This document shows positions 1 to 64,000 of a DNA stretch of 64,000 nt, piece by piece. The position numbers were made by a program, and so were the translations under genes. Location of the stretch: assembly GCA_017546165.1 (NCBI GenBank), contig JAFYXL010000025.1, forward strand, positions 62,001 to 126,000. Direction: 5' to 3'. Numbering within the stretch: position 1 is the stretch's first letter; each line of letters begins with the position of its first letter. The notes below the pieces were generated by a model. The model had not been told where the DNA came from, ran no database searches, and worked only from the letters and a program-made list of their open reading frames with translations. Origin of the DNA: Clostridia bacterium. Lineage in GTDB: Bacteria; Bacillota; Clostridia; Monoglobales; Monoglobaceae.

Positions 1-15
1 TTGGAGGTAATATAA

Positions 16-237
16 ATGGATTCAAAATTTTTGAAAGATATTTTGACTATCGCTGTATAAAACGAAATCTCAAATCTGGATTTGGACTACACCGCCCTTG
101 CCGAAAAACACGCATTAAAAATGTTGGAACAAATAAATGTCATTCTGGATACAAACTGGGATGACGACAAAAAGGTAAATGAGATTTTAAAAATTATGGT
201 TTTTTGTCCTGTACCTCCACATATAGATAATATATAA
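16..237 (+). pseudogene. Small ORF with in-frame TAA at codon 15
   Basis: A good ribosome binding site (GGAGG at 3-7) precedes an ATG at 16, but codon 15 (58-60) is TAA. The same frame then stays open for 58 more codons to a TAA at 235-237. The downstream part reads as an ordinary acidic soluble peptide containing AEKHALKMLEQIN and a WDDDKK stretch, and a hairpin follows directly. I do not recognise the family. It could be a gene broken by one substitution (CAA, GAA or AAA to TAA), a sequencing error, or a 14-residue peptide followed by unrelated sequence. The intact frame on both sides of the stop and the SD make a recent nonsense change the simplest reading. Confidence 0.45.
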
Positions 238-270
238 AATGATGGTTACCAAAACCGGTAACCATCATTT
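237..270. terminator. Hairpin, probably a shared terminator
   Basis: A perfect inverted repeat with a 12-bp core (ATGATGGTTACC / GGTAACCATCAT, extended by A-T pairs) and a 6-base loop lies right after the small ORF. It also lies downstream of the minus-strand phosphatase gene that ends at 364. T-runs on both sides are short. The remaining bases to 363 show nothing else I can support. Confidence 0.6.
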
Positions 271-363
271 ATAATATTACTCCGTTTATCACTTATGATA
301 TAGCCGCTTATCTTAATATACCCCTGTATCGTCTAAGTCGTTTTTTATCATTATTTAAACTTA

Positions 364-1536
364 TTAAAAATAACTTACTTTGATTCTTTTGCCCATATGT
401 TTGAGGCACTTTGAAAGTTCCTCTACTAAATTCATTTTAATACTGAACGTTATGGGCAAATCCGGGTTTTGATGTGCCGGATTTATAGCGCGCCCAACAT
501 AAAAGTTAATATCTGTTGCTTCCTCAAACAATAATCTGCAAATAAGCGATGCCCCATCGCGCTTATAATTCCAATGTTCATACATTTCATTTTCAGCCAG
601 ATAGTCTCTTGCATATTCCAGTACTTTGTTGACGGTGATAACACCTTCAGTAACCAAATCAACACCTTCAATCTTTGCGATTGGCGGAACATCAGATTTT
701 TCAAAGTTAAGCGTTGCCTCCAGTGGCCTTCCCAAATACTTTGCCGCAATAGAAGAAGTTGTTCCTCCACATATGATATGCTTGCCTTCTTTAGAGAAGA
801 AAAGTGACATCATACGTTCTGCGTCATCACGATTTGACGGAGGGCCAAACAGGATATTCATAGGTTCACGTTTTCTGATTTTAACAATGCACGCCGTTGC
901 GTCGTCACCGGGTTTTTGTCCATAGAGCCTGTCGCATTCATCCACAAGTACGGTAGAAAGATTTTTTGCCGTAAGACCGCTTAATGAAATAGTCTCCATA
1001 AATTCAATGATGTCTTCCCGCTTCCAACCAAAGTTGTGTTCCATACCAATCCCTGCGTGAGGACAACCGTCACTCATAGCTATAAAAATATCATCTTGCT
1101 GCAAACGAATAACAGACTTATATATTTTCTTTCCGTCAATATTCATCTCGGTTTTTGGATAATCATAGTTCTTATTGTCACGAAGAATAATAACCTGAGG
1201 ATTGTCATACTGAATTATTTCAGCGATTTCATTATTAATAAGATGAATAATTGTAAATGTTGAATACGCAACTCCACGAACTGAGCAAACGGGCAATGTT
1301 GTCGCAATCGTTGACACGCACTCTTCAATAGGAAGTCCTGCCGCCATCATAGTTGAAATTATCTTTGATGTAAGTGTTGAAAGGATACTGGCCTTAACAC
1401 CGCTTCCAAGCCCATCTGCAAGCACAATAACTGTTGAATTGTCGCTTTGCTCAACGATATCTACGTGGTCACCACAAAGCTGTTCTCCGTAATGGTTGAT
1501 ACTTTTCCAGCCGATATCTGCACATAAATCATTCAT
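364..1536 (-). CDS. SpoIIE-family PP2C serine phosphatase with extra C-terminal domain
   Basis: A 390-residue soluble protein. Residues about 1-225 form a SpoIIE/RsbU-type PP2C phosphatase domain, with the metal-binding motifs ADGLGSG (near 41), MSDG (near 154) and GDDAT (near 211), so catalysis should be intact. Residues about 226-390 are a separate domain I cannot assign; it begins near ILFGPPSNRDDAERM and contains GGTTSSIAAKYLG. The ATG overlaps the end of the upstream H-cluster gene by 8 nt, implying translational coupling. PP2C enzymes of this family dephosphorylate serine or threonine on STAS-like antagonists in partner-switching circuits. No STAS protein is encoded nearby, so the substrate is unknown. 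Its place in the operon suggests it is the output of the neighbouring redox or H2 sensor (inference). Confidence 0.85.
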   Translation of the reverse strand: MNDLCADIGWKSINHYGEQLCGDHVDIVEQSDNSTVIVLADGLGSGVKASILSTLTSKIISTMMAAGLPIEECVSTIATTLPVCSVRGVAYSTFTIIHLINNEIAEIIQYDNPQVIILRDNKNYDYPKTEMNIDGKKIYKSVIRLQQDDIFIAMSDGCPHAGIGMEHNFGWKREDIIEFMETISLSGLTAKNLSTVLVDECDRLYGQKPGDDATACIVKIRKREPMNILFGPPSNRDDAERMMSLFFSKEGKHIICGGTTSSIAAKYLGRPLEATLNFEKSDVPPIAKIEGVDLVTEGVITVNKVLEYARDYLAENEMYEHWNYKRDGASLICRLLFEEATDINFYVGRAINPAHQNPDLPITFSIKMNLVEELSKCLKHMGKRIKVSYF

Positions 1537-3208
1537 CTTGTATCGACTCCTTTAGCTTTGAAAGTGCAATTTTTGTTTCTGCTGCTGTCTCGCCTAAAAG
1601 GGAAGCAATTTCCTGAACAATACGCATCTGCTTGTCAACAACCTTATCCGCAACCTCTATTGTCTGACGGCTGATATTTTCTTTTTTCTCACGCTCGTTT
1701 TCTTCATCGGTAACATCACGCATAATACCAATTAAAAGATGTGAGTCTTTATCATATATAACAGATTGTTCCACATACCGCTTATATTCCGCAAGATACA
1801 CACGCTTGTTTCGGATATCTCTGCCGGTATTTTTCACTTCCACAAAGTCGCTTGGATCCATAATCCTGACAACCATATCACCAAGGACATCTGCGCTTGA
1901 GCGGATGTTCATTATTTTTTTTGCAGCTTCATTTATCTGTTGAACTTCGAATTCCTCATTAAGAACAATAAGTCCATTTGGAGTGTTCTTGACAATAGCA
2001 TCGGAAAAGCTTTCCGCTTTATCTTTAAGGAAAGGCAAACACATAGAAACTTCTGCTTTACCCTGACAGATAGCAATTGCTTTCTCACGACAGGTATTAT
2101 ATCCGCAGGATCCGCAGTTGAGTTCATCTGAAGACTTGAATTTACCCATTTGGCGAAGAACGTTATATATTTCTGTTTCAGAAGGCGGTTGCAGTCTGTG
2201 TTCAATATATGTAAACTGTTTTTTAAGTTCATAGGCATCGGGTTGGGAAACATCAAAGTCTTTTTCACCTGCAAAATTTGCAATAGTAATATAATCTTTT
2301 ATAGGTGCCGAGCGATGATACTTTTCCATAACAGGGCCGCCAATACAACTGCCTGCGCAGGCCGACATTTCAATAAAGCACTTATGAATTTTTCCGCTTT
2401 CTATATCTTTTAAAGCATCAACGCAGTTATCAATTCCGTCAAGTGCCATATATGTGTACCTCTGTGCATCCTGAGCCATAGTTTTAAGAATACCACCTGT
2501 TGTAGGGAAGAATCTTGCACGGCTTTGCTCATTGTAATCCATATCTGCTTTTAGCTCAATATTCTCTTCTTTTAGCCAGTTTGTTAGTTCTTCAAATGTT
2601 AACACCGCATCGGCAATATTTTCATAATATTCAGCCTCATCTTTCTTTGCAACGCAAGGGCCAATGAATACGGTCTTGGCTTTAGGGAATCTCTTTTTGA
2701 TATCTATACAATGCGCCTGCATAGGTGAGATAACGTCAGCAAGATATTCAAGCTCTGCCGGGAAGTACTTCTGTATGAGCAAGTTTATTGAATGGCAGCA
2801 GGAAGTAATTATAATATCACGGTCATCCTCACGGAGCATTCTCTCATACTCATTTTTAACTATGGTAGCACCGATGGCTGTTTCTTCCACCTCATAAAAG
2901 CCAAGCTTTTTCAGTGCATCACGCATAGCATTAATTCCAACGCCCTCATAGTTTGCAGCAAAGGAAGGCGCCAGACTCACAACAACGGGGTCTCCGCTTT
3001 CCAATAAAACCTTTACTTTTTCAGTCTCATCTACAATCTGCTTTGCATTTTGGGGGCAAACAACAAAACACTGTCCGCACAAAATACATTCATTACCTAT
3101 AATATGTGCCTGATTGCCGGAAAAACGAATTGCTTTTACCGGACAGTGACGAATACACTTGTAACAATTCTTACAATTTGATTTTTTTAATGTTAAACAG
3201 TTTGGCAC
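1529..3208 (-). CDS. Putative sensory [FeFe]-hydrogenase with PAS domain (HydS-like)
   Basis: A 559-residue protein. The order is two N-terminal 4Fe-4S motifs (residues about 12-51), an H-cluster domain with all four cysteine ligands visible (TSCC near 135, GPC at 185, ACAGSC at 284-288), a four-cysteine Fe-S motif beginning NCGSCGYNTC, then a PAS-like domain and a C-terminal coiled coil. The L1 motif is TSCCHS rather than TSCxPGW, and L3 is ACAGSCIGGP rather than ACPGGCxxGGG. These changes, plus PAS and the absence of an NADH-oxidising subunit, match the group C sensory hydrogenases exemplified by HydS of Ruminococcus albus. The start is GTG preceded by AAGGGAAG. It lies between a 2Fe-2S protein (5 nt upstream) and a PP2C phosphatase (8-nt overlap). 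Sensing of H2 or redox state is inferred from the family and context. Confidence 0.85.
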   Translation of the reverse strand: MPNCLTLKKSNCKNCYKCIRHCPVKAIRFSGNQAHIIGNECILCGQCFVVCPQNAKQIVDETEKVKVLLESGDPVVVSLAPSFAANYEGVGINAMRDALKKLGFYEVEETAIGATIVKNEYERMLREDDRDIIITSCCHSINLLIQKYFPAELEYLADVISPMQAHCIDIKKRFPKAKTVFIGPCVAKKDEAEYYENIADAVLTFEELTNWLKEENIELKADMDYNEQSRARFFPTTGGILKTMAQDAQRYTYMALDGIDNCVDALKDIESGKIHKCFIEMSACAGSCIGGPVMEKYHRSAPIKDYITIANFAGEKDFDVSQPDAYELKKQFTYIEHRLQPPSETEIYNVLRQMGKFKSSDELNCGSCGYNTCREKAIAICQGKAEVSMCLPFLKDKAESFSDAIVKNTPNGLIVLNEEFEVQQINEAAKKIMNIRSSADVLGDMVVRIMDPSDFVEVKNTGRDIRNKRVYLAEYKRYVEQSVIYDKDSHLLIGIMRDVTDEENEREKKENISRQTIEVADKVVDKQMRIVQEIASLLGETAAETKIALSKLKESIQDE

Positions 3209-3213
3209 TTAGG

Positions 3214-3474
3214 TCACTTCCCTTCGTTTTTAATTACCGCAAGTACTTTATCTTTAAGAAATTCCTGAAAATTTTCACGGGTAATGCCTGTATGGATTTC
3301 ATCATCTACCTGAACGGTCACGCCATAGCGATTGCACTGACCGATACAAAAACTACCGACAATTTTTATTTCGTTCTCAAGATGGTGTTCCTGGATTGCT
3401 TGAGTAAGTAATTCTACAATTTCAGGCGAACCTTTTATATAGCAAGAACTACCAACGCAAATTTGAATTACCAT
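3214..3474 (-). CDS. Thioredoxin-like [2Fe-2S] ferredoxin domain protein
   Basis: An 86-residue thioredoxin-fold 2Fe-2S protein, of the kind related to the NuoE C-terminal half. The cluster ligands are visible as CVGSSC near the N-terminus and CIGQC in the middle, which is the NuoE spacing. It is the first gene of the three-gene sensory hydrogenase operon and ends 5 nt before the H-cluster gene. It probably exchanges electrons with that protein. A promoter lies at 3573-3601. The SD before its ATG is weak (GTGGGA). Confidence 0.8.
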   Translation of the reverse strand: MVIQICVGSSCYIKGSPEIVELLTQAIQEHHLENEIKIVGSFCIGQCNRYGVTVQVDDEIHTGITRENFQEFLKDKVLAVIKNEGK

Positions 3475-3572
3475 ATAATCCCACGCTTTCGTTTTCCATA
3501 TTTAAGCCGCTTGCAACAAAGCTGACCTTTTTTAAATTTTCTTCTATTATTTTAAATAAGCTTTACATACCC

Positions 3573-3601
3573 ATTTTAGCACATTTGTTTTTATGTTTCA
3601 A
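3573..3601 (-). promoter_or_regulatory. Promoter of the sensory hydrogenase operon
   Basis: On the minus strand TTGAAA (3601-3596), 17 bp, then TAAAAT (3578-3573) resembles a housekeeping sigma promoter. The leader to the first ATG is about 90 nt. Four TTTCAA words occur at 3596, 3606, 3627 and 3644 (plus-strand orientation), the first of which is the -35 itself. Confidence 0.6.
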
Positions 3602-3677
3602 TAGGTTTCAACCAGTCGTGTTTTGATTTCAATATTCTTTATTTTTCAATATTTCTTAATACCTTGAAAAGTATATA

Positions 3678-3718
3678 AAAACAGACAAAGCGGCGCAACC
3701 TCAATGGTTACACCGCTT
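3678..3718 (-). terminator. Terminator of ileS
   Basis: A 12-bp stem (3690-3701 with 3707-3718) contains two G-U pairs that form only in the minus-strand RNA, followed by a T-rich tract. This supports termination of ileS transcription. Together with the promoter at 3573-3601 it accounts for the gap 3475-3790; I see no gene there. Confidence 0.8.
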
Positions 3719-3790
3719 ATTCTTTAAATGTCCTTTTAAAGCCACGTTAATAATGTGAGTGCTTTGTTCTTTGGAATATTGTAATGTTTT

Positions 3791-6700
3791 TTAGGCCTTA
3801 ACTATTGAAATTGTTACTTTCTCGCCATTAATGTTCCATTCCTTACCGGTGTTTTCAGCGCACTCAATTGAAGTCGCTAAAGCCTGAGATGAGATTTCTT
3901 CCTTGTTGGCTTTGATTATTGTATCAATCTTATCACTGCCAAAGTATGAAACCTTAATGTTATCCTGAACCTCAAATCCGCTATCCTTACGCATTGTCTG
4001 AATCTTGCTGAGGATTTCACGTACAAATCCCTCTTCAATTAATTCTTCGGTAAGGTTGGTATCAAGAACAACTGTGTAGCTTGCATCACTATCTGATACA
4101 AAACCATCTTTTTGCAGTGTTTCAACCAAAACATCATCAATGCCAAATTCAACATCTGTGCCTTCAACTGTAAGTTTTACCATTTCACCGGCATTGAGCG
4201 TTGCCATTACACTTGCGCCATCCATCTTGTTTACTTCTTCAAAAATGGCTCTTACAATTTTGCCGTATTTAGGGCCCATAGTCTTTAACTGTGGTTTGAA
4301 GTTGTATGAGATGAATGCGCTTGCATCTTCTGTTACTTCCAGCGCCTTTACATTAAGCTCATCAAGAATAATATTGCGGTAAACTTCATCCAGAGTTTCC
4401 TTTGTCTGAACAAAAATCTTTGCAATTGGCTGTCTGTTCTTCACATTGGCTGCGTTACGGCAGGCACGACCAAGGATTACAATCTTGCGTGCTGCGTCCA
4501 TCTCGGTTTCTATTTCAGTAAAGTCAAATGCTTCATCTGCTTCAGGGAAGTCACAAAGATGAATACTCTCAGGAGCATTTTTATCTACATTGAGAACAAG
4601 GTTTCTGTAAATCATTTCGGTCATAAACGGAATAAATGGTGCACAAACCTTTGAGAATGTAGTAAGAACAGTGTAAAGTGTCATATAAGCTGCAACCTTA
4701 TCATCTGTCAACTCACTTGCCCAGAATCTCTCTCTGCTACGACGAACATACCAGTTACTGAGTTCATCTGTAAATTCCTGAATAACACGAGTAGCTTCAG
4801 TAATCTTGTAATTCTCAAGATAATCATCAACTGTTCTGATTACATTATTAAGCTTTGATAAAATCCACCTATCAAGAAGGGTCAACTTGTCTTTATCCAG
4901 CTTATGCTCTGTTGGATTGAACTTGTCAATCTCTGCATAAAGAACATAGAAAGCATAGGTATTCCAAAGAGTGCCCAGGAACTTTCTCTGTGATTCTGAA
5001 ACTGCCTCGTCAAAGAAGCGGTTAGGAAGCCAAGGAGCACTGTTTGAATAGAAGTACCAACGAGCTGCATCTGAGCCCTGCTTGTTGAGTACATCCCAAG
5101 GATCTACAACGTTGCCCTTGTGTTTTGACATCTTTTGTCCATTTTTGTCCTGAACGTGGCCAAGTACGATAACGTTCTTGTAAGGTGCCTTGTCAAACAG
5201 AAGTGTCGAAATTGCTATAAGTGTATAGAACCATCCACGTGTCTGGTCGATAGCTTCACTGATGAAATCTGCAGGGAAGTTGTTGTCAAACATCTCCTTG
5301 TTTTCAAATGGGTAGTGCCACTGTGCAAATGGCATTGATCCTGAGTCAAACCAGCAGTCAATAACTTCTGATACCCTCTTCATTTCCCCTCCGCACTTCT
5401 CACACTTAAGGTGAACATTGTCAACGTAAGGTTTGTGAAGTTCAATATCATCAGGTACATTGATACCTTTTGTTTTCAGCTCCTCAATTGAGCCAATGCA
5501 TTCGTGATGTCCACACTCACACTGCCAGATAGGAAGTGGTGTACCCCAATATCTTGAACGTGAAAGACCCCAGTCTATTACATTTTCAAGGAAGTTGCCA
5601 AATCTGCCGTGCTTAATGTTGTCCGGCATCCAGTTTACTGTTTCGTTGTTTGCAAGGAGCTTGTCACGAACAGCTGACATCTTTATAAACCAGGTATCAC
5701 AAGCATAGTAAAGAAGTGGTGTATCACATCTCCAGCAGAATGGATAGCTATGTTCAAAATCAATTACTTCAAAAAGCTGTTCCCTGTCACGTAAATCACG
5801 GATAACCAGTTTGTCAACATCCTTAACAAACATACCTTTCCAAGGTTCAACTGCGTCCACAAACTTACCCTGTGGGTTAACAAGATTTACAAAAGGAAGG
5901 TCATTTTCCTTACCAACTCTTGAGTCGTCTTCACCAAATGCAGGTGCAATATGAACAATACCTGTACCGTCGCTCATTGTAACATAGTTATCAGCAACTA
6001 CAAAATACGCCTTTTTGTCAGGCTTTGCAAAGTTAAAGAGTGGTTCATACTCAAGACCGCAAAGGTCGGTGCCGATGTACTTTTCAACTATTTCGTATTC
6101 AGCTTTAATAACAGTTTCAAGAAGAGCTTCAGCCAAGATATAAGTTTCTTCACCGCATTTAATCTTAACATAAGTTTCATTTGGGTTTACACAAAGTGCC
6201 ACGTTGGACGGAAGTGTCCAGGGTGTGGTTGTCCAGGCAAGGATATACTCATTAGTCTTACCCTTAACAATAAACTTTGCAATAAGTGATGCTTCTTTTA
6301 CATCCTTGTAGCCCTGTGCAACTTCGTGGCTTGAAAGCGAAGTGCCGCAACGAGGACAATATGGCATAATTTTGTGACCTTTGTAAAGAAGCTTTTTGTC
6401 CCATATCTGCTTCAATGCCCACCAAACAGACTCAATATAGTCATTGTGATAGGTAACATAAGGTTTTTCCATATCTGCCCAATAGCCGACACGGTCACTC
6501 ATTTCCTCCCATTCACTCTGATAGGTAAATACACTATCCTTACATTTTTTAACAAAATCCTCAATGCCGTAATTCTCAATCTGCGGTTTGCCGCTGATAC
6601 CAAGCTGCTTTTCAACTTCAAGTTCAACAGGAAGACCGTGTGTATCCCAGCCGGCCTTTCTCTGCACGCTGTAGCCCTTCATTGTACGGTATCTTGGAAT

Positions 6701-6901
6701 CAAGTCCTTGATAACACGGGTCAATACGTGACCAATATGAGGTTTGCCGTTTGCGGTAGGCGGGCCATCAAAAAATGTATAAATCTCACCGCCTTCACGG
6801 TTCTTTATACTCTTTTTGAATATATCGTTATCCTTCCAGAATTTAACGACTTCTTTTTCTCTGTCCACAAAAGACAGGTCAGTTGATACTTTATCGTACA
6901 T
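3791..6901 (-). CDS. ileS: Isoleucyl-tRNA synthetase, type 2
   Basis: A 1036-residue class I aminoacyl-tRNA synthetase that charges tRNA-Ile. The HIGH motif lies at residues 55-58 within [14 protein letters not shown], and the KMSKS-loop motif reads KMSKHKG. Both motif versions and the length (over 1000, against about 920-940 for the usual bacterial form) place it in the eukaryote-like IleRS2 class, whose members are typically insensitive to mupirocin. The ATG at 6901 is chosen because GGGAGGT sits just upstream; a TTG 15 nt earlier lies on the SD itself and is unlikely. It is monocistronic, divergent from clpE, and no T-box leader is visible in the 250-bp gap. Confidence 0.97.
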
Positions 6902-7063
6902 TTTACGACCTCCCAAATTTATGTGAAATCTTTAAATTTCCAAATTATATACATACTTTATATATTTTACAGGAAATTTCAGAGTTTGTAAAGTGATTTG
7001 TTAAAATTCCTTGAATTTTTCGTAACTTTTTGATAACTTTTCTCCCATTTCCTTAAAAAAATA

Positions 7064-7092
7064 TTGAATTGCAATATTGTTTGTGATATACT
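7064..7092 (+). promoter_or_regulatory. Promoter of clpE
   Basis: TTGAAT, 17 bp, TATACT on the plus strand, about 60 bp upstream of the clpE start. No CtsR-type tandem heptad operator is recognisable around it. Confidence 0.6.
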
Positions 7093-7153
7093 CTCTTAAG
7101 TATTATTTGAAAACTTTCTATATTTATATATATAAAATTTACGGAGGTAAGCT

Positions 7154-9505
7154 ATGCTCTGTGTAAGATGCAAAAAAAATATGGCTGTGGTTTTCATCAA
7201 CCAGATTGACCAAAACGGCAACCAAAAAAATGAAGGCTACTGCCTTTCCTGCGCCAGGGAGCTTAACATTGGCGCTGTAGATAGTATGATCAAAAACCTG
7301 GGTATCAATCCTGAGGAATTTGATGATATGAACAGTGAATCCTTGCGTATGATGCAAGATATGAGCGAGAATGGTGAATTTGACCCCTCAATGTTCGGTG
7401 AAATGTTCGGCGAAATGGGAGAGTTTGATGATAGTGAGGACGGCGGTGCAACAAAGAAGTCACCCCTTTCATTCCTCTCAAATATGTTGGGGGGTAAACC
7501 GCCTGTTTCCGACAATTCAACCGAAGATGTGTCTTCCAAGAAAACAACCGACAAAAAAGAAAAAAAGGATAAAAAACGCAAGTTCTTAAGCACATATGGT
7601 ACAAACCTTACTGCAAAGGCTAAGAATGGCGAAATTGACAGAGTTATCGGTAGAGATTCTGAAATGGCACGTGTTGCACAGATTCTTAACCGTCGCACCA
7701 AAAACAACCCTGTCCTTATCGGTGAACCCGGTGTGGGCAAAACAGCTATTGCAGAGGGTCTCGCTCTTAAAATAGTTGAAGGTGATGTTCCTGCAAAACT
7801 CCTTGACCACGAAATTTATCTTCTCGATATGGCCGCAATGGTTGCAGGCACACAATTCCGCGGACAGTTTGAGTCAAGACTTAAAAGTCTTATCAACGAA
7901 GTTAAATCACTTGGAAATATCATACTGGTCATTGACGAGGTGCATATCCTTACCAAAGCCGGCGATGCTGAAGGCGCAATGAATGCCGGAAACATCCTTA
8001 AGCCCGCCCTATCACGTGGTGAAATCCAGATTATCGGCGCAACTACTTTGGAGGAATATCGGAAGTATATTGAAAAAGACAGCGCTTTAGAACGTCGTTT
8101 TCAATCTGTTTTGGTTGAAGAACCATCCGTTGATGAAACAATCGAAATTTTAAAGGGAATACGTGAATACTACGAAAATTATCACAAGGTAAAGATTTCC
8201 GACGAAATTATACGCTGTGCAGCTATACTCTCAAAGAGATATATCACAGACAGATTTCTTCCTGACAAAGCCATTGACGTAATTGACGAAGCTGCATCCA
8301 AGGCAAATTTGGCAAACACCGTACTTGTTGATATTGCCAAACTTGAAATGGAGCTTAAAACTGTTACTTCCGCTATGGCAGAGCTTGAATCAGAAAATGA
8401 GAAATTAGAAAATGTGCCTGCCGAAAACTATGAAAAGTTGGCGGAACTTAAAAGCCGTGAATGTAAAATAACTGAAGAGCTTGACCTGCTAAAATCAAAA
8501 AATATTGCTACAGAACTAACCGCAGATGATCTGGCAGCAGTTATTGAATCCTGGACAAAAATCCCCGTAAAAGGCATAACGGAATTTGAAACCAATAATC
8601 TTTTAAATCTTGAAGAAAAGCTTCACAAAAACCTTATTGGCCAAAACGATGCTGTTTCAGCTGTGGCAAGAGGTATCCGCCGCAAACGTGCCGGACTTAG
8701 CCTCAAACGTCGCCCCGCCTCATTTATCTTTGTAGGGCCCACAGGGGTTGGTAAAACCGAGCTTGTAAAACAGATTGCAAAAGAAGTATTTTCAACCGAG
8801 GATGCGCTTATCCGTTTTGATATGTCAGAGTTTATGGAGAAACATTCTGCATCAAAACTGATTGGCTCACCTCCCGGATATGTTGGCTATGACGATGCAG
8901 GCCAATTGACCGAAAAGGTCCGCCGTCATCCATACTCAGTAATATTGTTTGATGAAATCGAAAAAGCACACCCTGATGTATTCAATATGTTGCTTCAGAT
9001 TTTAGACGACGGCCGGATAACCGACAGTCACGGAAAAACTATTTCATTTGAGGATACAATCATAGTAATGACCTCAAATGCAGGCAGCACCGATTCAGCA
9101 AATGTGGCAGGGTTTGGGGCGAATTCAAACAGCTCATCAAAAGCAAAGGCAGAACGTGCACTCCGTGACATCTTCCGCCCTGAGTTTTTAAATCGAATTG
9201 ATGAAATTGTTGTATTTGATCAGCTTTCACGTCAGGATCTTCTCAAGATTGCCGCCCTGATGCTTACAGAACTGGAGCGTGGAATATCCGAAAAGGGCAT
9301 CACTCTTGATATAACAGATGCTGCAAAGCAGGCTATCTGTGACGGAGGTTACAGCACAACCTATGGTGCAAGACCAATGCGAAGATACATCGAACGCAAT
9401 GTTGAGGACAAACTTGCGCAACTTTATATCAGTGGCAAACTTCCTGATGGTAGTTGTGTTTTCGTAGATGCCGTAGATAACAATATCGAAATTACAGTTA
9501 AATAA
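7154..9505 (+). CDS. clpE: ClpE-type ATP-dependent unfoldase with N-terminal zinc finger
   Basis: A 783-residue Hsp100 ATPase. It begins with a treble-clef type zinc motif (CVRC near residue 3 and CLSC near 34), as in ClpE and McsA, instead of a Clp N-domain. An acidic then Lys-rich linker runs to about residue 140. AAA+ module 1 has GEPGVGKT and a DEVH Walker B; a short coiled-coil middle domain follows; module 2 has GPTGVGKT and a DEIEKAH Walker B. It should unfold damaged proteins, probably for ClpP, which is not in this window. It is about 80 residues longer than Bacillus subtilis ClpE, mainly in the linker. GGAGG lies 8 nt before the ATG. It has its own promoter and terminator. Confidence 0.9.
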
Positions 9506-9510
9506 AATTT

Positions 9511-9552
9511 AAACCGCATTTAATCGATAAATTAGATGCGGTTTCTTCCTTT
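9511..9552 (+). terminator. Terminator of clpE
   Basis: Stem AAACCGCAT / ATGCGGTTT with further inner A-T pairs and a T-rich tail, five bases after the clpE stop codon. Confidence 0.8.
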
Positions 9553-9617
9553 ATCAGCGAGTATTTTTTAATACTTAAATAAATAGGCACAATTTTGAAA
9601 AAAAATAAAAAAAACTA

Positions 9618-9646
9618 TTGACAAACCACCTTCTTGCTGTTATAAT
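9618..9646 (+). promoter_or_regulatory. Consensus promoter of the tRNA operon
   Basis: A perfect consensus TTGACA, 17 bp, TATAAT, about 45 bp upstream of tRNA-Gly. It should drive all five tRNAs up to the terminator at 10160-10190. Confidence 0.9.
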
Positions 9647-9690
9647 ACTTAGAGTCGGTCGGAAAACGGCTCGATAGAACCTTCTATCAT

Positions 9691-9764
9691 GCGGGTGTAG
9701 TTCAATGGTAGAATCTCAGCCTTCCAAGCTGATTGCGTGGGTTCGATTCCCATCACCCGCTCCA
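9691..9764 (+). tRNA. tRNA-Gly(TCC)
   Basis: Complete cloverleaf: acceptor GCGGGTG pairs with CACCCGC, anticodon loop CTTCCAA gives TCC, T-loop GGTTCGATTCC, and CCA is encoded. First tRNA of a five-gene operon. Confidence 0.97.
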
Positions 9765-9773
9765 CATTTTTAT

Positions 9774-9850
<77 letters not shown>

Positions 9851-9861
9851 CATTTTTATTT

Positions 9862-9939
9862 GGTGGGTATAGCTCAGTTGGTTAGAGCGCTAGATTGTGG
9901 CTCTAGAGGTCGTCGGTTCGACTCCGACTATCCACCCCA
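9862..9939 (+). tRNA. tRNA-His(GTG) with encoded G-1
   Basis: Anticodon loop TTGTGGC gives GTG. Ten bases precede the D-stem GCTC, so an extra 5' G is encoded and pairs with C73, the His identity element; CCA is encoded. Confidence 0.97.
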
Positions 9940-9984
9940 TCTTATAAAAAGCAAATGGCAGGTAAATTTGTCAGGCTTATATAC

Positions 9985-10061
9985 TGGGCTGTAGCCAAGT
10001 CGGTAAGGCACCAGACTTTGACTCTGGCATTTCGTAGGTTCGAGTCCTGCCAGCCCAGCCA
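9985..10061 (+). tRNA. tRNA-Gln(TTG)
   Basis: Acceptor TGGGCTG pairs with CAGCCCA (a U1-A72 pair typical of bacterial tRNA-Gln); anticodon loop CTTTGAC gives TTG; encoded CCA. Confidence 0.96.
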
Positions 10062-10083
10062 CACTTTTTAAAAAATTTAATAT

Positions 10084-10159
10084 GGTCCATTAGCTCAGTT
10101 GGCAGAGCACTTGACTTTTAATCAAGGTGTCCCGCGTTCGAATCGCGGATGGATCACCA
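10084..10159 (+). tRNA. tRNA-Lys(TTT)
   Basis: Acceptor GGTCCAT pairs with ATGGATC with one G-U pair; anticodon loop CTTTTAA gives TTT; encoded CCA. Last tRNA before the terminator. Confidence 0.97.
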
Positions 10160-10190
10160 AAAACGACAAGTTTTAACTTGTCGTTTTTTT
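10160..10190 (+). terminator. Terminator of the tRNA operon
   Basis: Stem AAACGACAAGTT / AACTTGTCGTTT followed by a run of T, directly after tRNA-Lys. Confidence 0.93.
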
Positions 10191-10191
10191 A

Positions 10192-10220
10192 TTGACACAT
10201 AACCTCCATTGTGTTATAAT
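10192..10220 (+). promoter_or_regulatory. Consensus promoter of csoR-copA
   Basis: Perfect TTGACA, 17 bp, TATAAT immediately after the tRNA terminator. A strong promoter fits control by a repressor bound just downstream. Confidence 0.92.
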
Positions 10221-10224
10221 CAAT

Positions 10225-10241
10225 ATACCCCCTATGGGTAT
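10225..10241 (+). promoter_or_regulatory. CsoR operator
   Basis: A GC-rich palindrome, ATACCC-CCTAT-GGGTAT, starts 5 bp after the -10 box and so covers the expected transcription start. It matches the known CsoR operator pattern of inverted ACCC/GGGT half-sites. The gene it precedes encodes CsoR, so autoregulation by Cu(I) follows. Confidence 0.85.
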
Positions 10242-10255
10242 TTGGAGGTGTCTAA

Positions 10256-10555
10256 ATGAAAAATAACTGTTGTACTACAAAAACAAAGCTTCGTTCCAAC
10301 GAGGAATATAAAAGCCTTATAAACCGACTTAACCGAATCGAAGGTCAGGTCAGAGGCGTTAAAAATATGGTTGAAAACAGTGCATACTGCCCCGATATAC
10401 TTATTCAGGTTTCTGCCATCAACGCCGCCCTTAACGCCTTTAACAAGGAGCTTCTTGCCAACCACATCAAAACCTGCGTATATGAAGACATCAAGGCGGG
10501 AAACAACCAGACAATTGATGAACTCGTGGAAGTTTTGAAAAAATTAATGAAATAA
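10256..10555 (+). CDS. csoR: Copper-sensing transcriptional repressor CsoR
   Basis: A 99-residue all-helical CsoR/RcnR-family repressor. The family signature appears as RLNRIEGQVRG, and the Cu(I) ligand set Cys-His-Cys is present (AYCPDI, then NHIKTC). Cu(I) binding releases it from the operator upstream of its own gene. Additional N-terminal cysteines (NCC) are unusual but of unknown significance. GGAGGTG lies 6 nt before the ATG. The copA gene starts 12 nt after its stop, so the two are co-transcribed. Confidence 0.95.
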   Translation: MKNNCCTTKTKLRSNEEYKSLINRLNRIEGQVRGVKNMVENSAYCPDILIQVSAINAALNAFNKELLANHIKTCVYEDIKAGNNQTIDELVEVLKKLMK

Positions 10556-10567
10556 GGAGGCTACTTT

Positions 10568-13048
10568 ATGCAACAATATGAAATTACAGGTATGAGTTGC
10601 GTCGCTTGCTCTGCCAGAGTCGAAAAGGCAGTATCCGCAATTGATGGTGTTTCATCTTGTTCTGTCAGCTTGCTTACAAATTCTATGAGTGTGGAAGGCA
10701 GCGCATCCACCGAGGCCATAGAAAAAGCTGTAGAAAATGCAGGATATGGAATAAAACAAAAAGGCGCCCTTGAGCAAAAACCAGATGACGATGAATTCTT
10801 AAAAGATACCGAAACCCCTGTTTTGAAAAAAAGGCTTCTTTACTCCCTAATTTTTCTTGTGATTCTGATGTATTTTTCAATGGGCCATTCAATGCTTGGT
10901 TTACCTATTCCAGTTTTTTTTGAAAACAATCCCTTGGCTATAGGCCTTGTTCAAATGCTTTTTGCTGTAATAGTAATGGTAATCAACCAAAAGTTCTTTA
11001 CAAGCGGATTTAAAGCAATCGTCAACAAATCGCCTAATATGGACACACTTGTCGCCCTTGGTTCAGGTGCCTCATTTGTGTACAGTATTTATGCCCTTTT
11101 TGCAATGACTGATGCATACAAAATGTCCAATATGGCACTTGCGCACACCCATATGCACGAATTATACTTTGAATCTGCAGCTATGATACTTGCCCTCATC
11201 ACTGTTGGCAAAATGCTCGAATCACACTCGAAAGGGAAAACCACCAATGCACTTAAAAGTCTGGTTAAACTAAAACCAAAAACCGCAACAATAATTTCAA
11301 ATGGGGAAGAAATGCAAATTCCGGCAGACAATATAAAAAAAGATGATATTTTTATCGTAAGACCCGGTGAAAGTTTCCCTACCGACGGAATAATAATCGA
11401 AGGGCATTGTGCTGTAAATGAATCCGCTTTAACCGGTGAGAGTATCCCTGTTGACAAAGTTGAAGGCAATCCTATTTCCGCGGCAACTATAAATCAATCG
11501 GGTTATGTAAAATGCCGTGCAACAAAAACAAGTGAAGATACTGTTCTGGCCCAGATCATCAAAATGGTAAGCGATGCCGCCACAACAAAAGCGCCAATCG
11601 CAAAGGTTGCAGACAGGGTATCCGGAGTCTTTGTCCCTATTGTTATTGCAATATCAATTATAACATTGGCAATATGGCTTTGGGTGGGTGAAAATTTTGG
11701 TTTTGCACTTTCACGTGGAATTTCGGTACTTGTTATCAGTTGTCCTTGCGCCCTTGGTCTTGCAACACCTGTTGCAATAATGGTGGGAAGTGGTGTCGGC
11801 GCAAAGGCAGGTATTCTTTTCAAAACCTCAGCAGCTTTAGAAGAAGCAGGCAGAATACAAATTGTAGCCTTGGACAAAACAGGCACAATAACAAACGGCA
11901 ATCCGGTAGTAACCGATATAATCCCTGCTTCGCACACAGCAAATACAGAGCTTTTAACCCTGGCATATTCTCTTGAGGCAAAAAGTGAACATCCCCTATC
12001 ACGGGCTATTGTAGCAGAAGCAAAAAAACACAATCTACCGCTTGTTCCAAACACCAATTTCAGTATAATAGCCGGAAATGGCCTCTCTGCAGAAATAAAC
12101 AGCAAATTCACCTATGGCGGAAACCTGGCATTTGTTTCAGATAAATGTAAAATTTCCCAGGACATATCAGCTCTTGCCACCAGTCTGGCAAGTCAAGGCA
12201 AGACACCACTATTCTTCGCCAGTGACGGCAACTTTATTGGCATTATAGCTGTTGCTGATACTATAAAGCCGGACAGTCCTGAAGCAATCCGCCAGCTAAA
12301 AAATATGGGCATTAAAACAGTAATGCTCACGGGAGATAATATAAGGACAGCAAATGCTATAAAAGAACTTTGCAACGTTGATGAAGTAATTGCAGAAGTA
12401 ATGCCTGCCGAAAAAGAATCTGTAATCAAAAAGCTCAAAAACCAAGGCAAGGTTGCAATGGTTGGCGACGGTATAAATGATGCACCCGCCCTTACTTCCG
12501 CTAACATAGGCATTGCAATTGGGGCAGGTACAGACGTTGCAATTGATGCAGCTGATATAGTGCTTATGAAAAGCAACTTGACAGATGTACCCGCCAGCAT
12601 AAGACTCAGCCGGGCCGCCCTCAGAAACATTCGGCAAAACTTATTCTGGGCATTTATTTATAATATAATCGGCATCCCCCTTGCAGCAGGATTATGGATT
12701 CCTTTGTTGGGGCTAAAATTAAGTCCTATGTTTGGCGCAGCAGCAATGAGTCTGTCCAGCTTTTGCGTAGTGACAAATGCTTTGCGTCTCAACTTTCTCA
12801 ATTTAAAAGACACTGGCAAAAATAAAAAAGTAAAGGAGATTAAATCTATGGAAAAAACAATGCATATTGAAGGTATGATGTGTGGCCACTGTGAGGCAAG
12901 AGTTAAACAATGCCTTGAAGCTCTTGATGGAGTAACCGAAGCAATAGTGAGCCACCAAGAAAATTTTGCAAAGGTAATACTTTCAAAAGATATACCTGAT
13001 GATGTTTTAAGAAAAACTGTAGAAGACCAAGGCTACAAGGTTTTGTAA
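10568..13048 (+). CDS. copA: Cu(I)-exporting P1B-ATPase CopA with C-terminal CopZ-like domain
   Basis: An 826-residue membrane ATPase that exports Cu(I). Visible parts in order: N-terminal heavy-metal-associated domain with MSCVAC (near residue 10), membrane helices from about residue 90, the actuator loop TGES, the CPC metal-site motif (SCPCALG), the phosphorylation site DKTGT, the GDGIND hinge, final helices near 690-745, and a second metal-binding domain at about 761-826 with MMCGHC. The second domain resembles a whole CopZ chaperone. Its first Met (ATG 12848) has a strong SD (AAAGGAG at 12832-12838) 9 nt upstream, so a separate 66-residue CopZ may also be made. A second metal-binding domain at the C-terminus rather than in tandem at the N-terminus is less common. 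It is in an operon with csoR. Confidence 0.95.
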   Translation: MQQYEITGMSCVACSARVEKAVSAIDGVSSCSVSLLTNSMSVEGSASTEAIEKAVENAGYGIKQKGALEQKPDDDEFLKDTETPVLKKRLLYSLIFLVILMYFSMGHSMLGLPIPVFFENNPLAIGLVQMLFAVIVMVINQKFFTSGFKAIVNKSPNMDTLVALGSGASFVYSIYALFAMTDAYKMSNMALAHTHMHELYFESAAMILALITVGKMLESHSKGKTTNALKSLVKLKPKTATIISNGEEMQIPADNIKKDDIFIVRPGESFPTDGIIIEGHCAVNESALTGESIPVDKVEGNPISAATINQSGYVKCRATKTSEDTVLAQIIKMVSDAATTKAPIAKVADRVSGVFVPIVIAISIITLAIWLWVGENFGFALSRGISVLVISCPCALGLATPVAIMVGSGVGAKAGILFKTSAALEEAGRIQIVALDKTGTITNGNPVVTDIIPASHTANTELLTLAYSLEAKSEHPLSRAIVAEAKKHNLPLVPNTNFSIIAGNGLSAEINSKFTYGGNLAFVSDKCKISQDISALATSLASQGKTPLFFASDGNFIGIIAVADTIKPDSPEAIRQLKNMGIKTVMLTGDNIRTANAIKELCNVDEVIAEVMPAEKESVIKKLKNQGKVAMVGDGINDAPALTSANIGIAIGAGTDVAIDAADIVLMKSNLTDVPASIRLSRAALRNIRQNLFWAFIYNIIGIPLAAGLWIPLLGLKLSPMFGAAAMSLSSFCVVTNALRLNFLNLKDTGKNKKVKEIKSMEKTMHIEGMMCGHCEARVKQCLEALDGVTEAIVSHQENFAKVILSKDIPDDVLRKTVEDQGYKVL
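12848..13048 (+). CDS. Possible internally initiated CopZ-like copper chaperone
   Basis: The last 66 codons of copA could form an independent small protein: MEKTMHIEGMMCGHCEAR is a typical CopZ N-terminus with the CxxC Cu(I) site. AAAGGAG lies 9 nt before this ATG, the quality expected of a true gene start, and the preceding Lys-rich linker looks like former intergenic DNA read through in frame. Whether it is expressed on its own, only as part of CopA, or both cannot be decided from sequence. Confidence 0.5.
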   Translation: MEKTMHIEGMMCGHCEARVKQCLEALDGVTEAIVSHQENFAKVILSKDIPDDVLRKTVEDQGYKVL

Positions 13049-13050
13049 TC

Positions 13051-13086
13051 AAAAAGGGTCCACTCATAAAAGAGTGGACCTTTCTT
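13051..13086. terminator. Bidirectional terminator between copA and the deacetylase gene
   Basis: Stem GGTCCACTC / GAGTGGACC with A-run on one side and T-run on the other, fitting transcripts arriving from either strand. Confidence 0.85.
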
Positions 13087-13797
13087 CTATTTCCAATCAT
13101 TTGAAAGCAGAACTTCCTTGTTGGTACCGTAAAAAATATCACTTTTCCCGCTTATCATTTTGCAGAACTCATCAAACATTTCCCATCTCTCGGGGTAAAT
13201 GTCAAATTCAAATGAATGACCCCATATGTAAAATATACTTGGTTCTTTTGCATCCATTTTTAAAAATTCTTCAGCCAGACTAAACATCTTATCCCATTCA
13301 ATATGGTGATAACAGGTACCATTAAAACGGTACAAATTTTCCTGAATGGAAAACTTCCCATTTGTTTCAAGAGCTCTGGCATATTTTATCCCTGTATTTT
13401 CTCTTATCAGCTTGGCTGTACGGTCATCATTGTTTTTGCCACCTGAAGAGTAAGCCATTCCACAAACTTCGTATCCAATAATCTCCGAAAGTCTTATGCG
13501 GTCATTCTCTACTTCCCGGATAACAACATCATCCTCACATCCGGGCAAAGAAACATGATTTACAGTATGTGCTGCAATCTCGTGGCCGTCATATATGTAT
13601 TTAATATCATCCATTTTAAGTCTATTATGAGAGATCTCTCTCCACTCACGTAAAATGGTTGCTTCCTTCCCAAAAAGTCCGGAGTTAATATTGAATGTAC
13701 CTTTAATATTATGTTTATTGAAAATTTCAACAAGACGAATATCCTGTGTATCGCCATCGTCATAGCTAAATGTGATTGCCTTATTCTTAATTGCCAT
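13087..13797 (-). CDS. Polysaccharide deacetylase family protein (CE4/NodB fold)
   Basis: A 236-residue protein of the NodB-homology family. Motif 1 is TFSYDDGD (metal and catalytic Asp pair) and motif 2 is HTVNH (metal His pair), so the active centre is present. No signal peptide or membrane anchor is visible, so it appears cytosolic, unlike peptidoglycan deacetylases. The C-terminal half includes a GHSFEF segment. The substrate cannot be stated; an N-acetylated or formylated sugar is expected from the family. GAGGTG lies before the ATG. It is monocistronic. Confidence 0.8.
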   Translation of the reverse strand: MAIKNKAITFSYDDGDTQDIRLVEIFNKHNIKGTFNINSGLFGKEATILREWREISHNRLKMDDIKYIYDGHEIAAHTVNHVSLPGCEDDVVIREVENDRIRLSEIIGYEVCGMAYSSGGKNNDDRTAKLIRENTGIKYARALETNGKFSIQENLYRFNGTCYHHIEWDKMFSLAEEFLKMDAKEPSIFYIWGHSFEFDIYPERWEMFDEFCKMISGKSDIFYGTNKEVLLSNDWK

Positions 13798-13896
13798 AAC
13801 AGATCACCTCATTAAATATATATTTACTTCTTAGATTTATTGTATCATCAAAGGAAAATTTTTTCAACCCTTACACCATTCTATCTATATTATTTA

Positions 13897-13927
13897 TATA
13901 AAAAAAGAGGTGTCTTTGCACCTCTTT
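13897..13927 (-). terminator. Terminator of the CNNM/CorC-like gene
   Basis: Stem AAAGAGGTG / CACCTCTTT followed on the minus strand by a T-rich tract, just after the gene stop at 13944. Confidence 0.85.
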
Positions 13928-13943
13928 CTCTATTTTAAAACTA

Positions 13944-15263
13944 TTAGTCTTCATCTGTGATGTTTTCATTTACCTGTACGGTAATCTCATGGGTCATAAG
14001 TTCGTCAGCTCTCACCACTGTGACTGAAAGATTTTTGTATTCAAAAGCATACCCGTCTTGGGGGATGTTTTCACTTTTTTCAATAAGCCATCCGTTAACA
14101 GTTGTGGCTTCAGACTCCTCGTCCGGTTCAAGCTCAAAAAATTCAAAAAAGTCTTCTGTTGATGTCGTGCACAAAACACGATAGATATTGTCGTCTATTT
14201 TGCTTATGTTCTCTACAGCCTCATCACTTTCATCCCAAATCTCGCCAACCAATTCCTCAAGGATATCTTCCATTGTAACGATACCTGACGGAATACCATA
14301 TTCACTTACAACAATAACAATATGATTATGTTCAGTCTGCATTTCCTTGAACAGCAAATCAAGATGCATTGTTTCAGGAACAAAGGTGGGTTCAAACATA
14401 GCCTGTTTAAGCTCAAATCCGGGTTTTTTATGTTTCAAAAGATAATCTCTTGAATAAAGAACACCCACAATCTCATCTACCGTATCTGAATATACAGGGA
14501 TTCTTGAATAACCATTTTCTTCAATTGTTTTAAGAATTTCCTCCTCTGTTGCATCTTCATCTATAAACGAAATCTGTTTTCTGGGTGTCATAATATCTGC
14601 CGCTGTAAGTCTGTCAAGTTTAAATACGTTTTTGATATATTCAATATCATCCTGATTGAGACTGCCCTCATCAGCACCTGCATCAAGCATTATAACAATA
14701 TCCTCTTCCGAAACAGGCTCGTCCTTTTCATTTGGGTCAATACCAAAGAGTCTTAAAACACCATTGGTCGAAACAGTTAAAAGCCAAATTATAGGTTTAA
14801 GTAATACTGCCAAAGTAGATATTGTGTTGCATACCACTTCTGCAAACTTTTCCTTATGCTTCATAGCAATACGTTTTGGGACCAGCTCACCCAAAACAAG
14901 AGTAAAGAATGATAATATAAGTGTTATAGCAATAACTGAAACATCATCTATTACACCTAAATACATTTCTGGAATATTGAATGTATTTACCATAAACACC
15001 GATAAACGCTCTGCAAAATTGTCCGCAGCAAAAGCTGAGCCCAAGAATCCCGCAAGTGTAATTCCTATCTGAATTGTAGAAAGAAACCTTGTGGGTTCTT
15101 CAATCATTCTAAGCATTTTTTCAGCCTTTTTGTCACCATCTTCAGCCTTGGCTTTTACCTTTTTTTCATTTAATGAAATTACTGCTATCTCTGTCGCTGC
15201 AAAAAAAGCATTGAGTAAAATCAAAATAAATTGTAGTGATAATTGTTTAAATATTTCTGACAT
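13944..15263 (-). CDS. CNNM/CorC-family transporter (DUF21 plus CBS pair)
   Basis: A 439-residue membrane protein: an N-terminal DUF21 (CNNM) domain with about four hydrophobic segments to residue 190, then a CBS pair (MTPR start near 225), then a CorC_HlyC C-terminal domain. The family exports Mg2+ or related divalent cations, with the CBS pair binding nucleotide. It is often annotated as hemolysin, which is misleading. GGAGG precedes the ATG. A minus-strand promoter (15429-15457) and a structured leader (15341-15415) lie upstream, so expression may respond to an ion or metabolite (inference). Confidence 0.88.
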   Translation of the reverse strand: MSEIFKQLSLQFILILLNAFFAATEIAVISLNEKKVKAKAEDGDKKAEKMLRMIEEPTRFLSTIQIGITLAGFLGSAFAADNFAERLSVFMVNTFNIPEMYLGVIDDVSVIAITLILSFFTLVLGELVPKRIAMKHKEKFAEVVCNTISTLAVLLKPIIWLLTVSTNGVLRLFGIDPNEKDEPVSEEDIVIMLDAGADEGSLNQDDIEYIKNVFKLDRLTAADIMTPRKQISFIDEDATEEEILKTIEENGYSRIPVYSDTVDEIVGVLYSRDYLLKHKKPGFELKQAMFEPTFVPETMHLDLLFKEMQTEHNHIVIVVSEYGIPSGIVTMEDILEELVGEIWDESDEAVENISKIDDNIYRVLCTTSTEDFFEFFELEPDEESEATTVNGWLIEKSENIPQDGYAFEYKNLSVTVVRADELMTHEITVQVNENITDED

Positions 15264-15340
15264 AAGTCCTCCAAATAAATATAAATGTTTTTTCTAAAGT
15301 ATAATAGTTAGAAAAATTTCCTAATTCCGCCATTTATAAA

Positions 15341-15415
15341 ATTTAAGAGGCATAAACCTTGTGTACCAACTTCGCGGTAACGGGTCCACTTACACCAGCT
15401 CCTCTCTAAAACTTA
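15341..15415 (-). promoter_or_regulatory. Structured 5' leader, candidate riboswitch
   Basis: Within the leader of the CNNM/CorC gene, the minus-strand RNA can close a basal helix (GAGG with CCTC plus A-T pairs) and an inner GUGUA/UACAC helix. These enclose a conserved-looking GC-rich core with GGACCCG and ACCGCG in otherwise AT-rich surroundings. It starts about 15 nt after the predicted transcription start and ends about 80 nt before the start codon. The ACCGCG resembles part of a T-box, but there is no specifier stem of normal size. I cannot match it to a known riboswitch class by eye. Confidence 0.45.
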
Positions 15416-15428
15416 ATACTATGCATTC

Positions 15429-15457
15429 ATTATATCAAACATTTTAGCAAATTTCAA
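15429..15457 (-). promoter_or_regulatory. Promoter of the CNNM/CorC-like gene
   Basis: On the minus strand TTGAAA (15457-15452), 17 bp, TATAAT (15434-15429). It lies between the tRNA-Lys terminator and the structured leader. Confidence 0.8.
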
Positions 15458-15468
15458 TACCTATATAA

Positions 15469-15503
15469 GAAAAAGCCGGGACAAGTACAACTTGTCCCGG
15501 CTT
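15469..15503 (-). terminator. Terminator of tRNA-Lys(CTT)
   Basis: Long stem AAGCCGGGACAAG / CTTGTCCCGGCTT followed on the minus strand by T residues, abutting the tRNA 3' end. Confidence 0.9.
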
Positions 15504-15578
15504 GGTACACCATCACGGACTCGAACCGTGGACACCCTGATTAAGAGTCAGGTGCTCTACCAACTGAGCTAATGGTGC
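15503..15578 (-). tRNA. tRNA-Lys(CTT)
   Basis: Acceptor GCACCAT pairs with ATGGTGT (first pair G-U); anticodon loop CTCTTAA gives CTT; encoded CCA. It is monocistronic, with its own promoter and terminator. Confidence 0.95.
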
Positions 15579-15602
15579 ATATCGTGTCTCACAACGTTTC
15601 AT

Positions 15603-15631
15603 ATTATACTCTTTTTATCATAATTTGTCAA
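15603..15631 (-). promoter_or_regulatory. Consensus promoter of tRNA-Lys(CTT)
   Basis: Perfect TTGACA (15631-15626), 17 bp, TATAAT (15608-15603) on the minus strand, 25 bp before the tRNA. Confidence 0.9.
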
Positions 15632-15653
15632 TACCTTTTTTAAAAAAACTGAA

Positions 15654-15690
15654 AAATTTTTTTGAGCGGTTTTTCCACAAAAAACCGCTC
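15654..15690 (-). terminator. Terminator of the V-ATPase operon
   Basis: Stem GAGCGGTTTTT / AAAAACCGCTC; the 5' arm of the RNA overlaps the ntpD stop codon. T residues follow on the minus strand. Confidence 0.8.
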
Positions 15691-16360
15691 ATTTTTCACT
15701 ACTTAGATATTTGTTTTCTCCTATCAGTTCCCTTATCATCATATCCTTGACTTTCATAAGTCTTACCTGGGTACTGCGTTCATTTTCATCAAGCTTCATA
15801 GTTATATATCTTATACCCCGCTGCGTTTCAGGTATCACAACGTGTTCCAAAGCATTAACACGGCGGCGGGTCTTTTCAATTTCAGACGCCATCAGTTGGC
15901 AAGTTTTTTCTACTTCTGCTAGCTTTAGCATATCTAAAAACACCTCCGACAAAGACCTTACCGCAAAATCCAGATCCTGAGAAGTAAACGCAAATCCATA
16001 CCGATACATATCGCTTTTCATTATTTCTTCTGCTTTGCAATCAAACTCAGGTACCAAAACACTCATTATGTTTCGATTTTTAACTTCAACCGTCATCCTC
16101 TGCCCAGTCGCCAGCAAAGCAACATTTACCGCTGCCTCGCCCATTATAGCCTTTGCAAAAACAAATTTTCGGTTTGTTTCTAAAATCCCGCTTTCCACTT
16201 TTTCGCGCAAAGCCATATTGTCCTTTATCAGTTCCAGAAACTGTCGCATAAGCTCGTCACGTTTGTCTTTTAGCAGTTTGTGTCCCCGTCTTGCTGTAAT
16301 AAGCTTTTTCTTAAGTTTGGTAAGCTCCATACGGGTAGGATTCACCATTATTGATGCCAC
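15689..16360 (-). CDS. ntpD: V-type ATPase subunit D (central rotor stalk)
   Basis: A 223-residue, almost wholly helical protein with the family start VNPTRMELTKLKKKL, which forms the antiparallel coiled coil that rotates inside the A3B3 ring. The GTG at 16360 is chosen because AGGTGT is 6 nt upstream and the resulting MASIMVNPTRMEL matches the usual N-terminus; an ATG 12 nt later is possible. Last gene of the operon, 9 nt after ntpB. Confidence 0.93.
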   Translation of the reverse strand: MASIMVNPTRMELTKLKKKLITARRGHKLLKDKRDELMRQFLELIKDNMALREKVESGILETNRKFVFAKAIMGEAAVNVALLATGQRMTVEVKNRNIMSVLVPEFDCKAEEIMKSDMYRYGFAFTSQDLDFAVRSLSEVFLDMLKLAEVEKTCQLMASEIEKTRRRVNALEHVVIPETQRGIRYITMKLDENERSTQVRLMKVKDMMIRELIGENKYLSSEK

Positions 16361-16369
16361 ATTTCACAC

Positions 16370-17740
16370 CTACTCTATATAATATTTTTCGATGAACTCG
16401 TCCTTAATACGTTTTAACTCACTTTTGGGCAAAATGGACAGTAGCTTCCAACCAATATCCAGTGTCTTTTCAATGTTTCGGTCTTCATCATAACCCTGGG
16501 AAACATAAGTCTTTTCAAATTCGTCCGCAAATCTTGCATAAATTTTATCCATTTTTGTAAGTGCCGCATCACCCAAAACTACCATAAGTTCACGAGCATC
16601 CTTTCCCCTTGCATATGCGGCAAAAAGTTGATTCATGGTACTTGAATGGTCAGCACGGGTTTTACCCTCACCAATGCCTTTGTCTTTGAGTCGCGAAAGG
16701 GACGGAAGGACATCAATTGGCGGCATAATATTCCTCCGATAAAGCTCGCGGCTTAAAATGATCTGTCCCTCTGTGATATAACCTGTAATGTCAGGAATCG
16801 GATGGGTCTTGTCATCCTCCGGCATAGTGAGTATTGGTATCATTGTAACGCTTCCGCCACTATTCTTTTGCCTGCCTGCCCTCTCATACAAAGTCGCAAG
16901 GTCGGTGTACATATATCCGGGATATCCGCGGCGTCCCGGAACCTCTTTGCGGGCCGCGGAAACTTCTCTCAGTGCATCTGCGTAATTTGTTATATCGGTT
17001 AAGATAACCAACACGTGCATTCCTTTGTCAAATGCAAGGTATTCTGCAGCAGTAAGAGCCATACGAGGCGTCGCTATACGTTCAACCGCAGGGTCGTTGG
17101 CAAGATTCACAAACATAACCGTTCTATCCATCGCACCCGTTTCCTTAAAACTGTTAACGAAATATTCAGATTCTTCAAAGGTTATACCAATTGCAGCAAA
17201 CACAACTGCAAATGGCTCATTTGTACCTGTCACTTTTGCCTGTCTGGCAATCTGGGCAGCAAGTCTTGAATGAGGAAGACCGCTTGCAGAAAATATAGGC
17301 AGTTTCTGTCCTCTGACTAATGTGTTAAGTCCGTCAATAGAAGAAACACCTGTCTGGATAAACTCTTGAGGATAGTTTCGCGCCACGGGATTCATAGGAA
17401 GGCCATTGATATCAAGCCTTTTTTCAGGCAAAATTTCAGGCCTGCCGTCTATGGGTTTGCCAAGCCCATCAAAAACACGTCCCAACATATTTTCTGATAC
17501 CCCAAGTTCCATTGAATGTCCCAAGAATTTGACTTTGCTGTCAGCGGGATTGATGCCCGTTGAAGCCTCAAAAAGTTGTACCAATGCATTTTTGCCGTCA
17601 ATTTCAAGAACCCTGCAGCGTCGTCTTTTTCCATTTACAAGTTGAATTTCACCAAGTTCATTATATGCTACATCTTCAACCTCTTTCACAAGCATCAACG
17701 GCCCTGCTACTTCCTCTATAGTCCTATATTCTCTGGGCAT
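16370..17740 (-). CDS. ntpB: V-type ATPase subunit B
   Basis: A 456-residue regulatory nucleotide-site subunit of the V1 hexamer. Family features include the N-terminal beta barrel ([12 protein letters not shown]) and the degenerate P-loop region near SASGLPHS, where the catalytic GKT of subunit A is missing, as expected for B. The ATG overlaps the ntpA stop by one base (TGATG), implying translational coupling. It pairs with subunit A to form the catalytic interface. Confidence 0.96.
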
Positions 17741-19506
17741 CAATCATCACTCCTCGATATAGCTTTATTCATTTCACCTATCATATCTTCCTCTATGTCT
17801 TTATATTCATCTAAAATATTATCATTGGCGATATATTTAAACCTGCCAATTTTTTCTCTTACCTTCAAATCGGATATTTCCTCAATATCTGCACCTTTTT
17901 CGAGCGCATCTTTTGCCAAGTCATAAAATTTTAGTATGAGTTTCATCATAAGGTACTGCTTTTTGAGAGGTGTGTAGGTATCCACCTCGTGGAAGGCATT
18001 TTGGTGCAGATAATCTTCTCGTACTGACCTGGAAGTTTCAAGTACAAGCCTGTCCTTTGCGGACAACGCATCCATACCTACAAGTTTCACTATTTCTTCA
18101 AGTTCCGCTTCCTTTTGCAAAATCCCCATGATCTGAGAACGAAAATCCATCCATTTTTCATCTATTTCATTTGTAAACCAATCCAACATTGTATCAACAT
18201 AAAGGGAATAACTGTTGAGCCAATTGATTGCAGGAAAGTGTCTCTTGTAGGCAAGGGACGAATCAAGACCCCAAAAAACCTTTACAATACGCAATGTGGC
18301 CTGGGCAACAGGTTCAGATATATCACCGCCTGGTGGTGATACCGCTCCAATAACCGAAAGCGACCCTTCTCTTTCCTCCGTCCCTTTCGCTATTACTCTG
18401 CCCGCACGCTCATAAAACTGAGCTAATCGGCTGGCAAGATAGGCGGGATAGCCCTCTTCACCCGGCATTTCTTCAAGACGTCCCGACATTTCACGAAGTG
18501 CCTCCGCCCACCTGGATGTAGAGTCTGCCATAAGAGCAACAGAATACCCCATATCCCTAAAGTATTCCGCAATGGTAATTCCTGTATATATTGACGCTTC
18601 TCGCGCTGCAACAGGCATATCAGATGTATTAGCTATCAAAACAGTACGTTCCATAAGAGATTTCCCCGTCTTGGGGTCTATAAGTTCAGGAAACTCATTT
18701 AAAACATCTGTCATTTCATTACCACGCTCACCGCAGCCTATATAAACCACAATATCTACTTCTGCCCACTTTGCAAGCTGATGCTGTACTACAGTTTTTC
18801 CGCTGCCAAATGGCCCCGGCACTGCTGCTACTCCACCTTTGGCGATAGGGAATAACGTATCTATAACTCGCTGTCCTGTAACAAGAGGCATATCCGGTGA
18901 AAGCTTGTATTTGTAAGGTCTTGGTTGTCTTACGGGCCATTTTTGCATTAAAGTAACTTCTGCTGCACTCCCGTCAGGTCTTTTAATTTTTGCCACAACA
19001 TCATCAACAGAAAATTTGCCGCTATTAATTTCTATTATTTGGCCACTCACACCACTGGGTACCATTATTTTTTGAGTAACTATTGCGGTTTCAGGAACCT
19101 CGCCTATTACATCACCCTCTATTACTCTATCACCAACATTTTTAGTAGCAATAAACTCCCACACCTTGCTACGGCTCAAAGAATTTACCTCTACTCCCCG
19201 CCTTAAGCTGTTGCCTGAAACTTTCATTATTTCATCCAATGGTCTCTGAATACCATCAAAAATGCCACCGATTAGTCCGGGTCCAAGTTCTACACTCATA
19301 GGCATCCCTGTTGACTCTACATCTTCACCCGGTCTTAGGCCTGAAGTTTCCTCATACACCTGAATCGATGCCTGGTCGCCGTGAATTTCAATAATTTCAC
19401 CAATAAGTCGTCTTTCGCTGACTCTGACAACATCAAACATATTTGCATCACGCATACCGGAAGCAATCACAAGCGGTCCTGCCACTTTTTTTATCTTTCC
19501 ATTCAT
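17740..19506 (-). CDS. ntpA: V-type ATPase catalytic subunit A
   Basis: A 588-residue catalytic subunit. The P-loop is GPFGSGKT followed by the A-subunit signature GERGNEM; the long non-homologous insert typical of V/A-type A subunits precedes it. The ATG at 19506 is chosen over a GTG 9 nt upstream because AAAGGATG is placed correctly for it. It lies between ntpG (5-nt gap) and ntpB (1-nt overlap). It hydrolyses or makes ATP to drive or use ion flow through the membrane rotor. Confidence 0.96.
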
Positions 19507-19511
19507 ATCTA

Positions 19512-19853
19512 TCACATCCTTTTGGATTTCTGCTGTTTGTCAAATAAAATATCTGACCCTACCGCTTTTTCCACCGTTTTATGCACATTTAATTTACCCT
19601 TACCCGTATTACCAAAGGTCCCTGGAATAAGTATAACTGCAGGATAAATTAAATCCTTTGTTTTTTCAATTTCCTCATTTATATTTTGAGCAATTCCCTC
19701 CGTCACATATATGATGGCATAATCGCCCCGACACAATTGTCGAAACTTTGTTTTTGCATCATCTACATCTTCAACCGAAAATGTGCTCAACCCCATTGCT
19801 GAAAATCCATATACGCTATCCCTTTCCCCTAAAACTGCAACGCCTTTATACAT
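19512..19853 (-). CDS. ntpG: V-type ATPase subunit F (NtpG)
   Basis: A 113-residue central-stalk subunit with a Rossmann-like fold. The N-terminus [18 protein letters not shown] matches the family pattern, followed by [12 protein letters not shown]. It overlaps ntpC by 8 nt. It binds subunit D in the rotor. Confidence 0.9.
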
Positions 19854-20811
19854 AAAGTTCCCTTAACCTTTCCCTGACTTTTTTTGCATCAATTTGGTTT
19901 TGTAATGCAGTCACAGCAATCCTCACCGTTTTAAACTCTGTATTTTTTGCCAATATATATGCCGCAATGGGAGCCAGAGTAAAGTAATTAAACCTGTGTT
20001 CCTTAACCTTTTCCATCACCTTGTCGTCGCACCATTTTTCAAAAACTTCATATCCTTCTTTCCAGGCCTCACCGGATTCCCCATAATCTGTAAGTTTGAG
20101 ATACTCCAAAACATCTTTTTCACCATTTGCCGCTGCCTTTTCTAATAATGAAACCGAAATACTGTCACAATTCGCAAGGCTTTGCTTGAAAAATTCTATT
20201 TTTTTACCAAGCCTTGCTCCCCGCAAAGCTATTTTGATATCCCCAAGCGCCACCGTAAGTTCTGCATAATCTCTTATCATTTTACAATCAGATTGCTTGC
20301 CTCTTTCCAATATTGTATCAAGGCAAGCCCTGTCAATCATTCTGTCACAAAGAGCACCGTCCCCTGTTTCCAAAAATAGTTTTCTAGCATTCTTTGCCGT
20401 ATCCCTCAAAAATTTCGGCAATATATCAAACTTACGCTTTTCTACCGCTTGGGCTATTACCTCAGGTGGAATCGTTCCACCGGCAACAAATAAACCAGCC
20501 AAATAATCCTCATTTGCAATAGACTTTACCGCGGCTTTGAGATTTTGAAAATCGCCTGTATAAAAAAGTACATCAAACACAGACATATCTTCAACCAAGC
20601 TTGAAACTAACTTTAGGGTCTTTTCCTGCTCTCTGTCAATCAATTCCTCTACTGTCGTTAGAGAAGTACAGTCGTAACCTTTTTGTGACAAAACAGACAA
20701 TGCATCATCAATGGTTGAAGATGTAAAAATGCGTTCTATATTCTGCCGGCTTAACATAGAGTCTTCCATAGCGTGTAGCCTTGTTGCCGCATAAATATAT
20801 TGATTTTTCAT
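19846..20811 (-). CDS. ntpC: V-type ATPase subunit C (d subunit)
   Basis: A 321-residue helical subunit that caps the membrane rotor ring and joins it to the central stalk. The start YIYAATRLHAMEDSML is typical of the family. GGGAGGG precedes the ATG. It lies 11 nt after ntpE and overlaps ntpG by 8 nt. Confidence 0.92.
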   Translation of the reverse strand: MKNQYIYAATRLHAMEDSMLSRQNIERIFTSSTIDDALSVLSQKGYDCTSLTTVEELIDREQEKTLKLVSSLVEDMSVFDVLFYTGDFQNLKAAVKSIANEDYLAGLFVAGGTIPPEVIAQAVEKRKFDILPKFLRDTAKNARKLFLETGDGALCDRMIDRACLDTILERGKQSDCKMIRDYAELTVALGDIKIALRGARLGKKIEFFKQSLANCDSISVSLLEKAAANGEKDVLEYLKLTDYGESGEAWKEGYEVFEKWCDDKVMEKVKEHRFNYFTLAPIAAYILAKNTEFKTVRIAVTALQNQIDAKKVRERLRELYV

Positions 20812-20822
20812 CCGGTCCCTCC

Positions 20823-21401
20823 CTAACGAACAAATAAAAGTTCATTAATCAAATCACAAACTTCTGATTCTGCAGATTGAAACAGTTCATCAACGGTACA
20901 ATTAATCTCCACATTACCATACACCAACACAAAGCCATTACCCTTTTTTTGTGAAATTTCTTTAACCTGTAAGTCCCGTTTTTTTAGTTGTGCCTTGAAA
21001 CTTGATGGTATCCGTTTTACATCATCTTCAGCCATTAAAATTTTCCCCTTTTCGTCCAACGAAAATTTCTCTAGCATCTTTAACAAAAATGCAAAGTACT
21101 CTTCTTGACCTAAACACTTTATCTTATTTTTTGCTTTTTCGGTTATCTCCTTTATGATACTTTGCTTTTTTTCAAGTATTGCATTGCTAAGCTCCATTTT
21201 TTTTGACGACTTTATCCGCTCAGCTATATCCACCCTTTTTTGTTCTGCAATTTTTGAATACTCCCCCAAGATTTCCTCTTTTTCCTTCTCAGCATCCCCA
21301 ACTATCTCTTTTGCCCTTTGGATAGCCTTGCTCTCTATTTCCAGGATTCTTGCATCCGACTCAAACTTGATTTGTGAAATTATATTTTCAAGTCCCCTCA
21401 T
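20823..21401 (-). CDS. ntpE: V-type ATPase subunit E (peripheral stalk)
   Basis: A 192-residue protein with a long charged N-terminal coiled coil (to about residue 100) and a globular C-terminal domain, which is the E-subunit plan. With NtpF it forms the peripheral stalk. GGAGG lies 7 nt before the ATG. It starts 27 nt after ntpK. Confidence 0.9.
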   Translation of the reverse strand: MRGLENIISQIKFESDARILEIESKAIQRAKEIVGDAEKEKEEILGEYSKIAEQKRVDIAERIKSSKKMELSNAILEKKQSIIKEITEKAKNKIKCLGQEEYFAFLLKMLEKFSLDEKGKILMAEDDVKRIPSSFKAQLKKRDLQVKEISQKKGNGFVLVYGNVEINCTVDELFQSAESEVCDLINELLFVR

Positions 21402-21428
21402 ATTTAGCCTCCAAACAAAACGATTTGT

Positions 21429-21941
<513 letters not shown>

Positions 21942-21952
21942 TTATTTTTATT

Positions 21953-23980
21953 TTAATCATTTTTAATTTCAAAATATGCTGTATCCACTTTAAACGGCGA
22001 AAACTTCTCACCTCCGCCTTCATAGAACTTACCAAAAAATTCAACAAACTGAAGTCGGTTGGTATGAACATATGCACCTAGGAGATTTATTCCAATATTC
22101 AGGGTATGTCCTAGAGCAAAGACCAGGGCAAATGCTATTCCTCCCAAAATTCCGTCTCCAAACATACTACCCATTTTGTTGAAAACGTTGGCAATAACAC
22201 CCGTTGCAAGCCCCAACGCCAACAATCTGGAATATGACAAAATATCGCTCAAATACCCTGTAACATTATAAAGTCCATACATTCCCTTGGCAATCCTTTT
22301 GAATGGGTTCTTTGAACTTCTGCCACTGGTGAGAATAATCCCTATGGCACCCACTATCATAAACCCAATTGCTACTTTGCCTACATTGGCTGATAAAGTG
22401 AAATTTAACCCCGCCATATCAGTGAACATTTTTGTCGTGAGTAAAAATACAATTGCGCCGCCTACCAGCATATACCAAAATATCACATCATATAAGGCAT
22501 CTTTTAAATTCCCTGCCTTGATACAGGAATATAACTTCATACCAAGACCTGCAAAAAGATGTATTATCCCAACAAGAAGTGAAAACATCAACATTCGCAT
22601 AGGCTCTTCCATAGGCGAAAACCATAATGGCTTTATTACAACTTCTTTATTAAAAAATGTAGTGCTTATTACCTGAACGGCATCCCCAAAGTATCCGCCA
22701 AACATAACTCCCCAAAAAGTGGTGGAAATGCCGCAATATAGATACATTTTTAGTGCTCGCCTCATTACATCTCCCATTTTAGGAAAACGCCACAATGCAA
22801 TACTGCAAGCAAGAACTATCAATACGCCATATCCTGCATCAGACAGCATAATTCCAAACAGAAAATAATAAAACATTGACATAACTACCGTAGGATCAAT
22901 CTCGCCCCTGCCCGGCAGACTAAATGTTTCCAAAACCCCCTCAAGAGGTTCTGAAATACTATTATTTTTAAGAAGTATTGGTGGATTATCCTCCTCGCTA
23001 CTCACAGTATGCTCAAAAACAACATCCCACTTTTCACACAGAGCTTTGCCAAGTTTTTCAACCACATTTGTAGGAGCAAACCCTGACAGAACAAAGGTTG
23101 ACTGACTTTGCCCCAATTTTTCAATAACTTCGTATTTATCAATGCGCATTGTGTAATAATCCGTCAAAAATTTTATATCATCACTAAATTTTGCTGCTTC
23201 ATAAATGCTTTTTTCGCAATTATATATTTCACTTTTTATTTCTTGTCTTTTTTTTCTAAGTTCCCCAATTTTTGAAGTTGGCGTCTTATCGCAATCAATC
23301 TGTGATTCAATAAACCCAATATACCTTAAAACATTTTCAACTTCCTCTAATTGTTCCTTTTTGCATATTACCGCAATATGGGTTTTTACCTTGGTTGTGT
23401 TTATAATATCCACATAGAGATCTTCTACGGTTTTATCCGCGCCAAGTTTTTCACCTGCTTCTTTTAACACAAGCGTTATTCTTTCTTTTGTATAGTTTTC
23501 AGAAAGGGTTCCAAATACCACCTTGGTTTTATCCGTACCTTTTATATTCATAGCAATGGACAGGTCCTGCCAAGGTTTTAATTCATCAATCTGATCCATA
23601 AGCTTTAAAATCTGCATTTTTTTATCATCAATTTGTTTTTTTAAGTTTAATACATCACGAGCAACATCAATAATTTGTTCACGTTTTGCCACCAGGCCTT
23701 CATAATCACTGCGAAAAAAAGTCCTTTTCCCCTGAAGTATATAGAAAATTGACTTTCCCTCAGCATCATAGGTTTCAAGTATATTGAGTGCTTGCAACAA
23801 GTCATCTTTCACCTTTTGAAATTTGCTTTGGGCAACTGCAGTATCAACATTTTCAAGCCCGGCGTCATACTGACAGTCTTTTACCTCCAAAATGCCGATC
23901 TTTTGTATATATTCGAGTATCTTTTTTCTGTCATTTTTCAGTCCTATAATGTTAACCTTTGACATAGGTAAAACTGACAT
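21953..23980 (-). CDS. ntpI: V-type ATPase subunit I (a subunit)
   Basis: A 675-residue stator subunit. The N-terminal half (to about residue 350) is soluble and partly coiled coil; the C-terminal half has about seven or eight membrane helices, including the segment with SDILSYSRLLALGLA, where the essential Arg faces the rotor. It provides the ion half-channels. GAGGTGGG precedes the ATG. It lies 14 nt after ntpF and 29 nt before ntpK. Confidence 0.95.
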   Translation of the reverse strand: MSVLPMSKVNIIGLKNDRKKILEYIQKIGILEVKDCQYDAGLENVDTAVAQSKFQKVKDDLLQALNILETYDAEGKSIFYILQGKRTFFRSDYEGLVAKREQIIDVARDVLNLKKQIDDKKMQILKLMDQIDELKPWQDLSIAMNIKGTDKTKVVFGTLSENYTKERITLVLKEAGEKLGADKTVEDLYVDIINTTKVKTHIAVICKKEQLEEVENVLRYIGFIESQIDCDKTPTSKIGELRKKRQEIKSEIYNCEKSIYEAAKFSDDIKFLTDYYTMRIDKYEVIEKLGQSQSTFVLSGFAPTNVVEKLGKALCEKWDVVFEHTVSSEEDNPPILLKNNSISEPLEGVLETFSLPGRGEIDPTVVMSMFYYFLFGIMLSDAGYGVLIVLACSIALWRFPKMGDVMRRALKMYLYCGISTTFWGVMFGGYFGDAVQVISTTFFNKEVVIKPLWFSPMEEPMRMLMFSLLVGIIHLFAGLGMKLYSCIKAGNLKDALYDVIFWYMLVGGAIVFLLTTKMFTDMAGLNFTLSANVGKVAIGFMIVGAIGIILTSGRSSKNPFKRIAKGMYGLYNVTGYLSDILSYSRLLALGLATGVIANVFNKMGSMFGDGILGGIAFALVFALGHTLNIGINLLGAYVHTNRLQFVEFFGKFYEGGGEKFSPFKVDTAYFEIKND

Positions 23981-23994
23981 CTATCCCACCTCTT

Positions 23995-24309
23995 TTAGTC
24001 AGCAATCAATTTTTCACAAATTTTTTCTATTGTAATATCTATACGTGGATATATTCTCTCTTCTATTTTCTTGAGTTCCTCGTCAATTTTTTCTGAATTA
24101 TCTTTAAGTTCGAGTTCTGCAATTTGTTTTGCCTCAGAAACTACATTTTGTATATATTCCTCGCCTTGTTTTTTGGCAAGCCTTAAAATTTTATCGGCTT
24201 CCGCCTTTGCATCTTGAATAGTTTTTTCTGCATTAGTTAAAGCAGCTTTTTCAGCTAAAATTGCATCCTTTTCAACCTTCTTTATTTTTTCTATTGCGTC
24301 AATTATCAT
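23995..24309 (-). CDS. ntpF: V-type ATPase subunit G/H (NtpF, peripheral stalk)
   Basis: A 104-residue Ala/Lys/Glu-rich coiled-coil protein, of the size and composition of the G/H (NtpF) subunit that pairs with E in the peripheral stalk. First gene of the operon, whose order F-I-K-E-C-G-A-B-D equals that of the E. hirae ntp operon. AAAGGAAAG precedes the ATG. I could not pick a convincing promoter in the 135-bp gap upstream. Confidence 0.85.
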   Translation of the reverse strand: MIIDAIEKIKKVEKDAILAEKAALTNAEKTIQDAKAEADKILRLAKKQGEEYIQNVVSEAKQIAELELKDNSEKIDEELKKIEERIYPRIDITIEKICEKLIAD

Positions 24310-24400
24310 TTTTATATCACTTTCCTTTTAGGGATAGTTTTACTTATATTATCTCCCAAACATAATTAATTTTACCAAAGATTTACACATTTTTTTCGAC

Positions 24401-24434
24401 AAAAAAACCGCAAGTCTTTCGACTTGCGGTTTTC
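24401..24434 (-). terminator. Terminator of the hyd operon
   Basis: Stem AAAACCGCAAGTC / GACTTGCGGTTTT with loop TTTC and seven T on the minus strand, 11 nt after the hydA stop. Confidence 0.93.
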
Positions 24435-24444
24435 ATTTTTTATT

Positions 24445-26184
24445 TTAGAATTTTGGTCTCTTTGTATAGTGTGTATGAAGCAATTCGTGAGCCTTGTGGC
24501 TGCCAGGTTCCTGGAGAAATTCTGAATAAAGTAGCTTTATATCAGGGTTTTCGTGACTCTTGCGAATTGGTAGATTTTTATCCTCGTTGTAAAGAGCTGC
24601 AGCCCTGAGAGCTTTTACATCAACGTCCATACGAGTCTGTGAATCAACAATGGGCTGTCCACCACCTGTTACACATCCGCCGGGACACGCCATAACCTCA
24701 ACAAAGTGATAGTCTGCTTTTCCTTCACGAATATCATTGAGCAATTTTCTTGCATTACCAAGACCGCTGACAACTGCAACCTTGACATCTGTTCCTGCAA
24801 CATTAAGAGTTGCTTCTTTGATGCCATCAGTACCACGTACCGCATCAAAATCCAATCTATCAAGGGACTTGCCTTCCATCACCTCAACAACTGTTCTGAG
24901 TGCGGCTTCCATAACGCCACCTGTTGCACCAAAGATAACGCCTGCACCACTAGCTTCTTCAAAAGGTCTGTCAAACTTTTCATCAGGCAACTTGTTAAAC
25001 AAAATACCTGACTCTTTAATCATTTTTGCCAACTCTCTTGTTGAGATAACTGCATCAACATCACGAAGTGAATCAACTTCCATTTCGGGACGGCTTGACT
25101 CAAACTTTTTAGCAACACAAGGCATAACCGATACAACAAACATTGACTTTGGATCAATGCCCATCTTGTCTGCATAGTATGTCTTGAGTATTGCACCAAA
25201 CATCTGGTGTGGAGATTTGCAACTTGACAGATTGTCAAGAAAATCAGGGAAATTGTGCTCACAGAACTTAATCCAGCCAGGACTACAAGATGTAATAAGA
25301 GGTAGCTTGCCACCATTCTTTAATCTGTTAATAAATTCTGTGCCTTCTTCCATAATTGTAAGGTCTGCACCGGTATCTGTATCAAATACACCGTCAAAGC
25401 CCATACGTCTAAGAGCAGCTGCCATCTTGCCTGTAACTGCTGTTCCGATTGGCATACCGAATTCTTCACCAAGTCCGGCACGAACTGCAGGAGCAGTCTG
25501 TACAACCACATATTTTTCAGGATCATTAAGTGCTGCCCATACCTCGTCTGTATTATCCTTTTCGCGAAGCGCGCCTGTTGGACAAGCAACAATACACTGA
25601 CCACAATTTACGCAAGGAACCTCGCCAAGTGATTTGTTGAAAGGTGATGCAATAGTTGTCTTAAATCCTCTTTCTGTGGCATCTATAACTGAAACTGTCT
25701 GAATTGTCTTGCAGGCACTAACACATCTGCGGCAAAGTACACATTTGTTGTTGTCCCTGACAATTGATGGTGAAACCTCATCTACATCATATACATTTCT
25801 TTCACCTTCATAGGTAATTGTATTAACGCCAAGGTCATCTGCCAATTTCTGAAGTTCACATTTTTGATTTCTATCACAGGTAAGGCACTTGCGGTCATGG
25901 TTTGAGAGCAAAAGTTCCAAATTGATACGTCTTGCATCTCTTACCTTTTTTGTATTTGTCAAAACCTCCATACCTTCTGAAACAGGATAAACACAAGCAG
26001 CCTGAAGATTTCGCGCTCCTACAACCTCAACTATACACATTCTGCAAGAACCCGTCTTGCTTATATCCTTAAGATAGCAAAGAGTAGGAATTTCGATATT
26101 TGCACTGCGTGCAGCTTCCAAAACAGTATAATTCGAAGGTACGCTCAAACTCTGACCATTTATTTTTATATTAACCATTTCCAT
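24445..26184 (-). CDS. hydA: [FeFe]-hydrogenase catalytic subunit HydA (multimeric, NADH-linked type)
   Basis: A 579-residue catalytic subunit that reduces protons to H2. In order: plant-type 2Fe-2S domain (GSCRMC), a His-Cys3 cluster segment (KCLTCDRNQKC), two 4Fe-4S motifs (CVLCRRCVSAC, CVNCGQCIVAC), then the H-cluster domain with TSCSPGW, MPCVAKKFE and MACPGGCVTGGGQP. In TSCSPGW a Ser replaces the Cys that relays protons in the best-studied enzymes. ATG 26184 is preferred to a GTG 9 nt upstream because the SD is better spaced. It follows hydB by 18 nt. With HydB and HydC it should form a soluble complex using NADH and possibly ferredoxin together. Confidence 0.96.
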   Translation of the reverse strand: MEMVNIKINGQSLSVPSNYTVLEAARSANIEIPTLCYLKDISKTGSCRMCIVEVVGARNLQAACVYPVSEGMEVLTNTKKVRDARRINLELLLSNHDRKCLTCDRNQKCELQKLADDLGVNTITYEGERNVYDVDEVSPSIVRDNNKCVLCRRCVSACKTIQTVSVIDATERGFKTTIASPFNKSLGEVPCVNCGQCIVACPTGALREKDNTDEVWAALNDPEKYVVVQTAPAVRAGLGEEFGMPIGTAVTGKMAAALRRMGFDGVFDTDTGADLTIMEEGTEFINRLKNGGKLPLITSCSPGWIKFCEHNFPDFLDNLSSCKSPHQMFGAILKTYYADKMGIDPKSMFVVSVMPCVAKKFESSRPEMEVDSLRDVDAVISTRELAKMIKESGILFNKLPDEKFDRPFEEASGAGVIFGATGGVMEAALRTVVEVMEGKSLDRLDFDAVRGTDGIKEATLNVAGTDVKVAVVSGLGNARKLLNDIREGKADYHFVEVMACPGGCVTGGGQPIVDSQTRMDVDVKALRAAALYNEDKNLPIRKSHENPDIKLLYSEFLQEPGSHKAHELLHTHYTKRPKF

Positions 26185-26202
26185 ATCAGTCACTCTCCCT
26201 TC

Positions 26203-27996
26203 CTACTTTCTTTCAATTGCGCCAAACTTACAGGTATCCATACATACACCGCACTTAACGCATTTTTCTGTATCAATTGTGTAAGGTGATTTGATTTCAC
26301 CTGAAATTGCACCAACAGGACACTTTCTTGCACAGGCACTGCAGCCCTTACATTTATCCGCAACAATTGTATATTTAACCAACTTCTTACATACACCTGC
26401 AGGACAAACCTTGTCACGAACGTGAGCTTCATACTCATCACGGAAGTATCTCAGAGTACTGAGCACAGGATTTGGCGCTGTCTGACCAAGACCGCAAAGA
26501 GCAGTTGACTTTATGCTGTAGCAAAGTTCTTCCATTTTGTCTAAGTCTTCCATTGTACCATTGCCTGAAGTTATCTTTTCAAGCAATTCATAAAGACGTT
26601 TTGTACCAACACGGCAAGGTGTACACTTTCCGCAAGATTCATCAACGGTGAATTCCAGGAAGAATTTTGCAATATCTACCATACAGTTGTCCTCGTCCAT
26701 AACGATAAGACCACCTGACCCCATCATTGAGCCTATCTGAATAAGTGAATCGTAGTCGATTGGTGTATCCATAAGATGTGCCGGAATACAACCGCCTGAC
26801 GGACCACCTGTTTGAGCTGCCTTAAACTTTTTACCGTTTGGAATACCTCCGCCGATATCCTCAACAATTTCACGAAGGGTTGTACCCATCGGGATTTCAA
26901 CAAGACCTGTGTTGTTGATTTTACCACCAAGTGCAAATACCTTTGTTCCCTTACTCTTTTCTGTACCAATTGACTGGAACCACTCAGCACCGTTTAAAAT
27001 AATTTGAGTAATATTTGCATAGGTTTCAACATTATTAAGAAGTGTTGGCTTACCCCAAAGTCCTTTCACTGCAGGGAATGGCGGACGCGGACGAGGTTCG
27101 CCACGCTTACCTTCAATTGATGTGATAAGAGCTGTTTCCTCACCGCACACAAATGCTCCGGCACCAAGACGAATTTCAAGGTCAAAATCAAAGCCTGAAT
27201 CGAATATATTTTTGCCAAGCAGTCCGTATTCTCTGGCCTGAGCAATAGCAATACCAAGACGTTTAACCGCAATCGGATACTCTGCACGGATATAAATATA
27301 TCCCTGGTTTGCTCCTACCGCATAACCTGCAATCGCCATAGCCTCAATAACTGAATGTGGGTCGCCCTCCAATATACTTCTATCCATAAATGCTCCGGGG
27401 TCACCCTCGTCTGCATTACAAGCAACATACTTCTGGTCACCTTGAGCTTTGTAGGTAAATTCCCATTTCATACCGGTAGGAAATCCACCGCCGCCACGGC
27501 CACGAAGCCCAGACTTTTTGATTATATCAATAACCTCTTCTCTTGACATTTCAGTAAGAACTTTGCCAAGTGCCTGATAACCGTCAACACCTATATATTC
27601 TTCAATATCCTCAGGATTTATAACACCACAGTTTCGAAGTGCAACACGCAGTTGCTTTTTATAAAAGTCAACCTCATTCAGGCTCTTTATAGTATCCTCT
27701 TCAACTGTCTCTGCATAGAGAAGACGTTTTACAACTCTACCCTTTAAAAGATGTTCTTCAACAATTTCCTTTACATCCTCAGTTGTAACTCTGCTGTAAA
27801 AAGCCCCCTCAGGATAGATAATCATAACAGGTCCCAACGCACAAAGGCCAAAGCACCCTGTTTTTACAATCTTAAATTCCTTTTCCAAACCGTTTGCCGC
27901 AAGCTGTACTTCCATTTCCTTGATGATTGCATCACAGCCGGAAGATGTACAACCAGTACCGCCGCAACATAGAATATGACCTCTAAACATATCCAT
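26203..27996 (-). CDS. hydB: Hydrogenase NADH/flavin subunit HydB (NuoF-like)
   Basis: A 597-residue NuoF-type subunit. An N-terminal thioredoxin-like 2Fe-2S domain (CFGLC near residue 50) leads into the NADH/FMN domain with GRGGGGFPTG and ADEGDPGAF, then the 4Fe-4S site SCGKCTPCR, then two C-terminal 4Fe-4S motifs (CKGCSACARKCP, CVKCGVCMDTC). It oxidises NADH and passes electrons to HydA. The start is uncertain: ATG at 27996 is chosen, with a TTG at 28008 and an ATG at 27990 as alternatives. Confidence 0.95.
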   Translation of the reverse strand: MDMFRGHILCCGGTGCTSSGCDAIIKEMEVQLAANGLEKEFKIVKTGCFGLCALGPVMIIYPEGAFYSRVTTEDVKEIVEEHLLKGRVVKRLLYAETVEEDTIKSLNEVDFYKKQLRVALRNCGVINPEDIEEYIGVDGYQALGKVLTEMSREEVIDIIKKSGLRGRGGGGFPTGMKWEFTYKAQGDQKYVACNADEGDPGAFMDRSILEGDPHSVIEAMAIAGYAVGANQGYIYIRAEYPIAVKRLGIAIAQAREYGLLGKNIFDSGFDFDLEIRLGAGAFVCGEETALITSIEGKRGEPRPRPPFPAVKGLWGKPTLLNNVETYANITQIILNGAEWFQSIGTEKSKGTKVFALGGKINNTGLVEIPMGTTLREIVEDIGGGIPNGKKFKAAQTGGPSGGCIPAHLMDTPIDYDSLIQIGSMMGSGGLIVMDEDNCMVDIAKFFLEFTVDESCGKCTPCRVGTKRLYELLEKITSGNGTMEDLDKMEELCYSIKSTALCGLGQTAPNPVLSTLRYFRDEYEAHVRDKVCPAGVCKKLVKYTIVADKCKGCSACARKCPVGAISGEIKSPYTIDTEKCVKCGVCMDTCKFGAIERK

Positions 27997-28048
27997 ATCT
28001 AACACCAAACCTTTCTGATTTCCGATTGTTTAAATCAATGCCCCGAGA

Positions 28049-28414
28049 TTATTGTTCTGCACCGATTGTATATTTTGAAACAACGCGACCGTTAACAATG
28101 TGTTCACTAACAATCTCAGCCGCTTTTTTAGTGTCCATTTTTACATAAGTGACTTTTTCCTCGCCGGGAATATAAACTTCAACAATAGGTTCCAGTCTGC
28201 AAACGCCTATACAACCTGTTTGAGTAACCATAACGTGCTCAAGGTTTCTTTTTGCAACTTCTTCCATAATAGCATTCATAACAGGTCTTGCGCCTGCTGC
28301 AATACCACAAGTCGCCATACCCACAACAATACGTACAGCGTGATCGTCTTTTCTAAGATTAACGTTTGCTTTTGCTTTATTTCTTATAGCCTCAAGTTCT
28401 GCCAAACTTTTCAT
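28049..28414 (-). CDS. Thioredoxin-like [2Fe-2S] ferredoxin of the hyd operon
   Basis: A 121-residue 2Fe-2S protein. Ligands fit CGIAAGA-type and CIGVC motifs, but the first motif has a single visible Cys (ATCGIAAG) where two are usual, so the cluster may be incomplete or use another ligand. Similar genes sit between nuoE-like and hydB genes in many clostridial hyd operons. GGAGGT precedes the ATG. Lies 52 nt upstream of hydB. Confidence 0.8.
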   Translation of the reverse strand: MKSLAELEAIRNKAKANVNLRKDDHAVRIVVGMATCGIAAGARPVMNAIMEEVAKRNLEHVMVTQTGCIGVCRLEPIVEVYIPGEEKVTYVKMDTKKAAEIVSEHIVNGRVVSKYTIGAEQ

Positions 28415-28441
28415 TTTCTATACCTCCATCTTACTTTAAAT

Positions 28442-28981
28442 TCAATCAAGTTCATTTTCGCCTTCTGAAATATAATCTGAAAGCCACAAATATACATCAG
28501 GGTTTGAAAATGGAACATCTCCTAAAATTTCTTTCAACTTATCCGTATCAAGAACAAACTCCTTATCTCCCACACTGTGTTTGTATAAGAAATCCACATT
28601 TTCATAAGCGGTAACAAGTCCAAGTATAGTTTCCGCAGTATTGCCAAGTGGCTGTCGGTCAATATGTGAATATCCAAAGACCGCCTTTACGCAAGTCCCT
28701 TTACCTATCTCAGAATTAATTTCAAAACTTCCGCCTGTATTTTCAGCCGCCATTTTGAAAAGAGGAATTCCAAGACCTACCTTCCTGGTTGCACGTTTCG
28801 TAGTGAATGGGTCAGTAACTTTTTGCAAAAAATCAGGAGACATACCACATCCATTGTCCGTAATTGTAACTGTTAATGTATCCTTCCGCTTGTCTTCGTC
28901 AATTTCAATCACAACCCGACTTGCCTCGGCAGTAATGGAATTCTGTGCAATATCTAAAATATGCAGTGCAATTTCTCTCAT
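28442..28981 (-). CDS. GHKL ATPase-domain protein of the hyd operon
   Basis: A 179-residue stand-alone histidine-kinase-type ATPase domain: N box DIAQNS, G1 box DNGCGM, G2 box KVGLGIPLF. There is no phospho-acceptor His domain and no membrane segment. Such proteins are a recurrent member of clostridial hydrogenase operons and their role is not established; regulation of the hydrogenase or signalling is possible. It starts 3 nt after the hydC stop, with no strong SD, so translation is probably coupled. Confidence 0.85.
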   Translation of the reverse strand: MREIALHILDIAQNSITAEASRVVIEIDEDKRKDTLTVTITDNGCGMSPDFLQKVTDPFTTKRATRKVGLGIPLFKMAAENTGGSFEINSEIGKGTCVKAVFGYSHIDRQPLGNTAETILGLVTAYENVDFLYKHSVGDKEFVLDTDKLKEILGDVPFSNPDVYLWLSDYISEGENELD

Positions 28982-28984
28982 CTC

Positions 28985-29476
28985 TTACTGCTGATATTTC
29001 TTAATAATGTCCGCAACATCATCTACAACCAATCGGCCATAAACATCATCGTTTATTGTCATAACAGGTGCAAGTCCGCAAGCACCGATACAACGTGTTG
29101 CGTCTATTGAAAAAAGTCCATCAGGCGTACATTCGCCAACGTCTATACCCAAAATTTCCTTTACTTTTTCAAGAATATCTCCTGAACCTTTAACATAGCA
29201 AGCAGTACCCAGACAAATACCTATCTGATACTTTCCTTTGGGATTAATTGAGAATTGTGTGTAAAAAGTAACAATTCCGTAAATCTCCGCCAATGGTACA
29301 TCAAGGCCCTCAGAAATCATTTCTTGAACTTCGATTGGGAGATAACCATAAATTTCCTGAGCCTTGTGAAGCACGGGGATTACAGCACCCTCCTGCCCTT
29401 TGTGTTCAGCAATGACAGACTTGAGCTTTTCTTCCTGTTCCTTCGTCCCGTTAAATGGAATTGTGTTTTTTTCCAT
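28985..29476 (-). CDS. hydC: Hydrogenase subunit HydC (NuoE-like)
   Basis: A 163-residue NuoE-type protein. A helical N-terminal part is followed by a thioredoxin-like domain with the 2Fe-2S ligands in CLGTAC and CIGAC. It is the small diaphorase subunit partnering HydB. AGGAGG lies 12 nt before ATG 29476; a TTG at 29485 is the alternative. It is the first gene of the operon proper, downstream of a strong terminator-like palindrome. Confidence 0.94.
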   Translation of the reverse strand: MEKNTIPFNGTKEQEEKLKSVIAEHKGQEGAVIPVLHKAQEIYGYLPIEVQEMISEGLDVPLAEIYGIVTFYTQFSINPKGKYQIGICLGTACYVKGSGDILEKVKEILGIDVGECTPDGLFSIDATRCIGACGLAPVMTINDDVYGRLVVDDVADIIKKYQQ

Positions 29477-29511
29477 ATGCAACAAAACCTCCTACCTATA
29501 ATCTACTTTTC

Positions 29512-29560
29512 AAGAAAGAAAAAAATCGTTAGCATATACATATTTGTATATACTAACGAT
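29512..29560 (-). terminator. Strong palindromic terminator between the PHP and hydC genes
   Basis: Two 17-base arms (29523-29539 and 29544-29560) separated by four bases pair fully in the minus-strand RNA, one pair being G-U, and a T-run follows. It should end the DRTGG-to-PHP transcript about 35 nt before hydC. No clear promoter is visible between it and hydC. Confidence 0.8.
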
Positions 29561-29608
29561 TATATCAAATTTAATCGTGAAAATCTACAATTTTTTTAAT
29601 TTTAAACC

Positions 29609-30307
29609 TTAAATTTTATACAAATTTTCAAGTATCTTTTTTGTTATTTTGCCATCTCCCTTTAAGAAATTCTGAGGCTCCGAAATATTTTCAAGATAAT
29701 GTGCATCAGAGCTTGTTATTATTTCATATTCCTTATACTTTAAAGAATATTCCAAAAGTCCACTTTCAGTAATTTCAAGCGCATCGACTTCCAAATCCGG
29801 TGGAAGAAATCCAAGATTACTCGTTACGCTGTAGCTCTGCCTATCAACATGAGCAGGTACAAAAAAGCCTCCTCTTTTTTTTGTTTCCTTTTGCACCTCA
29901 TATATATCAAGATTTATTGCATTTATCAGGAGATTTTCCTCTTCACCTATGATACGGTCCTCACTATTCATTACCAGTTGTCTGCCAAATATTTCGGGTC
30001 GATTTTTTATGTTTTGCATATGTTTCCTTAAAAGCTCACCCATATCCTCGGCTGCATCTACACTTGGAAAATAACAAAGAGTATGTACTTCCTCCCGAGT
30101 TGTAACCTCAATCCCCGGTATCACTTTGATTTTCCCTTGGGCGGCCTCCATAACCGCCCTTACATTTTTTGCAGAATTATGGTCTGTCACCCCAATCAGG
30201 CCAAGTCCCTTAAGGCAGGCCATATTTACAATGTTATTGGGGGTCATATCCTCATCGCCACAAGGTGAAAGTGCGGAATGAATGTGCAAATCATAATAAA
30301 TCTTCAT
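29609..30307 (-). CDS. PHP-domain metal-dependent phosphoesterase
   Basis: A 232-residue PHP-family hydrolase. Metal-binding motifs are visible: DLHIHS near the start, GVTDHN near 40, PGIEVT near 65 and SSDAHYL near 205. The family cleaves phosphoester bonds, with nucleotide or small-phosphate substrates in stand-alone members. Its ATG overlaps the upstream DRTGG gene by 4 nt. PHP genes are often found in this clostridial hydrogenase neighbourhood, but the link to hydrogenase is not explained. Confidence 0.85.
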   Translation of the reverse strand: MKIYYDLHIHSALSPCGDEDMTPNNIVNMACLKGLGLIGVTDHNSAKNVRAVMEAAQGKIKVIPGIEVTTREEVHTLCYFPSVDAAEDMGELLRKHMQNIKNRPEIFGRQLVMNSEDRIIGEEENLLINAINLDIYEVQKETKKRGGFFVPAHVDRQSYSVTSNLGFLPPDLEVDALEITESGLLEYSLKYKEYEIITSSDAHYLENISEPQNFLKGDGKITKKILENLYKI

Positions 30308-30639
30308 ATCCCCAACTCCGCAAGTTTCTTTGCTATATCATATGCCGAAAGTTCACTGCCTAGTATTATAACTTCCTGCTCTTTTGCTTTTTCCAAAGTG
30401 GAGTCATCGGGCACAAATCCATCTGCAATAATGATACACGCCCCATCAGCAAGTGAAGATACAGCAACAATATTCATATTGGTCTGGATGGTTATCCAGG
30501 CACTATCCATCTGCACTTTTGACATTGCAAGGCTCAAAAGGTCGCCTATATAGCAACCGCTGACGCACCTCTCCCTCGTTGATTGTTCACCTGTATATAC
30601 TTTCAAATCAAGTCTTGTTGCAAGTTCTGAAACTGTCAT
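30304..30639 (-). CDS. DRTGG-domain protein (second copy)
   Basis: A 111-residue single-domain protein of the DRTGG type, a domain otherwise found in phosphotransacetylase and CBS proteins and thought to be regulatory. It is a paralogue of the gene at 33546-33899: both have an N-terminal helix, then a beta-rich region ending ACIIIADGF / AIVFVRGKC. ATG 30639 is chosen because GGAGGGG lies 7 nt upstream; a longer frame would run into the oxidoreductase gene. Function unknown. Confidence 0.75.
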   Translation of the reverse strand: MTVSELATRLDLKVYTGEQSTRERCVSGCYIGDLLSLAMSKVQMDSAWITIQTNMNIVAVSSLADGACIIIADGFVPDDSTLEKAKEQEVIILGSELSAYDIAKKLAELGI

Positions 30640-30658
30640 TTCATATCCCCTCCAAGCT

Positions 30659-31822
30659 TTATTTTTTAAATAGTACTTCTGCACCATTTATATCACAATT
30701 ATTCTTTACACAAAACGCCGCGGCATTACCTGCTGCTTCTCCGGTAAGAGCACAAACCGGTATAACTCTGGCCACTTCCCAGCCATCTCCCTGAGGGGCA
30801 GAAATTATCCTACCGGCCGCAATAAGATTTGGAAAATTGGAATTATATAATGCCCCAAAGGGAATCTGATAATGGTTCCCTATACCTTTGGTTCTAAAGT
30901 CACCACAATCTCCGATAGAATCTAAAAAATGCTGTCCTTCAATTGCACAAAAATCCGTTTCCCCTACAATACGCCTTATTGTTCTGTATTGAGGCATATC
31001 AGGAAGAGTCATTATATCAAAGCTGCCTCGTTCCTTATTTTTCAGTCGTTCCAGTAATTTCTTCTTCCCGTACATCACATAATCTGTAACATCATCTGCA
31101 GTGGTTCCTGTAAGTTTTTTCATCCCCTTTGGGTGTCCAACTCCACTCTGGTCACTGCCCACGCCTATCCATTGGCGGAAATCACACACGTTTTCATCTT
31201 CTGCAAGTTTTTTTGCTCCTTTCATATCAAAGCCATGGGCAACATATGACATAAAGTTTTCACCAACAACAGTCGGTACGCCTGCTCGTTCCATAACAAC
31301 CGCTATACCACTGGCGTCAATCACCATCTTTGCGCCAAAAAACTCCTTGCCACCAACACTCTCACAAATGATTCCTTTGCAAACTTTCCCATCCATTACA
31401 GATGAAACGCCAAGAGTATCAAATCGAATTTTCACACCATTTTCTGTGACAAATTCGTCAAGAGCAAGTGCAAATACCGTGGGGGAAAAAAAGGTTGAGT
31501 ATCTCTGATTCTTTATTCCATCCTCTTTTTTGCTCCCGTTCCATCGTTCAGGCAAACTGTCAAATGAATATTTCACAGAAAGCCTTATAAGTTCCTCTGC
31601 AATACCGTATATCAACTGATTTCCTTTTCCATCACAAAGAGGTTCATACCAAGAAATAAGTCCACTTGTAGCAAGCCCTCCCAAATTTACACTCTTTTCA
31701 ATCAGCAAGACACTTACACCATTGCGGGCAGCCGCAACTGCTGCCGCAACGCCTGATATCCCGCCACCTACTACTATGACATCATAGCTTTCTCTTTCAA
31801 TTACTCTTCTCTCATCTATCAT
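30659..31822 (-). CDS. FAD-dependent oxidoreductase
   Basis: A 387-residue flavoprotein with an N-terminal dinucleotide-binding fold (VVGGGISGVAAAVAAA, acidic end at LLIEKS) and the GGLATSG segment typical of the FAD-dependent oxidoreductase family that includes many uncharacterised clostridial enzymes. No membrane segments. The substrate is unknown. It lies between the H-cluster sensor gene (20-nt gap) and the second DRTGG gene (19-nt gap), so it is probably expressed with the redox-sensing locus. The SD is weak. Confidence 0.8.
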   Translation of the reverse strand: MIDERRVIERESYDVIVVGGGISGVAAAVAAARNGVSVLLIEKSVNLGGLATSGLISWYEPLCDGKGNQLIYGIAEELIRLSVKYSFDSLPERWNGSKKEDGIKNQRYSTFFSPTVFALALDEFVTENGVKIRFDTLGVSSVMDGKVCKGIICESVGGKEFFGAKMVIDASGIAVVMERAGVPTVVGENFMSYVAHGFDMKGAKKLAEDENVCDFRQWIGVGSDQSGVGHPKGMKKLTGTTADDVTDYVMYGKKKLLERLKNKERGSFDIMTLPDMPQYRTIRRIVGETDFCAIEGQHFLDSIGDCGDFRTKGIGNHYQIPFGALYNSNFPNLIAAGRIISAPQGDGWEVARVIPVCALTGEAAGNAAAFCVKNNCDINGAEVLFKK

Positions 31823-31842
31823 TTTAAAATTTTCCCATATAT

Positions 31843-33108
31843 CTATTTATTCTTATTCTTTAACTGCAGTGCCTCATTTGCAAGATCACGAAGCTTAAAT
31901 ATGCAATCTGTTTCCTTTGCATAACCTCTTACAATGTCCTCAGCAAAAGCCCTGCAGCTTGGTGAGCCACAAGAACCACAATCAATCTTGGGCATCTGTT
32001 CGTAAAGTTCCTCAATAAGATTCATCTTTCTCATAGCCTCATTTATATCAGGGTCAAGGTTCATTACAGGCTTATAGGCTATGGACTGATCCCACTTGAA
32101 ATTTTGTTTGCTGTCAAAGGGTTTGTTTCCGTCATCTATATATTTGCATATTCTCTGAATCTTTGAGCGTGCCGCAAAACTGTTTTCGGTTGTAAGAGGA
32201 CCTCCTACACAACCGCCGGGACAGGCAAGAGCCTCCACATAGTCAATATCCAAAAGCTTGCCGTCCTCAATTTCCTCTAAAACATTTATGACATTATGTA
32301 TGCCGTCAACCGAAATAAACCGTTCAGTTTTTGTTGCCTCTGCTTCGCCACCGCTAGTGGCCCATAATATTCCCGATTTTCCTGCTGTACGCAAGTTTTT
32401 TACGTCTTCTATCTTTTGAAGATGCCTCGACATTTTTATACACACATCTTTTATCGAAATTACGCCGTCAACATCGGATTTATTAACAGTATAATTACCT
32501 TTTATAAAGGTAGTCTTTGCGGCACAGGGACTTATGAAAAATATTCCTATCTCTTCCGCTTTAAATCCTGTTTTTTTAATTGCCTCATATCTGGCCTGTG
32601 CCGCAGACACCTCCATCGGTGACTTAAGTGGCACAATATTCCCTATCAGGTTGGGGAATTTTATAGCAATTAATCTTACAACAGCCGGGCAAGCCGATGA
32701 AATAGAGGGTTTGAGCAGTTCGCCTGAGTCAATCATCTCATTAGTCTTTTTTGTTATTTCCTGAGCGCCACGTGCTACCTCAAAAATATCATCAAATCCG
32801 AGTTTGATAAGAGCTGTCAAAATTGTATCTATGTCTTCGGTACGTGAAAACTGACCATAAAAAGCCGGTGCAACAAGTGCCACATTGTATTTATAACCTT
32901 TAAGCATATCAAATCCATCCGTAACCGCCTTTTTTGCGTGATACGGGCAAACTCTTATGCATTCACCGCAATCAATACAACGTTCCTTCAGTATCTTTGC
33001 TCTTCCGCCTTGAATACGGATAGCCTGTGTAGGACAATGCTTGAGACAATTTGTGCAGCCTTTACACAGGTCTTTATCGAGTGTTACTGAATGCCAGTAT
33101 TTTTTCAA
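31843..33108 (-). CDS. H-cluster protein, putative sensory [FeFe]-hydrogenase
   Basis: A 421-residue protein with two N-terminal 4Fe-4S motifs (CKGCTNCLKHC, CIDCGECIRVC) and an H-cluster domain whose four Cys ligands are present (SACPAV, SPCAAK, ACPGGCVGGP). A C-terminal CGSCGSPSC motif follows. The L1 motif lacks the TSCxPGW form, and there is no PAS domain, unlike the protein at 1529-3208. The first GTG of the frame overlaps the upstream gene; TTG 33108 is chosen because AAAGGAG is 8 nt upstream. The RsbW-like and DRTGG neighbours suggest signalling rather than bulk H2 production (inference). Confidence 0.82.
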   Translation of the reverse strand: MKKYWHSVTLDKDLCKGCTNCLKHCPTQAIRIQGGRAKILKERCIDCGECIRVCPYHAKKAVTDGFDMLKGYKYNVALVAPAFYGQFSRTEDIDTILTALIKLGFDDIFEVARGAQEITKKTNEMIDSGELLKPSISSACPAVVRLIAIKFPNLIGNIVPLKSPMEVSAAQARYEAIKKTGFKAEEIGIFFISPCAAKTTFIKGNYTVNKSDVDGVISIKDVCIKMSRHLQKIEDVKNLRTAGKSGILWATSGGEAEATKTERFISVDGIHNVINVLEEIEDGKLLDIDYVEALACPGGCVGGPLTTENSFAARSKIQRICKYIDDGNKPFDSKQNFKWDQSIAYKPVMNLDPDINEAMRKMNLIEELYEQMPKIDCGSCGSPSCRAFAEDIVRGYAKETDCIFKLRDLANEALQLKNKNK

Positions 33109-33113
33109 AGTAA

Positions 33114-33542
33114 TCACTCCTTTGCATAAATAACAATCCTGAGTTTTGTTCCCTTTCCTACCTGGGTGTCAATTTCCATAACATCTGAGTACTTCTTTAT
33201 ATTAGGCAATCCCATTCCTGCCCCAAATCCAAGTTCACGTACATTGTTGCTTGCAGTTGAAAAACCTTCCTGCATGGCCTTTTCAACATCCGGAATACCT
33301 GGGCCTTTATCTTGCATTACTATCACAATTTCATCGGATGAGATATCCACATCAATAGTGCCACCATCCGCATGTATTACCATATTAATTTCGCCCTCAT
33401 ACATAGCGATTGCAACTTTCCTGACCACCTCAGGTCTAAACCCTAATTGGTTGAGAGTCTTTTTAACTTTACTTGAAGTTTCGCCGGCACGGGTAAAATC
33501 ATCACCGCTTACTACATAATGTAATTTCATTACCTCTGCCAT
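33114..33542 (-). CDS. RsbW-like ATP-binding protein (anti-sigma / serine kinase type)
   Basis: A 142-residue stand-alone GHKL ATPase of the RsbW/SpoIIAB class: N box with EGEINMVIHA, G1 box DKGPGIPD, G2 box GFGAGMGLPNI. Members act as serine kinases on STAS antagonists and as anti-sigma factors. No sigma factor or STAS gene lies in the operon. It is 3 nt from the first DRTGG gene and just upstream of an H-cluster protein gene, so its target may be a DRTGG protein or something elsewhere in the genome. Confidence 0.87.
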   Translation of the reverse strand: MAEVMKLHYVVSGDDFTRAGETSSKVKKTLNQLGFRPEVVRKVAIAMYEGEINMVIHADGGTIDVDISSDEIVIVMQDKGPGIPDVEKAMQEGFSTASNNVRELGFGAGMGLPNIKKYSDVMEIDTQVGKGTKLRIVIYAKE

Positions 33543-33545
33543 AGA

Positions 33546-33899
33546 TTATACCTCCCTCTCGTTCCCGGCAAGACCATTTGAATAAAGCTTACCACTTGCC
33601 ACATACATAGTATGTGCAGTGCTCATTATAACCATATTTTTGGATTTTGCAAGATTAATAATACTTTCGTCAGGACATTTTCCACGAACAAAAACAATTG
33701 CTGAAATATCCATCATCTCCGCCGTCCTCACCACCTGAAGATTTACAAGCCCGGTAAGTAACAACACACGGTCATTTACAAAAGCTAAAACATCGCTCAT
33801 AAGGTCACTGCCAAAAGCAGAATCAACCTCTGACTCAATAATTTTCTCCCCTGCAAAGACTTTTGCTTGTAAAATATCTCTCACTTCTGCCAGCTTCAT
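33546..33899 (-). CDS. DRTGG-domain protein (first copy)
   Basis: A 117-residue single-domain DRTGG protein, similar in layout to the copy at 30304-30639. It has a short N-terminal helix (MKLAEVRDILQ), then alternating strands and helices including LLLTGLVNLQVVRTAEM. CGGAG precedes the ATG. It begins 47 nt after dinB, with no clear terminator or promoter between, so it may share the dinB transcript. Confidence 0.75.
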   Translation of the reverse strand: MKLAEVRDILQAKVFAGEKIIESEVDSAFGSDLMSDVLAFVNDRVLLLTGLVNLQVVRTAEMMDISAIVFVRGKCPDESIINLAKSKNMVIMSTAHTMYVASGKLYSNGLAGNEREV

Positions 33900-33946
33900 A
33901 ACTTTCTCCGTTCCGCCTCATTTTGGGGCTTATATTTATTAAAAAT

Positions 33947-35152
33947 TTATTTGTGTTTTTTTGTCTTTTGCTGAATCTCCAGTTCTTTTCCTGTTTTCAA
34001 AATATTTGTCCCGTATTTTTCGTGCAGATCAAATATAGTATTCTCAAGAGCATCATTCTTTTGTCTGGTTTTCTCAACATTCTCCAATTCATCAAAAAGT
34101 GAAATCTGCTCAAACTCACTGTCTTTTGTGTCCTGAAGATTTCCCAGAGTTACCCCTACAAGTCTGATTGTTTCATTGAAATTGAGATTGTCAAGGAGAT
34201 GACTTGCAACCGTATATATATCCTTTGCAGAATTTGTTGCATCACCGCTTTTCGACCTTGTGATTGAATGCATATCACTAAATTTGATTTTCAGGGTTAT
34301 GGTTCTTCCATACATTCCTTTTTTCTTAGCCCTGACACTTACATCCCTTGCAAGAAGTAAAAGTGCATCTTTTAGAACTTCCCTATCCTCAATATTGGTT
34401 TGGAATGTATGCTCTCTGCCTATTGATTTTGCAATACTGTCCGGTATGACCTGACGTTCATCTATACCTCGGGCCAGATTAAGCATCTCGTTTCCTGTCA
34501 CTCCCAAGCTATCCAATCTGCCTTTTGGCGTATTCAACAAATCCTCAACCGTTGAAATCCCTAGCATCTTTAACTTTTCAGCAGTTTTCGAACCGATTCC
34601 GTTAATTACACAAACCGGCCTTTTGCGTATAAGTTCTACCAAAAATTCCGGAGTTGGGATTATAAAAAAACCATCCGGTTTCTTTTCTTCACTGGCAAGT
34701 TTTGCACCCATCATAGAATAGGAAATTCCAACCGAGCAAGTAACCCCAACCTTTTCAAAAATTTCTTTCTTAAGCTGTCTGCCTATATTTTCAGCACCAC
34801 CAAAAAGTCTGATTGAATTCGTGACATCCATATACCCCTCATCAAGTGCTACAAACTCTATCATATCGGTAAACTGAAGCATCACTTCGTGAATTTTTTC
34901 CGAAGCCTCAGCATATTTTGTCATATTCCCGTGCATAAAAATTCCGTGAGGACATCTTCGGTAAGCCTCTTTTATATTCATTGCAGAATGTATGCCGTAT
35001 TTTCTTGCTTCATAACTGCAGGTTGAAACAACTCCACGTTCGTTTGGCAGCGCCCCTATAATCAAGGGTTTGCCCAAAAGGGAAGGATTGTCCCGCACCT
35101 CAACTGACGCGAAAAACGCATCCATATCAACGTGAATTATGGTTCTGTCCAC
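33947..35152 (-). CDS. dinB: DNA polymerase IV (Y family)
   Basis: A 401-residue translesion polymerase. The catalytic motif starts IHVDMDAFFASVE, the second acidic site is VALDEGYMD, and the C-terminal little-finger region is present. The last residues (FDELENVEK) resemble a clamp-binding QxxLF-type tail region (ISLFDE). The start GTG shares one base with the stop of the upstream lipoprotein gene (TAGTG), so translation is coupled; AAGGAG lies within the end of that gene. Confidence 0.95.
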   Translation of the reverse strand: MDRTIIHVDMDAFFASVEVRDNPSLLGKPLIIGALPNERGVVSTCSYEARKYGIHSAMNIKEAYRRCPHGIFMHGNMTKYAEASEKIHEVMLQFTDMIEFVALDEGYMDVTNSIRLFGGAENIGRQLKKEIFEKVGVTCSVGISYSMMGAKLASEEKKPDGFFIIPTPEFLVELIRKRPVCVINGIGSKTAEKLKMLGISTVEDLLNTPKGRLDSLGVTGNEMLNLARGIDERQVIPDSIAKSIGREHTFQTNIEDREVLKDALLLLARDVSVRAKKKGMYGRTITLKIKFSDMHSITRSKSGDATNSAKDIYTVASHLLDNLNFNETIRLVGVTLGNLQDTKDSEFEQISLFDELENVEKTRQKNDALENTIFDLHEKYGTNILKTGKELEIQQKTKKHK

Positions 35153-36708
35153 TATTTAGCAGCTCCTTTTTCAAGACTATCAATTCCCCTGTAAACATCA
35201 AAATATGAAGGAACTACATCACCCTCAATTTGCTTGCTGTAAATCATAACTGAGTTCTCAAAAAACAGTCCTACCACAGGATTTATCTGCTCAAAAAGAT
35301 TAATAAACTCCGCATACGTGCCTTTTATTTCCGAATCAGACCCCTTCTTTTGCATTTCCGCCATTACAAACTGCATTTCCTCGTCTGCAAAGAAGAACAT
35401 GTTCCCCTCACCCAAAAGGCTGGAGAAGTCCAGTTCAGGTGACAGCACCATACTGCCGATAAACATATCATAGTCACCCTCTGAAATACGCTTTGTGTAT
35501 TCATCATAAGAAACTCTTATGACATTTGTCTTAATTCCAAATTCCTCAAGATTCTTGGAAATTATCCTTGCTAGATTCTCCCTTATGGTGTTATCCTCAT
35601 TTATAAGTATGCTGAATGAAGTCTTGTACTCTACCCCATCTTTGACTTTTCTATATATATTATTTTTAAACTCCCAGCCGTTCTCTTCCATTATTTTTTT
35701 TGCCCCATTGGCATTTGGTTTGTAGTCAAATTTTTGATTTGCGCATACAAACCATTCAGGTCTGACCGGAGAATTTGCAGAAATCCCATATCCCATGCGT
35801 GCTTCATCAATCAATTCCGCTCTATCTATAACCATAGAAATAGCACGTCTTACCTCGCTCATCGCAAGCTGTGAATTCTTATGGTTTATACCAAGGAAAT
35901 TATATATGGGAGTTGCAATATCAGTATATTCTGCAGTGACAGGGTCAACAAACTTACCCCAATCCATATTATCAGCAGGAGTCATATCAATAGTGCCCGA
36001 GCCAAATGCGTAAAGGGCAGTATCACCACCGGGAAGCATCCTTACTTCAATGGTTTCAACCTTTGTCTTACCGCCCCACCAACGGTTATTTCTCACAAGA
36101 TAATAGATATTTCCCTCATTTCTGTCCTCAAACCTATAGGCGCCTGTGCCGTTTGGTTTAAAGTTTGCAGTATCAATCTCGTCCGGGCCGGACTTTATGA
36201 TTGGGAAGTATAAAAGATTTATAAAATTCACCGAAGGTTTTTGAAGAGTAATTTTTACTCTTCGGTTTCCTGTTTCTGTAATTTCCGCAATATTTGAAAC
36301 ATTGTAAATGTAAGGGCTGTTTTCAATCTTTTTTATTTGATTGACGGTATATATCACATCCTTAGCAAGACAATCGCTGCCATCATGCCACGTTGCATTT
36401 TTGCGCAGATTGATTGTCCAGACAAGTCCATCCGCAGACTTTTCCCAATTTTCAGCTATGGCAGGCTGTGCAACATAATTGTCACCCAAGGAGATAAGTC
36501 CATCATAAATTATTCCAAGCATACGAAGGTTTGCTTCATTGTTGCTGGCAATAGGGCAAAATGTATCCGGTTTATATGAAAATATAGATATATTTTCGCC
36601 ATAATTCCCCGCATCTTTATTCTTATTCTTTGAATTGTTTTTTCCGCAACCGGCACAATTTAGCATAATCGCTATAATCAACAATCCTATCCATACTCTT
36701 TTGAACAT
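35152..36708 (-). CDS. Solute-binding lipoprotein, peptide/nickel ABC family 5
   Basis: A 518-residue family-5 extracellular solute-binding protein. A lipoprotein signal peptide is visible: a Lys/Arg start, a hydrophobic core and a lipobox ending CAGC near residue 21. A Lys/Asn-rich spacer follows, then the mature domain (TWHDGSD region near 110). No permease or ATPase gene is nearby, so it is an orphan receptor in this window. It is translationally coupled to dinB, an odd pairing. The ligand is probably a peptide but is not determinable from sequence. Confidence 0.88.
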   Translation of the reverse strand: MFKRVWIGLLIIAIMLNCAGCGKNNSKNKNKDAGNYGENISIFSYKPDTFCPIASNNEANLRMLGIIYDGLISLGDNYVAQPAIAENWEKSADGLVWTINLRKNATWHDGSDCLAKDVIYTVNQIKKIENSPYIYNVSNIAEITETGNRRVKITLQKPSVNFINLLYFPIIKSGPDEIDTANFKPNGTGAYRFEDRNEGNIYYLVRNNRWWGGKTKVETIEVRMLPGGDTALYAFGSGTIDMTPADNMDWGKFVDPVTAEYTDIATPIYNFLGINHKNSQLAMSEVRRAISMVIDRAELIDEARMGYGISANSPVRPEWFVCANQKFDYKPNANGAKKIMEENGWEFKNNIYRKVKDGVEYKTSFSILINEDNTIRENLARIISKNLEEFGIKTNVIRVSYDEYTKRISEGDYDMFIGSMVLSPELDFSSLLGEGNMFFFADEEMQFVMAEMQKKGSDSEIKGTYAEFINLFEQINPVVGLFFENSVMIYSKQIEGDVVPSYFDVYRGIDSLEKGAAK

Positions 36709-36736
36709 TTAAACCCCATAGCCTTTCCGCCCACAA

Positions 36737-36783
36737 ACAATAATAAAAAACTATCCACAATCTATATGCAGGCAAATAGATTG
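36737..36783 (-). terminator. Possible terminator of pgeF
   Basis: An 8-bp stem CAATCTAT / ATAGATTG, then a T-rich tract on the minus strand after pgeF. It is moderate in strength. Confidence 0.45.
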
Positions 36784-36806
36784 CATTTCAAAAATGATGA
36801 TACTGT

Positions 36807-37613
36807 TTAAAGCTTCCGTCTCTCATCCTCAAGCATAATGAAAGCACCCATCCTGCCGGTATTTTCACCATGCGTGCGGTATGAATATAATACGTCGCTG
36901 TGACAAATGGTACAAAGCTTAAGTATATCAATATTGGCCGGCTTAACACCTTCAGCCAGCAAAATTTGTCGGTTCGCTTCCCATAAATCTACCTTAAACT
37001 TTCCGTTTTCCTCTTCTGTTACCAGACTGTTATTAAACTGCGCAGCAACCTCTGCTCCTGTTTCAAAGCAGCATTTACCTATCGAGGGTCCTATGGCTAC
37101 CTTTATCTTCTTAGGGTCCGCGCCAAATTCCTTACACATCATTTCCACAGCTTTTCCTACAATTTGAAGGACAGTTCCGCGCCAACCGGAATGTATAGCC
37201 GCAATCACTCCTGCATCACTTTCACACAAGAGTATAGGCACACAATCTGCATAAAAAACCGTAATAGGAATATTTTTGCAGTTGGTAATCAATCCGTCTG
37301 CCTCAAATGTATTATCTAAACGTGCAACTCCACAGCCTTTCTCTTCTTCGGTAACAACTCTTATGTCATCCGAATGAATCTGCTTTGCTGCAGTTATATT
37401 TTCAAATTTAAATCCCAAATCGTCAGATACCTGATTATAATTTTTTACAACAGCATCCGTGCTGTCACCCACGCGAAATCCAAGGTTTAATCCTTCAATT
37501 TTGCCCCGGCTGTATCCACCCAGTCTGGATGTAAAAGCGTGGCTCACCCCTGATACTTTATCCAATATTTCACTTTTAAAATATACTCTGTCGTCAATTT
37601 TTAAAGTACGCAT
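36807..37613 (-). CDS. pgeF: Peptidoglycan editing factor PgeF (laccase-domain, YfiH family)
   Basis: A 268-residue multicopper-oxidase-like YfiH protein. Family motifs are visible: DCVPILL, HSGWRGT and CHSDVLYSYR near the C-terminus, carrying the metal His and Cys. PgeF removes L-Ser-containing muropeptide errors in cell-wall synthesis. ATG 37613 is chosen; an in-frame ATG 42 nt upstream would overlap ymdB, and GAGGT lies close to the chosen ATG. It lies 7 nt after ymdB. Confidence 0.9.
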   Translation of the reverse strand: MRTLKIDDRVYFKSEILDKVSGVSHAFTSRLGGYSRGKIEGLNLGFRVGDSTDAVVKNYNQVSDDLGFKFENITAAKQIHSDDIRVVTEEEKGCGVARLDNTFEADGLITNCKNIPITVFYADCVPILLCESDAGVIAAIHSGWRGTVLQIVGKAVEMMCKEFGADPKKIKVAIGPSIGKCCFETGAEVAAQFNNSLVTEEENGKFKVDLWEANRQILLAEGVKPANIDILKLCTICHSDVLYSYRTHGENTGRMGAFIMLEDERRKL

Positions 37614-37620
37614 TTTACCT

Positions 37621-38406
37621 CTATATCTCTTTTGCCGGGAAGTACAACCTTTCAATGCCTGTTACCTTCCTCAACTTTTCATCATAATCGAACACCGCAC
37701 CTGAAAACCATACCTCTCCTTCCGCTTTTTCAAAACGGAATTTTTTTCGGGTATAGTACATATCCATTATAATTTCCTTTTTCACTCCTAAAATCGAATC
37801 CCTGACACCTGTCATACCAATATCACTTATATAAGCTGTACCATTTGGCAGAATATGATTGTCTGCCGTTTGTACGTGGGTATGAGTCCCAAAAATTATA
37901 TCTGCTTTCCCATCAAAATAGTTGCCAAATGCAAGCTTTTCGCTTGTAGTTTCGCAGTGAAAATCTATTATTATTATATCTGCTTTCCCTTCCATTTCTT
38001 TTAGTGCTTTTTCCGTTGCTCTGAAGGGACAATCCATTGGATCCATATGAACCCTGCCGATCGCATTAATAACACCTACTCTCAAATGTCCCAAGTCATC
38101 AATATAGTAACCCATACCTTCAGTCTCTGCAGGGAAGTTAACAGGCCTTATAACTTGTGGAATATCTGTCAATACATCAACATATTCCTTGTTGGCAAAT
38201 GTGTGATTTCCAAGTGTGACAACATCAACACCCGAGCGAAGCAATGTATTGGCTATATCTACTGTTATTCCATTTGTATTGGCAGTATTCTCACCATTGG
38301 CGATACAATAGTCTGCCATATATTTATTTTTTATTCTGCCTAAATTATTATAAATAAACTCTCGTCCGTCTGATGCAACAATATCACCTACTGCAAGAAT
38401 TCTCAT
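37621..38406 (-). CDS. ymdB: YmdB-family metallophosphoesterase
   Basis: A 261-residue TIGR00282-type phosphoesterase. Metal motifs are visible: VGDIVASDG, ANGENTAN, GNHTF, DFHCE and GTHTHVQT. Bacillus YmdB hydrolyses cyclic nucleotides and affects RNase Y-linked gene expression; the rny-ymdB pairing is kept here. GAGAGG is best spaced for ATG 38406, rather than the ATG 6 nt earlier. Confidence 0.92.
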   Translation of the reverse strand: MRILAVGDIVASDGREFIYNNLGRIKNKYMADYCIANGENTANTNGITVDIANTLLRSGVDVVTLGNHTFANKEYVDVLTDIPQVIRPVNFPAETEGMGYYIDDLGHLRVGVINAIGRVHMDPMDCPFRATEKALKEMEGKADIIIIDFHCETTSEKLAFGNYFDGKADIIFGTHTHVQTADNHILPNGTAYISDIGMTGVRDSILGVKKEIIMDMYYTRKKFRFEKAEGEVWFSGAVFDYDEKLRKVTGIERLYFPAKEI

Positions 38407-38475
38407 TTTCATAATCCTCTCAAATATTATATTCTCTGCCATATAAACAGATTGTATTCAAAATCAAAAAGTCAG

Positions 38476-38505
38476 AAAAAGGCTGCAAAAGCAGCCTTTT
38501 TCACC
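38476..38505 (-). terminator. Terminator of rny
   Basis: Stem AAAAAGGCTGC / GCAGCCTTTTT with a 4-base loop and flanking A/T tracts. It separates rny from ymdB. Confidence 0.85.
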
Positions 38506-38530
38506 GGAGCTGAATTGGCTCCTTTAATTC

Positions 38531-40111
38531 TTATTTTGCATATTCAACAGTTCTCATCTCACGGATAACATTAACCTTAATCTGTCCGGGATACTCCATT
38601 GTGCTTTCAATCTTCTTGACAATATCCTTTGCAAGAAGAATTGTTTCATCATCATTTACTTTGTCAGGCTTAACCATAATTCTTATCTCACGACCAGCCT
38701 GGATGGCAAATGACTTTTCAACTCCGTTGAAAGAATTTGCAATTTCTTCAAGTGCTTCAAGACGTTTAATGTAAGACTCAATATTCTCACGTCTTGCACC
38801 TGTACGAGCAGCTGAAATTGTGTCTGCTGCCTGAACAAGACAAGCTGCACAAGAATTTGGTTCAACATCGCCGTGATGAGCCATAATTGCGTGAACAACT
38901 TTGTCGTTTTCTTTATACTTTTTAGCGGCGTCTGCACCGATTGTAACGTGTGAACCCTCAACCTCGTGGTCAATAGATTTACCAATATCGTGCAGCAAGC
39001 CTGCACGTTTTGCAAGTGCAACATCCTCGCCAAGTTCTGCTGCCATAAGGCCTGCTAAGTGAGAAACCTCAATTGAATGCTTTAAAACGTTCTGGCCATA
39101 ACTTGTACGGTACTTAAGACGTCCCAAAAGTTTGATAAGCTCAGGATGAAGCCCGTGAACACCTGTATCGAATGTAGCCTGCTCACCTTCTTGCTTGATG
39201 ATTGCTTCAACTTCTTTTCTTGATTTTTCAACCGTTTCTTCAATTCTGCCCGGATGGATACGTCCGTCAACAATCAGCTTTTCAAGTGAAAGTCTTGCAA
39301 TTTCACGTCTCACAGGGTCAAAGCTTGAAAGAATAACTGCCTCAGGTGTATCATCAATAATAAGGTCAACACCTGTAAGAGTCTCAATGGAGCGGATATT
39401 ACGACCTTCACGGCCTATAATTCTACCCTTCATTTCATCGTTGGGAAGCTGAACAACTGAAACTGTAGTTTCTGCAACATGGTCAGCCGCACAACGTTGA
39501 ATTGCACCTGTAATAATATTTCTCGCCTTGGTCTCCGCCTCTTCTTTCGCCTGGTCTTCAATGCTCTTCATAAGAACAGCTGCGTCGTGACGAGAATCGA
39601 TTTCAACCTGTTTAAGAATAATATCTTTTGCCTCAGCAGCTGTGAGCTCAGCAACTTTTTCAAGCTGTGACATCTGAAGTTTTTTAACCCTTTCAACTTC
39701 AGCCTTAAGCTCATCTACTTCAGCAATCTTTTCCTGAACCTGTTCTTCCTTTTTCTCAAGAACCTGTGTTTTTTTGTCAATCGCATCCTCTTTTTGCTGG
39801 ATACGTCGTTCCTGACGTTGAAGTTCGTTTCGTCTTTCTTTTATTTCTTTATCGAGCTCATTGCGTTCTTTATGTATTTCTTCTTTTGCTTCCAAAAGCT
39901 TTTCTTTTTTTGTATTTTCTGCATCTTTTACTGCTTTTGATTTTGCACTTTCAATAATTCTTTTTGCTTCTTCTTCAGCACTATTTATCTTCATTTCAGC
40001 AACCTTGCGACGGTATGAATAACCATATCTGAATGCCACAAACATACCAACAACTGCGACAATAATAATGCCTGCAAATAATGCCACTTGTAATCCGTCT
40101 ATATCTAACAC
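38531..40111 (-). CDS. rny: Ribonuclease Y
   Basis: A 526-residue endoribonuclease that starts mRNA decay at the membrane. It has one N-terminal membrane helix (residues about 9-28), a long charged coiled coil to about 200, a KH domain with [15 protein letters not shown], and an HD domain with LLHDIGKS. The start is odd: the SD AGGAGGTG contains the only in-frame GTG, which is too close to serve easily, while the best-spaced codon is ATA at 40102-40100. I give the GTG. Confidence 0.94.
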
Positions 40112-40536
40112 CTCCTAATAATCTTATTTGACGATTAAATCATAGATTATAATAAACGCAGTTAACCATTTTGAAAACAAAAGTCTTCAAAATCCACTGG
40201 GTTACAGTCAAAAATTGGTTTATAACGTTTAAAATATCAATATAAATTTTGCAAAGAAATACATATTAAAGAACTTTATATAAATCTGCTTAACGTATAA
40301 TTTGATAAAAAATTATGTCTGCCTAGCAAGTCTATATACAATATTAATTTTAATAAATTTATGTCAATTTGTCAAGCATTTTTTGAACATTTTTGTGCAT
40401 TTTGCAAAAATCAACAAACTACCCAAAACATAATTTTTAAAGAAAAACCGATGCAGTTATTTAAAAAATAACCACACCGGTTCTTACATTACTTTTTGGG
40501 CTTAAATCCTCAAAAATCATAAAAGATTGATTTCGG
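40112..40536. other. 425-bp AT-rich gap upstream of rny
   Basis: There is no coding sequence I can support. On the minus strand there is a hairpin near 40160-40200 (ATTTTGAA paired with TTCAAAAT inside CAGT/ACTG) without a T-run. The rqcP terminator lies at the far end. Several AT-rich promoter-like words occur, but none convincing. A long untranslated leader for rny is likely. Confidence 0.4.
40443..40482 (-). terminator. Terminator of the spoVB-mazG-rqcP operon
   Basis: An imperfect long stem, AACCG...CGGTT outside with TGGTTATTT paired with AATAACTGCA inside, followed by T residues on the minus strand. Confidence 0.65.
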
Positions 40537-40779
40537 TCAAGGTAAAACCTCATATAATGTTGAGGCCTCACTTTTTCCAACTTGCTCCCGCACCTCAGTA
40601 ACTTTTATTTTAAGTGTACGACTACCGAATTGAATTTCCATCTCATCACCAACTTTTACGTCATATGACGCCTTTACCACCTTGCCGTTAACAGAAATCC
40701 TGCCACCATCACAAGCCTCGTTGGCAACCGTGCGCCTTTTTATCAGTCTTGAAACCTTAAGATACTTATCTATTCGCAT
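40537..40779 (-). CDS. rqcP: S4-domain RNA-binding protein RqcP (YabO)
   Basis: An 80-residue S4-fold protein: MRIDKYLKVSRLIKRR at the N-terminus and GRISVNGKVVKAS as the S4 core. It is the ribosome quality-control factor that helps RqcH add alanine tails to stalled chains. The ATG at 40779 is preferred to a GTG 9 nt upstream because GGAG is 8 nt before it. The order spoVB-mazG-rqcP equals yabM-yabN-yabO of Bacillus. Confidence 0.92.
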   Translation of the reverse strand: MRIDKYLKVSRLIKRRTVANEACDGGRISVNGKVVKASYDVKVGDEMEIQFGSRTLKIKVTEVREQVGKSEASTLYEVLP

Positions 40780-40794
40780 AAATTTCACTCCAAT

Positions 40795-41484
40795 TTATTC
40801 TTCGTGTTTCGCAAATTCCTGAATGAAGCCTTTTATATGTTTGTTAAGGGCTGTTTCAGCATCTACTCCTGATACTTTTGCAACCGAAACAAGTTCAAAC
40901 AGCATTTTACCGATATATTTTTCAGCCACTTCTTTGTCTTCATTACTGGTTAATATACTTATCATATTTGAGATACTTTCCGCAGCCACAATGGGCTCAT
41001 TGAAAACATATCCGCTTTTTTCAGCTTTGCCCTGGATTTTTTCAGCCCGCATAAGTGCAGGCAAACCCTTTGATACGCCATCCATATCCTGACTAACAGA
41101 CTTCTGGCCCCTCTCCTGCATCTTTATTTTGCTCCAGTTTTCAAGCACCTCATCACTATTCTTTACATCTACATCAGAAAATACGTGTGGGTGCCTTTTT
41201 ATAAGCTTTGAACAAACAGCGGTGGTAACATCATCAATATCATATTCACCACATTCTTTGCCGATTTGCGCGTGAAAAACTACTTGCAAAAGCAAATCGC
41301 CACTTTCGTCAGCCATTTTGTCGGTTTCGCCATTTTCCAACGCTTCAATTAATTCATATCCCTCTTCGATAATATTATGTTTTATGCTATCGTGAGTCTG
41401 TTCCATATCCCAGGGACATCCACCCTCGCCACGCAATTTTTCAACTATTTCAAGTAAATCCTCAAAAGTATATTTCTTATCCAT
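40795..41484 (-). CDS. mazG: MazG-family nucleoside triphosphate pyrophosphohydrolase
   Basis: A 229-residue all-helical hydrolase. The first MazG domain has GGCPWDMEQTH and the EExYE-type metal site (EEGYELIEAL), with a second acidic motif (DESGDLLLQVVFH). It should remove non-canonical or excess NTPs. The N-terminal methylase domain of Bacillus YabN is absent. ATG 41484 has GGAGGAG 8 nt upstream. Confidence 0.92.
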   Translation of the reverse strand: MDKKYTFEDLLEIVEKLRGEGGCPWDMEQTHDSIKHNIIEEGYELIEALENGETDKMADESGDLLLQVVFHAQIGKECGEYDIDDVTTAVCSKLIKRHPHVFSDVDVKNSDEVLENWSKIKMQERGQKSVSQDMDGVSKGLPALMRAEKIQGKAEKSGYVFNEPIVAAESISNMISILTSNEDKEVAEKYIGKMLFELVSVAKVSGVDAETALNKHIKGFIQEFAKHEE

Positions 41485-41510
41485 ACTGTTTCTCCTCCTC
41501 GGTACCAAAC

Positions 41511-43241
41511 TTAAAGAAGTCTATATTTTGTCATAATCGCAGCAACTTTTTCACCTTTAGGCAAATTAAGTACATCTTCTTTTTTTACTCCCTTGACAAT
41601 TATAAGTCCTGCAAGGTATGCAATCACACCTACACCTATTGCTCCAAGCGTAACAACTCTCGACTCAGGCATAACTTTACCAAGCGCATTATATACAATC
41701 AGTACAACCGCACCCATAATAACAGACGCCATAAGTGGCTTAAACACCATATAATTGAAGCTCAGCTTTATCTTTAACATACTTATGATATATATTATAT
41801 TCAGCGTTGCAATAATTCCATAACAAACAGTGGTTGCAATTGGCGCCGCATCAATTCCCCATACAGGGATTAGAATATAATTCATAAAAACCTTTACCAC
41901 TCCGCCAATCAGCATATTTACAACAGGTATATAAACTTTTCCATAAGCCTGAAGTACTGCATTGCTTACCGACACAAGCGCTACAAACGCAACTGCTCCT
42001 GCCAGCTTCTGAAGCAGATAGCTTGCGTTGGCATCGCTGTATAATACCTTTAATATAGGCTCGGACAATACAAAAAAACCCATAGCACAAGGCAGCGCAA
42101 AAAGCATTGTAATCCTTAATACGCTGGCGGTTATTGAATGTGCTTCTGTTGACTTTTTCTCGGCAAGTGCCGTTGATATAGCCGGTACAATACTCATACT
42201 GAGGGCCACCACAATAGTGAGCGGCAAGTTAAACATCGTCTGTGCCTGACCTGTGTACATTCCATATAAAGAATTTGCTTTTTTCTGCAAAAGAACAAAC
42301 CCTTCCCAGCCTTCCTCCATAGCAGAAGCAGCAAATTCAGTACCTGCCGCAAAAATGTGTGAATAGTTATCAAATACGTCCGGGTTTATTACAAGCCTGT
42401 TCATAATAGTAGCAAGATCCACAAGACTTGTAAGACTTGAAACCGATGCGCCGATTGTTATCGGAATTGCAATAAGAACAAGATTTTTCATAATGTTCCG
42501 CCTGCTTCGTATAGGCTTGCCCGGAATTGGCTTGGACTTCTTCTCTTTGCAACCATATATAACCATCATAAGTATAAGTGCAAGGAATGTGCCGGCCGTT
42601 ACGCCAAAAATTGCACCTGTAGCAGAGTATATAGTCTTTGTATGTGTTGAAGCAATTTCTTTTGATAAAAAGTCAAAATCTGTACTTAATGCCGTATTTA
42701 CAGTCATACTTACAAAAACAAATGCAGCAACTAGACCCAAAAGCAATTTTGTTGATGACTCAATCACCTCGGAGGCAGCCGTGGGATACATATTCTGTTT
42801 GCCTTGAAAATACCCTCTGTATGCTGACACGAGTGATACAAAAAACACCGCCGGAGCAATAACCCTGATACCCATTTCCGAATCCGGATTTCCCAAAAGT
42901 GCAGCAAGCTCACCTGCAAAAGCATAAAGAACAACACTTCCAACAAGGCCTATAAGTCCAAGCAGTATTATTGCTGTTTCAAAAACGCGCCTTGCATCAT
43001 AGCGGTCATCTTTTGCAATGCTTTCGGCAACCATTTTTGATACAGCAATAGGGAAACCCGCCGTTGCAATTATAAACATAAATGTATAAATCTGATACGC
43101 AACATTAAAAATTCCATTTCCCTCTTTGCCTATAAGTTCATAAAGGGGAACTTTAAAGAATGCACCAATTATCTTCACCAAAAAATTAGCTAAAGCAAGT
43201 ATCAATGCACCTTTGATAAATTTACTTCCCTTGTCCTTCAA
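41511..43241 (-). CDS. spoVB: SpoVB-like polysaccharide biosynthesis flippase (MOP superfamily)
   Basis: A 576-residue membrane protein with about 14 hydrophobic segments and the N-terminal pattern KGALILALANFLVKIIGAFF of the PST/SpoVB/YabM group of lipid-linked sugar exporters. In sporulating relatives it is linked to spore cortex or wall precursor flipping. The start is uncertain: a TTG at 43241 follows a GGGGGG SD. Head of the three-gene operon. Confidence 0.88.
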   Translation of the reverse strand: MKDKGSKFIKGALILALANFLVKIIGAFFKVPLYELIGKEGNGIFNVAYQIYTFMFIIATAGFPIAVSKMVAESIAKDDRYDARRVFETAIILLGLIGLVGSVVLYAFAGELAALLGNPDSEMGIRVIAPAVFFVSLVSAYRGYFQGKQNMYPTAASEVIESSTKLLLGLVAAFVFVSMTVNTALSTDFDFLSKEIASTHTKTIYSATGAIFGVTAGTFLALILMMVIYGCKEKKSKPIPGKPIRSRRNIMKNLVLIAIPITIGASVSSLTSLVDLATIMNRLVINPDVFDNYSHIFAAGTEFAASAMEEGWEGFVLLQKKANSLYGMYTGQAQTMFNLPLTIVVALSMSIVPAISTALAEKKSTEAHSITASVLRITMLFALPCAMGFFVLSEPILKVLYSDANASYLLQKLAGAVAFVALVSVSNAVLQAYGKVYIPVVNMLIGGVVKVFMNYILIPVWGIDAAPIATTVCYGIIATLNIIYIISMLKIKLSFNYMVFKPLMASVIMGAVVLIVYNALGKVMPESRVVTLGAIGVGVIAYLAGLIIVKGVKKEDVLNLPKGEKVAAIMTKYRLL

Positions 43242-43559
43242 AAAAAATCCCCCTATCTGCAAATTTTCATCCTATCTATATTTATACCACAAACTGTGGA
43301 TTTATTCTGCTATTCTGCTTTAAAATAGTCATTCAAACAATACTTAGAATACTACAAAACTTGGAAATCGTCAAGTTGCAAAGTTATCTATCTCATCAAC
43401 CACTATCTTTTATCACCATTTTGAATATCAATAGAACACATTTTTGTGTTTACATAATATTTTATTTTTTTCACATAATTCTTTATTTTTCCTGCTATTA
43501 CAACAAATTATGTCAATATATCATATGTCGAAAATTGTCGATACTATAAATAACAAATT

Positions 43560-43589
43560 TTCAAAAAGTACTATAAAATGATTTATACT
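43560..43589 (+). promoter_or_regulatory. Possible promoter of the DUF6514-like gene
   Basis: TTCAAA, 18 bp, TATACT about 30 bp before the start codon. Otherwise 43242-43559 holds AT-rich sequence with no gene I can support. Confidence 0.45.
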
Positions 43590-43617
43590 ACTTAATTAAC
43601 TTAGGAGGTACATTTTT

Positions 43618-43875
43618 ATGCACAAAGACAATAACTTCCAGGCAATCACGTCTGCTAACGGTATAAATTATTATATCGTCAAAAGCGATGATTCCAATAC
43701 CAATCGTCCGTACGGAATCAAAGCCACATTATGTGACGATGATACAGATTGTTCCACGGTAGAAAACCTGTTTTTCACAGAGGCCGAAGCCGAAAAATAC
43801 TGCAAATGGCTTGCTGAAAACGAAGTCTATCCTATATCTCTTTATGAAGTTCTGGCAAATATCTATATCCTCTAA
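43618..43875 (+). CDS. Small uncharacterised protein, DUF6514-like
   Basis: An 85-residue soluble protein. Its layout (YGIKA near residue 33, then FFTEAEAEKYCKWLAENEVYPISLYEVL) recalls the clostridial DUF6514 family, but I rely on memory of that pattern and rate it as tentative. AGGAGG lies 8 nt before the ATG and a terminator follows, so it is a real monocistronic gene. Function unknown. Confidence 0.8.
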   Translation: MHKDNNFQAITSANGINYYIVKSDDSNTNRPYGIKATLCDDDTDCSTVENLFFTEAEAEKYCKWLAENEVYPISLYEVLANIYIL

Positions 43876-43902
43876 ATTCATCTTCATATTATTGATCTAA
43901 AT

Positions 43903-43950
43903 GCACTTGTCCCACCCACACTTTAAGGGTTTGACAAGTGTATTTTATTT
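43903..43950 (+). terminator. Terminator of the DUF6514-like gene
   Basis: Stem GCACTTGTC / GACAAGTGT with a 21-base loop, then a T-rich tract. Its 3' arm contains the -35 box of the next gene. Confidence 0.7.
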
Positions 43951-43959
43951 TGCTATAAT
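43931..43959 (+). promoter_or_regulatory. Consensus promoter of the DtxR/MntR-like gene
   Basis: Perfect TTGACA, 17 bp, TATAAT. The -35 lies in the descending arm of the preceding terminator. Confidence 0.85.
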
Positions 43960-44011
43960 AAACATATATTTATAAAGATATTATTTATAATAATAGATTT
44001 GAGGTAATATA

Positions 44012-44422
44012 ATGAAGACAAATGAATCTGTTGAAAACTATCTGGAAACCATACTTACCCTTTATCACAAAAACGGTCACGTCCGCAGTATAGACATCGC
44101 ACACGAACTTTCATTCTCCAAGCCCAGTGTATCTGTTGCTATGAAAAATTTGCGTGAAAAAAACTACATAAATATAGACGAAGGCGGAAACATCACACTT
44201 ACAAAGGAAGGACTCCAAATCGCCGAAGGGATATATGAACGGCATCAGATTATTGCAACAGCACTTATGGCTCTGGGTGTTGATGAAAAAACTGCTTTTG
44301 AAGACAGTTGCAAAATTGAACACGTTATAAGTGAAAATAGCTTTGAAAAAATAAAGGAACATTTAAAAAAATATAACTCTCCCCGCTCGCGTTCAGGCGA
44401 TATTGATGTTGTTCTTCTATAA
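44012..44422 (+). CDS. DtxR/MntR-family metal-dependent regulator
   Basis: A 136-residue repressor: an N-terminal winged helix (VENYLETILTLY, recognition helix near SKPSVSVAMKNL) and a dimerisation domain with metal-site candidates ERHQII and CKIEHVIS. The first MntR ligand Asp is replaced by Asn in ENYLE, which is common in clostridial members. There is no SH3-like third domain, so it is MntR-like in size. No metal transporter is adjacent. TTGAGGT lies 8 nt before the ATG. Confidence 0.87.
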   Translation: MKTNESVENYLETILTLYHKNGHVRSIDIAHELSFSKPSVSVAMKNLREKNYINIDEGGNITLTKEGLQIAEGIYERHQIIATALMALGVDEKTAFEDSCKIEHVISENSFEKIKEHLKKYNSPRSRSGDIDVVLL

Positions 44423-44452
44423 CAAATTACCTTTTTAAAAACCAGTAAATCA

Positions 44453-44487
44453 AAAAGACATTTTTCGTATTCGAAAAATGTCTTTTC
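44453..44487 (+). terminator. Terminator of the DtxR/MntR-like gene
   Basis: Stem AAAGACATTTTTCG / CGAAAAATGTCTTT with a 3-base loop and T-run. Confidence 0.85.
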
Positions 44488-44510
44488 ATATATCGCAAGG
44501 CAAACTTCAT

Positions 44511-44543
44511 CAAAAAAAGCACTTCCGAATAAGTGCTTTTTTC
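44511..44543. terminator. Second hairpin, terminator-like
   Basis: Stem AAAAAGCACTT / AAGTGCTTTTT with A and T runs on either side, so it can act in both directions. It stands between the regulator terminator and the palindromic repeat element. Confidence 0.7.
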
Positions 44544-44578
44544 TGGGAAAGCCGAACCATAGAGATATTTATTTTCTG

Positions 44579-44751
44579 TCGATATGCAAACTTCGTTCGC
44601 TCGATATTTTTGTTTTCACAAAATCGATATGTTTTCTCTTCGCTCAAACTCGATATGCTATAAATCTCGTTGCGTTAGCGACATATCGAGTGCGCAGCAC
44701 ATATCGAATCATTTATGACATATCGAAAATCGCGCAAGAGATTTATATCGA
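44579..44751. repeat. Palindromic element: four TCGATATG units then four inverted CATATCGA units
   Basis: Copies in forward orientation begin at 44579, 44601 (TCGATATT), 44624 and 44650; inverted copies begin at 44682, 44700, 44719 and 44744 (TATATCGA). Most spacers of 10-19 bp between neighbours are themselves small inverted repeats, such as GTGC-GCA-GCAC, TCAT-TT-ATGA and AAATC...GATTT. The whole could fold as one long cruciform or a string of hairpins. It has no credible coding frame. It lies between two sets of terminators next to tRNA-Leu. I take it to be a non-coding interspersed repeat, perhaps a MITE-like or REP-like element. Confidence 0.75.
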
Positions 44752-44753
44752 TG

Positions 44754-44788
44754 AAAAAGCGACTTGTCGAAACAAGTCGCTTTTTCTG
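44754..44788 (-). terminator. Terminator of tRNA-Leu
   Basis: Stem AAAAAGCGACTTG / CAAGTCGCTTTTT with a 6-base loop, directly after the tRNA 3' end on the minus strand. Confidence 0.88.
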
Positions 44789-44873
44789 GTGCCGGTGATC
44801 GGGGTCGAACCGATACGGTATCACTACCACAGGATTTTGAGTCCAGCGCGTCTGCCAATTCCACCACACCGGC
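44787..44873 (-). tRNA. tRNA-Leu(CAA)
   Basis: Class II tRNA with a long variable arm. Acceptor GCCGGTG pairs with CACCGGC, anticodon loop CTCAAAA gives CAA, and CCA is encoded. The anticodon stem CTGGA/TCCTG has one T-T mismatch. Confidence 0.93.
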
Positions 44874-44891
44874 ATATATCTACCGCAGATT

Positions 44892-44920
44892 ATTGTAACA
44901 TATAAAATGAATTATTGCAA
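44892..44920 (-). promoter_or_regulatory. Promoter of tRNA-Leu
   Basis: On the minus strand TTGCAA (44920-44915), 17 bp, TACAAT (44897-44892), about 20 bp before the tRNA. Confidence 0.75.
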
Positions 44921-44956
44921 GAGTTTTTTTAAAAAAATTGAATTAATTAATCAAAT

Positions 44957-44993
44957 TTAAAAGGGACAAACATTTGCTGTCCGTCCCCTTTGA
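44957..44993 (-). terminator. Terminator of the nucleotidyltransferase gene
   Basis: Stem AAGGGGAC paired with GTCCCTTT across a 15-base loop, followed by T residues on the minus strand and abutting the gene end at 44996. Confidence 0.65.
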
Positions 44994-44995
44994 TT

Positions 44996-45844
44996 TTACA
45001 AATTAATATAGCATCCTTTTGCTATCTTTTCTTTCATTGCATCCACTACCAAGGCTTTATCTTCCTTATATGTAACACCGTACCACTTTTCATTGGTTTT
45101 CAGAACCTTTACCCTAGCATTTTCTGTTTTTATCATGTTGTCAATAACAAACGGAATAAAAAACTCATCCTTAAGCGGATTTTGCATTTTTTTAAGAAAA
45201 TCTATGAAATCCTTTTCAAGATAATCAAACATATCAGGCTGAAGTCCCCACATATTCATTGATACAGTAGTATCAAGAGGTATTCCTGAGTTTTTGTCAA
45301 TAGAAGTGTGCTCACAAATTCCGTTTAATACTCCGTCCTTCTCCTCGCAGACCCCTCTGGCAACAGTGCCGTTTTCGGTCAATGTATTGCCAAGTTTAAA
45401 GCCTACCATACACATACCATCATCGTTTTCAAGATAATCATTTATTATTTTAAAAGATTCCTGTCCATAATAATCATCAGCGTTGATAATCGCAAACGGC
45501 GTCTTAACAACATTTCTGGTACAATAAATCGCATGGCCTGTACCCCATGGTTTTGCTCGGTCTGTCGGCGCCTTGAAATTTTCAGGAAGTTCATCCATAT
45601 CCTGAAAAACAAACTCACAATCAACCATTTTTTCGATGCGCTGTTTTGTGATTTTTCTAAAATCCTCTTCAATATCACGGCGTATAATAAAAACAACTTT
45701 ATTAAAGCCGGCCTTCACGGCATCGTAAACAGAAAAGTCCAAAATAACCTCACCGTTAGGACCAATAGGCTCAATCTGTTTAAGCCCCCCAAAACGGCTG
45801 CCCATACCGGCTGCCATAACTACCAACGTAGTATCTTTGCTCAC
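44996..45844 (-). CDS. Sugar-phosphate nucleotidyltransferase
   Basis: A 282-residue GT-A-fold enzyme of the NDP-sugar pyrophosphorylase superfamily. The nucleotide loop VVMAAGMGSRFGGLKQ lies at the N-terminus, and INADDYYG is the metal-binding acidic motif. It should join an NTP and a sugar phosphate, but which pair cannot be told. It stands alone. The GTG start has GGAGGG 6 nt upstream. Confidence 0.85.
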   Translation of the reverse strand: MSKDTTLVVMAAGMGSRFGGLKQIEPIGPNGEVILDFSVYDAVKAGFNKVVFIIRRDIEEDFRKITKQRIEKMVDCEFVFQDMDELPENFKAPTDRAKPWGTGHAIYCTRNVVKTPFAIINADDYYGQESFKIINDYLENDDGMCMVGFKLGNTLTENGTVARGVCEEKDGVLNGICEHTSIDKNSGIPLDTTVSMNMWGLQPDMFDYLEKDFIDFLKKMQNPLKDEFFIPFVIDNMIKTENARVKVLKTNEKWYGVTYKEDKALVVDAMKEKIAKGCYINL

Positions 45845-45943
45845 ATTTAACCCTCCAATTTAAATCATTATCAAAATTTTTGGTTTCTTCCATGACAATG
45901 ACAGTTCGCTGTCAAATATTTTACGCTAAAATATACTTATTAT

Positions 45944-45972
45944 ATAATACAACTTACTTTTGACATTGTCAA
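45944..45972 (-). promoter_or_regulatory. Promoter of the nucleotidyltransferase gene
   Basis: On the minus strand TTGACA (45972-45967), 17 bp, TATTAT (45949-45944). The leader contains a small hairpin, TGACAG-CGAA-CTGTCA. With the rpmB promoter at 46070-46098 this accounts for the 45845-46153 gap, where I see no gene. Confidence 0.75.
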
Positions 45973-46069
45973 GTATTCATTAATATCCCTATTTTACTAT
46001 TAAAAAAGGCCTCTCTTTGCCCAGAATTGTAGTTTTTAGATATTTTTTTATTTTTTTTCTAAAAAATGC

Positions 46070-46098
46070 TTGCAAAAGCAAAAGTATTCTGCTATAAT
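46070..46098 (+). promoter_or_regulatory. Promoter of rpmB
   Basis: TTGCAA, 17 bp, TATAAT, about 55 bp before the start codon. Confidence 0.82.
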
Positions 46099-46153
46099 GG
46101 TTTGAGTTGAATTAAATTGATTTATTTTGATTGTATTTAGGAGGTGTATAGAT

Positions 46154-46342
46154 ATGGCAAAATGCGAAGTTTGCGGCAAGGAAATGAAGTTTGGAATTAA
46201 AGTTTCCCATTCACACCGTCGTTCTAATAGAACTTGGAAGCCCAATATCAGAAGAGTTAGGGCCGTTGTTGACGGAACTCCAAAGAGAGTTTATGTATGT
46301 TCAAGATGCTTGAGATCAGGAAAAGTTCAGAGAGCTGTCTAA
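46154..46342 (+). CDS. rpmB: 50S ribosomal protein L28
   Basis: A 62-residue L28 of the zinc-binding type: CEVCGK at the N-terminus and CSRCLRSG at the C-terminus supply four Cys. HSHRRSNRTWKPN is the family core. ATG 46154 follows AGGAGGTG; a longer frame upstream has no SD. It is convergent with spoVM, its neighbour in Bacillus subtilis too. Confidence 0.97.
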   Translation: MAKCEVCGKEMKFGIKVSHSHRRSNRTWKPNIRRVRAVVDGTPKRVYVCSRCLRSGKVQRAV

Positions 46343-46351
46343 TTGACAACT

Positions 46352-46392
46352 AAGAGCCACAAGTGCAAACGCACTTATGGCTCTTTTATTTT
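46352..46392. terminator. Terminator shared by rpmB and spoVM
   Basis: Stem AAGAGCCA...AAGTGC / GCACTT...TGGCTCTT with loop AAAC and a T-run on the plus side. It lies between convergent genes. Confidence 0.85.
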
Positions 46393-46423
46393 GTGGAATT
46401 TCCCTCTTTATTATGTATTTATA

Positions 46424-46504
46424 TTAACTCTCGTCTTTTATCTTAAATATGCTTTTTAAAATTCCCCTCAAAAATTTGGGAGCTTTTACAACTACTATTT
46501 TCAT
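46424..46504 (-). CDS. spoVM: Stage V sporulation protein SpoVM
   Basis: A 26-residue peptide beginning MKIVVVKAPKFLRGI. Bacillus SpoVM is also 26 residues and starts MKFYTIKLPKFLGGI: the Lys7, Pro9, Lys10, Phe11, Leu12 and Gly-Ile pattern is shared. SpoVM is an amphipathic helix that recognises the convex forespore membrane and anchors SpoIVA to begin coat assembly. AAGGGG lies 7 nt before the ATG. The adjacent rpmB gene supports the call by synteny. It is 15 nt downstream of a small membrane-protein gene. Confidence 0.88.
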   Translation of the reverse strand: MKIVVVKAPKFLRGILKSIFKIKDES

Positions 46505-46519
46505 ATTAATCCCCTTTCT

Positions 46520-46693
46520 TTATTTTTTCACTATTACACAAACTCCCGCACCTATAAGGCACAGACCCAACAAGGTGATAAGAACATACCTCGGTATTGC
46601 ATATGCCAAAAACAAACCGCATCCCATTGCTATGAAAAAATATCCCACTGCACAGTTTGATCTTTTGCGGCAACATCTCTTTTTCCTGAACAT
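46520..46693 (-). CDS. Small two-helix membrane protein upstream of spoVM
   Basis: A 57-residue ORF with a Lys/Arg/Cys-rich N-terminus (MFRKKRCCRKR) and two hydrophobic segments, one around VGYFFIAMGCGLFL and one around ITLLGLCLIGAGVCVIV, joined by a short polar turn. AAAGGTGGG lies about 9 nt before the ATG. It is followed after 15 nt by spoVM, so the two are probably one operon and it may be expressed in sporulation (inference). I do not recognise the family. Confidence 0.75.
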   Translation of the reverse strand: MFRKKRCCRKRSNCAVGYFFIAMGCGLFLAYAIPRYVLITLLGLCLIGAGVCVIVKK

Positions 46694-46775
46694 TCAAATC
46701 ACCCACCTTTTAATTTCATTATATTCCTTTGACCCAATTTGGTTACCCCTATTGTATTTTAGTTTTTATAACTGC

Positions 46776-46804
46776 TTGTTTTTTGCCTGTAACTGTGATA
46801 CAAT
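46776..46804 (+). promoter_or_regulatory. Promoter of yhaO-yhaN
   Basis: TTGTTT, 17 bp, TACAAT, 33 bp before the yhaO start codon. Confidence 0.6.
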
Positions 46805-46836
46805 GATAAAAACGATTTTTTGAAAGGAAGCCTCAG

Positions 46837-47964
46837 ATGAACAGTGTAAAAATTCTTCATACCGCAGACCTTCACATAGGTTCAGGCCGCATCAATGTAA
46901 AAGGCGGGAAAGCCGAAATTGAGAATACCTTTCTCAGGATAATCAATACCTGTAAATCACAAAACGTTGACTTTTTGCTCATTGCAGGCGACCTTTTTGA
47001 TACACCCTTTGTTTCTGCCGATGTTGCATCAAAAATAATCTCTGCAATGTCACAGATCCCCGACACCATAATCGTAATCTCCCCGGGCAACCATGACTGT
47101 GCTTGCCCCGGTTCAGTATATCTTAAATACGAATTTCCTGAAAATGTCATCATATTTAATTCATTTTTGAAATATCAAGACTTTCCCCAAAAGAATGTTC
47201 GGCTTTGGGGCGCAGGCTTTACCGACCGGTTTGAAAGCCTTCCTCTGCTTCAGTCAAATATTGAAAACAGCACGGATCGTATAAACATTTGCGTTCTCCA
47301 CGGCGAACTTGTAGCTGAAAATTCATCCGGTACATATAACCCCATCCACCCATCCACAATTGAAAAAAGCGGCTTTGATTATATGGCACTGGGGCACATC
47401 CACAAACGCTCGGATATTGAAAAGCTTGGAAAAACCCATTTTTCATACAGTGGTTGTCCGGATGGTATGGGGTTTGACGAAACCGGCTCTTTGGGGGTGT
47501 ATATTGGTACTGTTTCAAAGGAATCCGCTAATCTTGAATTCCTTGAAATGTCCTCCCGAGAATACATAATCGACAATGTTGACATCACGCTCTGCAAAAA
47601 TACATTTGACATATCGGACAAAATTTTAAGCCGGGTAAAACAACATTACAGCGAAAAATTTACAGAAAATCTTTATCGTATTACACTTACAGGCACAGTC
47701 CCGGCAGATGTATCCCTGTCTATCGCTCAACTCGAGTCAGTACTTGGGGATACATTATATTATGCAGAAGTCATTGACAAAAGTGATACTGATGTAACCC
47801 ATATTGAAAAGTTGGCTACAGAAACATCCCTGCGTGGTATTTTTGTAAGGAAAATGCTTGATAAACTGAAATCCGCTTCCTTAGAAGAACAGCTTTTGTA
47901 TAAAAATGCATTAAAAATTGGTCTTCAATCCTTTAGCAAAGGGGTGACTCTTGATGATAATTAA
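46837..47964 (+). CDS. yhaO: YhaO-like DNA repair exonuclease (SbcD/Mre11 family)
   Basis: A 375-residue calcineurin-type phosphoesterase. Mre11 motifs are visible: HTADLHIGS, AGDLFDTP, PGNHDC, HGEL and LGHIHKR. With the SMC-like ATPase encoded next, it should form an SbcCD/Mre11-Rad50-like nuclease that processes DNA ends. AAAGGAAG lies before the ATG. Overlaps yhaN by 11 nt. Confidence 0.88.
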   Translation: MNSVKILHTADLHIGSGRINVKGGKAEIENTFLRIINTCKSQNVDFLLIAGDLFDTPFVSADVASKIISAMSQIPDTIIVISPGNHDCACPGSVYLKYEFPENVIIFNSFLKYQDFPQKNVRLWGAGFTDRFESLPLLQSNIENSTDRINICVLHGELVAENSSGTYNPIHPSTIEKSGFDYMALGHIHKRSDIEKLGKTHFSYSGCPDGMGFDETGSLGVYIGTVSKESANLEFLEMSSREYIIDNVDITLCKNTFDISDKILSRVKQHYSEKFTENLYRITLTGTVPADVSLSIAQLESVLGDTLYYAEVIDKSDTDVTHIEKLATETSLRGIFVRKMLDKLKSASLEEQLLYKNALKIGLQSFSKGVTLDDN

Positions 47965-50335
47965 AAAAATAGAAGTTGAAGGTTTTGGCAAATTTACCAA
48001 TAAAGCATTTGACTTTAATAATGGTTTAAATCTCATATATGGACACAACGAAGACGGCAAGACCACACTTATGTCATTTATCAAAATGATGTTTTACAGC
48101 AGCAGCAGTAAGACCGAAAAGGCAATTGACCTCTTTAAATCTCTGCGCAAGAAATACAGACCCTGGAACGGTGATTCTATGTCAGGCACCATTGAATTTG
48201 AAACAAATGGTATGACATATCGGCTCCAAAAAGAGTTTTTAAAATCAGAGGCAAGTGATAAGACTAACATTTTTTGCATTACTACCGGAGAAAACATCCA
48301 GATAGAAAATAAAAACGATGCGGGAGAGTACTTTTTCGGTATGAATCTTGAAGAATTTGAGCGCAGCATCTTTATTGGTCAAAACGGTGGTTTTACAGCA
48401 GACAGTACAGGAGACAGCCTTGCTATGCGTATTTCAAATCTTTCGGTTTCAGGAGATGAAAATATCTCACAGGACCTTATATTAAAGCGTCTTTCAAGCG
48501 CCGCAGAAGAACTTGTCTCAAAAAGCCACAAAAAAGGCCTTCTGGTTGAGGCAGAAAAAAGACTTGAAGAATTGCAAATGGAGAAGCAGAAACTTTTGCA
48601 ACTTGAGGAAGACCAAAAGGATATTGAAATCCATATTACTAAGCTTTCAGCAGAGATACAAGGCCTTGAGAATGACCTTAATGCACTATCTGACAGCGAA
48701 AAGATAGAATCTGCAAAAAAAGAACTAAACGCATTTTACACACTTCACAACAAGCTCAATCTCCTAAAAGCAGTAAAAGGACAATTGGCGGTATATAATG
48801 CCACCACAGCAGATATGGAAAAGTATGCGGATTCGGCAAAAGAACTAAACCAAAAAATCGAAGACAGTCTTGCCATTATTCAAGAAACTTCCTCCTCCAA
48901 AAATATTACTATATCCGATGAGGAATACTCAAAGCTCACAGACCTTGATAAAAAATGCACTGAACTCAGGCAAGACCTGGGGGTTATCCGTGAGCGTATA
49001 ACCGCTCTTGAATTGGAGCTTGCTGACAAAACAAAAACTGCAACAAGGCTTTCACAAACCATTGCAGCATCTGTTTTGGGAATATCTGCGGTAGTATCAG
49101 TAGTTTCCTATTTGCTTTTACCCTATGGCACATATATGGGTATTGGTATCCTTGGCATTGGAATAATTTTATTTATATCATTACTTCTGACCGCAAAAAA
49201 GCGCGCACTTTCAAAATTTACTGTTCAGTTGGTAAAGCGTGATATCGACGGAGCAATACGAGGCCTTTGTCATTTTGATGAATCAATGATTGACAAATCC
49301 GCCACTCTTTTGGAATCAGAGTTTAACGCAAAGCTTTCTGATGCTGTTTGGTCTCTGTCGCAAGGATTATCCCTCCACGGCATTGGCAGTGTTTCTGAAT
49401 TAAAAACAAAATCCGCACCGGCTCAGGCAGAAAACATCAAAGCTCTTACAGAGGAATTAATGCTGCAAAAGGAACAATTTATAGCCCTTGGGTGTACTAT
49501 AAAACCAATTTCAACTTTTTCTGCTGCAAAGATACTCTTTGTCGAGCTTTGTGAAAGCCTCAGTAAATTCAAATCACTTTCAAACGAAATTGAAACCATA
49601 TGTGCTGCAACAGGCATCACCGATACTTCTGAGGATTTTGTGTCAGGCAAGATAAAGTCTTTGGGTGAATTTATCCAAAATGCCCCAAAAACTCAAATAG
49701 TCAACGAATCCTCTCACAACCAGATACGCATTGAGCTTGGTGAAAAACGTGCTCTTCTTAACAAGTATCAGGCACAAATCAAGCACCCTGAACGAAATAT
49801 TTCAGAAGTAACTAAAGAAATTAAATTAACTATGTCTCATATCAATGACCTTAAACAAAGATTTTCCGAAATCAATCTCGCTATCGAAGTAATGAATGAG
49901 GCAATTCTTGATACAAACAAAGGTCTTGGCTCACACCTGAGCAAAAAGGTAAGCGAATACCTTGCAAAAATATCCGGCGGCAAATACACGGATGTGCTGG
50001 TTCCCCGAGATTTAAGTCTTGAAACCCGCAGCCAGAACAGTCAAACTTTTCACGAGTGGAAATACCTCAGCAGCGGTGCGATTGACAGGATTTATCTTGC
50101 CCTTCGTCTGGCTATGACCGATATACTGGCAGAAAAGCACGAAACTCTGCCCCTGTTCTTGGACGATATTCTCTCGCAATACGATGATGACGCCTGTGAG
50201 ACTTCATTGAAATTCTTAAAAGAATATTTTGAAACTTCCGGTTCTGTATCCCAAATGATATTTTTTACCTGCCACAAGAACATTCTTGACCTTGCAAAAA
50301 ATATTTTTGACGATGCCAAAGAAATTTCACTTTAA
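47954..50335 (+). CDS. yhaN: YhaN-like Rad50/SMC-type ATPase
   Basis: A 793-residue ABC-type ATPase of the Rad50/SbcC group. The Walker A is GHNEDGKTT near residue 30, coiled coil fills about 185-620, and the C-terminal lobe has the signature LSSGAIDRIYLALRL and Walker B LPLFLDDILSQYDDD. Two hydrophobic segments near 365-415 interrupt the coiled coil where a zinc hook would be, as in other YhaN proteins, implying membrane association. ATG 47954 is preferred to a TTG 3 nt earlier. Confidence 0.87.
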   Translation: MIIKKIEVEGFGKFTNKAFDFNNGLNLIYGHNEDGKTTLMSFIKMMFYSSSSKTEKAIDLFKSLRKKYRPWNGDSMSGTIEFETNGMTYRLQKEFLKSEASDKTNIFCITTGENIQIENKNDAGEYFFGMNLEEFERSIFIGQNGGFTADSTGDSLAMRISNLSVSGDENISQDLILKRLSSAAEELVSKSHKKGLLVEAEKRLEELQMEKQKLLQLEEDQKDIEIHITKLSAEIQGLENDLNALSDSEKIESAKKELNAFYTLHNKLNLLKAVKGQLAVYNATTADMEKYADSAKELNQKIEDSLAIIQETSSSKNITISDEEYSKLTDLDKKCTELRQDLGVIRERITALELELADKTKTATRLSQTIAASVLGISAVVSVVSYLLLPYGTYMGIGILGIGIILFISLLLTAKKRALSKFTVQLVKRDIDGAIRGLCHFDESMIDKSATLLESEFNAKLSDAVWSLSQGLSLHGIGSVSELKTKSAPAQAENIKALTEELMLQKEQFIALGCTIKPISTFSAAKILFVELCESLSKFKSLSNEIETICAATGITDTSEDFVSGKIKSLGEFIQNAPKTQIVNESSHNQIRIELGEKRALLNKYQAQIKHPERNISEVTKEIKLTMSHINDLKQRFSEINLAIEVMNEAILDTNKGLGSHLSKKVSEYLAKISGGKYTDVLVPRDLSLETRSQNSQTFHEWKYLSSGAIDRIYLALRLAMTDILAEKHETLPLFLDDILSQYDDDACETSLKFLKEYFETSGSVSQMIFFTCHKNILDLAKNIFDDAKEISL

Positions 50336-50369
50336 TTGCATATAATATTAAGGAAGAAGGACGACCAAT

Positions 50370-50981
50370 ATGGCAATGACAATAACATATGAATTTGGAG
50401 GATCCCTTTACGTAAATTTTACAAACCAATGCAGCAATGACTGTGTTTTTTGTCTGCGCAATAATCACGACAATGTAAACGGTGAAGACAATCTTTGGCT
50501 TGACCACGAGCCCACATTTGACGAAATAAAAGCAGATTTTGAAAAACGCGATATGAAATCTTATAATTGGGTGGTTTTTTGCGGATATGGTGAGCCCCTT
50601 ATGAAATTTGACATTTGTATAAAAACCGCAAAATGGCTCAAGGCAACATACCCTCATATAAAAATCCGAATCAACACCAACGGTCAGGTAAATATGATTG
50701 AAAAACGCGATGTGACGCCTGAATTTCACAAAATTATTGACGCCCTTTCAATCAGCCTCAATGCCCCCGACGCAAAGCGATATGACCAGCTTTGCAAAAG
50801 CACATTTGGCGAAGCTGCCTTTGCGGGTCTTTTAGACTTTGCAAAAAAAGCAAAAAAGTATGTTCCATCGGTTACCCTGTCCATTGTTGATAAAGACTTG
50901 ACTTGCGAGGATATCGACAAATGCAAAGCTTTGGCAAAAGATTGCAATGTTTCATTCAGAATTCGTGAATATATTGAATAA
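50370..50981 (+). CDS. Radical SAM protein, TatD-associated type
   Basis: A 203-residue radical SAM enzyme with the 4Fe-4S motif CSNDCVFC near residue 22, GYGEPLM (SAM-binding GGE-like), and INTNGQVN. Size and sequence fit the TatD-nuclease-associated radical SAM family (TIGR04038). No tatD gene lies in the window. No auxiliary-cluster domain. The reaction is unknown. Confidence 0.78.
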   Translation: MAMTITYEFGGSLYVNFTNQCSNDCVFCLRNNHDNVNGEDNLWLDHEPTFDEIKADFEKRDMKSYNWVVFCGYGEPLMKFDICIKTAKWLKATYPHIKIRINTNGQVNMIEKRDVTPEFHKIIDALSISLNAPDAKRYDQLCKSTFGEAAFAGLLDFAKKAKKYVPSVTLSIVDKDLTCEDIDKCKALAKDCNVSFRIREYIE

Positions 50982-50999
50982 CAGAAGGGTTTGACAATT

Positions 51000-51896
51000 A
51001 TGCAGTTTGAAATCAAACCGGTCACTTTGAAGGATAAGCCCCTTTTTGACCGATACTTTTCTTTAAATAACGGAATCAATTCCGAATACACTTTTACCAA
51101 TATGTTTATGTGGCAAAAAAGCTACAACATACGCTATGCTGTAATTGACAATATGCTTTGCATATTGTCCCAGCACGGCAGCGGGGCTGAAACCGTTAAC
51201 TTCCCATTGGGGGAAGGCGATGTAAAACCTGTTATCTCATCGCTCCTTGAATATTTTAAAAATTCAGGACAAAGCCCCCTTATCAGGATTTACAGCGAAG
51301 ATGAAATTAATCGGCTAAATCAAGCGTTCCCCGATGCCTTTATCCTCACCAAGGACCGCAACTCCTTTGACTATGTTTATAAAATTAATGACCTCATAGA
51401 GCTACGGGGCAGCGACTATCACGCTAAAAAGAATCATATAAATCGTTTTTTGGCAAAGTATTCCTATGAATATATCAACATAACAAATGATAACTTGCAT
51501 CTTTGCTATGATATGTTTGAGCGTTGGTGTGACAGTAAAATTTATACCATTTCAGGTATTGAGGAGCAACGAGAAGCCGTAAAAATACTTTTTAACAATT
51601 TTGACAAACTCAACCTTGTGGGCGGTGGTATCACAGTTGATAATAATATAGTGGCATTTTCAATCGGCGAAGTTTTAAATGCTGATAAATCGATGGTTGT
51701 AATTCATCTTGAACACGCAGATACAAATTTCCAAGGCAGCTTTCCCTTTATCAATCAGCAATTTTTAGTTCATAGTTGGGATAACTTTGAATATGTAAAT
51801 CGTGAAGAAGATATGGGGCTTGCCGGGCTCAGACGGGCAAAACAATCATACCGCCCTTGTCTTATGGTTGAAAAATATATTGCTTCACTTATTTAA
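51000..51896 (+). CDS. DUF2156-domain protein (GNAT-like)
   Basis: A 298-residue soluble protein of the DUF2156 family, related to the C-terminal aminoacyl-transfer domain of lysyl-phosphatidylglycerol synthase, with two GNAT-like halves. The C-terminus NREEDMGLAGLRRAKQSYRP is typical. It has no membrane helices, so it is not a full MprF. ATG 51000 is chosen over TTG 50991, with AGAAGGG upstream. Function unknown. Confidence 0.8.
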   Translation: MQFEIKPVTLKDKPLFDRYFSLNNGINSEYTFTNMFMWQKSYNIRYAVIDNMLCILSQHGSGAETVNFPLGEGDVKPVISSLLEYFKNSGQSPLIRIYSEDEINRLNQAFPDAFILTKDRNSFDYVYKINDLIELRGSDYHAKKNHINRFLAKYSYEYINITNDNLHLCYDMFERWCDSKIYTISGIEEQREAVKILFNNFDKLNLVGGGITVDNNIVAFSIGEVLNADKSMVVIHLEHADTNFQGSFPFINQQFLVHSWDNFEYVNREEDMGLAGLRRAKQSYRPCLMVEKYIASLI

Positions 51897-51906
51897 AATG
51901 GAATAC

Positions 51907-51970
51907 AAAATCACATCCTTGTGTATATATGTAGTGTGGACAACTATTTGACAAAGGATGTGATTTTTTT
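51907..51970 (+). terminator. Long-loop terminator-like hairpin containing the bofA ribosome binding site
   Basis: Perfect 14-bp arms (51907-51920 and 51954-51967) with a 33-base loop, then a T-run. It follows the DUF2156 gene, so it can be its terminator. The 3' arm is also the only SD (AAAGGATGTG) for bofA. Confidence 0.65.
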
Positions 51971-52235
51971 GTTTTTTGACAGTACTTCCATTTTTGCATA
52001 TGCAGTTGGACTTGTTTTGGTTTTTGTCATATGCAGAATATTTATAAAACCAATCAAGTGGATTTTAAAGCTTGTAATCAATGGCATTTTAGGAGGCCTT
52101 ATTCTTGCCGCAGTGAACTTTGTTGGCGGTTTTGCAGGAATAACCATTGTTATAAGCCCTCTCTCCGCACTTTTGGTAGGTCTTTTGGGCGTACCGGGTG
52201 TTTTGTTGGTAGCCCTGCTGCAATATTTTCTTTGA
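51969..52235 (+). CDS. bofA: Pro-sigma-K processing inhibitor BofA
   Basis: An 88-residue membrane protein with two or three hydrophobic segments and the conserved C-terminus SPLSALLVGLLGVPGVLLVALL of BofA. It restrains the SpoIVFB protease in the mother cell membrane until engulfment checkpoint signals arrive. TTG 51969 is chosen because AAAGGATG is upstream and the length equals Bacillus BofA (87); a GTG at 51921 gives 104 residues with no SD. Confidence 0.85.
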   Translation: MFFDSTSIFAYAVGLVLVFVICRIFIKPIKWILKLVINGILGGLILAAVNFVGGFAGITIVISPLSALLVGLLGVPGVLLVALLQYFL

Positions 52236-52261
52236 AATCATAGTTATTTTTTACAAAATTA

Positions 52262-52289
52262 TTGACAAATTTTTCATTTGATGTATAAT
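52262..52289 (+). promoter_or_regulatory. Promoter of the thiT transcript
   Basis: TTGACA, 16 bp, TATAAT, ending about 10 bp before the TPP riboswitch. Confidence 0.85.
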
Positions 52290-52300
52290 AAACTTAGCAA

Positions 52301-52394
52301 AAGGGGGAGCTCGTGCAATCGGGCTGAGAGTAAGCGTATTGCCGCTTAGACCCATACAACCTGATTTGGGTAATGCCAACGAAGGGATTATAGC
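52301..52394 (+). promoter_or_regulatory. TPP riboswitch (THI element)
   Basis: The THI-box core is unmistakable: CTGAGAGT, then GACCC, then ACCTGATTTGGGTAATGCC and AACGAAGGGA. It binds thiamine pyrophosphate. A terminator at 52406-52437 follows, and then the thiamine transporter gene, so TPP should cause premature termination. Confidence 0.97.
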
Positions 52395-52405
52395 TTAGAT
52401 GTATC

Positions 52406-52437
52406 AAGGTTATATCCATTCGGATATAACCTTTTTT
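52406..52437 (+). terminator. Riboswitch-controlled terminator
   Basis: Stem AAGGTTATATCC / GGATATAACCTT with loop ATTC and a T-run, placed 84 bp before the thiT start codon as expression platform of the TPP riboswitch. Confidence 0.88.
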
Positions 52438-52521
52438 CATTCTGATTTGAAGCAAAGCGCGCGGTTTCAAAAAGCTATCCGTCAGATGCCTTTTGCAATA
52501 AAACGAAAGGAATGATTTTTT

Positions 52522-53151
52522 ATGAAAACTAAAAGAATGGTAACCTGCGCTATGATGGTTGCAATAGCCACGGTGCTATCTGCCATAAAACCGTTTGCCC
52601 TGCCTTTTGGTGGGGGCATAACACTGGTTTCTATGATGCCTATTTGTCTGATAGCATACATTTATGGCACAAAGGTGGGGATGCTTTCGGCATTCGTTTA
52701 CAGTATAGCACAAATGATGCTTGACCCTCACGTGATCGGGGCGGCATTTTTGCCCGGTGAGGAGCAAATGATTTTTGGCAAGGCTGTTTTAATGTGTATT
52801 TTGGACTACACCTTGGCATTTACAGTCCTGGGATTTAGCGGTATTTTTAAGGGTAAGTTGAAGAACGATTTTACCTCTGTTACATTGGGGGCAATTCTTT
52901 CCACCACACTTCGTTACCTGTGTCATATTGCGTCCGGCTATATACTCTGGGGCAGCTATGCACAATGGTTTTTCTCTCAGGAAGGTTTTTATCGTATTGG
53001 ACAATCTATACTTAACACATTTTCAGGCAATGGTCTGGCTCTGATTTATTCTGTGTTCTATAACGGTCTTTATATGGTACCTGAAATAATCCTGACTGCC
53101 ATTATTACCCCGCTTGTATATCAGGCCCTTAAAAAAGGACAAGTTATATAA
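52522..53151 (+). CDS. thiT: Thiamine ECF transporter substrate-binding protein ThiT
   Basis: A 209-residue membrane protein with about six hydrophobic helices: the S component of an energy-coupling-factor transporter. Motifs near the N-terminus (LPFGGGITLVSMMPICLIAYIYG) and the C-terminal EIILTAIITPLV match ThiT/YuaJ. The TPP riboswitch upstream supports thiamine as substrate. It should share an EcfAAT energising module not encoded here. AAAGGAATG precedes the ATG. Confidence 0.95.
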   Translation: MKTKRMVTCAMMVAIATVLSAIKPFALPFGGGITLVSMMPICLIAYIYGTKVGMLSAFVYSIAQMMLDPHVIGAAFLPGEEQMIFGKAVLMCILDYTLAFTVLGFSGIFKGKLKNDFTSVTLGAILSTTLRYLCHIASGYILWGSYAQWFFSQEGFYRIGQSILNTFSGNGLALIYSVFYNGLYMVPEIILTAIITPLVYQALKKGQVI

Positions 53152-53152
53152 T

Positions 53153-53181
53153 AAAAAAACACCCGAAAGGGTGTTTTTTTA
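53153..53181. terminator. Bidirectional terminator between thiT and the UPF0182 gene
   Basis: Stem AAAAACACCC / GGGTGTTTTT with loop GAAA, flanked by A and T runs, between convergent genes. Confidence 0.9.
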
Positions 53182-53186
53182 TTATG

Positions 53187-55931
53187 TTACTCACTTGTTA
53201 TAGTTCCTTTTAATTCATTTATGGACTTTTCAAGAGCATTCATTGACTGTCCAAATTCACTCCAGTTGTTTGCTGAAGATGCTGCTTTTACATTTTCAAA
53301 CTGCTGAATTACTAATTTAGCAACCTCATCATAGGTCAGCTCCGTATTGTTGTCTTCCTCAGTTTTATCCACAAATTCAACATTGGTTTCAGGAGCTCTT
53401 TCCCCAAAGAGCGCATATAAAGCATCCTGCAAAGTTGATTTCATAACAATCTTTTCATCATATGCAACCACTATCTGTTTGAGTTCAGGAAGTGTTTTTT
53501 TGTTGCTTGATGCAATATAAATGGGCTCAACATAAAGTATCGAATTTTCAATCGGCACTACTATCATATTGCCTCGTATTACCTGCGAACCGCCTTGGCT
53601 CCATAAATTTAATTCCTTTGAAATCTGCATATCGGAATTTATGCGGTTTTCAACCTGCATAGGTCCGTAAATATTCACATCTTTAGGGAACTTATAAATC
53701 TGAAGTTTGCCGTAATTGTCCCACTCGTTTCTGACCGCAAGCCACGCCACCATATTATCCTTGTTGGCAATGGTATAAGGTATGGTCAGAAGTAGTTCGG
53801 GTCCGGATTCTCCCGCAAGTTTTGTCATATTGTAATATGGAGAAATTTCTCTTTCCTCATTTGAAGTTCCGTAGCGTTCCTTGGCAATTGTCCACATATC
53901 ATTTTTATTATAGAAAACTGTTGGATTTGAAATATGGTATTTACCATAAACCTTTGCCTGAATATTGAACATATACTCAGGATATTTGACATGTTTCTTT
54001 AAATCATCAGGGAACTCTGATTTCTCAAAAAGTTCAGGATAAATGGAGGCATATGCGTTTGCAATAGGATCGGTTTTATCTACAATATATATCTTGACCT
54101 CACCACTATATGCATCCACCACAGCCTTAATTGAGTTGCGGATATAATTAAAGCCATCAGCACTCTGAGAGTACGGGTATCTGTCCGACTTGGTATATGC
54201 ATCAACAATCCATTTAAGACCTCCGTCCTTGTCAATAACCATATACGGGTCACTGTCATAATCGAAAAACGGTGCAACCCTCTCAAGCCTTTCAAGTATA
54301 TTTCGATTTATCAATATCCGGCTGTTGCTTGAAACAAGGTCTGATATAAGAAGTCTTATGTCGCCATGCTTCACAGCAAATATAAGTCGATTAATCGGGC
54401 TCAATCTGACGCCCCCATCACCATCATAAGAGAATTCAATATCCTCCTGGTCTTCGGAATAATCAAGCTCCTTATACTTCTTATTTCCTACAACCACATA
54501 GTCGTCTGTAATCTCACCATAATAGATTCTTGGCTGTCTGATTTGCTGGACACCCTCAGCAGACTTTGGCGGAATATCCTTAATAAGAAACTCCGGTTGT
54601 CCTTGAGAACTTACCTCATTTATTACGTTCATAGTTACACCAAAGCCGTGGGTGTAACGCAGGGTTCTGTTTATATAAGTATCTGCACTATCGCTTAAAT
54701 TCTCCTTTGTTATTTCACGTGGAGTTATTGCAACGGCAGTCTTTTTGCCGTTTATTTCATAAGGGACAATATCTGTCTCATTGAACTTATAATAGTTTCT
54801 TATGCCTTGAATCTGATTCAAAACTGTCAAATTTGCTGACAAGTCCAGGATGCGGATATTTTCGGTCACTTCGCTGTGCTGATTTAAATCTTCTATCGTC
54901 AAATCATCCTTTGCATCAAATACAACTTCCGAAATTTCTTCAAGACCATATGCACTTTGAGTAGCTTCAATATTGTTTTTAATATTTTCACTTTCTTTAA
55001 TTACCTCGTTTGGTGCCACCAATATGCTTTGTACCCCAAAGGCTAGGACCGCTACAGCAATCAGCACTGCCGGATAAATAAGGACTGTTCTTATTGCAGC
55101 TTTTTTCCTGCCCTTTAGCGCAAAGAATATAAAAAATGCGCACAGTATAACAATCAAAATCGGTGCAATACGATAAAAATTTAACCATATAGTTCTTGCT
55201 GTATAACCCGCACCCTGAAGTTCGCCAAAACTTCCATAAAGAATACTTTCGGTTTTGAAAACATAGGTAAAGCAATTTATTGCAAGTAATATCACAATGT
55301 TTATAATATTGTGAGATACAACCCGCTTAAATTCAAAGAGCTCCTTTGCTGAATATCCCCCAAAAGCTGTCCCTAAAAACCAATATATTGCAAGAATAAA
55401 TGCTGTAACAAAAAACCATACACCGAAAGCTGATTGCGTAACAGATTCAAGAAACGGCCTTTGGAAAATATAATAGCCAATATCCTTGCCAAATACCGGG
55501 TCAACTTTGCCAAACCATTGTGAATTAGAAAACATAAGCAACTTTTCCCAAAAGGATTCGCTTACAATTCCACTCAAAATAATGGCAACAACCACACAAA
55601 TCAGCATTGAAACGCTAAGTCTTTCGAACATTGCGCGTTGAATTTTTAACACAGCCAAATTGCGTCTGACAAAAAGTATGCTCACAAATACTGCCAAAAA
55701 TAGTCCTGCAAAGCTTACCGCCTGTACCAATGTGCGTACAACAAGGTTTTTAATAAAAACTGAAGTATAATTATCACCTATCTCACGGATTTCAACGTAC
55801 TCAAAAAATATTTTCCCTATATTCCACACAACAAAGACAAGGATTGCCGCAATTACAATCCATATTGTCTTTTTCGAAATTCCGGATCCAAAATCACGAG
55901 CATCTTTGCCAAATCCCTTAGCATCAACCAT
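53187..55931 (-). CDS. UPF0182-family large membrane protein
   Basis: A 914-residue protein of the UPF0182/COG1615 family. About seven hydrophobic helices lie in residues 20-305, followed by a large, probably extracellular domain of some 550 residues and an acidic, Glu/Asn-rich C-terminal tail. The segment YTHGFGVTMN and the R-I-YYGE stretch are typical. The function of the family is unknown. GAGGTG lies before the ATG. It is monocistronic as far as can be seen. Confidence 0.9.
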   Translation of the reverse strand: MVDAKGFGKDARDFGSGISKKTIWIVIAAILVFVVWNIGKIFFEYVEIREIGDNYTSVFIKNLVVRTLVQAVSFAGLFLAVFVSILFVRRNLAVLKIQRAMFERLSVSMLICVVVAIILSGIVSESFWEKLLMFSNSQWFGKVDPVFGKDIGYYIFQRPFLESVTQSAFGVWFFVTAFILAIYWFLGTAFGGYSAKELFEFKRVVSHNIINIVILLAINCFTYVFKTESILYGSFGELQGAGYTARTIWLNFYRIAPILIVILCAFFIFFALKGRKKAAIRTVLIYPAVLIAVAVLAFGVQSILVAPNEVIKESENIKNNIEATQSAYGLEEISEVVFDAKDDLTIEDLNQHSEVTENIRILDLSANLTVLNQIQGIRNYYKFNETDIVPYEINGKKTAVAITPREITKENLSDSADTYINRTLRYTHGFGVTMNVINEVSSQGQPEFLIKDIPPKSAEGVQQIRQPRIYYGEITDDYVVVGNKKYKELDYSEDQEDIEFSYDGDGGVRLSPINRLIFAVKHGDIRLLISDLVSSNSRILINRNILERLERVAPFFDYDSDPYMVIDKDGGLKWIVDAYTKSDRYPYSQSADGFNYIRNSIKAVVDAYSGEVKIYIVDKTDPIANAYASIYPELFEKSEFPDDLKKHVKYPEYMFNIQAKVYGKYHISNPTVFYNKNDMWTIAKERYGTSNEEREISPYYNMTKLAGESGPELLLTIPYTIANKDNMVAWLAVRNEWDNYGKLQIYKFPKDVNIYGPMQVENRINSDMQISKELNLWSQGGSQVIRGNMIVVPIENSILYVEPIYIASSNKKTLPELKQIVVAYDEKIVMKSTLQDALYALFGERAPETNVEFVDKTEEDNNTELTYDEVAKLVIQQFENVKAASSANNWSEFGQSMNALEKSINELKGTITSE

Positions 55932-56009
55932 TATGTTTCACCTCATTTTGTAGTTATAACCAAATAGGAGCAAAATTTCTCGCCCCTATTATTTTATCTC
56001 TATTTAATT

Positions 56010-56930
56010 TTATTCATTCTCTGAATCTAAAATTGCATCAACAAATGCCTTGGGGTCAAATTCTCCCATATCGTCAATGCCCTCCCCAAGACCTATCAGT
56101 TTTACAGAGATATCATAATCATTTTTTATTGCAAAAACAATGCCTCCCTTTGCAGTGCCGTCAAGCTTGGTAAGGACTATGCCGGTAATATTCGCCGCTT
56201 CTTTGAACTGTTGTGCCTGATACACTGCATTCTGTCCTGTAGTTGCGTCAAGTACAAGCAATACCTCTTTTGACGAATTGGGAAGTTCCTTTTCAATTAT
56301 GCGATAAATCTTTTTAAGTTCCTCCATCAAATTCTTTTTATTATGGAGTCTGCCTGCTGTATCACATAACAAAACATCTGCTCCGCGTTTTTTTGCAGCG
56401 CTTACCGCATCAAAAATCACTGCCGCAGGGTCTGAACCCTCCTGCTGTTTAATAATTTCTGCATTGGCTCTGTCTGCCCAAACTTCAAGCTGTTCAATAG
56501 CTGCTGCACGGAAAGTATCTGCTGCTGCAATAACGACCTTTTTGCCCATCTTCTTATACATATGCGCAAGCTTACCAATTGATGTGGTCTTTCCCACACC
56601 ATTTACCCCTATCACCATAACCACTGCGGGGCTGCCCGAAAGTTCCATTTTGTTGTCACCTTCTGTGAGTATTTCAATAAGGATGTTTTTAAGTTCGGCC
56701 TTAAGTTCTGTGCTTTCCACAATTTTCTTCTCCTTGGCAGCAATTCTCAACCTGTCAATTATCTCGCAGGAAGTATTTACCCCCAGGTCTGCCATAATAA
56801 GAACCTCTTCAAGTTCCTCAAACAAGTCCTCATCAACAGACTTAAAAGCTTTTATAACATCTTCTATTTTTGAACTTACAGACTCCTTTGTTTTGGCAAG
56901 GCTTGTTTTTAACTTATCAAATAATCCCAC
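56010..56930 (-). CDS. ftsY: Signal recognition particle receptor FtsY
   Basis: A 306-residue SRP GTPase. The short N-terminal domain lacks the acidic A domain of enteric FtsY. The NG domain has GVNGVGKTTSIGKLA (G1), DTFRAAA (G2), DTAGRLHN (G3) and TKLDGTAKGG (G4). It docks ribosome-SRP complexes at the membrane. The GTG start has AAAGGATG upstream. It follows smc by 50 nt, the usual smc-ftsY arrangement. Confidence 0.96.
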   Translation of the reverse strand: MGLFDKLKTSLAKTKESVSSKIEDVIKAFKSVDEDLFEELEEVLIMADLGVNTSCEIIDRLRIAAKEKKIVESTELKAELKNILIEILTEGDNKMELSGSPAVVMVIGVNGVGKTTSIGKLAHMYKKMGKKVVIAAADTFRAAAIEQLEVWADRANAEIIKQQEGSDPAAVIFDAVSAAKKRGADVLLCDTAGRLHNKKNLMEELKKIYRIIEKELPNSSKEVLLVLDATTGQNAVYQAQQFKEAANITGIVLTKLDGTAKGGIVFAIKNDYDISVKLIGLGEGIDDMGEFDPKAFVDAILDSENE

Positions 56931-56980
56931 TATTCAATCATCCTTTCATACTACCCAATAAAACTCTCTGACCGAACTTT

Positions 56981-59900
56981 TTAGTTTTCAGTCACCTCAT
57001 CAATATTAAGCGACAGTAGTTTTGAAACACCTTTCTCCTGCATTGTTACACCGTAAAGGATGTTTGCGGCTTCCATAGTACCACGTCTATGAGTAACCAC
57101 AATAAACTGCGTCTTGTTGCTATACTTTTTTAGATAATCCGCATAGCGATATACATTTACATCATCAAGTGCCGCCTCTATTTCGTCAAGAATACAAAAT
57201 GGCGTAGGGCGCACCTTTAAAATTGCAAACAGCAATGCAATAGCGGTAAATGCTTTTTCACCACCGGATAGAAGCGACAGGCTTTGCAGTTTTTTGCCAG
57301 GTGGCTGTGCCTCTATCTCCACACCGCTTTCCAAAACATCTTCAGGGTCAGCAAGGCTCAATGTGGCCTGACCACCGCCAAAAAGTTCGCGGAATACTGA
57401 GTTAAAGTTCTTGCTGATAATTGCAAACTGCTCAGAAAACTGCTTTTTCATAATATCAAGCATTTCGGAAATCAGGCCTTCAAGCTCAGCCTTGGCTTTT
57501 TCAAGGTCCTGGGTCTGCTCGGTAAGAAAATCAAATCTTTCCTTAACGTTTTTATATTCTTCAATGGCATCAATGTTAATATTACCAAGTGCTTTGATTT
57601 TTGATTTCAGATTTGCAATCTCACGATTTGCCTCAGTAAGATTGATTTCAGCCGCAGTACGCACCTTAAGTGCTTCACTATAGGTCAACTCATACTCTTC
57701 CCAAAGATGTGTAAATATGCCGTCAAGCTGTGCTTCGATGCTGGCTTTTTTTGATTCAGCCTTTACTTTTTGTTGACCCAATGCAAACAATTTTTCTCTT
57801 GTTTCTTTGGTATTTTCCTGAAGCTCTCTGATTTTGCCGTCTGCCTCCTTGCGAAGACCCAACAACTCCTCAATCCGTTTGTCAATATCAACAGACTGAG
57901 TGCTGAGTTCGCTAAGCTTCTTTCGGCTTTCCTCAATCTCCTGATTTATCTCGGCAATCTTTTGATTAAATCCTGCTATCTGATGGTTTTTCTCTTCTAT
58001 ATCTGCAGTTATATCCGCCTTTTCCGAAACCACACTTGCAAGGCGCTCTTCCTGAAGTTCAATGTCTTTGAGCTTCGCATTTTCTTCAATTGTAATATTT
58101 AAAACATTCTCCTGAAGATTTTGAACTTTATTAAATATTTTTTCAGTTTCATCAGTTTTGCCATCTGTATCTGCGCGAAGCTCAGATATTTCACTTTCAA
58201 GTTCCTCTATTTTAGCATTACATAAATCAATATCTTCGTTTATTTCTCTTGTGCGGTTATTTGCAATCTCAATGTCCCGGAGAAGTCCGCATCTATGTTC
58301 CTCTGCCTCGCTCAGGTATTTGTCACTATGCTCACATTCCGCTTTTACTGTTACATATTCCTCATTTTTGGACATAACAACTCTGCGAGCCTCATCCATA
58401 TCAAGACTTGCACTTTCAAGAATTTGTGCGTTCTCAGCTTGTTCTTTTTCAAGTTTTTCAAGGCTGAGATTTAATTGGGAAATTTCCGCATCCAGAGTTT
58501 CGATTTCTGTTTTTCTGGATAAAAATCCCGAACTTTTGCCTGTACTGCCGCCACTCATAGCACCACCCGCCTGCATAACTTCGCCATCTAATGTGACGAT
58601 GCGGAACTTGTGGCCACACTTTGCAGCCATATGGATTGCATTGTCAATATTGTCAGCAACAACGGTAGCACCAAGAACATTACCCACAATTCCCTCATAA
58701 ATACTGTCATACTCTACTAAATCCTTGGCAATTGCTATGTACCCTTTAAGCTTTGAAGCAACAGAAACATCCGCTGTACGGGATTTTATGGTAGAAATCG
58801 GCATAAATGTAGCACGGCCAAGGCGATTTTCCTTTAAGTATTTAATGGCCGCCTTTGCGTCCTGTTCAGTACTGGTTACAATATTTTGGCTAACTGCTGC
58901 CATAGCTGTTTCAATAGCCGTCAAAAACTTCTTATCGGTTGTAATCAGATTGGAAAGTGGTCCGTAAATCTTAAAATCCTTAAGGCTGCCCTTTAAGTGT
59001 GCTGTCATAACCGACTTTACACTTCGGCTGTAGCCTTCAAAATCATTTTCCATATCCTCAAGCACACTCTTTTTAGAGGTTTTACGGCTAAGCTCCGATA
59101 AGGTATTATTTTTCTTTTCGAGAATCTCGGCAGCCTTCAAAGATGCTTCTCTATACTTTTTGCTGATTTCTTCCTCATTTAAGCGGCATTTACTCAGTTC
59201 TTCCTCCATTTGAGCAAGACTATTTTTTAACTTTTCATTATTCTGTCGCAAAGTTTCATAACTATCGCCTTGTTTCAAAAGTTCAGCTTTCGCATTCTCG
59301 CATTCCGCCTGAAAATTTTCAAGCAAAATATTATAGTTGGCAATTCTGCTCTGAAGGGATGTTATTTCAGAACTTTTTTCAATTACCAAAGACTTTAGAT
59401 TTTCAACGTTTTCAGACTCCTGGGTAAGAATACTGTTTGTCTTTTCAAGTTCTGCCTCTAGGGCATGTTTCCTATTGAAAATTTCATGGCCTTCGGATTT
59501 TAGTTTATCCAAAGATTCATTGTAATTTTCAATAAGGTTGTCCAACTGCTCAATTCCACGTTGGCACTTTTGTATTTCCTGATTGATTCTTTCGATATTT
59601 TCGCCAAAATGCTCAACATTTGCAAGAGAAAGATTTATACTATTTGTTCCCTCAGATGTCTTTTCGGCTGCTTCTTCACGTGTAAGACGCAAATTTTCAG
59701 TTTCTGTATCATAATCTGCAATTTTTGAATAAAGGCTGTTGATTATATTCTCTGTTTCCTCGGTTTCGGTCTGCATAATGCCAATACTTTCTGAAACTGC
59801 ATCATATTCCTTTTCAGCAGCTTTCAGATCTTCTCTGTACTTCTCAATTGAAACTACAGACGCATTCACTTCAATAGTTTTAAGCTCATCACGAAGGTTT

Positions 59901-60547
59901 AAGTACTTCTTGGCTTTTTCAGACTGATGCCTGAGTGGTTCAATCTGCCCCTCAAGCTCGGTCATTATATCAGTAACACGAGTCAGATTTTCCTGAGTTC
60001 TCTCAAGTTTTTTTTCCGCATCGTTTTTGCGATACTTGTATTTTGTTATTCCTGCAGCCTCTTCAAAGATACGACGTCTGTCCTCGGATTTGTTGCTGAG
60101 AATCTCATCAATCTTACCCTGACCCACAATGGAATAACCTTCCCGTCCAAGGCCCGTATCCATAAACATCTCGTGAATATCCTTAAGACGGCAAGAATTG
60201 CGGTTTATAAAATACTCACCTTCGCCGCTTCTATATACTCTTCGTGTAACGGTAACCTCTTCATAATCCACAGGAAATATATGTTCAGAATTATCCAACA
60301 CCAAAGAAACCTCAGCAAATCCCTGAGGCTTTCTCACCTCTGTTCCTGAAAAGATTACATCTTCCATACGATTGCCACGAAGTGACTTGATGCTCTGCTC
60401 ACCCATAACCCATCTTATGGCATCCGAAATATTACTTTTGCCCGAGCCATTTGGCCCAACAATTGCCGTAATGCCGGGATTAAAATCAAGATATATCTTG
60501 TCAGCAAAGGACTTAAAGCCCTGCATTTCAACGCTTTTAAGATACAA
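56981..60547 (-). CDS. smc: Chromosome partition protein Smc
   Basis: A 1188-residue SMC ATPase: Walker A GPNGSGKSN near residue 32, coiled coils, a hinge around 500-670 (GGAMSGGSTGKSSG just after it), and a C-terminal lobe with LSLLSGGEKAFTA and Walker B DEIEAALDD. It condenses and segregates chromosomes with ScpAB. TTG 60547 is chosen because AGGAGG lies 7 nt upstream and the resulting N-terminus and length match Bacillus Smc (1186). A longer frame to 60619 has no SD. Confidence 0.96.
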   Translation of the reverse strand: MYLKSVEMQGFKSFADKIYLDFNPGITAIVGPNGSGKSNISDAIRWVMGEQSIKSLRGNRMEDVIFSGTEVRKPQGFAEVSLVLDNSEHIFPVDYEEVTVTRRVYRSGEGEYFINRNSCRLKDIHEMFMDTGLGREGYSIVGQGKIDEILSNKSEDRRRIFEEAAGITKYKYRKNDAEKKLERTQENLTRVTDIMTELEGQIEPLRHQSEKAKKYLNLRDELKTIEVNASVVSIEKYREDLKAAEKEYDAVSESIGIMQTETEETENIINSLYSKIADYDTETENLRLTREEAAEKTSEGTNSINLSLANVEHFGENIERINQEIQKCQRGIEQLDNLIENYNESLDKLKSEGHEIFNRKHALEAELEKTNSILTQESENVENLKSLVIEKSSEITSLQSRIANYNILLENFQAECENAKAELLKQGDSYETLRQNNEKLKNSLAQMEEELSKCRLNEEEISKKYREASLKAAEILEKKNNTLSELSRKTSKKSVLEDMENDFEGYSRSVKSVMTAHLKGSLKDFKIYGPLSNLITTDKKFLTAIETAMAAVSQNIVTSTEQDAKAAIKYLKENRLGRATFMPISTIKSRTADVSVASKLKGYIAIAKDLVEYDSIYEGIVGNVLGATVVADNIDNAIHMAAKCGHKFRIVTLDGEVMQAGGAMSGGSTGKSSGFLSRKTEIETLDAEISQLNLSLEKLEKEQAENAQILESASLDMDEARRVVMSKNEEYVTVKAECEHSDKYLSEAEEHRCGLLRDIEIANNRTREINEDIDLCNAKIEELESEISELRADTDGKTDETEKIFNKVQNLQENVLNITIEENAKLKDIELQEERLASVVSEKADITADIEEKNHQIAGFNQKIAEINQEIEESRKKLSELSTQSVDIDKRIEELLGLRKEADGKIRELQENTKETREKLFALGQQKVKAESKKASIEAQLDGIFTHLWEEYELTYSEALKVRTAAEINLTEANREIANLKSKIKALGNINIDAIEEYKNVKERFDFLTEQTQDLEKAKAELEGLISEMLDIMKKQFSEQFAIISKNFNSVFRELFGGGQATLSLADPEDVLESGVEIEAQPPGKKLQSLSLLSGGEKAFTAIALLFAILKVRPTPFCILDEIEAALDDVNVYRYADYLKKYSNKTQFIVVTHRRGTMEAANILYGVTMQEKGVSKLLSLNIDEVTEN

Positions 60548-60634
60548 ACCATTACCTCCTCTAAACCAAAAGGGCGTATCCCATCTGGACTCAATACCAT
60601 CTTGTGTCCGGATATACACACCCTTGGTTAAAAA

Positions 60635-61492
60635 CTATTCTTCAAGCTCATCAGGAACCTCTACCGGTGCTTCCTGCTTACCTTTTTTCAAAACCTTTAC
60701 ATCTTTTGCCGCAAGGATTTTGAAGCTTGGCTCTTCAGGTGTGCCAAACTTAACCTTAATTAAACCCTTTAATACAAAAACATCATTCACGACGCCTCTT
60801 TCGCCCTGATACTCAATAATTGCACCCTTGCCAGGCACCTTTTTAATCAAATCTTCATATGCATTCTGCTCATACTGAAGACAACACATAAGCCTACCGC
60901 AAATACCTGAAATCTTGGTAGGATTCAGTGAAATACCCTGGTCTTTTGCCATTCTGATAGATACAGGATGAAAATCAGTTAAAAATGTTGAGCAACACAG
61001 AGGCCGTCCGCAACCACCTATTGCCCCCAATGTCTTTGCCTCATCACGCACACCCATCTGTCGGAGTTCGATTCTGGTTTTAAATATACCTGCCAGACTT
61101 TTTACAAGTTCACGAAAATCAACTCGGCCGTCAGCTGTGAAGTAGAAAAGAATCTTACTGCAATCGAATGTATATTCAGTACTTATAAGTTTCATTTCAA
61201 GCTTATGTTCACGAATTTGTTGTGCCGCAATTTCAAAGGCTTCCTTTTCTTTTTGCTTATTCTTTTCCAACTTTTCAAAGTCCTGAGGAGTGGCACGCCT
61301 GATTATAGGCTTTAGTGGTGCTACGATTTCCTCATCGGCAACCTGTCGATTGGGAATAGCAACAAAACCAAATTCCACGCCACGGGCAGTTTCAACCACC
61401 GCGCCATCGCCTACCTGAAGTTTGTTGCCGTTTGGGTCAAAGTAATAAACTTTTCCCATTTTATTAAATTTTACTCCTATAACCTCTGTCAT
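60635..61492 (-). CDS. ricT: PSP1-domain protein RicT (YaaT)
   Basis: A 285-residue protein with the PSP1 domain and paired Cys motifs (GCGRPLCCS and CGRLMCC) that hold an Fe-S cluster in the RicAFT complex. In Bacillus it adjusts RNase Y cleavage of operon mRNAs, sporulation and biofilm. The ATG has GGGAGG upstream and overlaps the end of holB by 29 nt. The holB-ricT pair is conserved in Bacillus. Confidence 0.92.
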   Translation of the reverse strand: MTEVIGVKFNKMGKVYYFDPNGNKLQVGDGAVVETARGVEFGFVAIPNRQVADEEIVAPLKPIIRRATPQDFEKLEKNKQKEKEAFEIAAQQIREHKLEMKLISTEYTFDCSKILFYFTADGRVDFRELVKSLAGIFKTRIELRQMGVRDEAKTLGAIGGCGRPLCCSTFLTDFHPVSIRMAKDQGISLNPTKISGICGRLMCCLQYEQNAYEDLIKKVPGKGAIIEYQGERGVVNDVFVLKGLIKVKFGTPEEPSFKILAAKDVKVLKKGKQEAPVEVPDELEE

Positions 61493-62501
61493 TTATTGCC
61501 TCCCACAGCTCCAGGCTAAGGCATTGTGCAATCAAGCCATAGCTTATATTTTTCGAAAAATAGTCGCTGTATTTAAAAAGTATTTCATTTAATCTTATAG
61601 GACATTCCCTGCCTATAGAATCTGCAAATTTCTGCAGTTTTATCCATTTATCCCCATTGGTAATCTCCGGATGATTTTCTATATTTTTCACATAGATTAA
61701 ATCCCGGAAAACGCTCTGCATAACATTTACCAAAAATTCAAATTCATCCTTGTTTTGTTTAAGCAAAAGCATCAGCTCGTAAATACCTTTGCGTCTCTCA
61801 CCCACCAATGCAAATATGCTATCCAAAAGGGCATTTCTCAAATCACCTGTCTCTGAATCTTCAAGCAACTCCTTGGCCTTGCCTATACTACCCTGACACA
61901 TTTTTGCTGCAATATCTATCTCGTCCGCATCGCATTCTATGCTGCTTTTAGCTAAGTATTCTCTAACTTCGTTTTCAGCCAAAGGAAAAAACTTGAGTAT
62001 TGGCGCCCTGGACAAAATAGTTGGCAAAAACAAATTTGAATTTTCTGCAATCAAAATTATCGTGCAATATTCAGGGGGCTCCTCCAGAACCTTTAAAAGA
62101 CTGTTTTGTGCATAAAGATTCATAGTGTCGGCATTGGGAACTATATACACCTTGCGTTCCGCCGCATAAGGCTTTATATAAATCTCCCTTTTCATATTAC
62201 GCACGGTATCAACAAGTATATCTGTTGATTTTTTTGAAGGGTCATAAAGCTGATTGTTCACAATCCGCAAATCCGGATTGTTTTGTGACATACACTGACT
62301 GCAAGTCTTGCATATGCCACAGGAATCATCATCATTGGGATTTTCACACATAAGACGCATTGCAAAAGCTTTTGCCATCGAAAGTCTCCCAACACCTTGC
62401 GGGCCCTCAAATATATACGCATGGCCTACTCTGCCCGAGTTTGCCCCTCGGATAAGGACATCTTTTATTTTATTATGTCCAAATACTTCAGAAAACAGCA
62501 C
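61464..62501 (-). CDS. holB: DNA polymerase III delta' subunit
   Basis: A 345-residue clamp-loader subunit: AAA+ fold with a degenerate P-loop (GPQGVGRLSMAKA, lacking GKT, as in delta' generally) and a zinc-binding Cys set (CGICKTCSQC). SRAPILKFFP is part of the sensor region. It forms the clamp loader with DnaX and HolA. It lies 14 nt after glyS. Confidence 0.9.
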   Translation of the reverse strand: MLFSEVFGHNKIKDVLIRGANSGRVGHAYIFEGPQGVGRLSMAKAFAMRLMCENPNDDDSCGICKTCSQCMSQNNPDLRIVNNQLYDPSKKSTDILVDTVRNMKREIYIKPYAAERKVYIVPNADTMNLYAQNSLLKVLEEPPEYCTIILIAENSNLFLPTILSRAPILKFFPLAENEVREYLAKSSIECDADEIDIAAKMCQGSIGKAKELLEDSETGDLRNALLDSIFALVGERRKGIYELMLLLKQNKDEFEFLVNVMQSVFRDLIYVKNIENHPEITNGDKWIKLQKFADSIGRECPIRLNEILFKYSDYFSKNISYGLIAQCLSLELWEAINDRGYRSKI

Positions 62502-62515
62502 GTTTTCACCAATCC

Positions 62516-63898
62516 TTAAAACTTAATTCTTTCTCTTATATATTCAACCAATTCGTCAATTTTAACACGTTCCTGCTGCATTGTGTCACGATCACGAACA
62601 GTAACAGCTGCATCTTCCTGTGAATCAAAGTCGTATGTGATACAGAAAGGTGTACCTATCTCGTCTTGACGACGGTAACGTTTACCTATGCTTCCTGCCT
62701 CATCATATTCACACATAAACTCAGCCGCAAGTTTTGAATAAACCTCTGTTGCCCCATCTGCCAATTTCTTTGAAAGTGGCAACACTGCCGCCTTGATAGG
62801 AGCAAGGGCCGGATGGAATCTCATCACTGTACGTACATCATTTTTTTCTTCGTCAACAACTTCCTCATCGTATGCTTCACAAAGAAATGCCAGTGTCACA
62901 CGGTCAGCACCAAGTGATGGTTCAACACAGTAAGGAATATACTTCTCATTTGTTTCAGGGTCATTGTACTCAAACTTCTCACCACTGTGATCTGCGTGCT
63001 GCTTTAAGTCAAAGTCTGTTCTGTCAGCAATACCCCAAAGTTCGCCCCAACCAAACGGGAACATAAATTCAATATCAGTTGTGCCTTTGCTGTAGTGTGA
63101 AAGCTCTTCCTTCTCGTGGTCACGCATTTTGATATTTTCTTCAGCGATGCCCAGTGAAAGAAGCCAATTTTTGCAGAAGTCTTTCCAGTAAGCAAACCAC
63201 TCAAGGTCTGTGCCCGGCTTACAGAAGAATTCAAGTTCCATCTGCTCAAACTCACGGGTTCTGAATGTGAAGTTACCCGGAGTAATTTCGTTTCTGAAAG
63301 ATTTACCAACCTGGCCTATACCAAAAGGAACTTTTTTTCTTGAAGTTCTCTGAACATTTTTAAAGTTTACAAATATACCCTGTGCAGTCTCAGGTCTTAA
63401 ATAGATTTCACTGGAGCTGTCTTCTGTAACACCCTGGAAGGTCTTGAACATAAGATTGAACTTTCTGATATCAGTAAAGTTATGCTTTCCGCAGTTTGGA
63501 CACTTGAGGTCCTTTTCATTTATGAACTCAATCATTTTCTGGTCTGACCAACCGTCAGCTGAAACGCCTGCCGCATCCTCTATAAGCTTGTCCGCTCTGA
63601 AACGGGTTTTACATTCCTTACAATCCATAAGTGGGTCAGAGAATCCACCAACGTGACCTGAAGCAACCCAAGTCTGTGGATTCATAAGAATTGCTGCATC
63701 AAGACCCACGTTGTAAGGGCTTTCCTGAATAAACTTTTTCCACCAGGCACGTTTTACGTTGTTCTTAAGTTCAACGCCCAAAGGGCCGTAATCCCAAGTA
63801 TTTGCAAGGCCTCCGTATATTTCAGAACCCGGATAAACGAATCCGCGTCCCTTACAAAGAGCAACTACCTTTTCCATTGTTTTTTCTGTATTTTTCAT
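62516..63898 (-). CDS. glyS: Glycyl-tRNA synthetase, single-chain dimeric type
   Basis: A 460-residue class II synthetase of the alpha2 type (as in eukaryotes and Bacillota), not the alpha2-beta2 type. Motif 2 region is [12 protein letters not shown] and FRNEITPGN; motif 3 contains EPSLGADR. A Cys4 site (CKEC, CPNC) lies near residues 100-140. ATG 63898 is chosen, since the longer frame starts in AT-rich DNA with no SD; AAAGG is 14 nt upstream. No T-box is visible in the 100 bp available. Confidence 0.95.
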
Positions 63899-64000
63899 AA
63901 TTTTTACACAGCCTTTCCATATCGAAATTGGTTTATGTACTTTTGTTTTGACAAACAAAACTGTCTGTTTTAGAAATAAAAATATACATTATAAATTATA

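Follow-up and report, generated by a model that had tools for sequence, protein, structure and literature searches.

The window, a stretch of 64,000 nucleotides from the metagenome-assembled genome (MAG) of a Clostridia bacterium, contains a palindromic array whose parts are collected in Table 1. Read on the minus strand, a tRNA-Leu gene is followed by a hairpin with a T tract, the array, a 35-nt tail and a second terminator-like hairpin (44543–44513). A nucleotidyltransferase gene lies beyond the tRNA, and the plus-strand neighbour (44012–44422) encodes an iron-dependent repressor of the DtxR/MntR type. Neither Rfam nor ARAGORN gave an rRNA match around the array, which therefore does not lie within a 23S rRNA gene; among the curated families of Rfam 15, the only significant match at the locus is to tRNA. 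No open reading frame (ORF) lies inside the array, nor does this copy carry an S23p (PF05635) ORF.

Table 1. Features of the array, the insert around it and its borders in the window.
Feature	Position	Strand	Remark
tRNA-Leu(CAA)	44787–44873	−	ARAGORN, Rfam; encoded CCA end is the insert border
Probable whole insert, from behind the tRNA CCA to ...GCTTTCCCA	44544–44786	−	
15-bp perfect hairpin with T tract, terminator-like, at the insert 5′ end	44753–44786	−	
Palindromic array, four TCGATAT and four ATATCGA with seven spacers, mostly hairpins	44579–44751	−	
Right arm (plus-strand), exact ATATCGA at 44683, 44701, 44720 and 44745	44683–44751	+	
Right-arm hairpins: GTGC..GCAC, TCATTTATGA, AAATC..GATTT	44683–44751	+	
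Centre: hairpin and strand complementary to the outermost hairpin (TATAAATCTC / GAGATTTATA)	44657–44682	−	Alternative pairing, covaries in the family
Left arm (plus-strand), exact TCGATAT at 44579, 44601, 44624 and 44650	44579–44656	+	
Left-arm hairpins between heptamers: GCAAAC..GTTYGC-type, TTTTG..CAAAA, GTTTT..AAAC	44579–44656	+	
3′ tail CAGAAAATAAATATCTCTATGGTTCGGCTTTCCCA, common to other tRNA-type units	44544–44578	−	35 nt, ends GCTTTCCCA
Second terminator-like hairpin behind the insert	44513–44542	−	

The limits of the insert are inferred from comparison with the array-free tRNA-Leu of a diverged congener (G005) and from the same tail found behind or before other copies. An earlier note on this DNA had given 44579–44751 as the extent of the element; this holds for the array, but the insert is longer, since the 5′ hairpin terminator and the 3′ tail also belong to it. 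The second hairpin either terminates the host tRNA or marks where another unit, now decayed, begins; the start of another locus (L328) is similar to it.

The array is symmetrical about a centre near 44667. Its units had been described as octamers (TCGATATG/CATATCGA); the heptamer core is exact at all eight positions, but the full octamer at only six, the second and the eighth deviating at the last base. The octamer occurs eight times in the whole window against 1.31 matches expected by chance, and none of 100 shuffles reached eight, which places the arrangement above the chance level against which the earlier note had proposed to compare it. Elsewhere in the window, no 300-nt stretch contains an inverted 6-mer array of equal strength. 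As a single strand the array folds far below shuffled sequence, both as RNA (z = −5.80) and as DNA (z = −5.75), and the predicted DNA fold is herringbone-like, with heptamers paired in nested order and spacers branching off. The array is thus as real as had been proposed, with nested symmetry, hairpin spacers and no gene. It was also rightly set apart from CRISPR, with 7-nt units, inverted halves and hairpin spacers in place of direct repeats of 23–50 nt and unique spacers. A literature search by octamer returned noise.

The array is a member of a dispersed family, a conclusion that is well supported. At least five copies lie in the window MAG (1.34 Mb in 54 contigs, 88% complete), a strict three-separator pattern matched in 9 of 59 relatives besides the window genome with zero control matches, and a scan of 84,980 species genomes returned 91 stretches with the array pattern. 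Among the matches listed, all hosts are Clostridia, Oscillospiraceae or Eubacteriales MAGs except for two chance-like matches in other phyla; many of these MAGs carry names from the ruminant hind gut. All host genomes of the family are MAGs, and the viral contigs scanned gave no match. The search for octamer pairs through the genome and its relatives that had been suggested earlier therefore finds, instead of a single copy, an array dispersed in its own genome, with about 90 further copies in ruminant hind-gut Clostridia. At L110, L136, L040, L088 and L118 a TCGATAT element is joined, precisely at its 3′ end, by an element of another separator family (AGCTAA, TGAATTG, GCGATAT), which amounts to tandem insertion at a recreated target.

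Judged from the sequences of 66 non-identical complete copies, the paired spacers covary. The heptamer separators are nearly invariant, and the spacers are variable but complementary: Watson–Crick pairs fill 1942 of 2093 end-pair cells, the other cells coming mostly from spacer H5, where the symmetric pairing used falls out of register. The first four pairs of H2 and H3 are 95% Watson–Crick, compared with 61–62% when the 3′ halves were dealt among copies. The centre is the complement of the 5′ strand of the outermost hairpin in 59 of the 66 copies (shuffled maximum 39), and this complementarity spans the sequence types AAATCT, GAATTC, AAATCC and AAATTC. G·U pairs are rare and show no overall excess over A·C mismatches (25 versus 18, p = 0.36), a pattern unlike that expected from selection on RNA; in the downstream half alone there is a small asymmetry (14 versus 2). 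Selection on the array at the RNA level was dropped for want of an overall G·U excess.

Insertion into defined sites is likewise well supported. A tRNA gene lies within 400 nt of 7 of the 93 copies, the copy always being downstream of the tRNA and in the same orientation. Copies of a large second class start directly behind TATAAT; TTG stands exactly 17 nt upstream of this motif in 30 of 49 such promoter-type copies (background 8.4%), and many of these copies also have TATAAT at the end of the tail. Array-free counterparts exist for both kinds of target. In congener G005 the orthologous tRNA-Leu, which lies near a nucleotidyltransferase 84% identical to that neighbouring the window tRNA, passes directly into its own terminator without an array, and the promoter of a yitT-like gene is uninterrupted in G001, G003 and G007 and holds the element exactly behind its −10 box in the window genome (G000). 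The empty sites for which the earlier note had advised looking are thus found, at targets (tRNA 3′ ends and promoter −10 boxes) that it had not recognized. The downstream gene is co-oriented with the array in 71 of 88 cases (p = 5 × 10−9), a bias that results from target specificity, that is, insertion behind −10 boxes and tRNA ends. A 5′-UTR regulator had been considered as its cause and was replaced by target specificity after insertion behind the −10 box had been seen. By inserting exactly there, the element can parasitise host promoters. At the dus locus (L213 and L214) a TCGATAT element lies between promoter and dus in both G000 and G001 with different 3′ tails, reflecting either independent insertions or tail exchange at one site.

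Where an earlier expectation had been a transposase recognising the array ends, the associated gene turned out to be S23, and its linkage with the arrays is well supported. At least 9 of the 93 copies have, directly behind the array, an ORF with a ribosome-binding site, about 120 aa long and truncated in a few. It encodes a four-helix-bundle S23 protein that matches Pfam PF05635 (23S_rRNA_IVP, E = 3.5 × 10−21) and the solved protein 2RLD (E = 2 × 10−23). Among clostridial S23 genes of the GTSIGAN type, 53 of 100 have an exact inverted 6-mer array in the 300-nt 5′ flank, against 3 of 150 other genes in the same test (Fisher p = 1 × 10−22). S23 genes of the IPAN type in Bacillota have strong inverted arrays in 0 of 53 cases, and a plain lag-7 direct-repeat test gives them a weak excess (4 of 53 versus 5 of 312). 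The arrays at S23 genes of relatives are built from other separators, among them GCGATAT, AGCTAAA, TGAAATA, TGAATTG, GTGATAT, GTGAAGT, ATGAAGC and more, and these genes often stand directly behind a tRNA or tmRNA; the survey used simple ORF calling, with some separator labels given by rule. No S23 was detected in array-bearing G001 and G056 or in the window genome, a MAG in which absence is no proof. Period-7 direct repeats (for example CTAGTAA and CAGGAGATAGGAGT) lie just upstream of S23 at the IPAN-type loci L168, L169, L177, L181, L184 and L192. At L053 and L090 the order is Y arm, S23 ORF, X arm: the two arms flank the ORF, which elsewhere follows the complete palindrome, as if the element were circularly permuted.

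Separator and S23 clade co-segregate on a maximum-likelihood tree of 51 S23 proteins, where 13 separator changes suffice (minimum 11, shuffled 34.4), a count that correction should reduce, since the ATTCAT labels of L291, L298 and L302 were lumped with TGAATTG by a substring rule. The TCGATAT and GCGATAT clades are sisters. The AGCTAAA clade unites many host families on very short branches, which points to horizontal transfer.

We consider it probable that the window feature represents the array of a non-autonomous member, lacking S23, of an S23 mobile-element family, and that S23 recognises the array and helps to move it. The earlier guess of a non-autonomous mobile element gains support here from the dispersed copies and the array-free sites. 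A full element would run from a 5′ hairpin through four heptamers, the centre and four reverse-complement heptamers to a ribosome-binding site, the S23 ORF (sometimes with a cargo ORF) and the 3′ tail. Its orientation is fixed, and it inserts immediately after either the CCA end of a tRNA or the −10 box of a promoter, where transcription from the host could read into it. In its single-stranded form the heptamers would pair in nested order, with the spacers branching off as hairpins. The family, the covariation, the insertion contexts, the S23 linkage and the co-segregation are seen in the sequences. We infer that S23, of which a solved relative forms a five-fold toroid, would bind the heptamer array of its own element, more probably in the form of DNA than of RNA. 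The element encodes no DNA-cutting enzyme. Solo arrays, the window copy included, would be moved in trans by S23 encoded elsewhere, together with a recombinase or host function.

Other readings account for parts of these observations. It is possible, though unlikely, that arrays, S23 genes and many small ORFs are integron-like cassettes, all closed by a shared 3′ site (GCATCTAAA... and variants) and mobilised by a single site-specific recombinase, S23 with its array being merely one kind of cargo. The tail motif occurs at 31 sites in congener G007 (0 for a control pattern), in tandem behind small co-oriented ORFs. Of 96 distinct tail sites, 23 lie behind an array and 50 behind an ORF, in the latter case with a mode of 41–45 nt from the stop codon. 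Two genera share one ORF unit at about 97% identity over 515 nt, its neighbours differing between them. In some of these genomes, co-oriented units stand in tandem and share a 3′ site, much as integron gene cassettes do, but the insertion points here are many and dispersed, and a regex scan of the fetched loci found no recombinase, including IntI-type integrase. The stem at the tail site is at or near the shuffled level in length, with a slight excess in one of four site types; the site is thus at most marginally palindromic, and an attC-like palindrome was dropped as an explanation of it. Arrays and S23 are, to our knowledge, not known from integrons, and the cassette explanation leaves unaccounted for both a heptamer array that tracks the S23 clade and the S23 heptamers of other phyla. 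The co-orientation with downstream genes, the very stable RNA fold and the alternative pairing of outer hairpin and centre would also suit a cis-acting RNA, with the array transcribed as a structured part of a UTR that serves regulation or RNA stability. This we judge improbable, as orientation is explained by insertion behind −10 boxes and tRNA ends, G·U pairs do not exceed A·C mismatches overall despite the asymmetry of the downstream half, the genes adjoining arrays are mutually unrelated and the window copy sits behind a terminator. The RNA-stability element of the earlier note is less supported.

A REP/REPIN-like or IS200/IS605-like palindrome moved in trans by a Y1 (HUH) transposase is very improbable: the hairpin-rich single strand would fit, as would the constant orientation behind a short target found again at the 3′ end, and Y1 genes are present in G000 and G005, but none was found in the array-bearing draft genomes G001, G007, G009, G042 and G049, and the gene linked to the arrays is S23. 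Y1 was consequently dropped as an obligatory partner. A reverse transcriptase was dropped as mobiliser in the same way, none being found in G000–G009, G042 and G049, drafts of array-rich genomes of the genus. Strict conservation of the heptamers would be expected if a nucleoid or chromosome-organising protein bound the array in the service of the host, another earlier proposal; the patchy distribution, the insertion differences between congeners with their array-free sites and the linkage to S23 make it the remotest of these readings.

Several known systems are close to the family. It shares with the intervening sequences (IVSs) of 23S rRNA genes that carry an S23p ORF in Coxiella and Leptospira, considered selfish, the protein family PF05635 and insertion in a stable-RNA context. 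In Coxiella, three to four tandem GACAGAT heptamers immediately precede the S23p start (PMC4990558), and the family copies that carry S23 likewise have heptamers directly 5′ of the ORF. In contrast to these IVSs, the family lies outside rRNA genes, behind promoters and tRNAs, has inverted arrays with hairpin spacers in many dispersed copies, and mostly lacks the S23 ORF, as in the window. REP, BIME and REPIN sequences with their RAYT (Y1) transposase are likewise short palindromes dispersed between genes, with mobilisation presumed to occur in trans, but they lack the herringbone of eight separators and the fixed targets seen here, where the draft genomes showed no link to Y1. Like MITEs, these are short non-autonomous copies of an ORF-bearing relative with inverted repeats; unlike them, they have neither a DDE transposase relative nor a classic terminal inverted repeat with target duplication, and the ORF-bearing relatives of the window array encode S23, sometimes plus a cargo ORF. 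The TAACTGA repeats of Beggiatoaceae and other period-7 repeats of cyanobacteria are similarly abundant intergenic heptamers; those of Beggiatoaceae were reported as direct repeats, for which a post-transcriptional role was proposed, without mention of S23 (PMC4679880).

S23 genes on plasmids of Nostoc, Dolichospermum, Treponema and Bernardetia are, in 10 of 10 cases, preceded by period-7 repeats and followed by the same or a similar heptamer in reverse complement (AATTCGC/GCGAATT, GGAAGTC/GACTTCC and GGAGGTC/GACCTCC, for example), although several of the Nostoc cases are closely related and the independent cases number fewer than 10. Lag-7 self-match reaches 0.8 on at least one side in 6 of the 10, compared with 0 of 770 random windows; the arrays of the remaining 4 are shorter and were judged by eye. 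With only a weak lag-7 excess in IPAN-type S23, a wider connection of S23 with heptamers rests on these plasmid cases and on the published Coxiella IVS. We give an even chance to the proposal that S23/four-helix-bundle proteins throughout Bacteria are sequence-specific partners of heptamer arrays and form with them a class of mobile element without a known nuclease of its own. Its footprints would be the period-7 intergenic repeats of cyanobacteria, Bacteroidota, spirochaetes and Clostridia together with the rRNA IVSs, and the window element would be an ORF-less member with hairpin-spaced heptamers. For decades S23 has been annotated as a ribosomal or intervening-sequence protein without a function, and period-7 intergenic repeats have stood without an explanation. 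The two now come side by side, with the separator tracking the S23 clade and solo arrays spread in the same genome group, and S23 function becomes directly testable through heptamer binding and array movement. S23 shares the fold of Avd, the accessory protein of diversity-generating retroelements.

Some further features of these loci deserve mention. At the plasmid loci (L366–L375) the S23 gene is flanked by a period-7 repeat on one side and by its reverse complement on the other, in three phyla other than that of Clostridia. Most cassette proteins tested had no Pfam match or a general match only, and Rfam gave one T-box in the related loci. L356 (G007:C9:53000-57976), L358 and L359 carry integron-like tandem cassettes of small co-oriented ORFs, mostly of no assigned function, each followed by TTTTTAGTCCTAACTTGACACGAACT...GCATCTAAACCTTATGTGTCGCAAT, and the same cassette recurs in different genera in changed order. 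Finally, the stretch 44490–44543 of the window, behind the insert, holds a terminator-like hairpin and then, on the minus strand, GATGAAGTTTGCCTTGCGATAT; together they resemble the beginning of a different, second array unit that has decayed.
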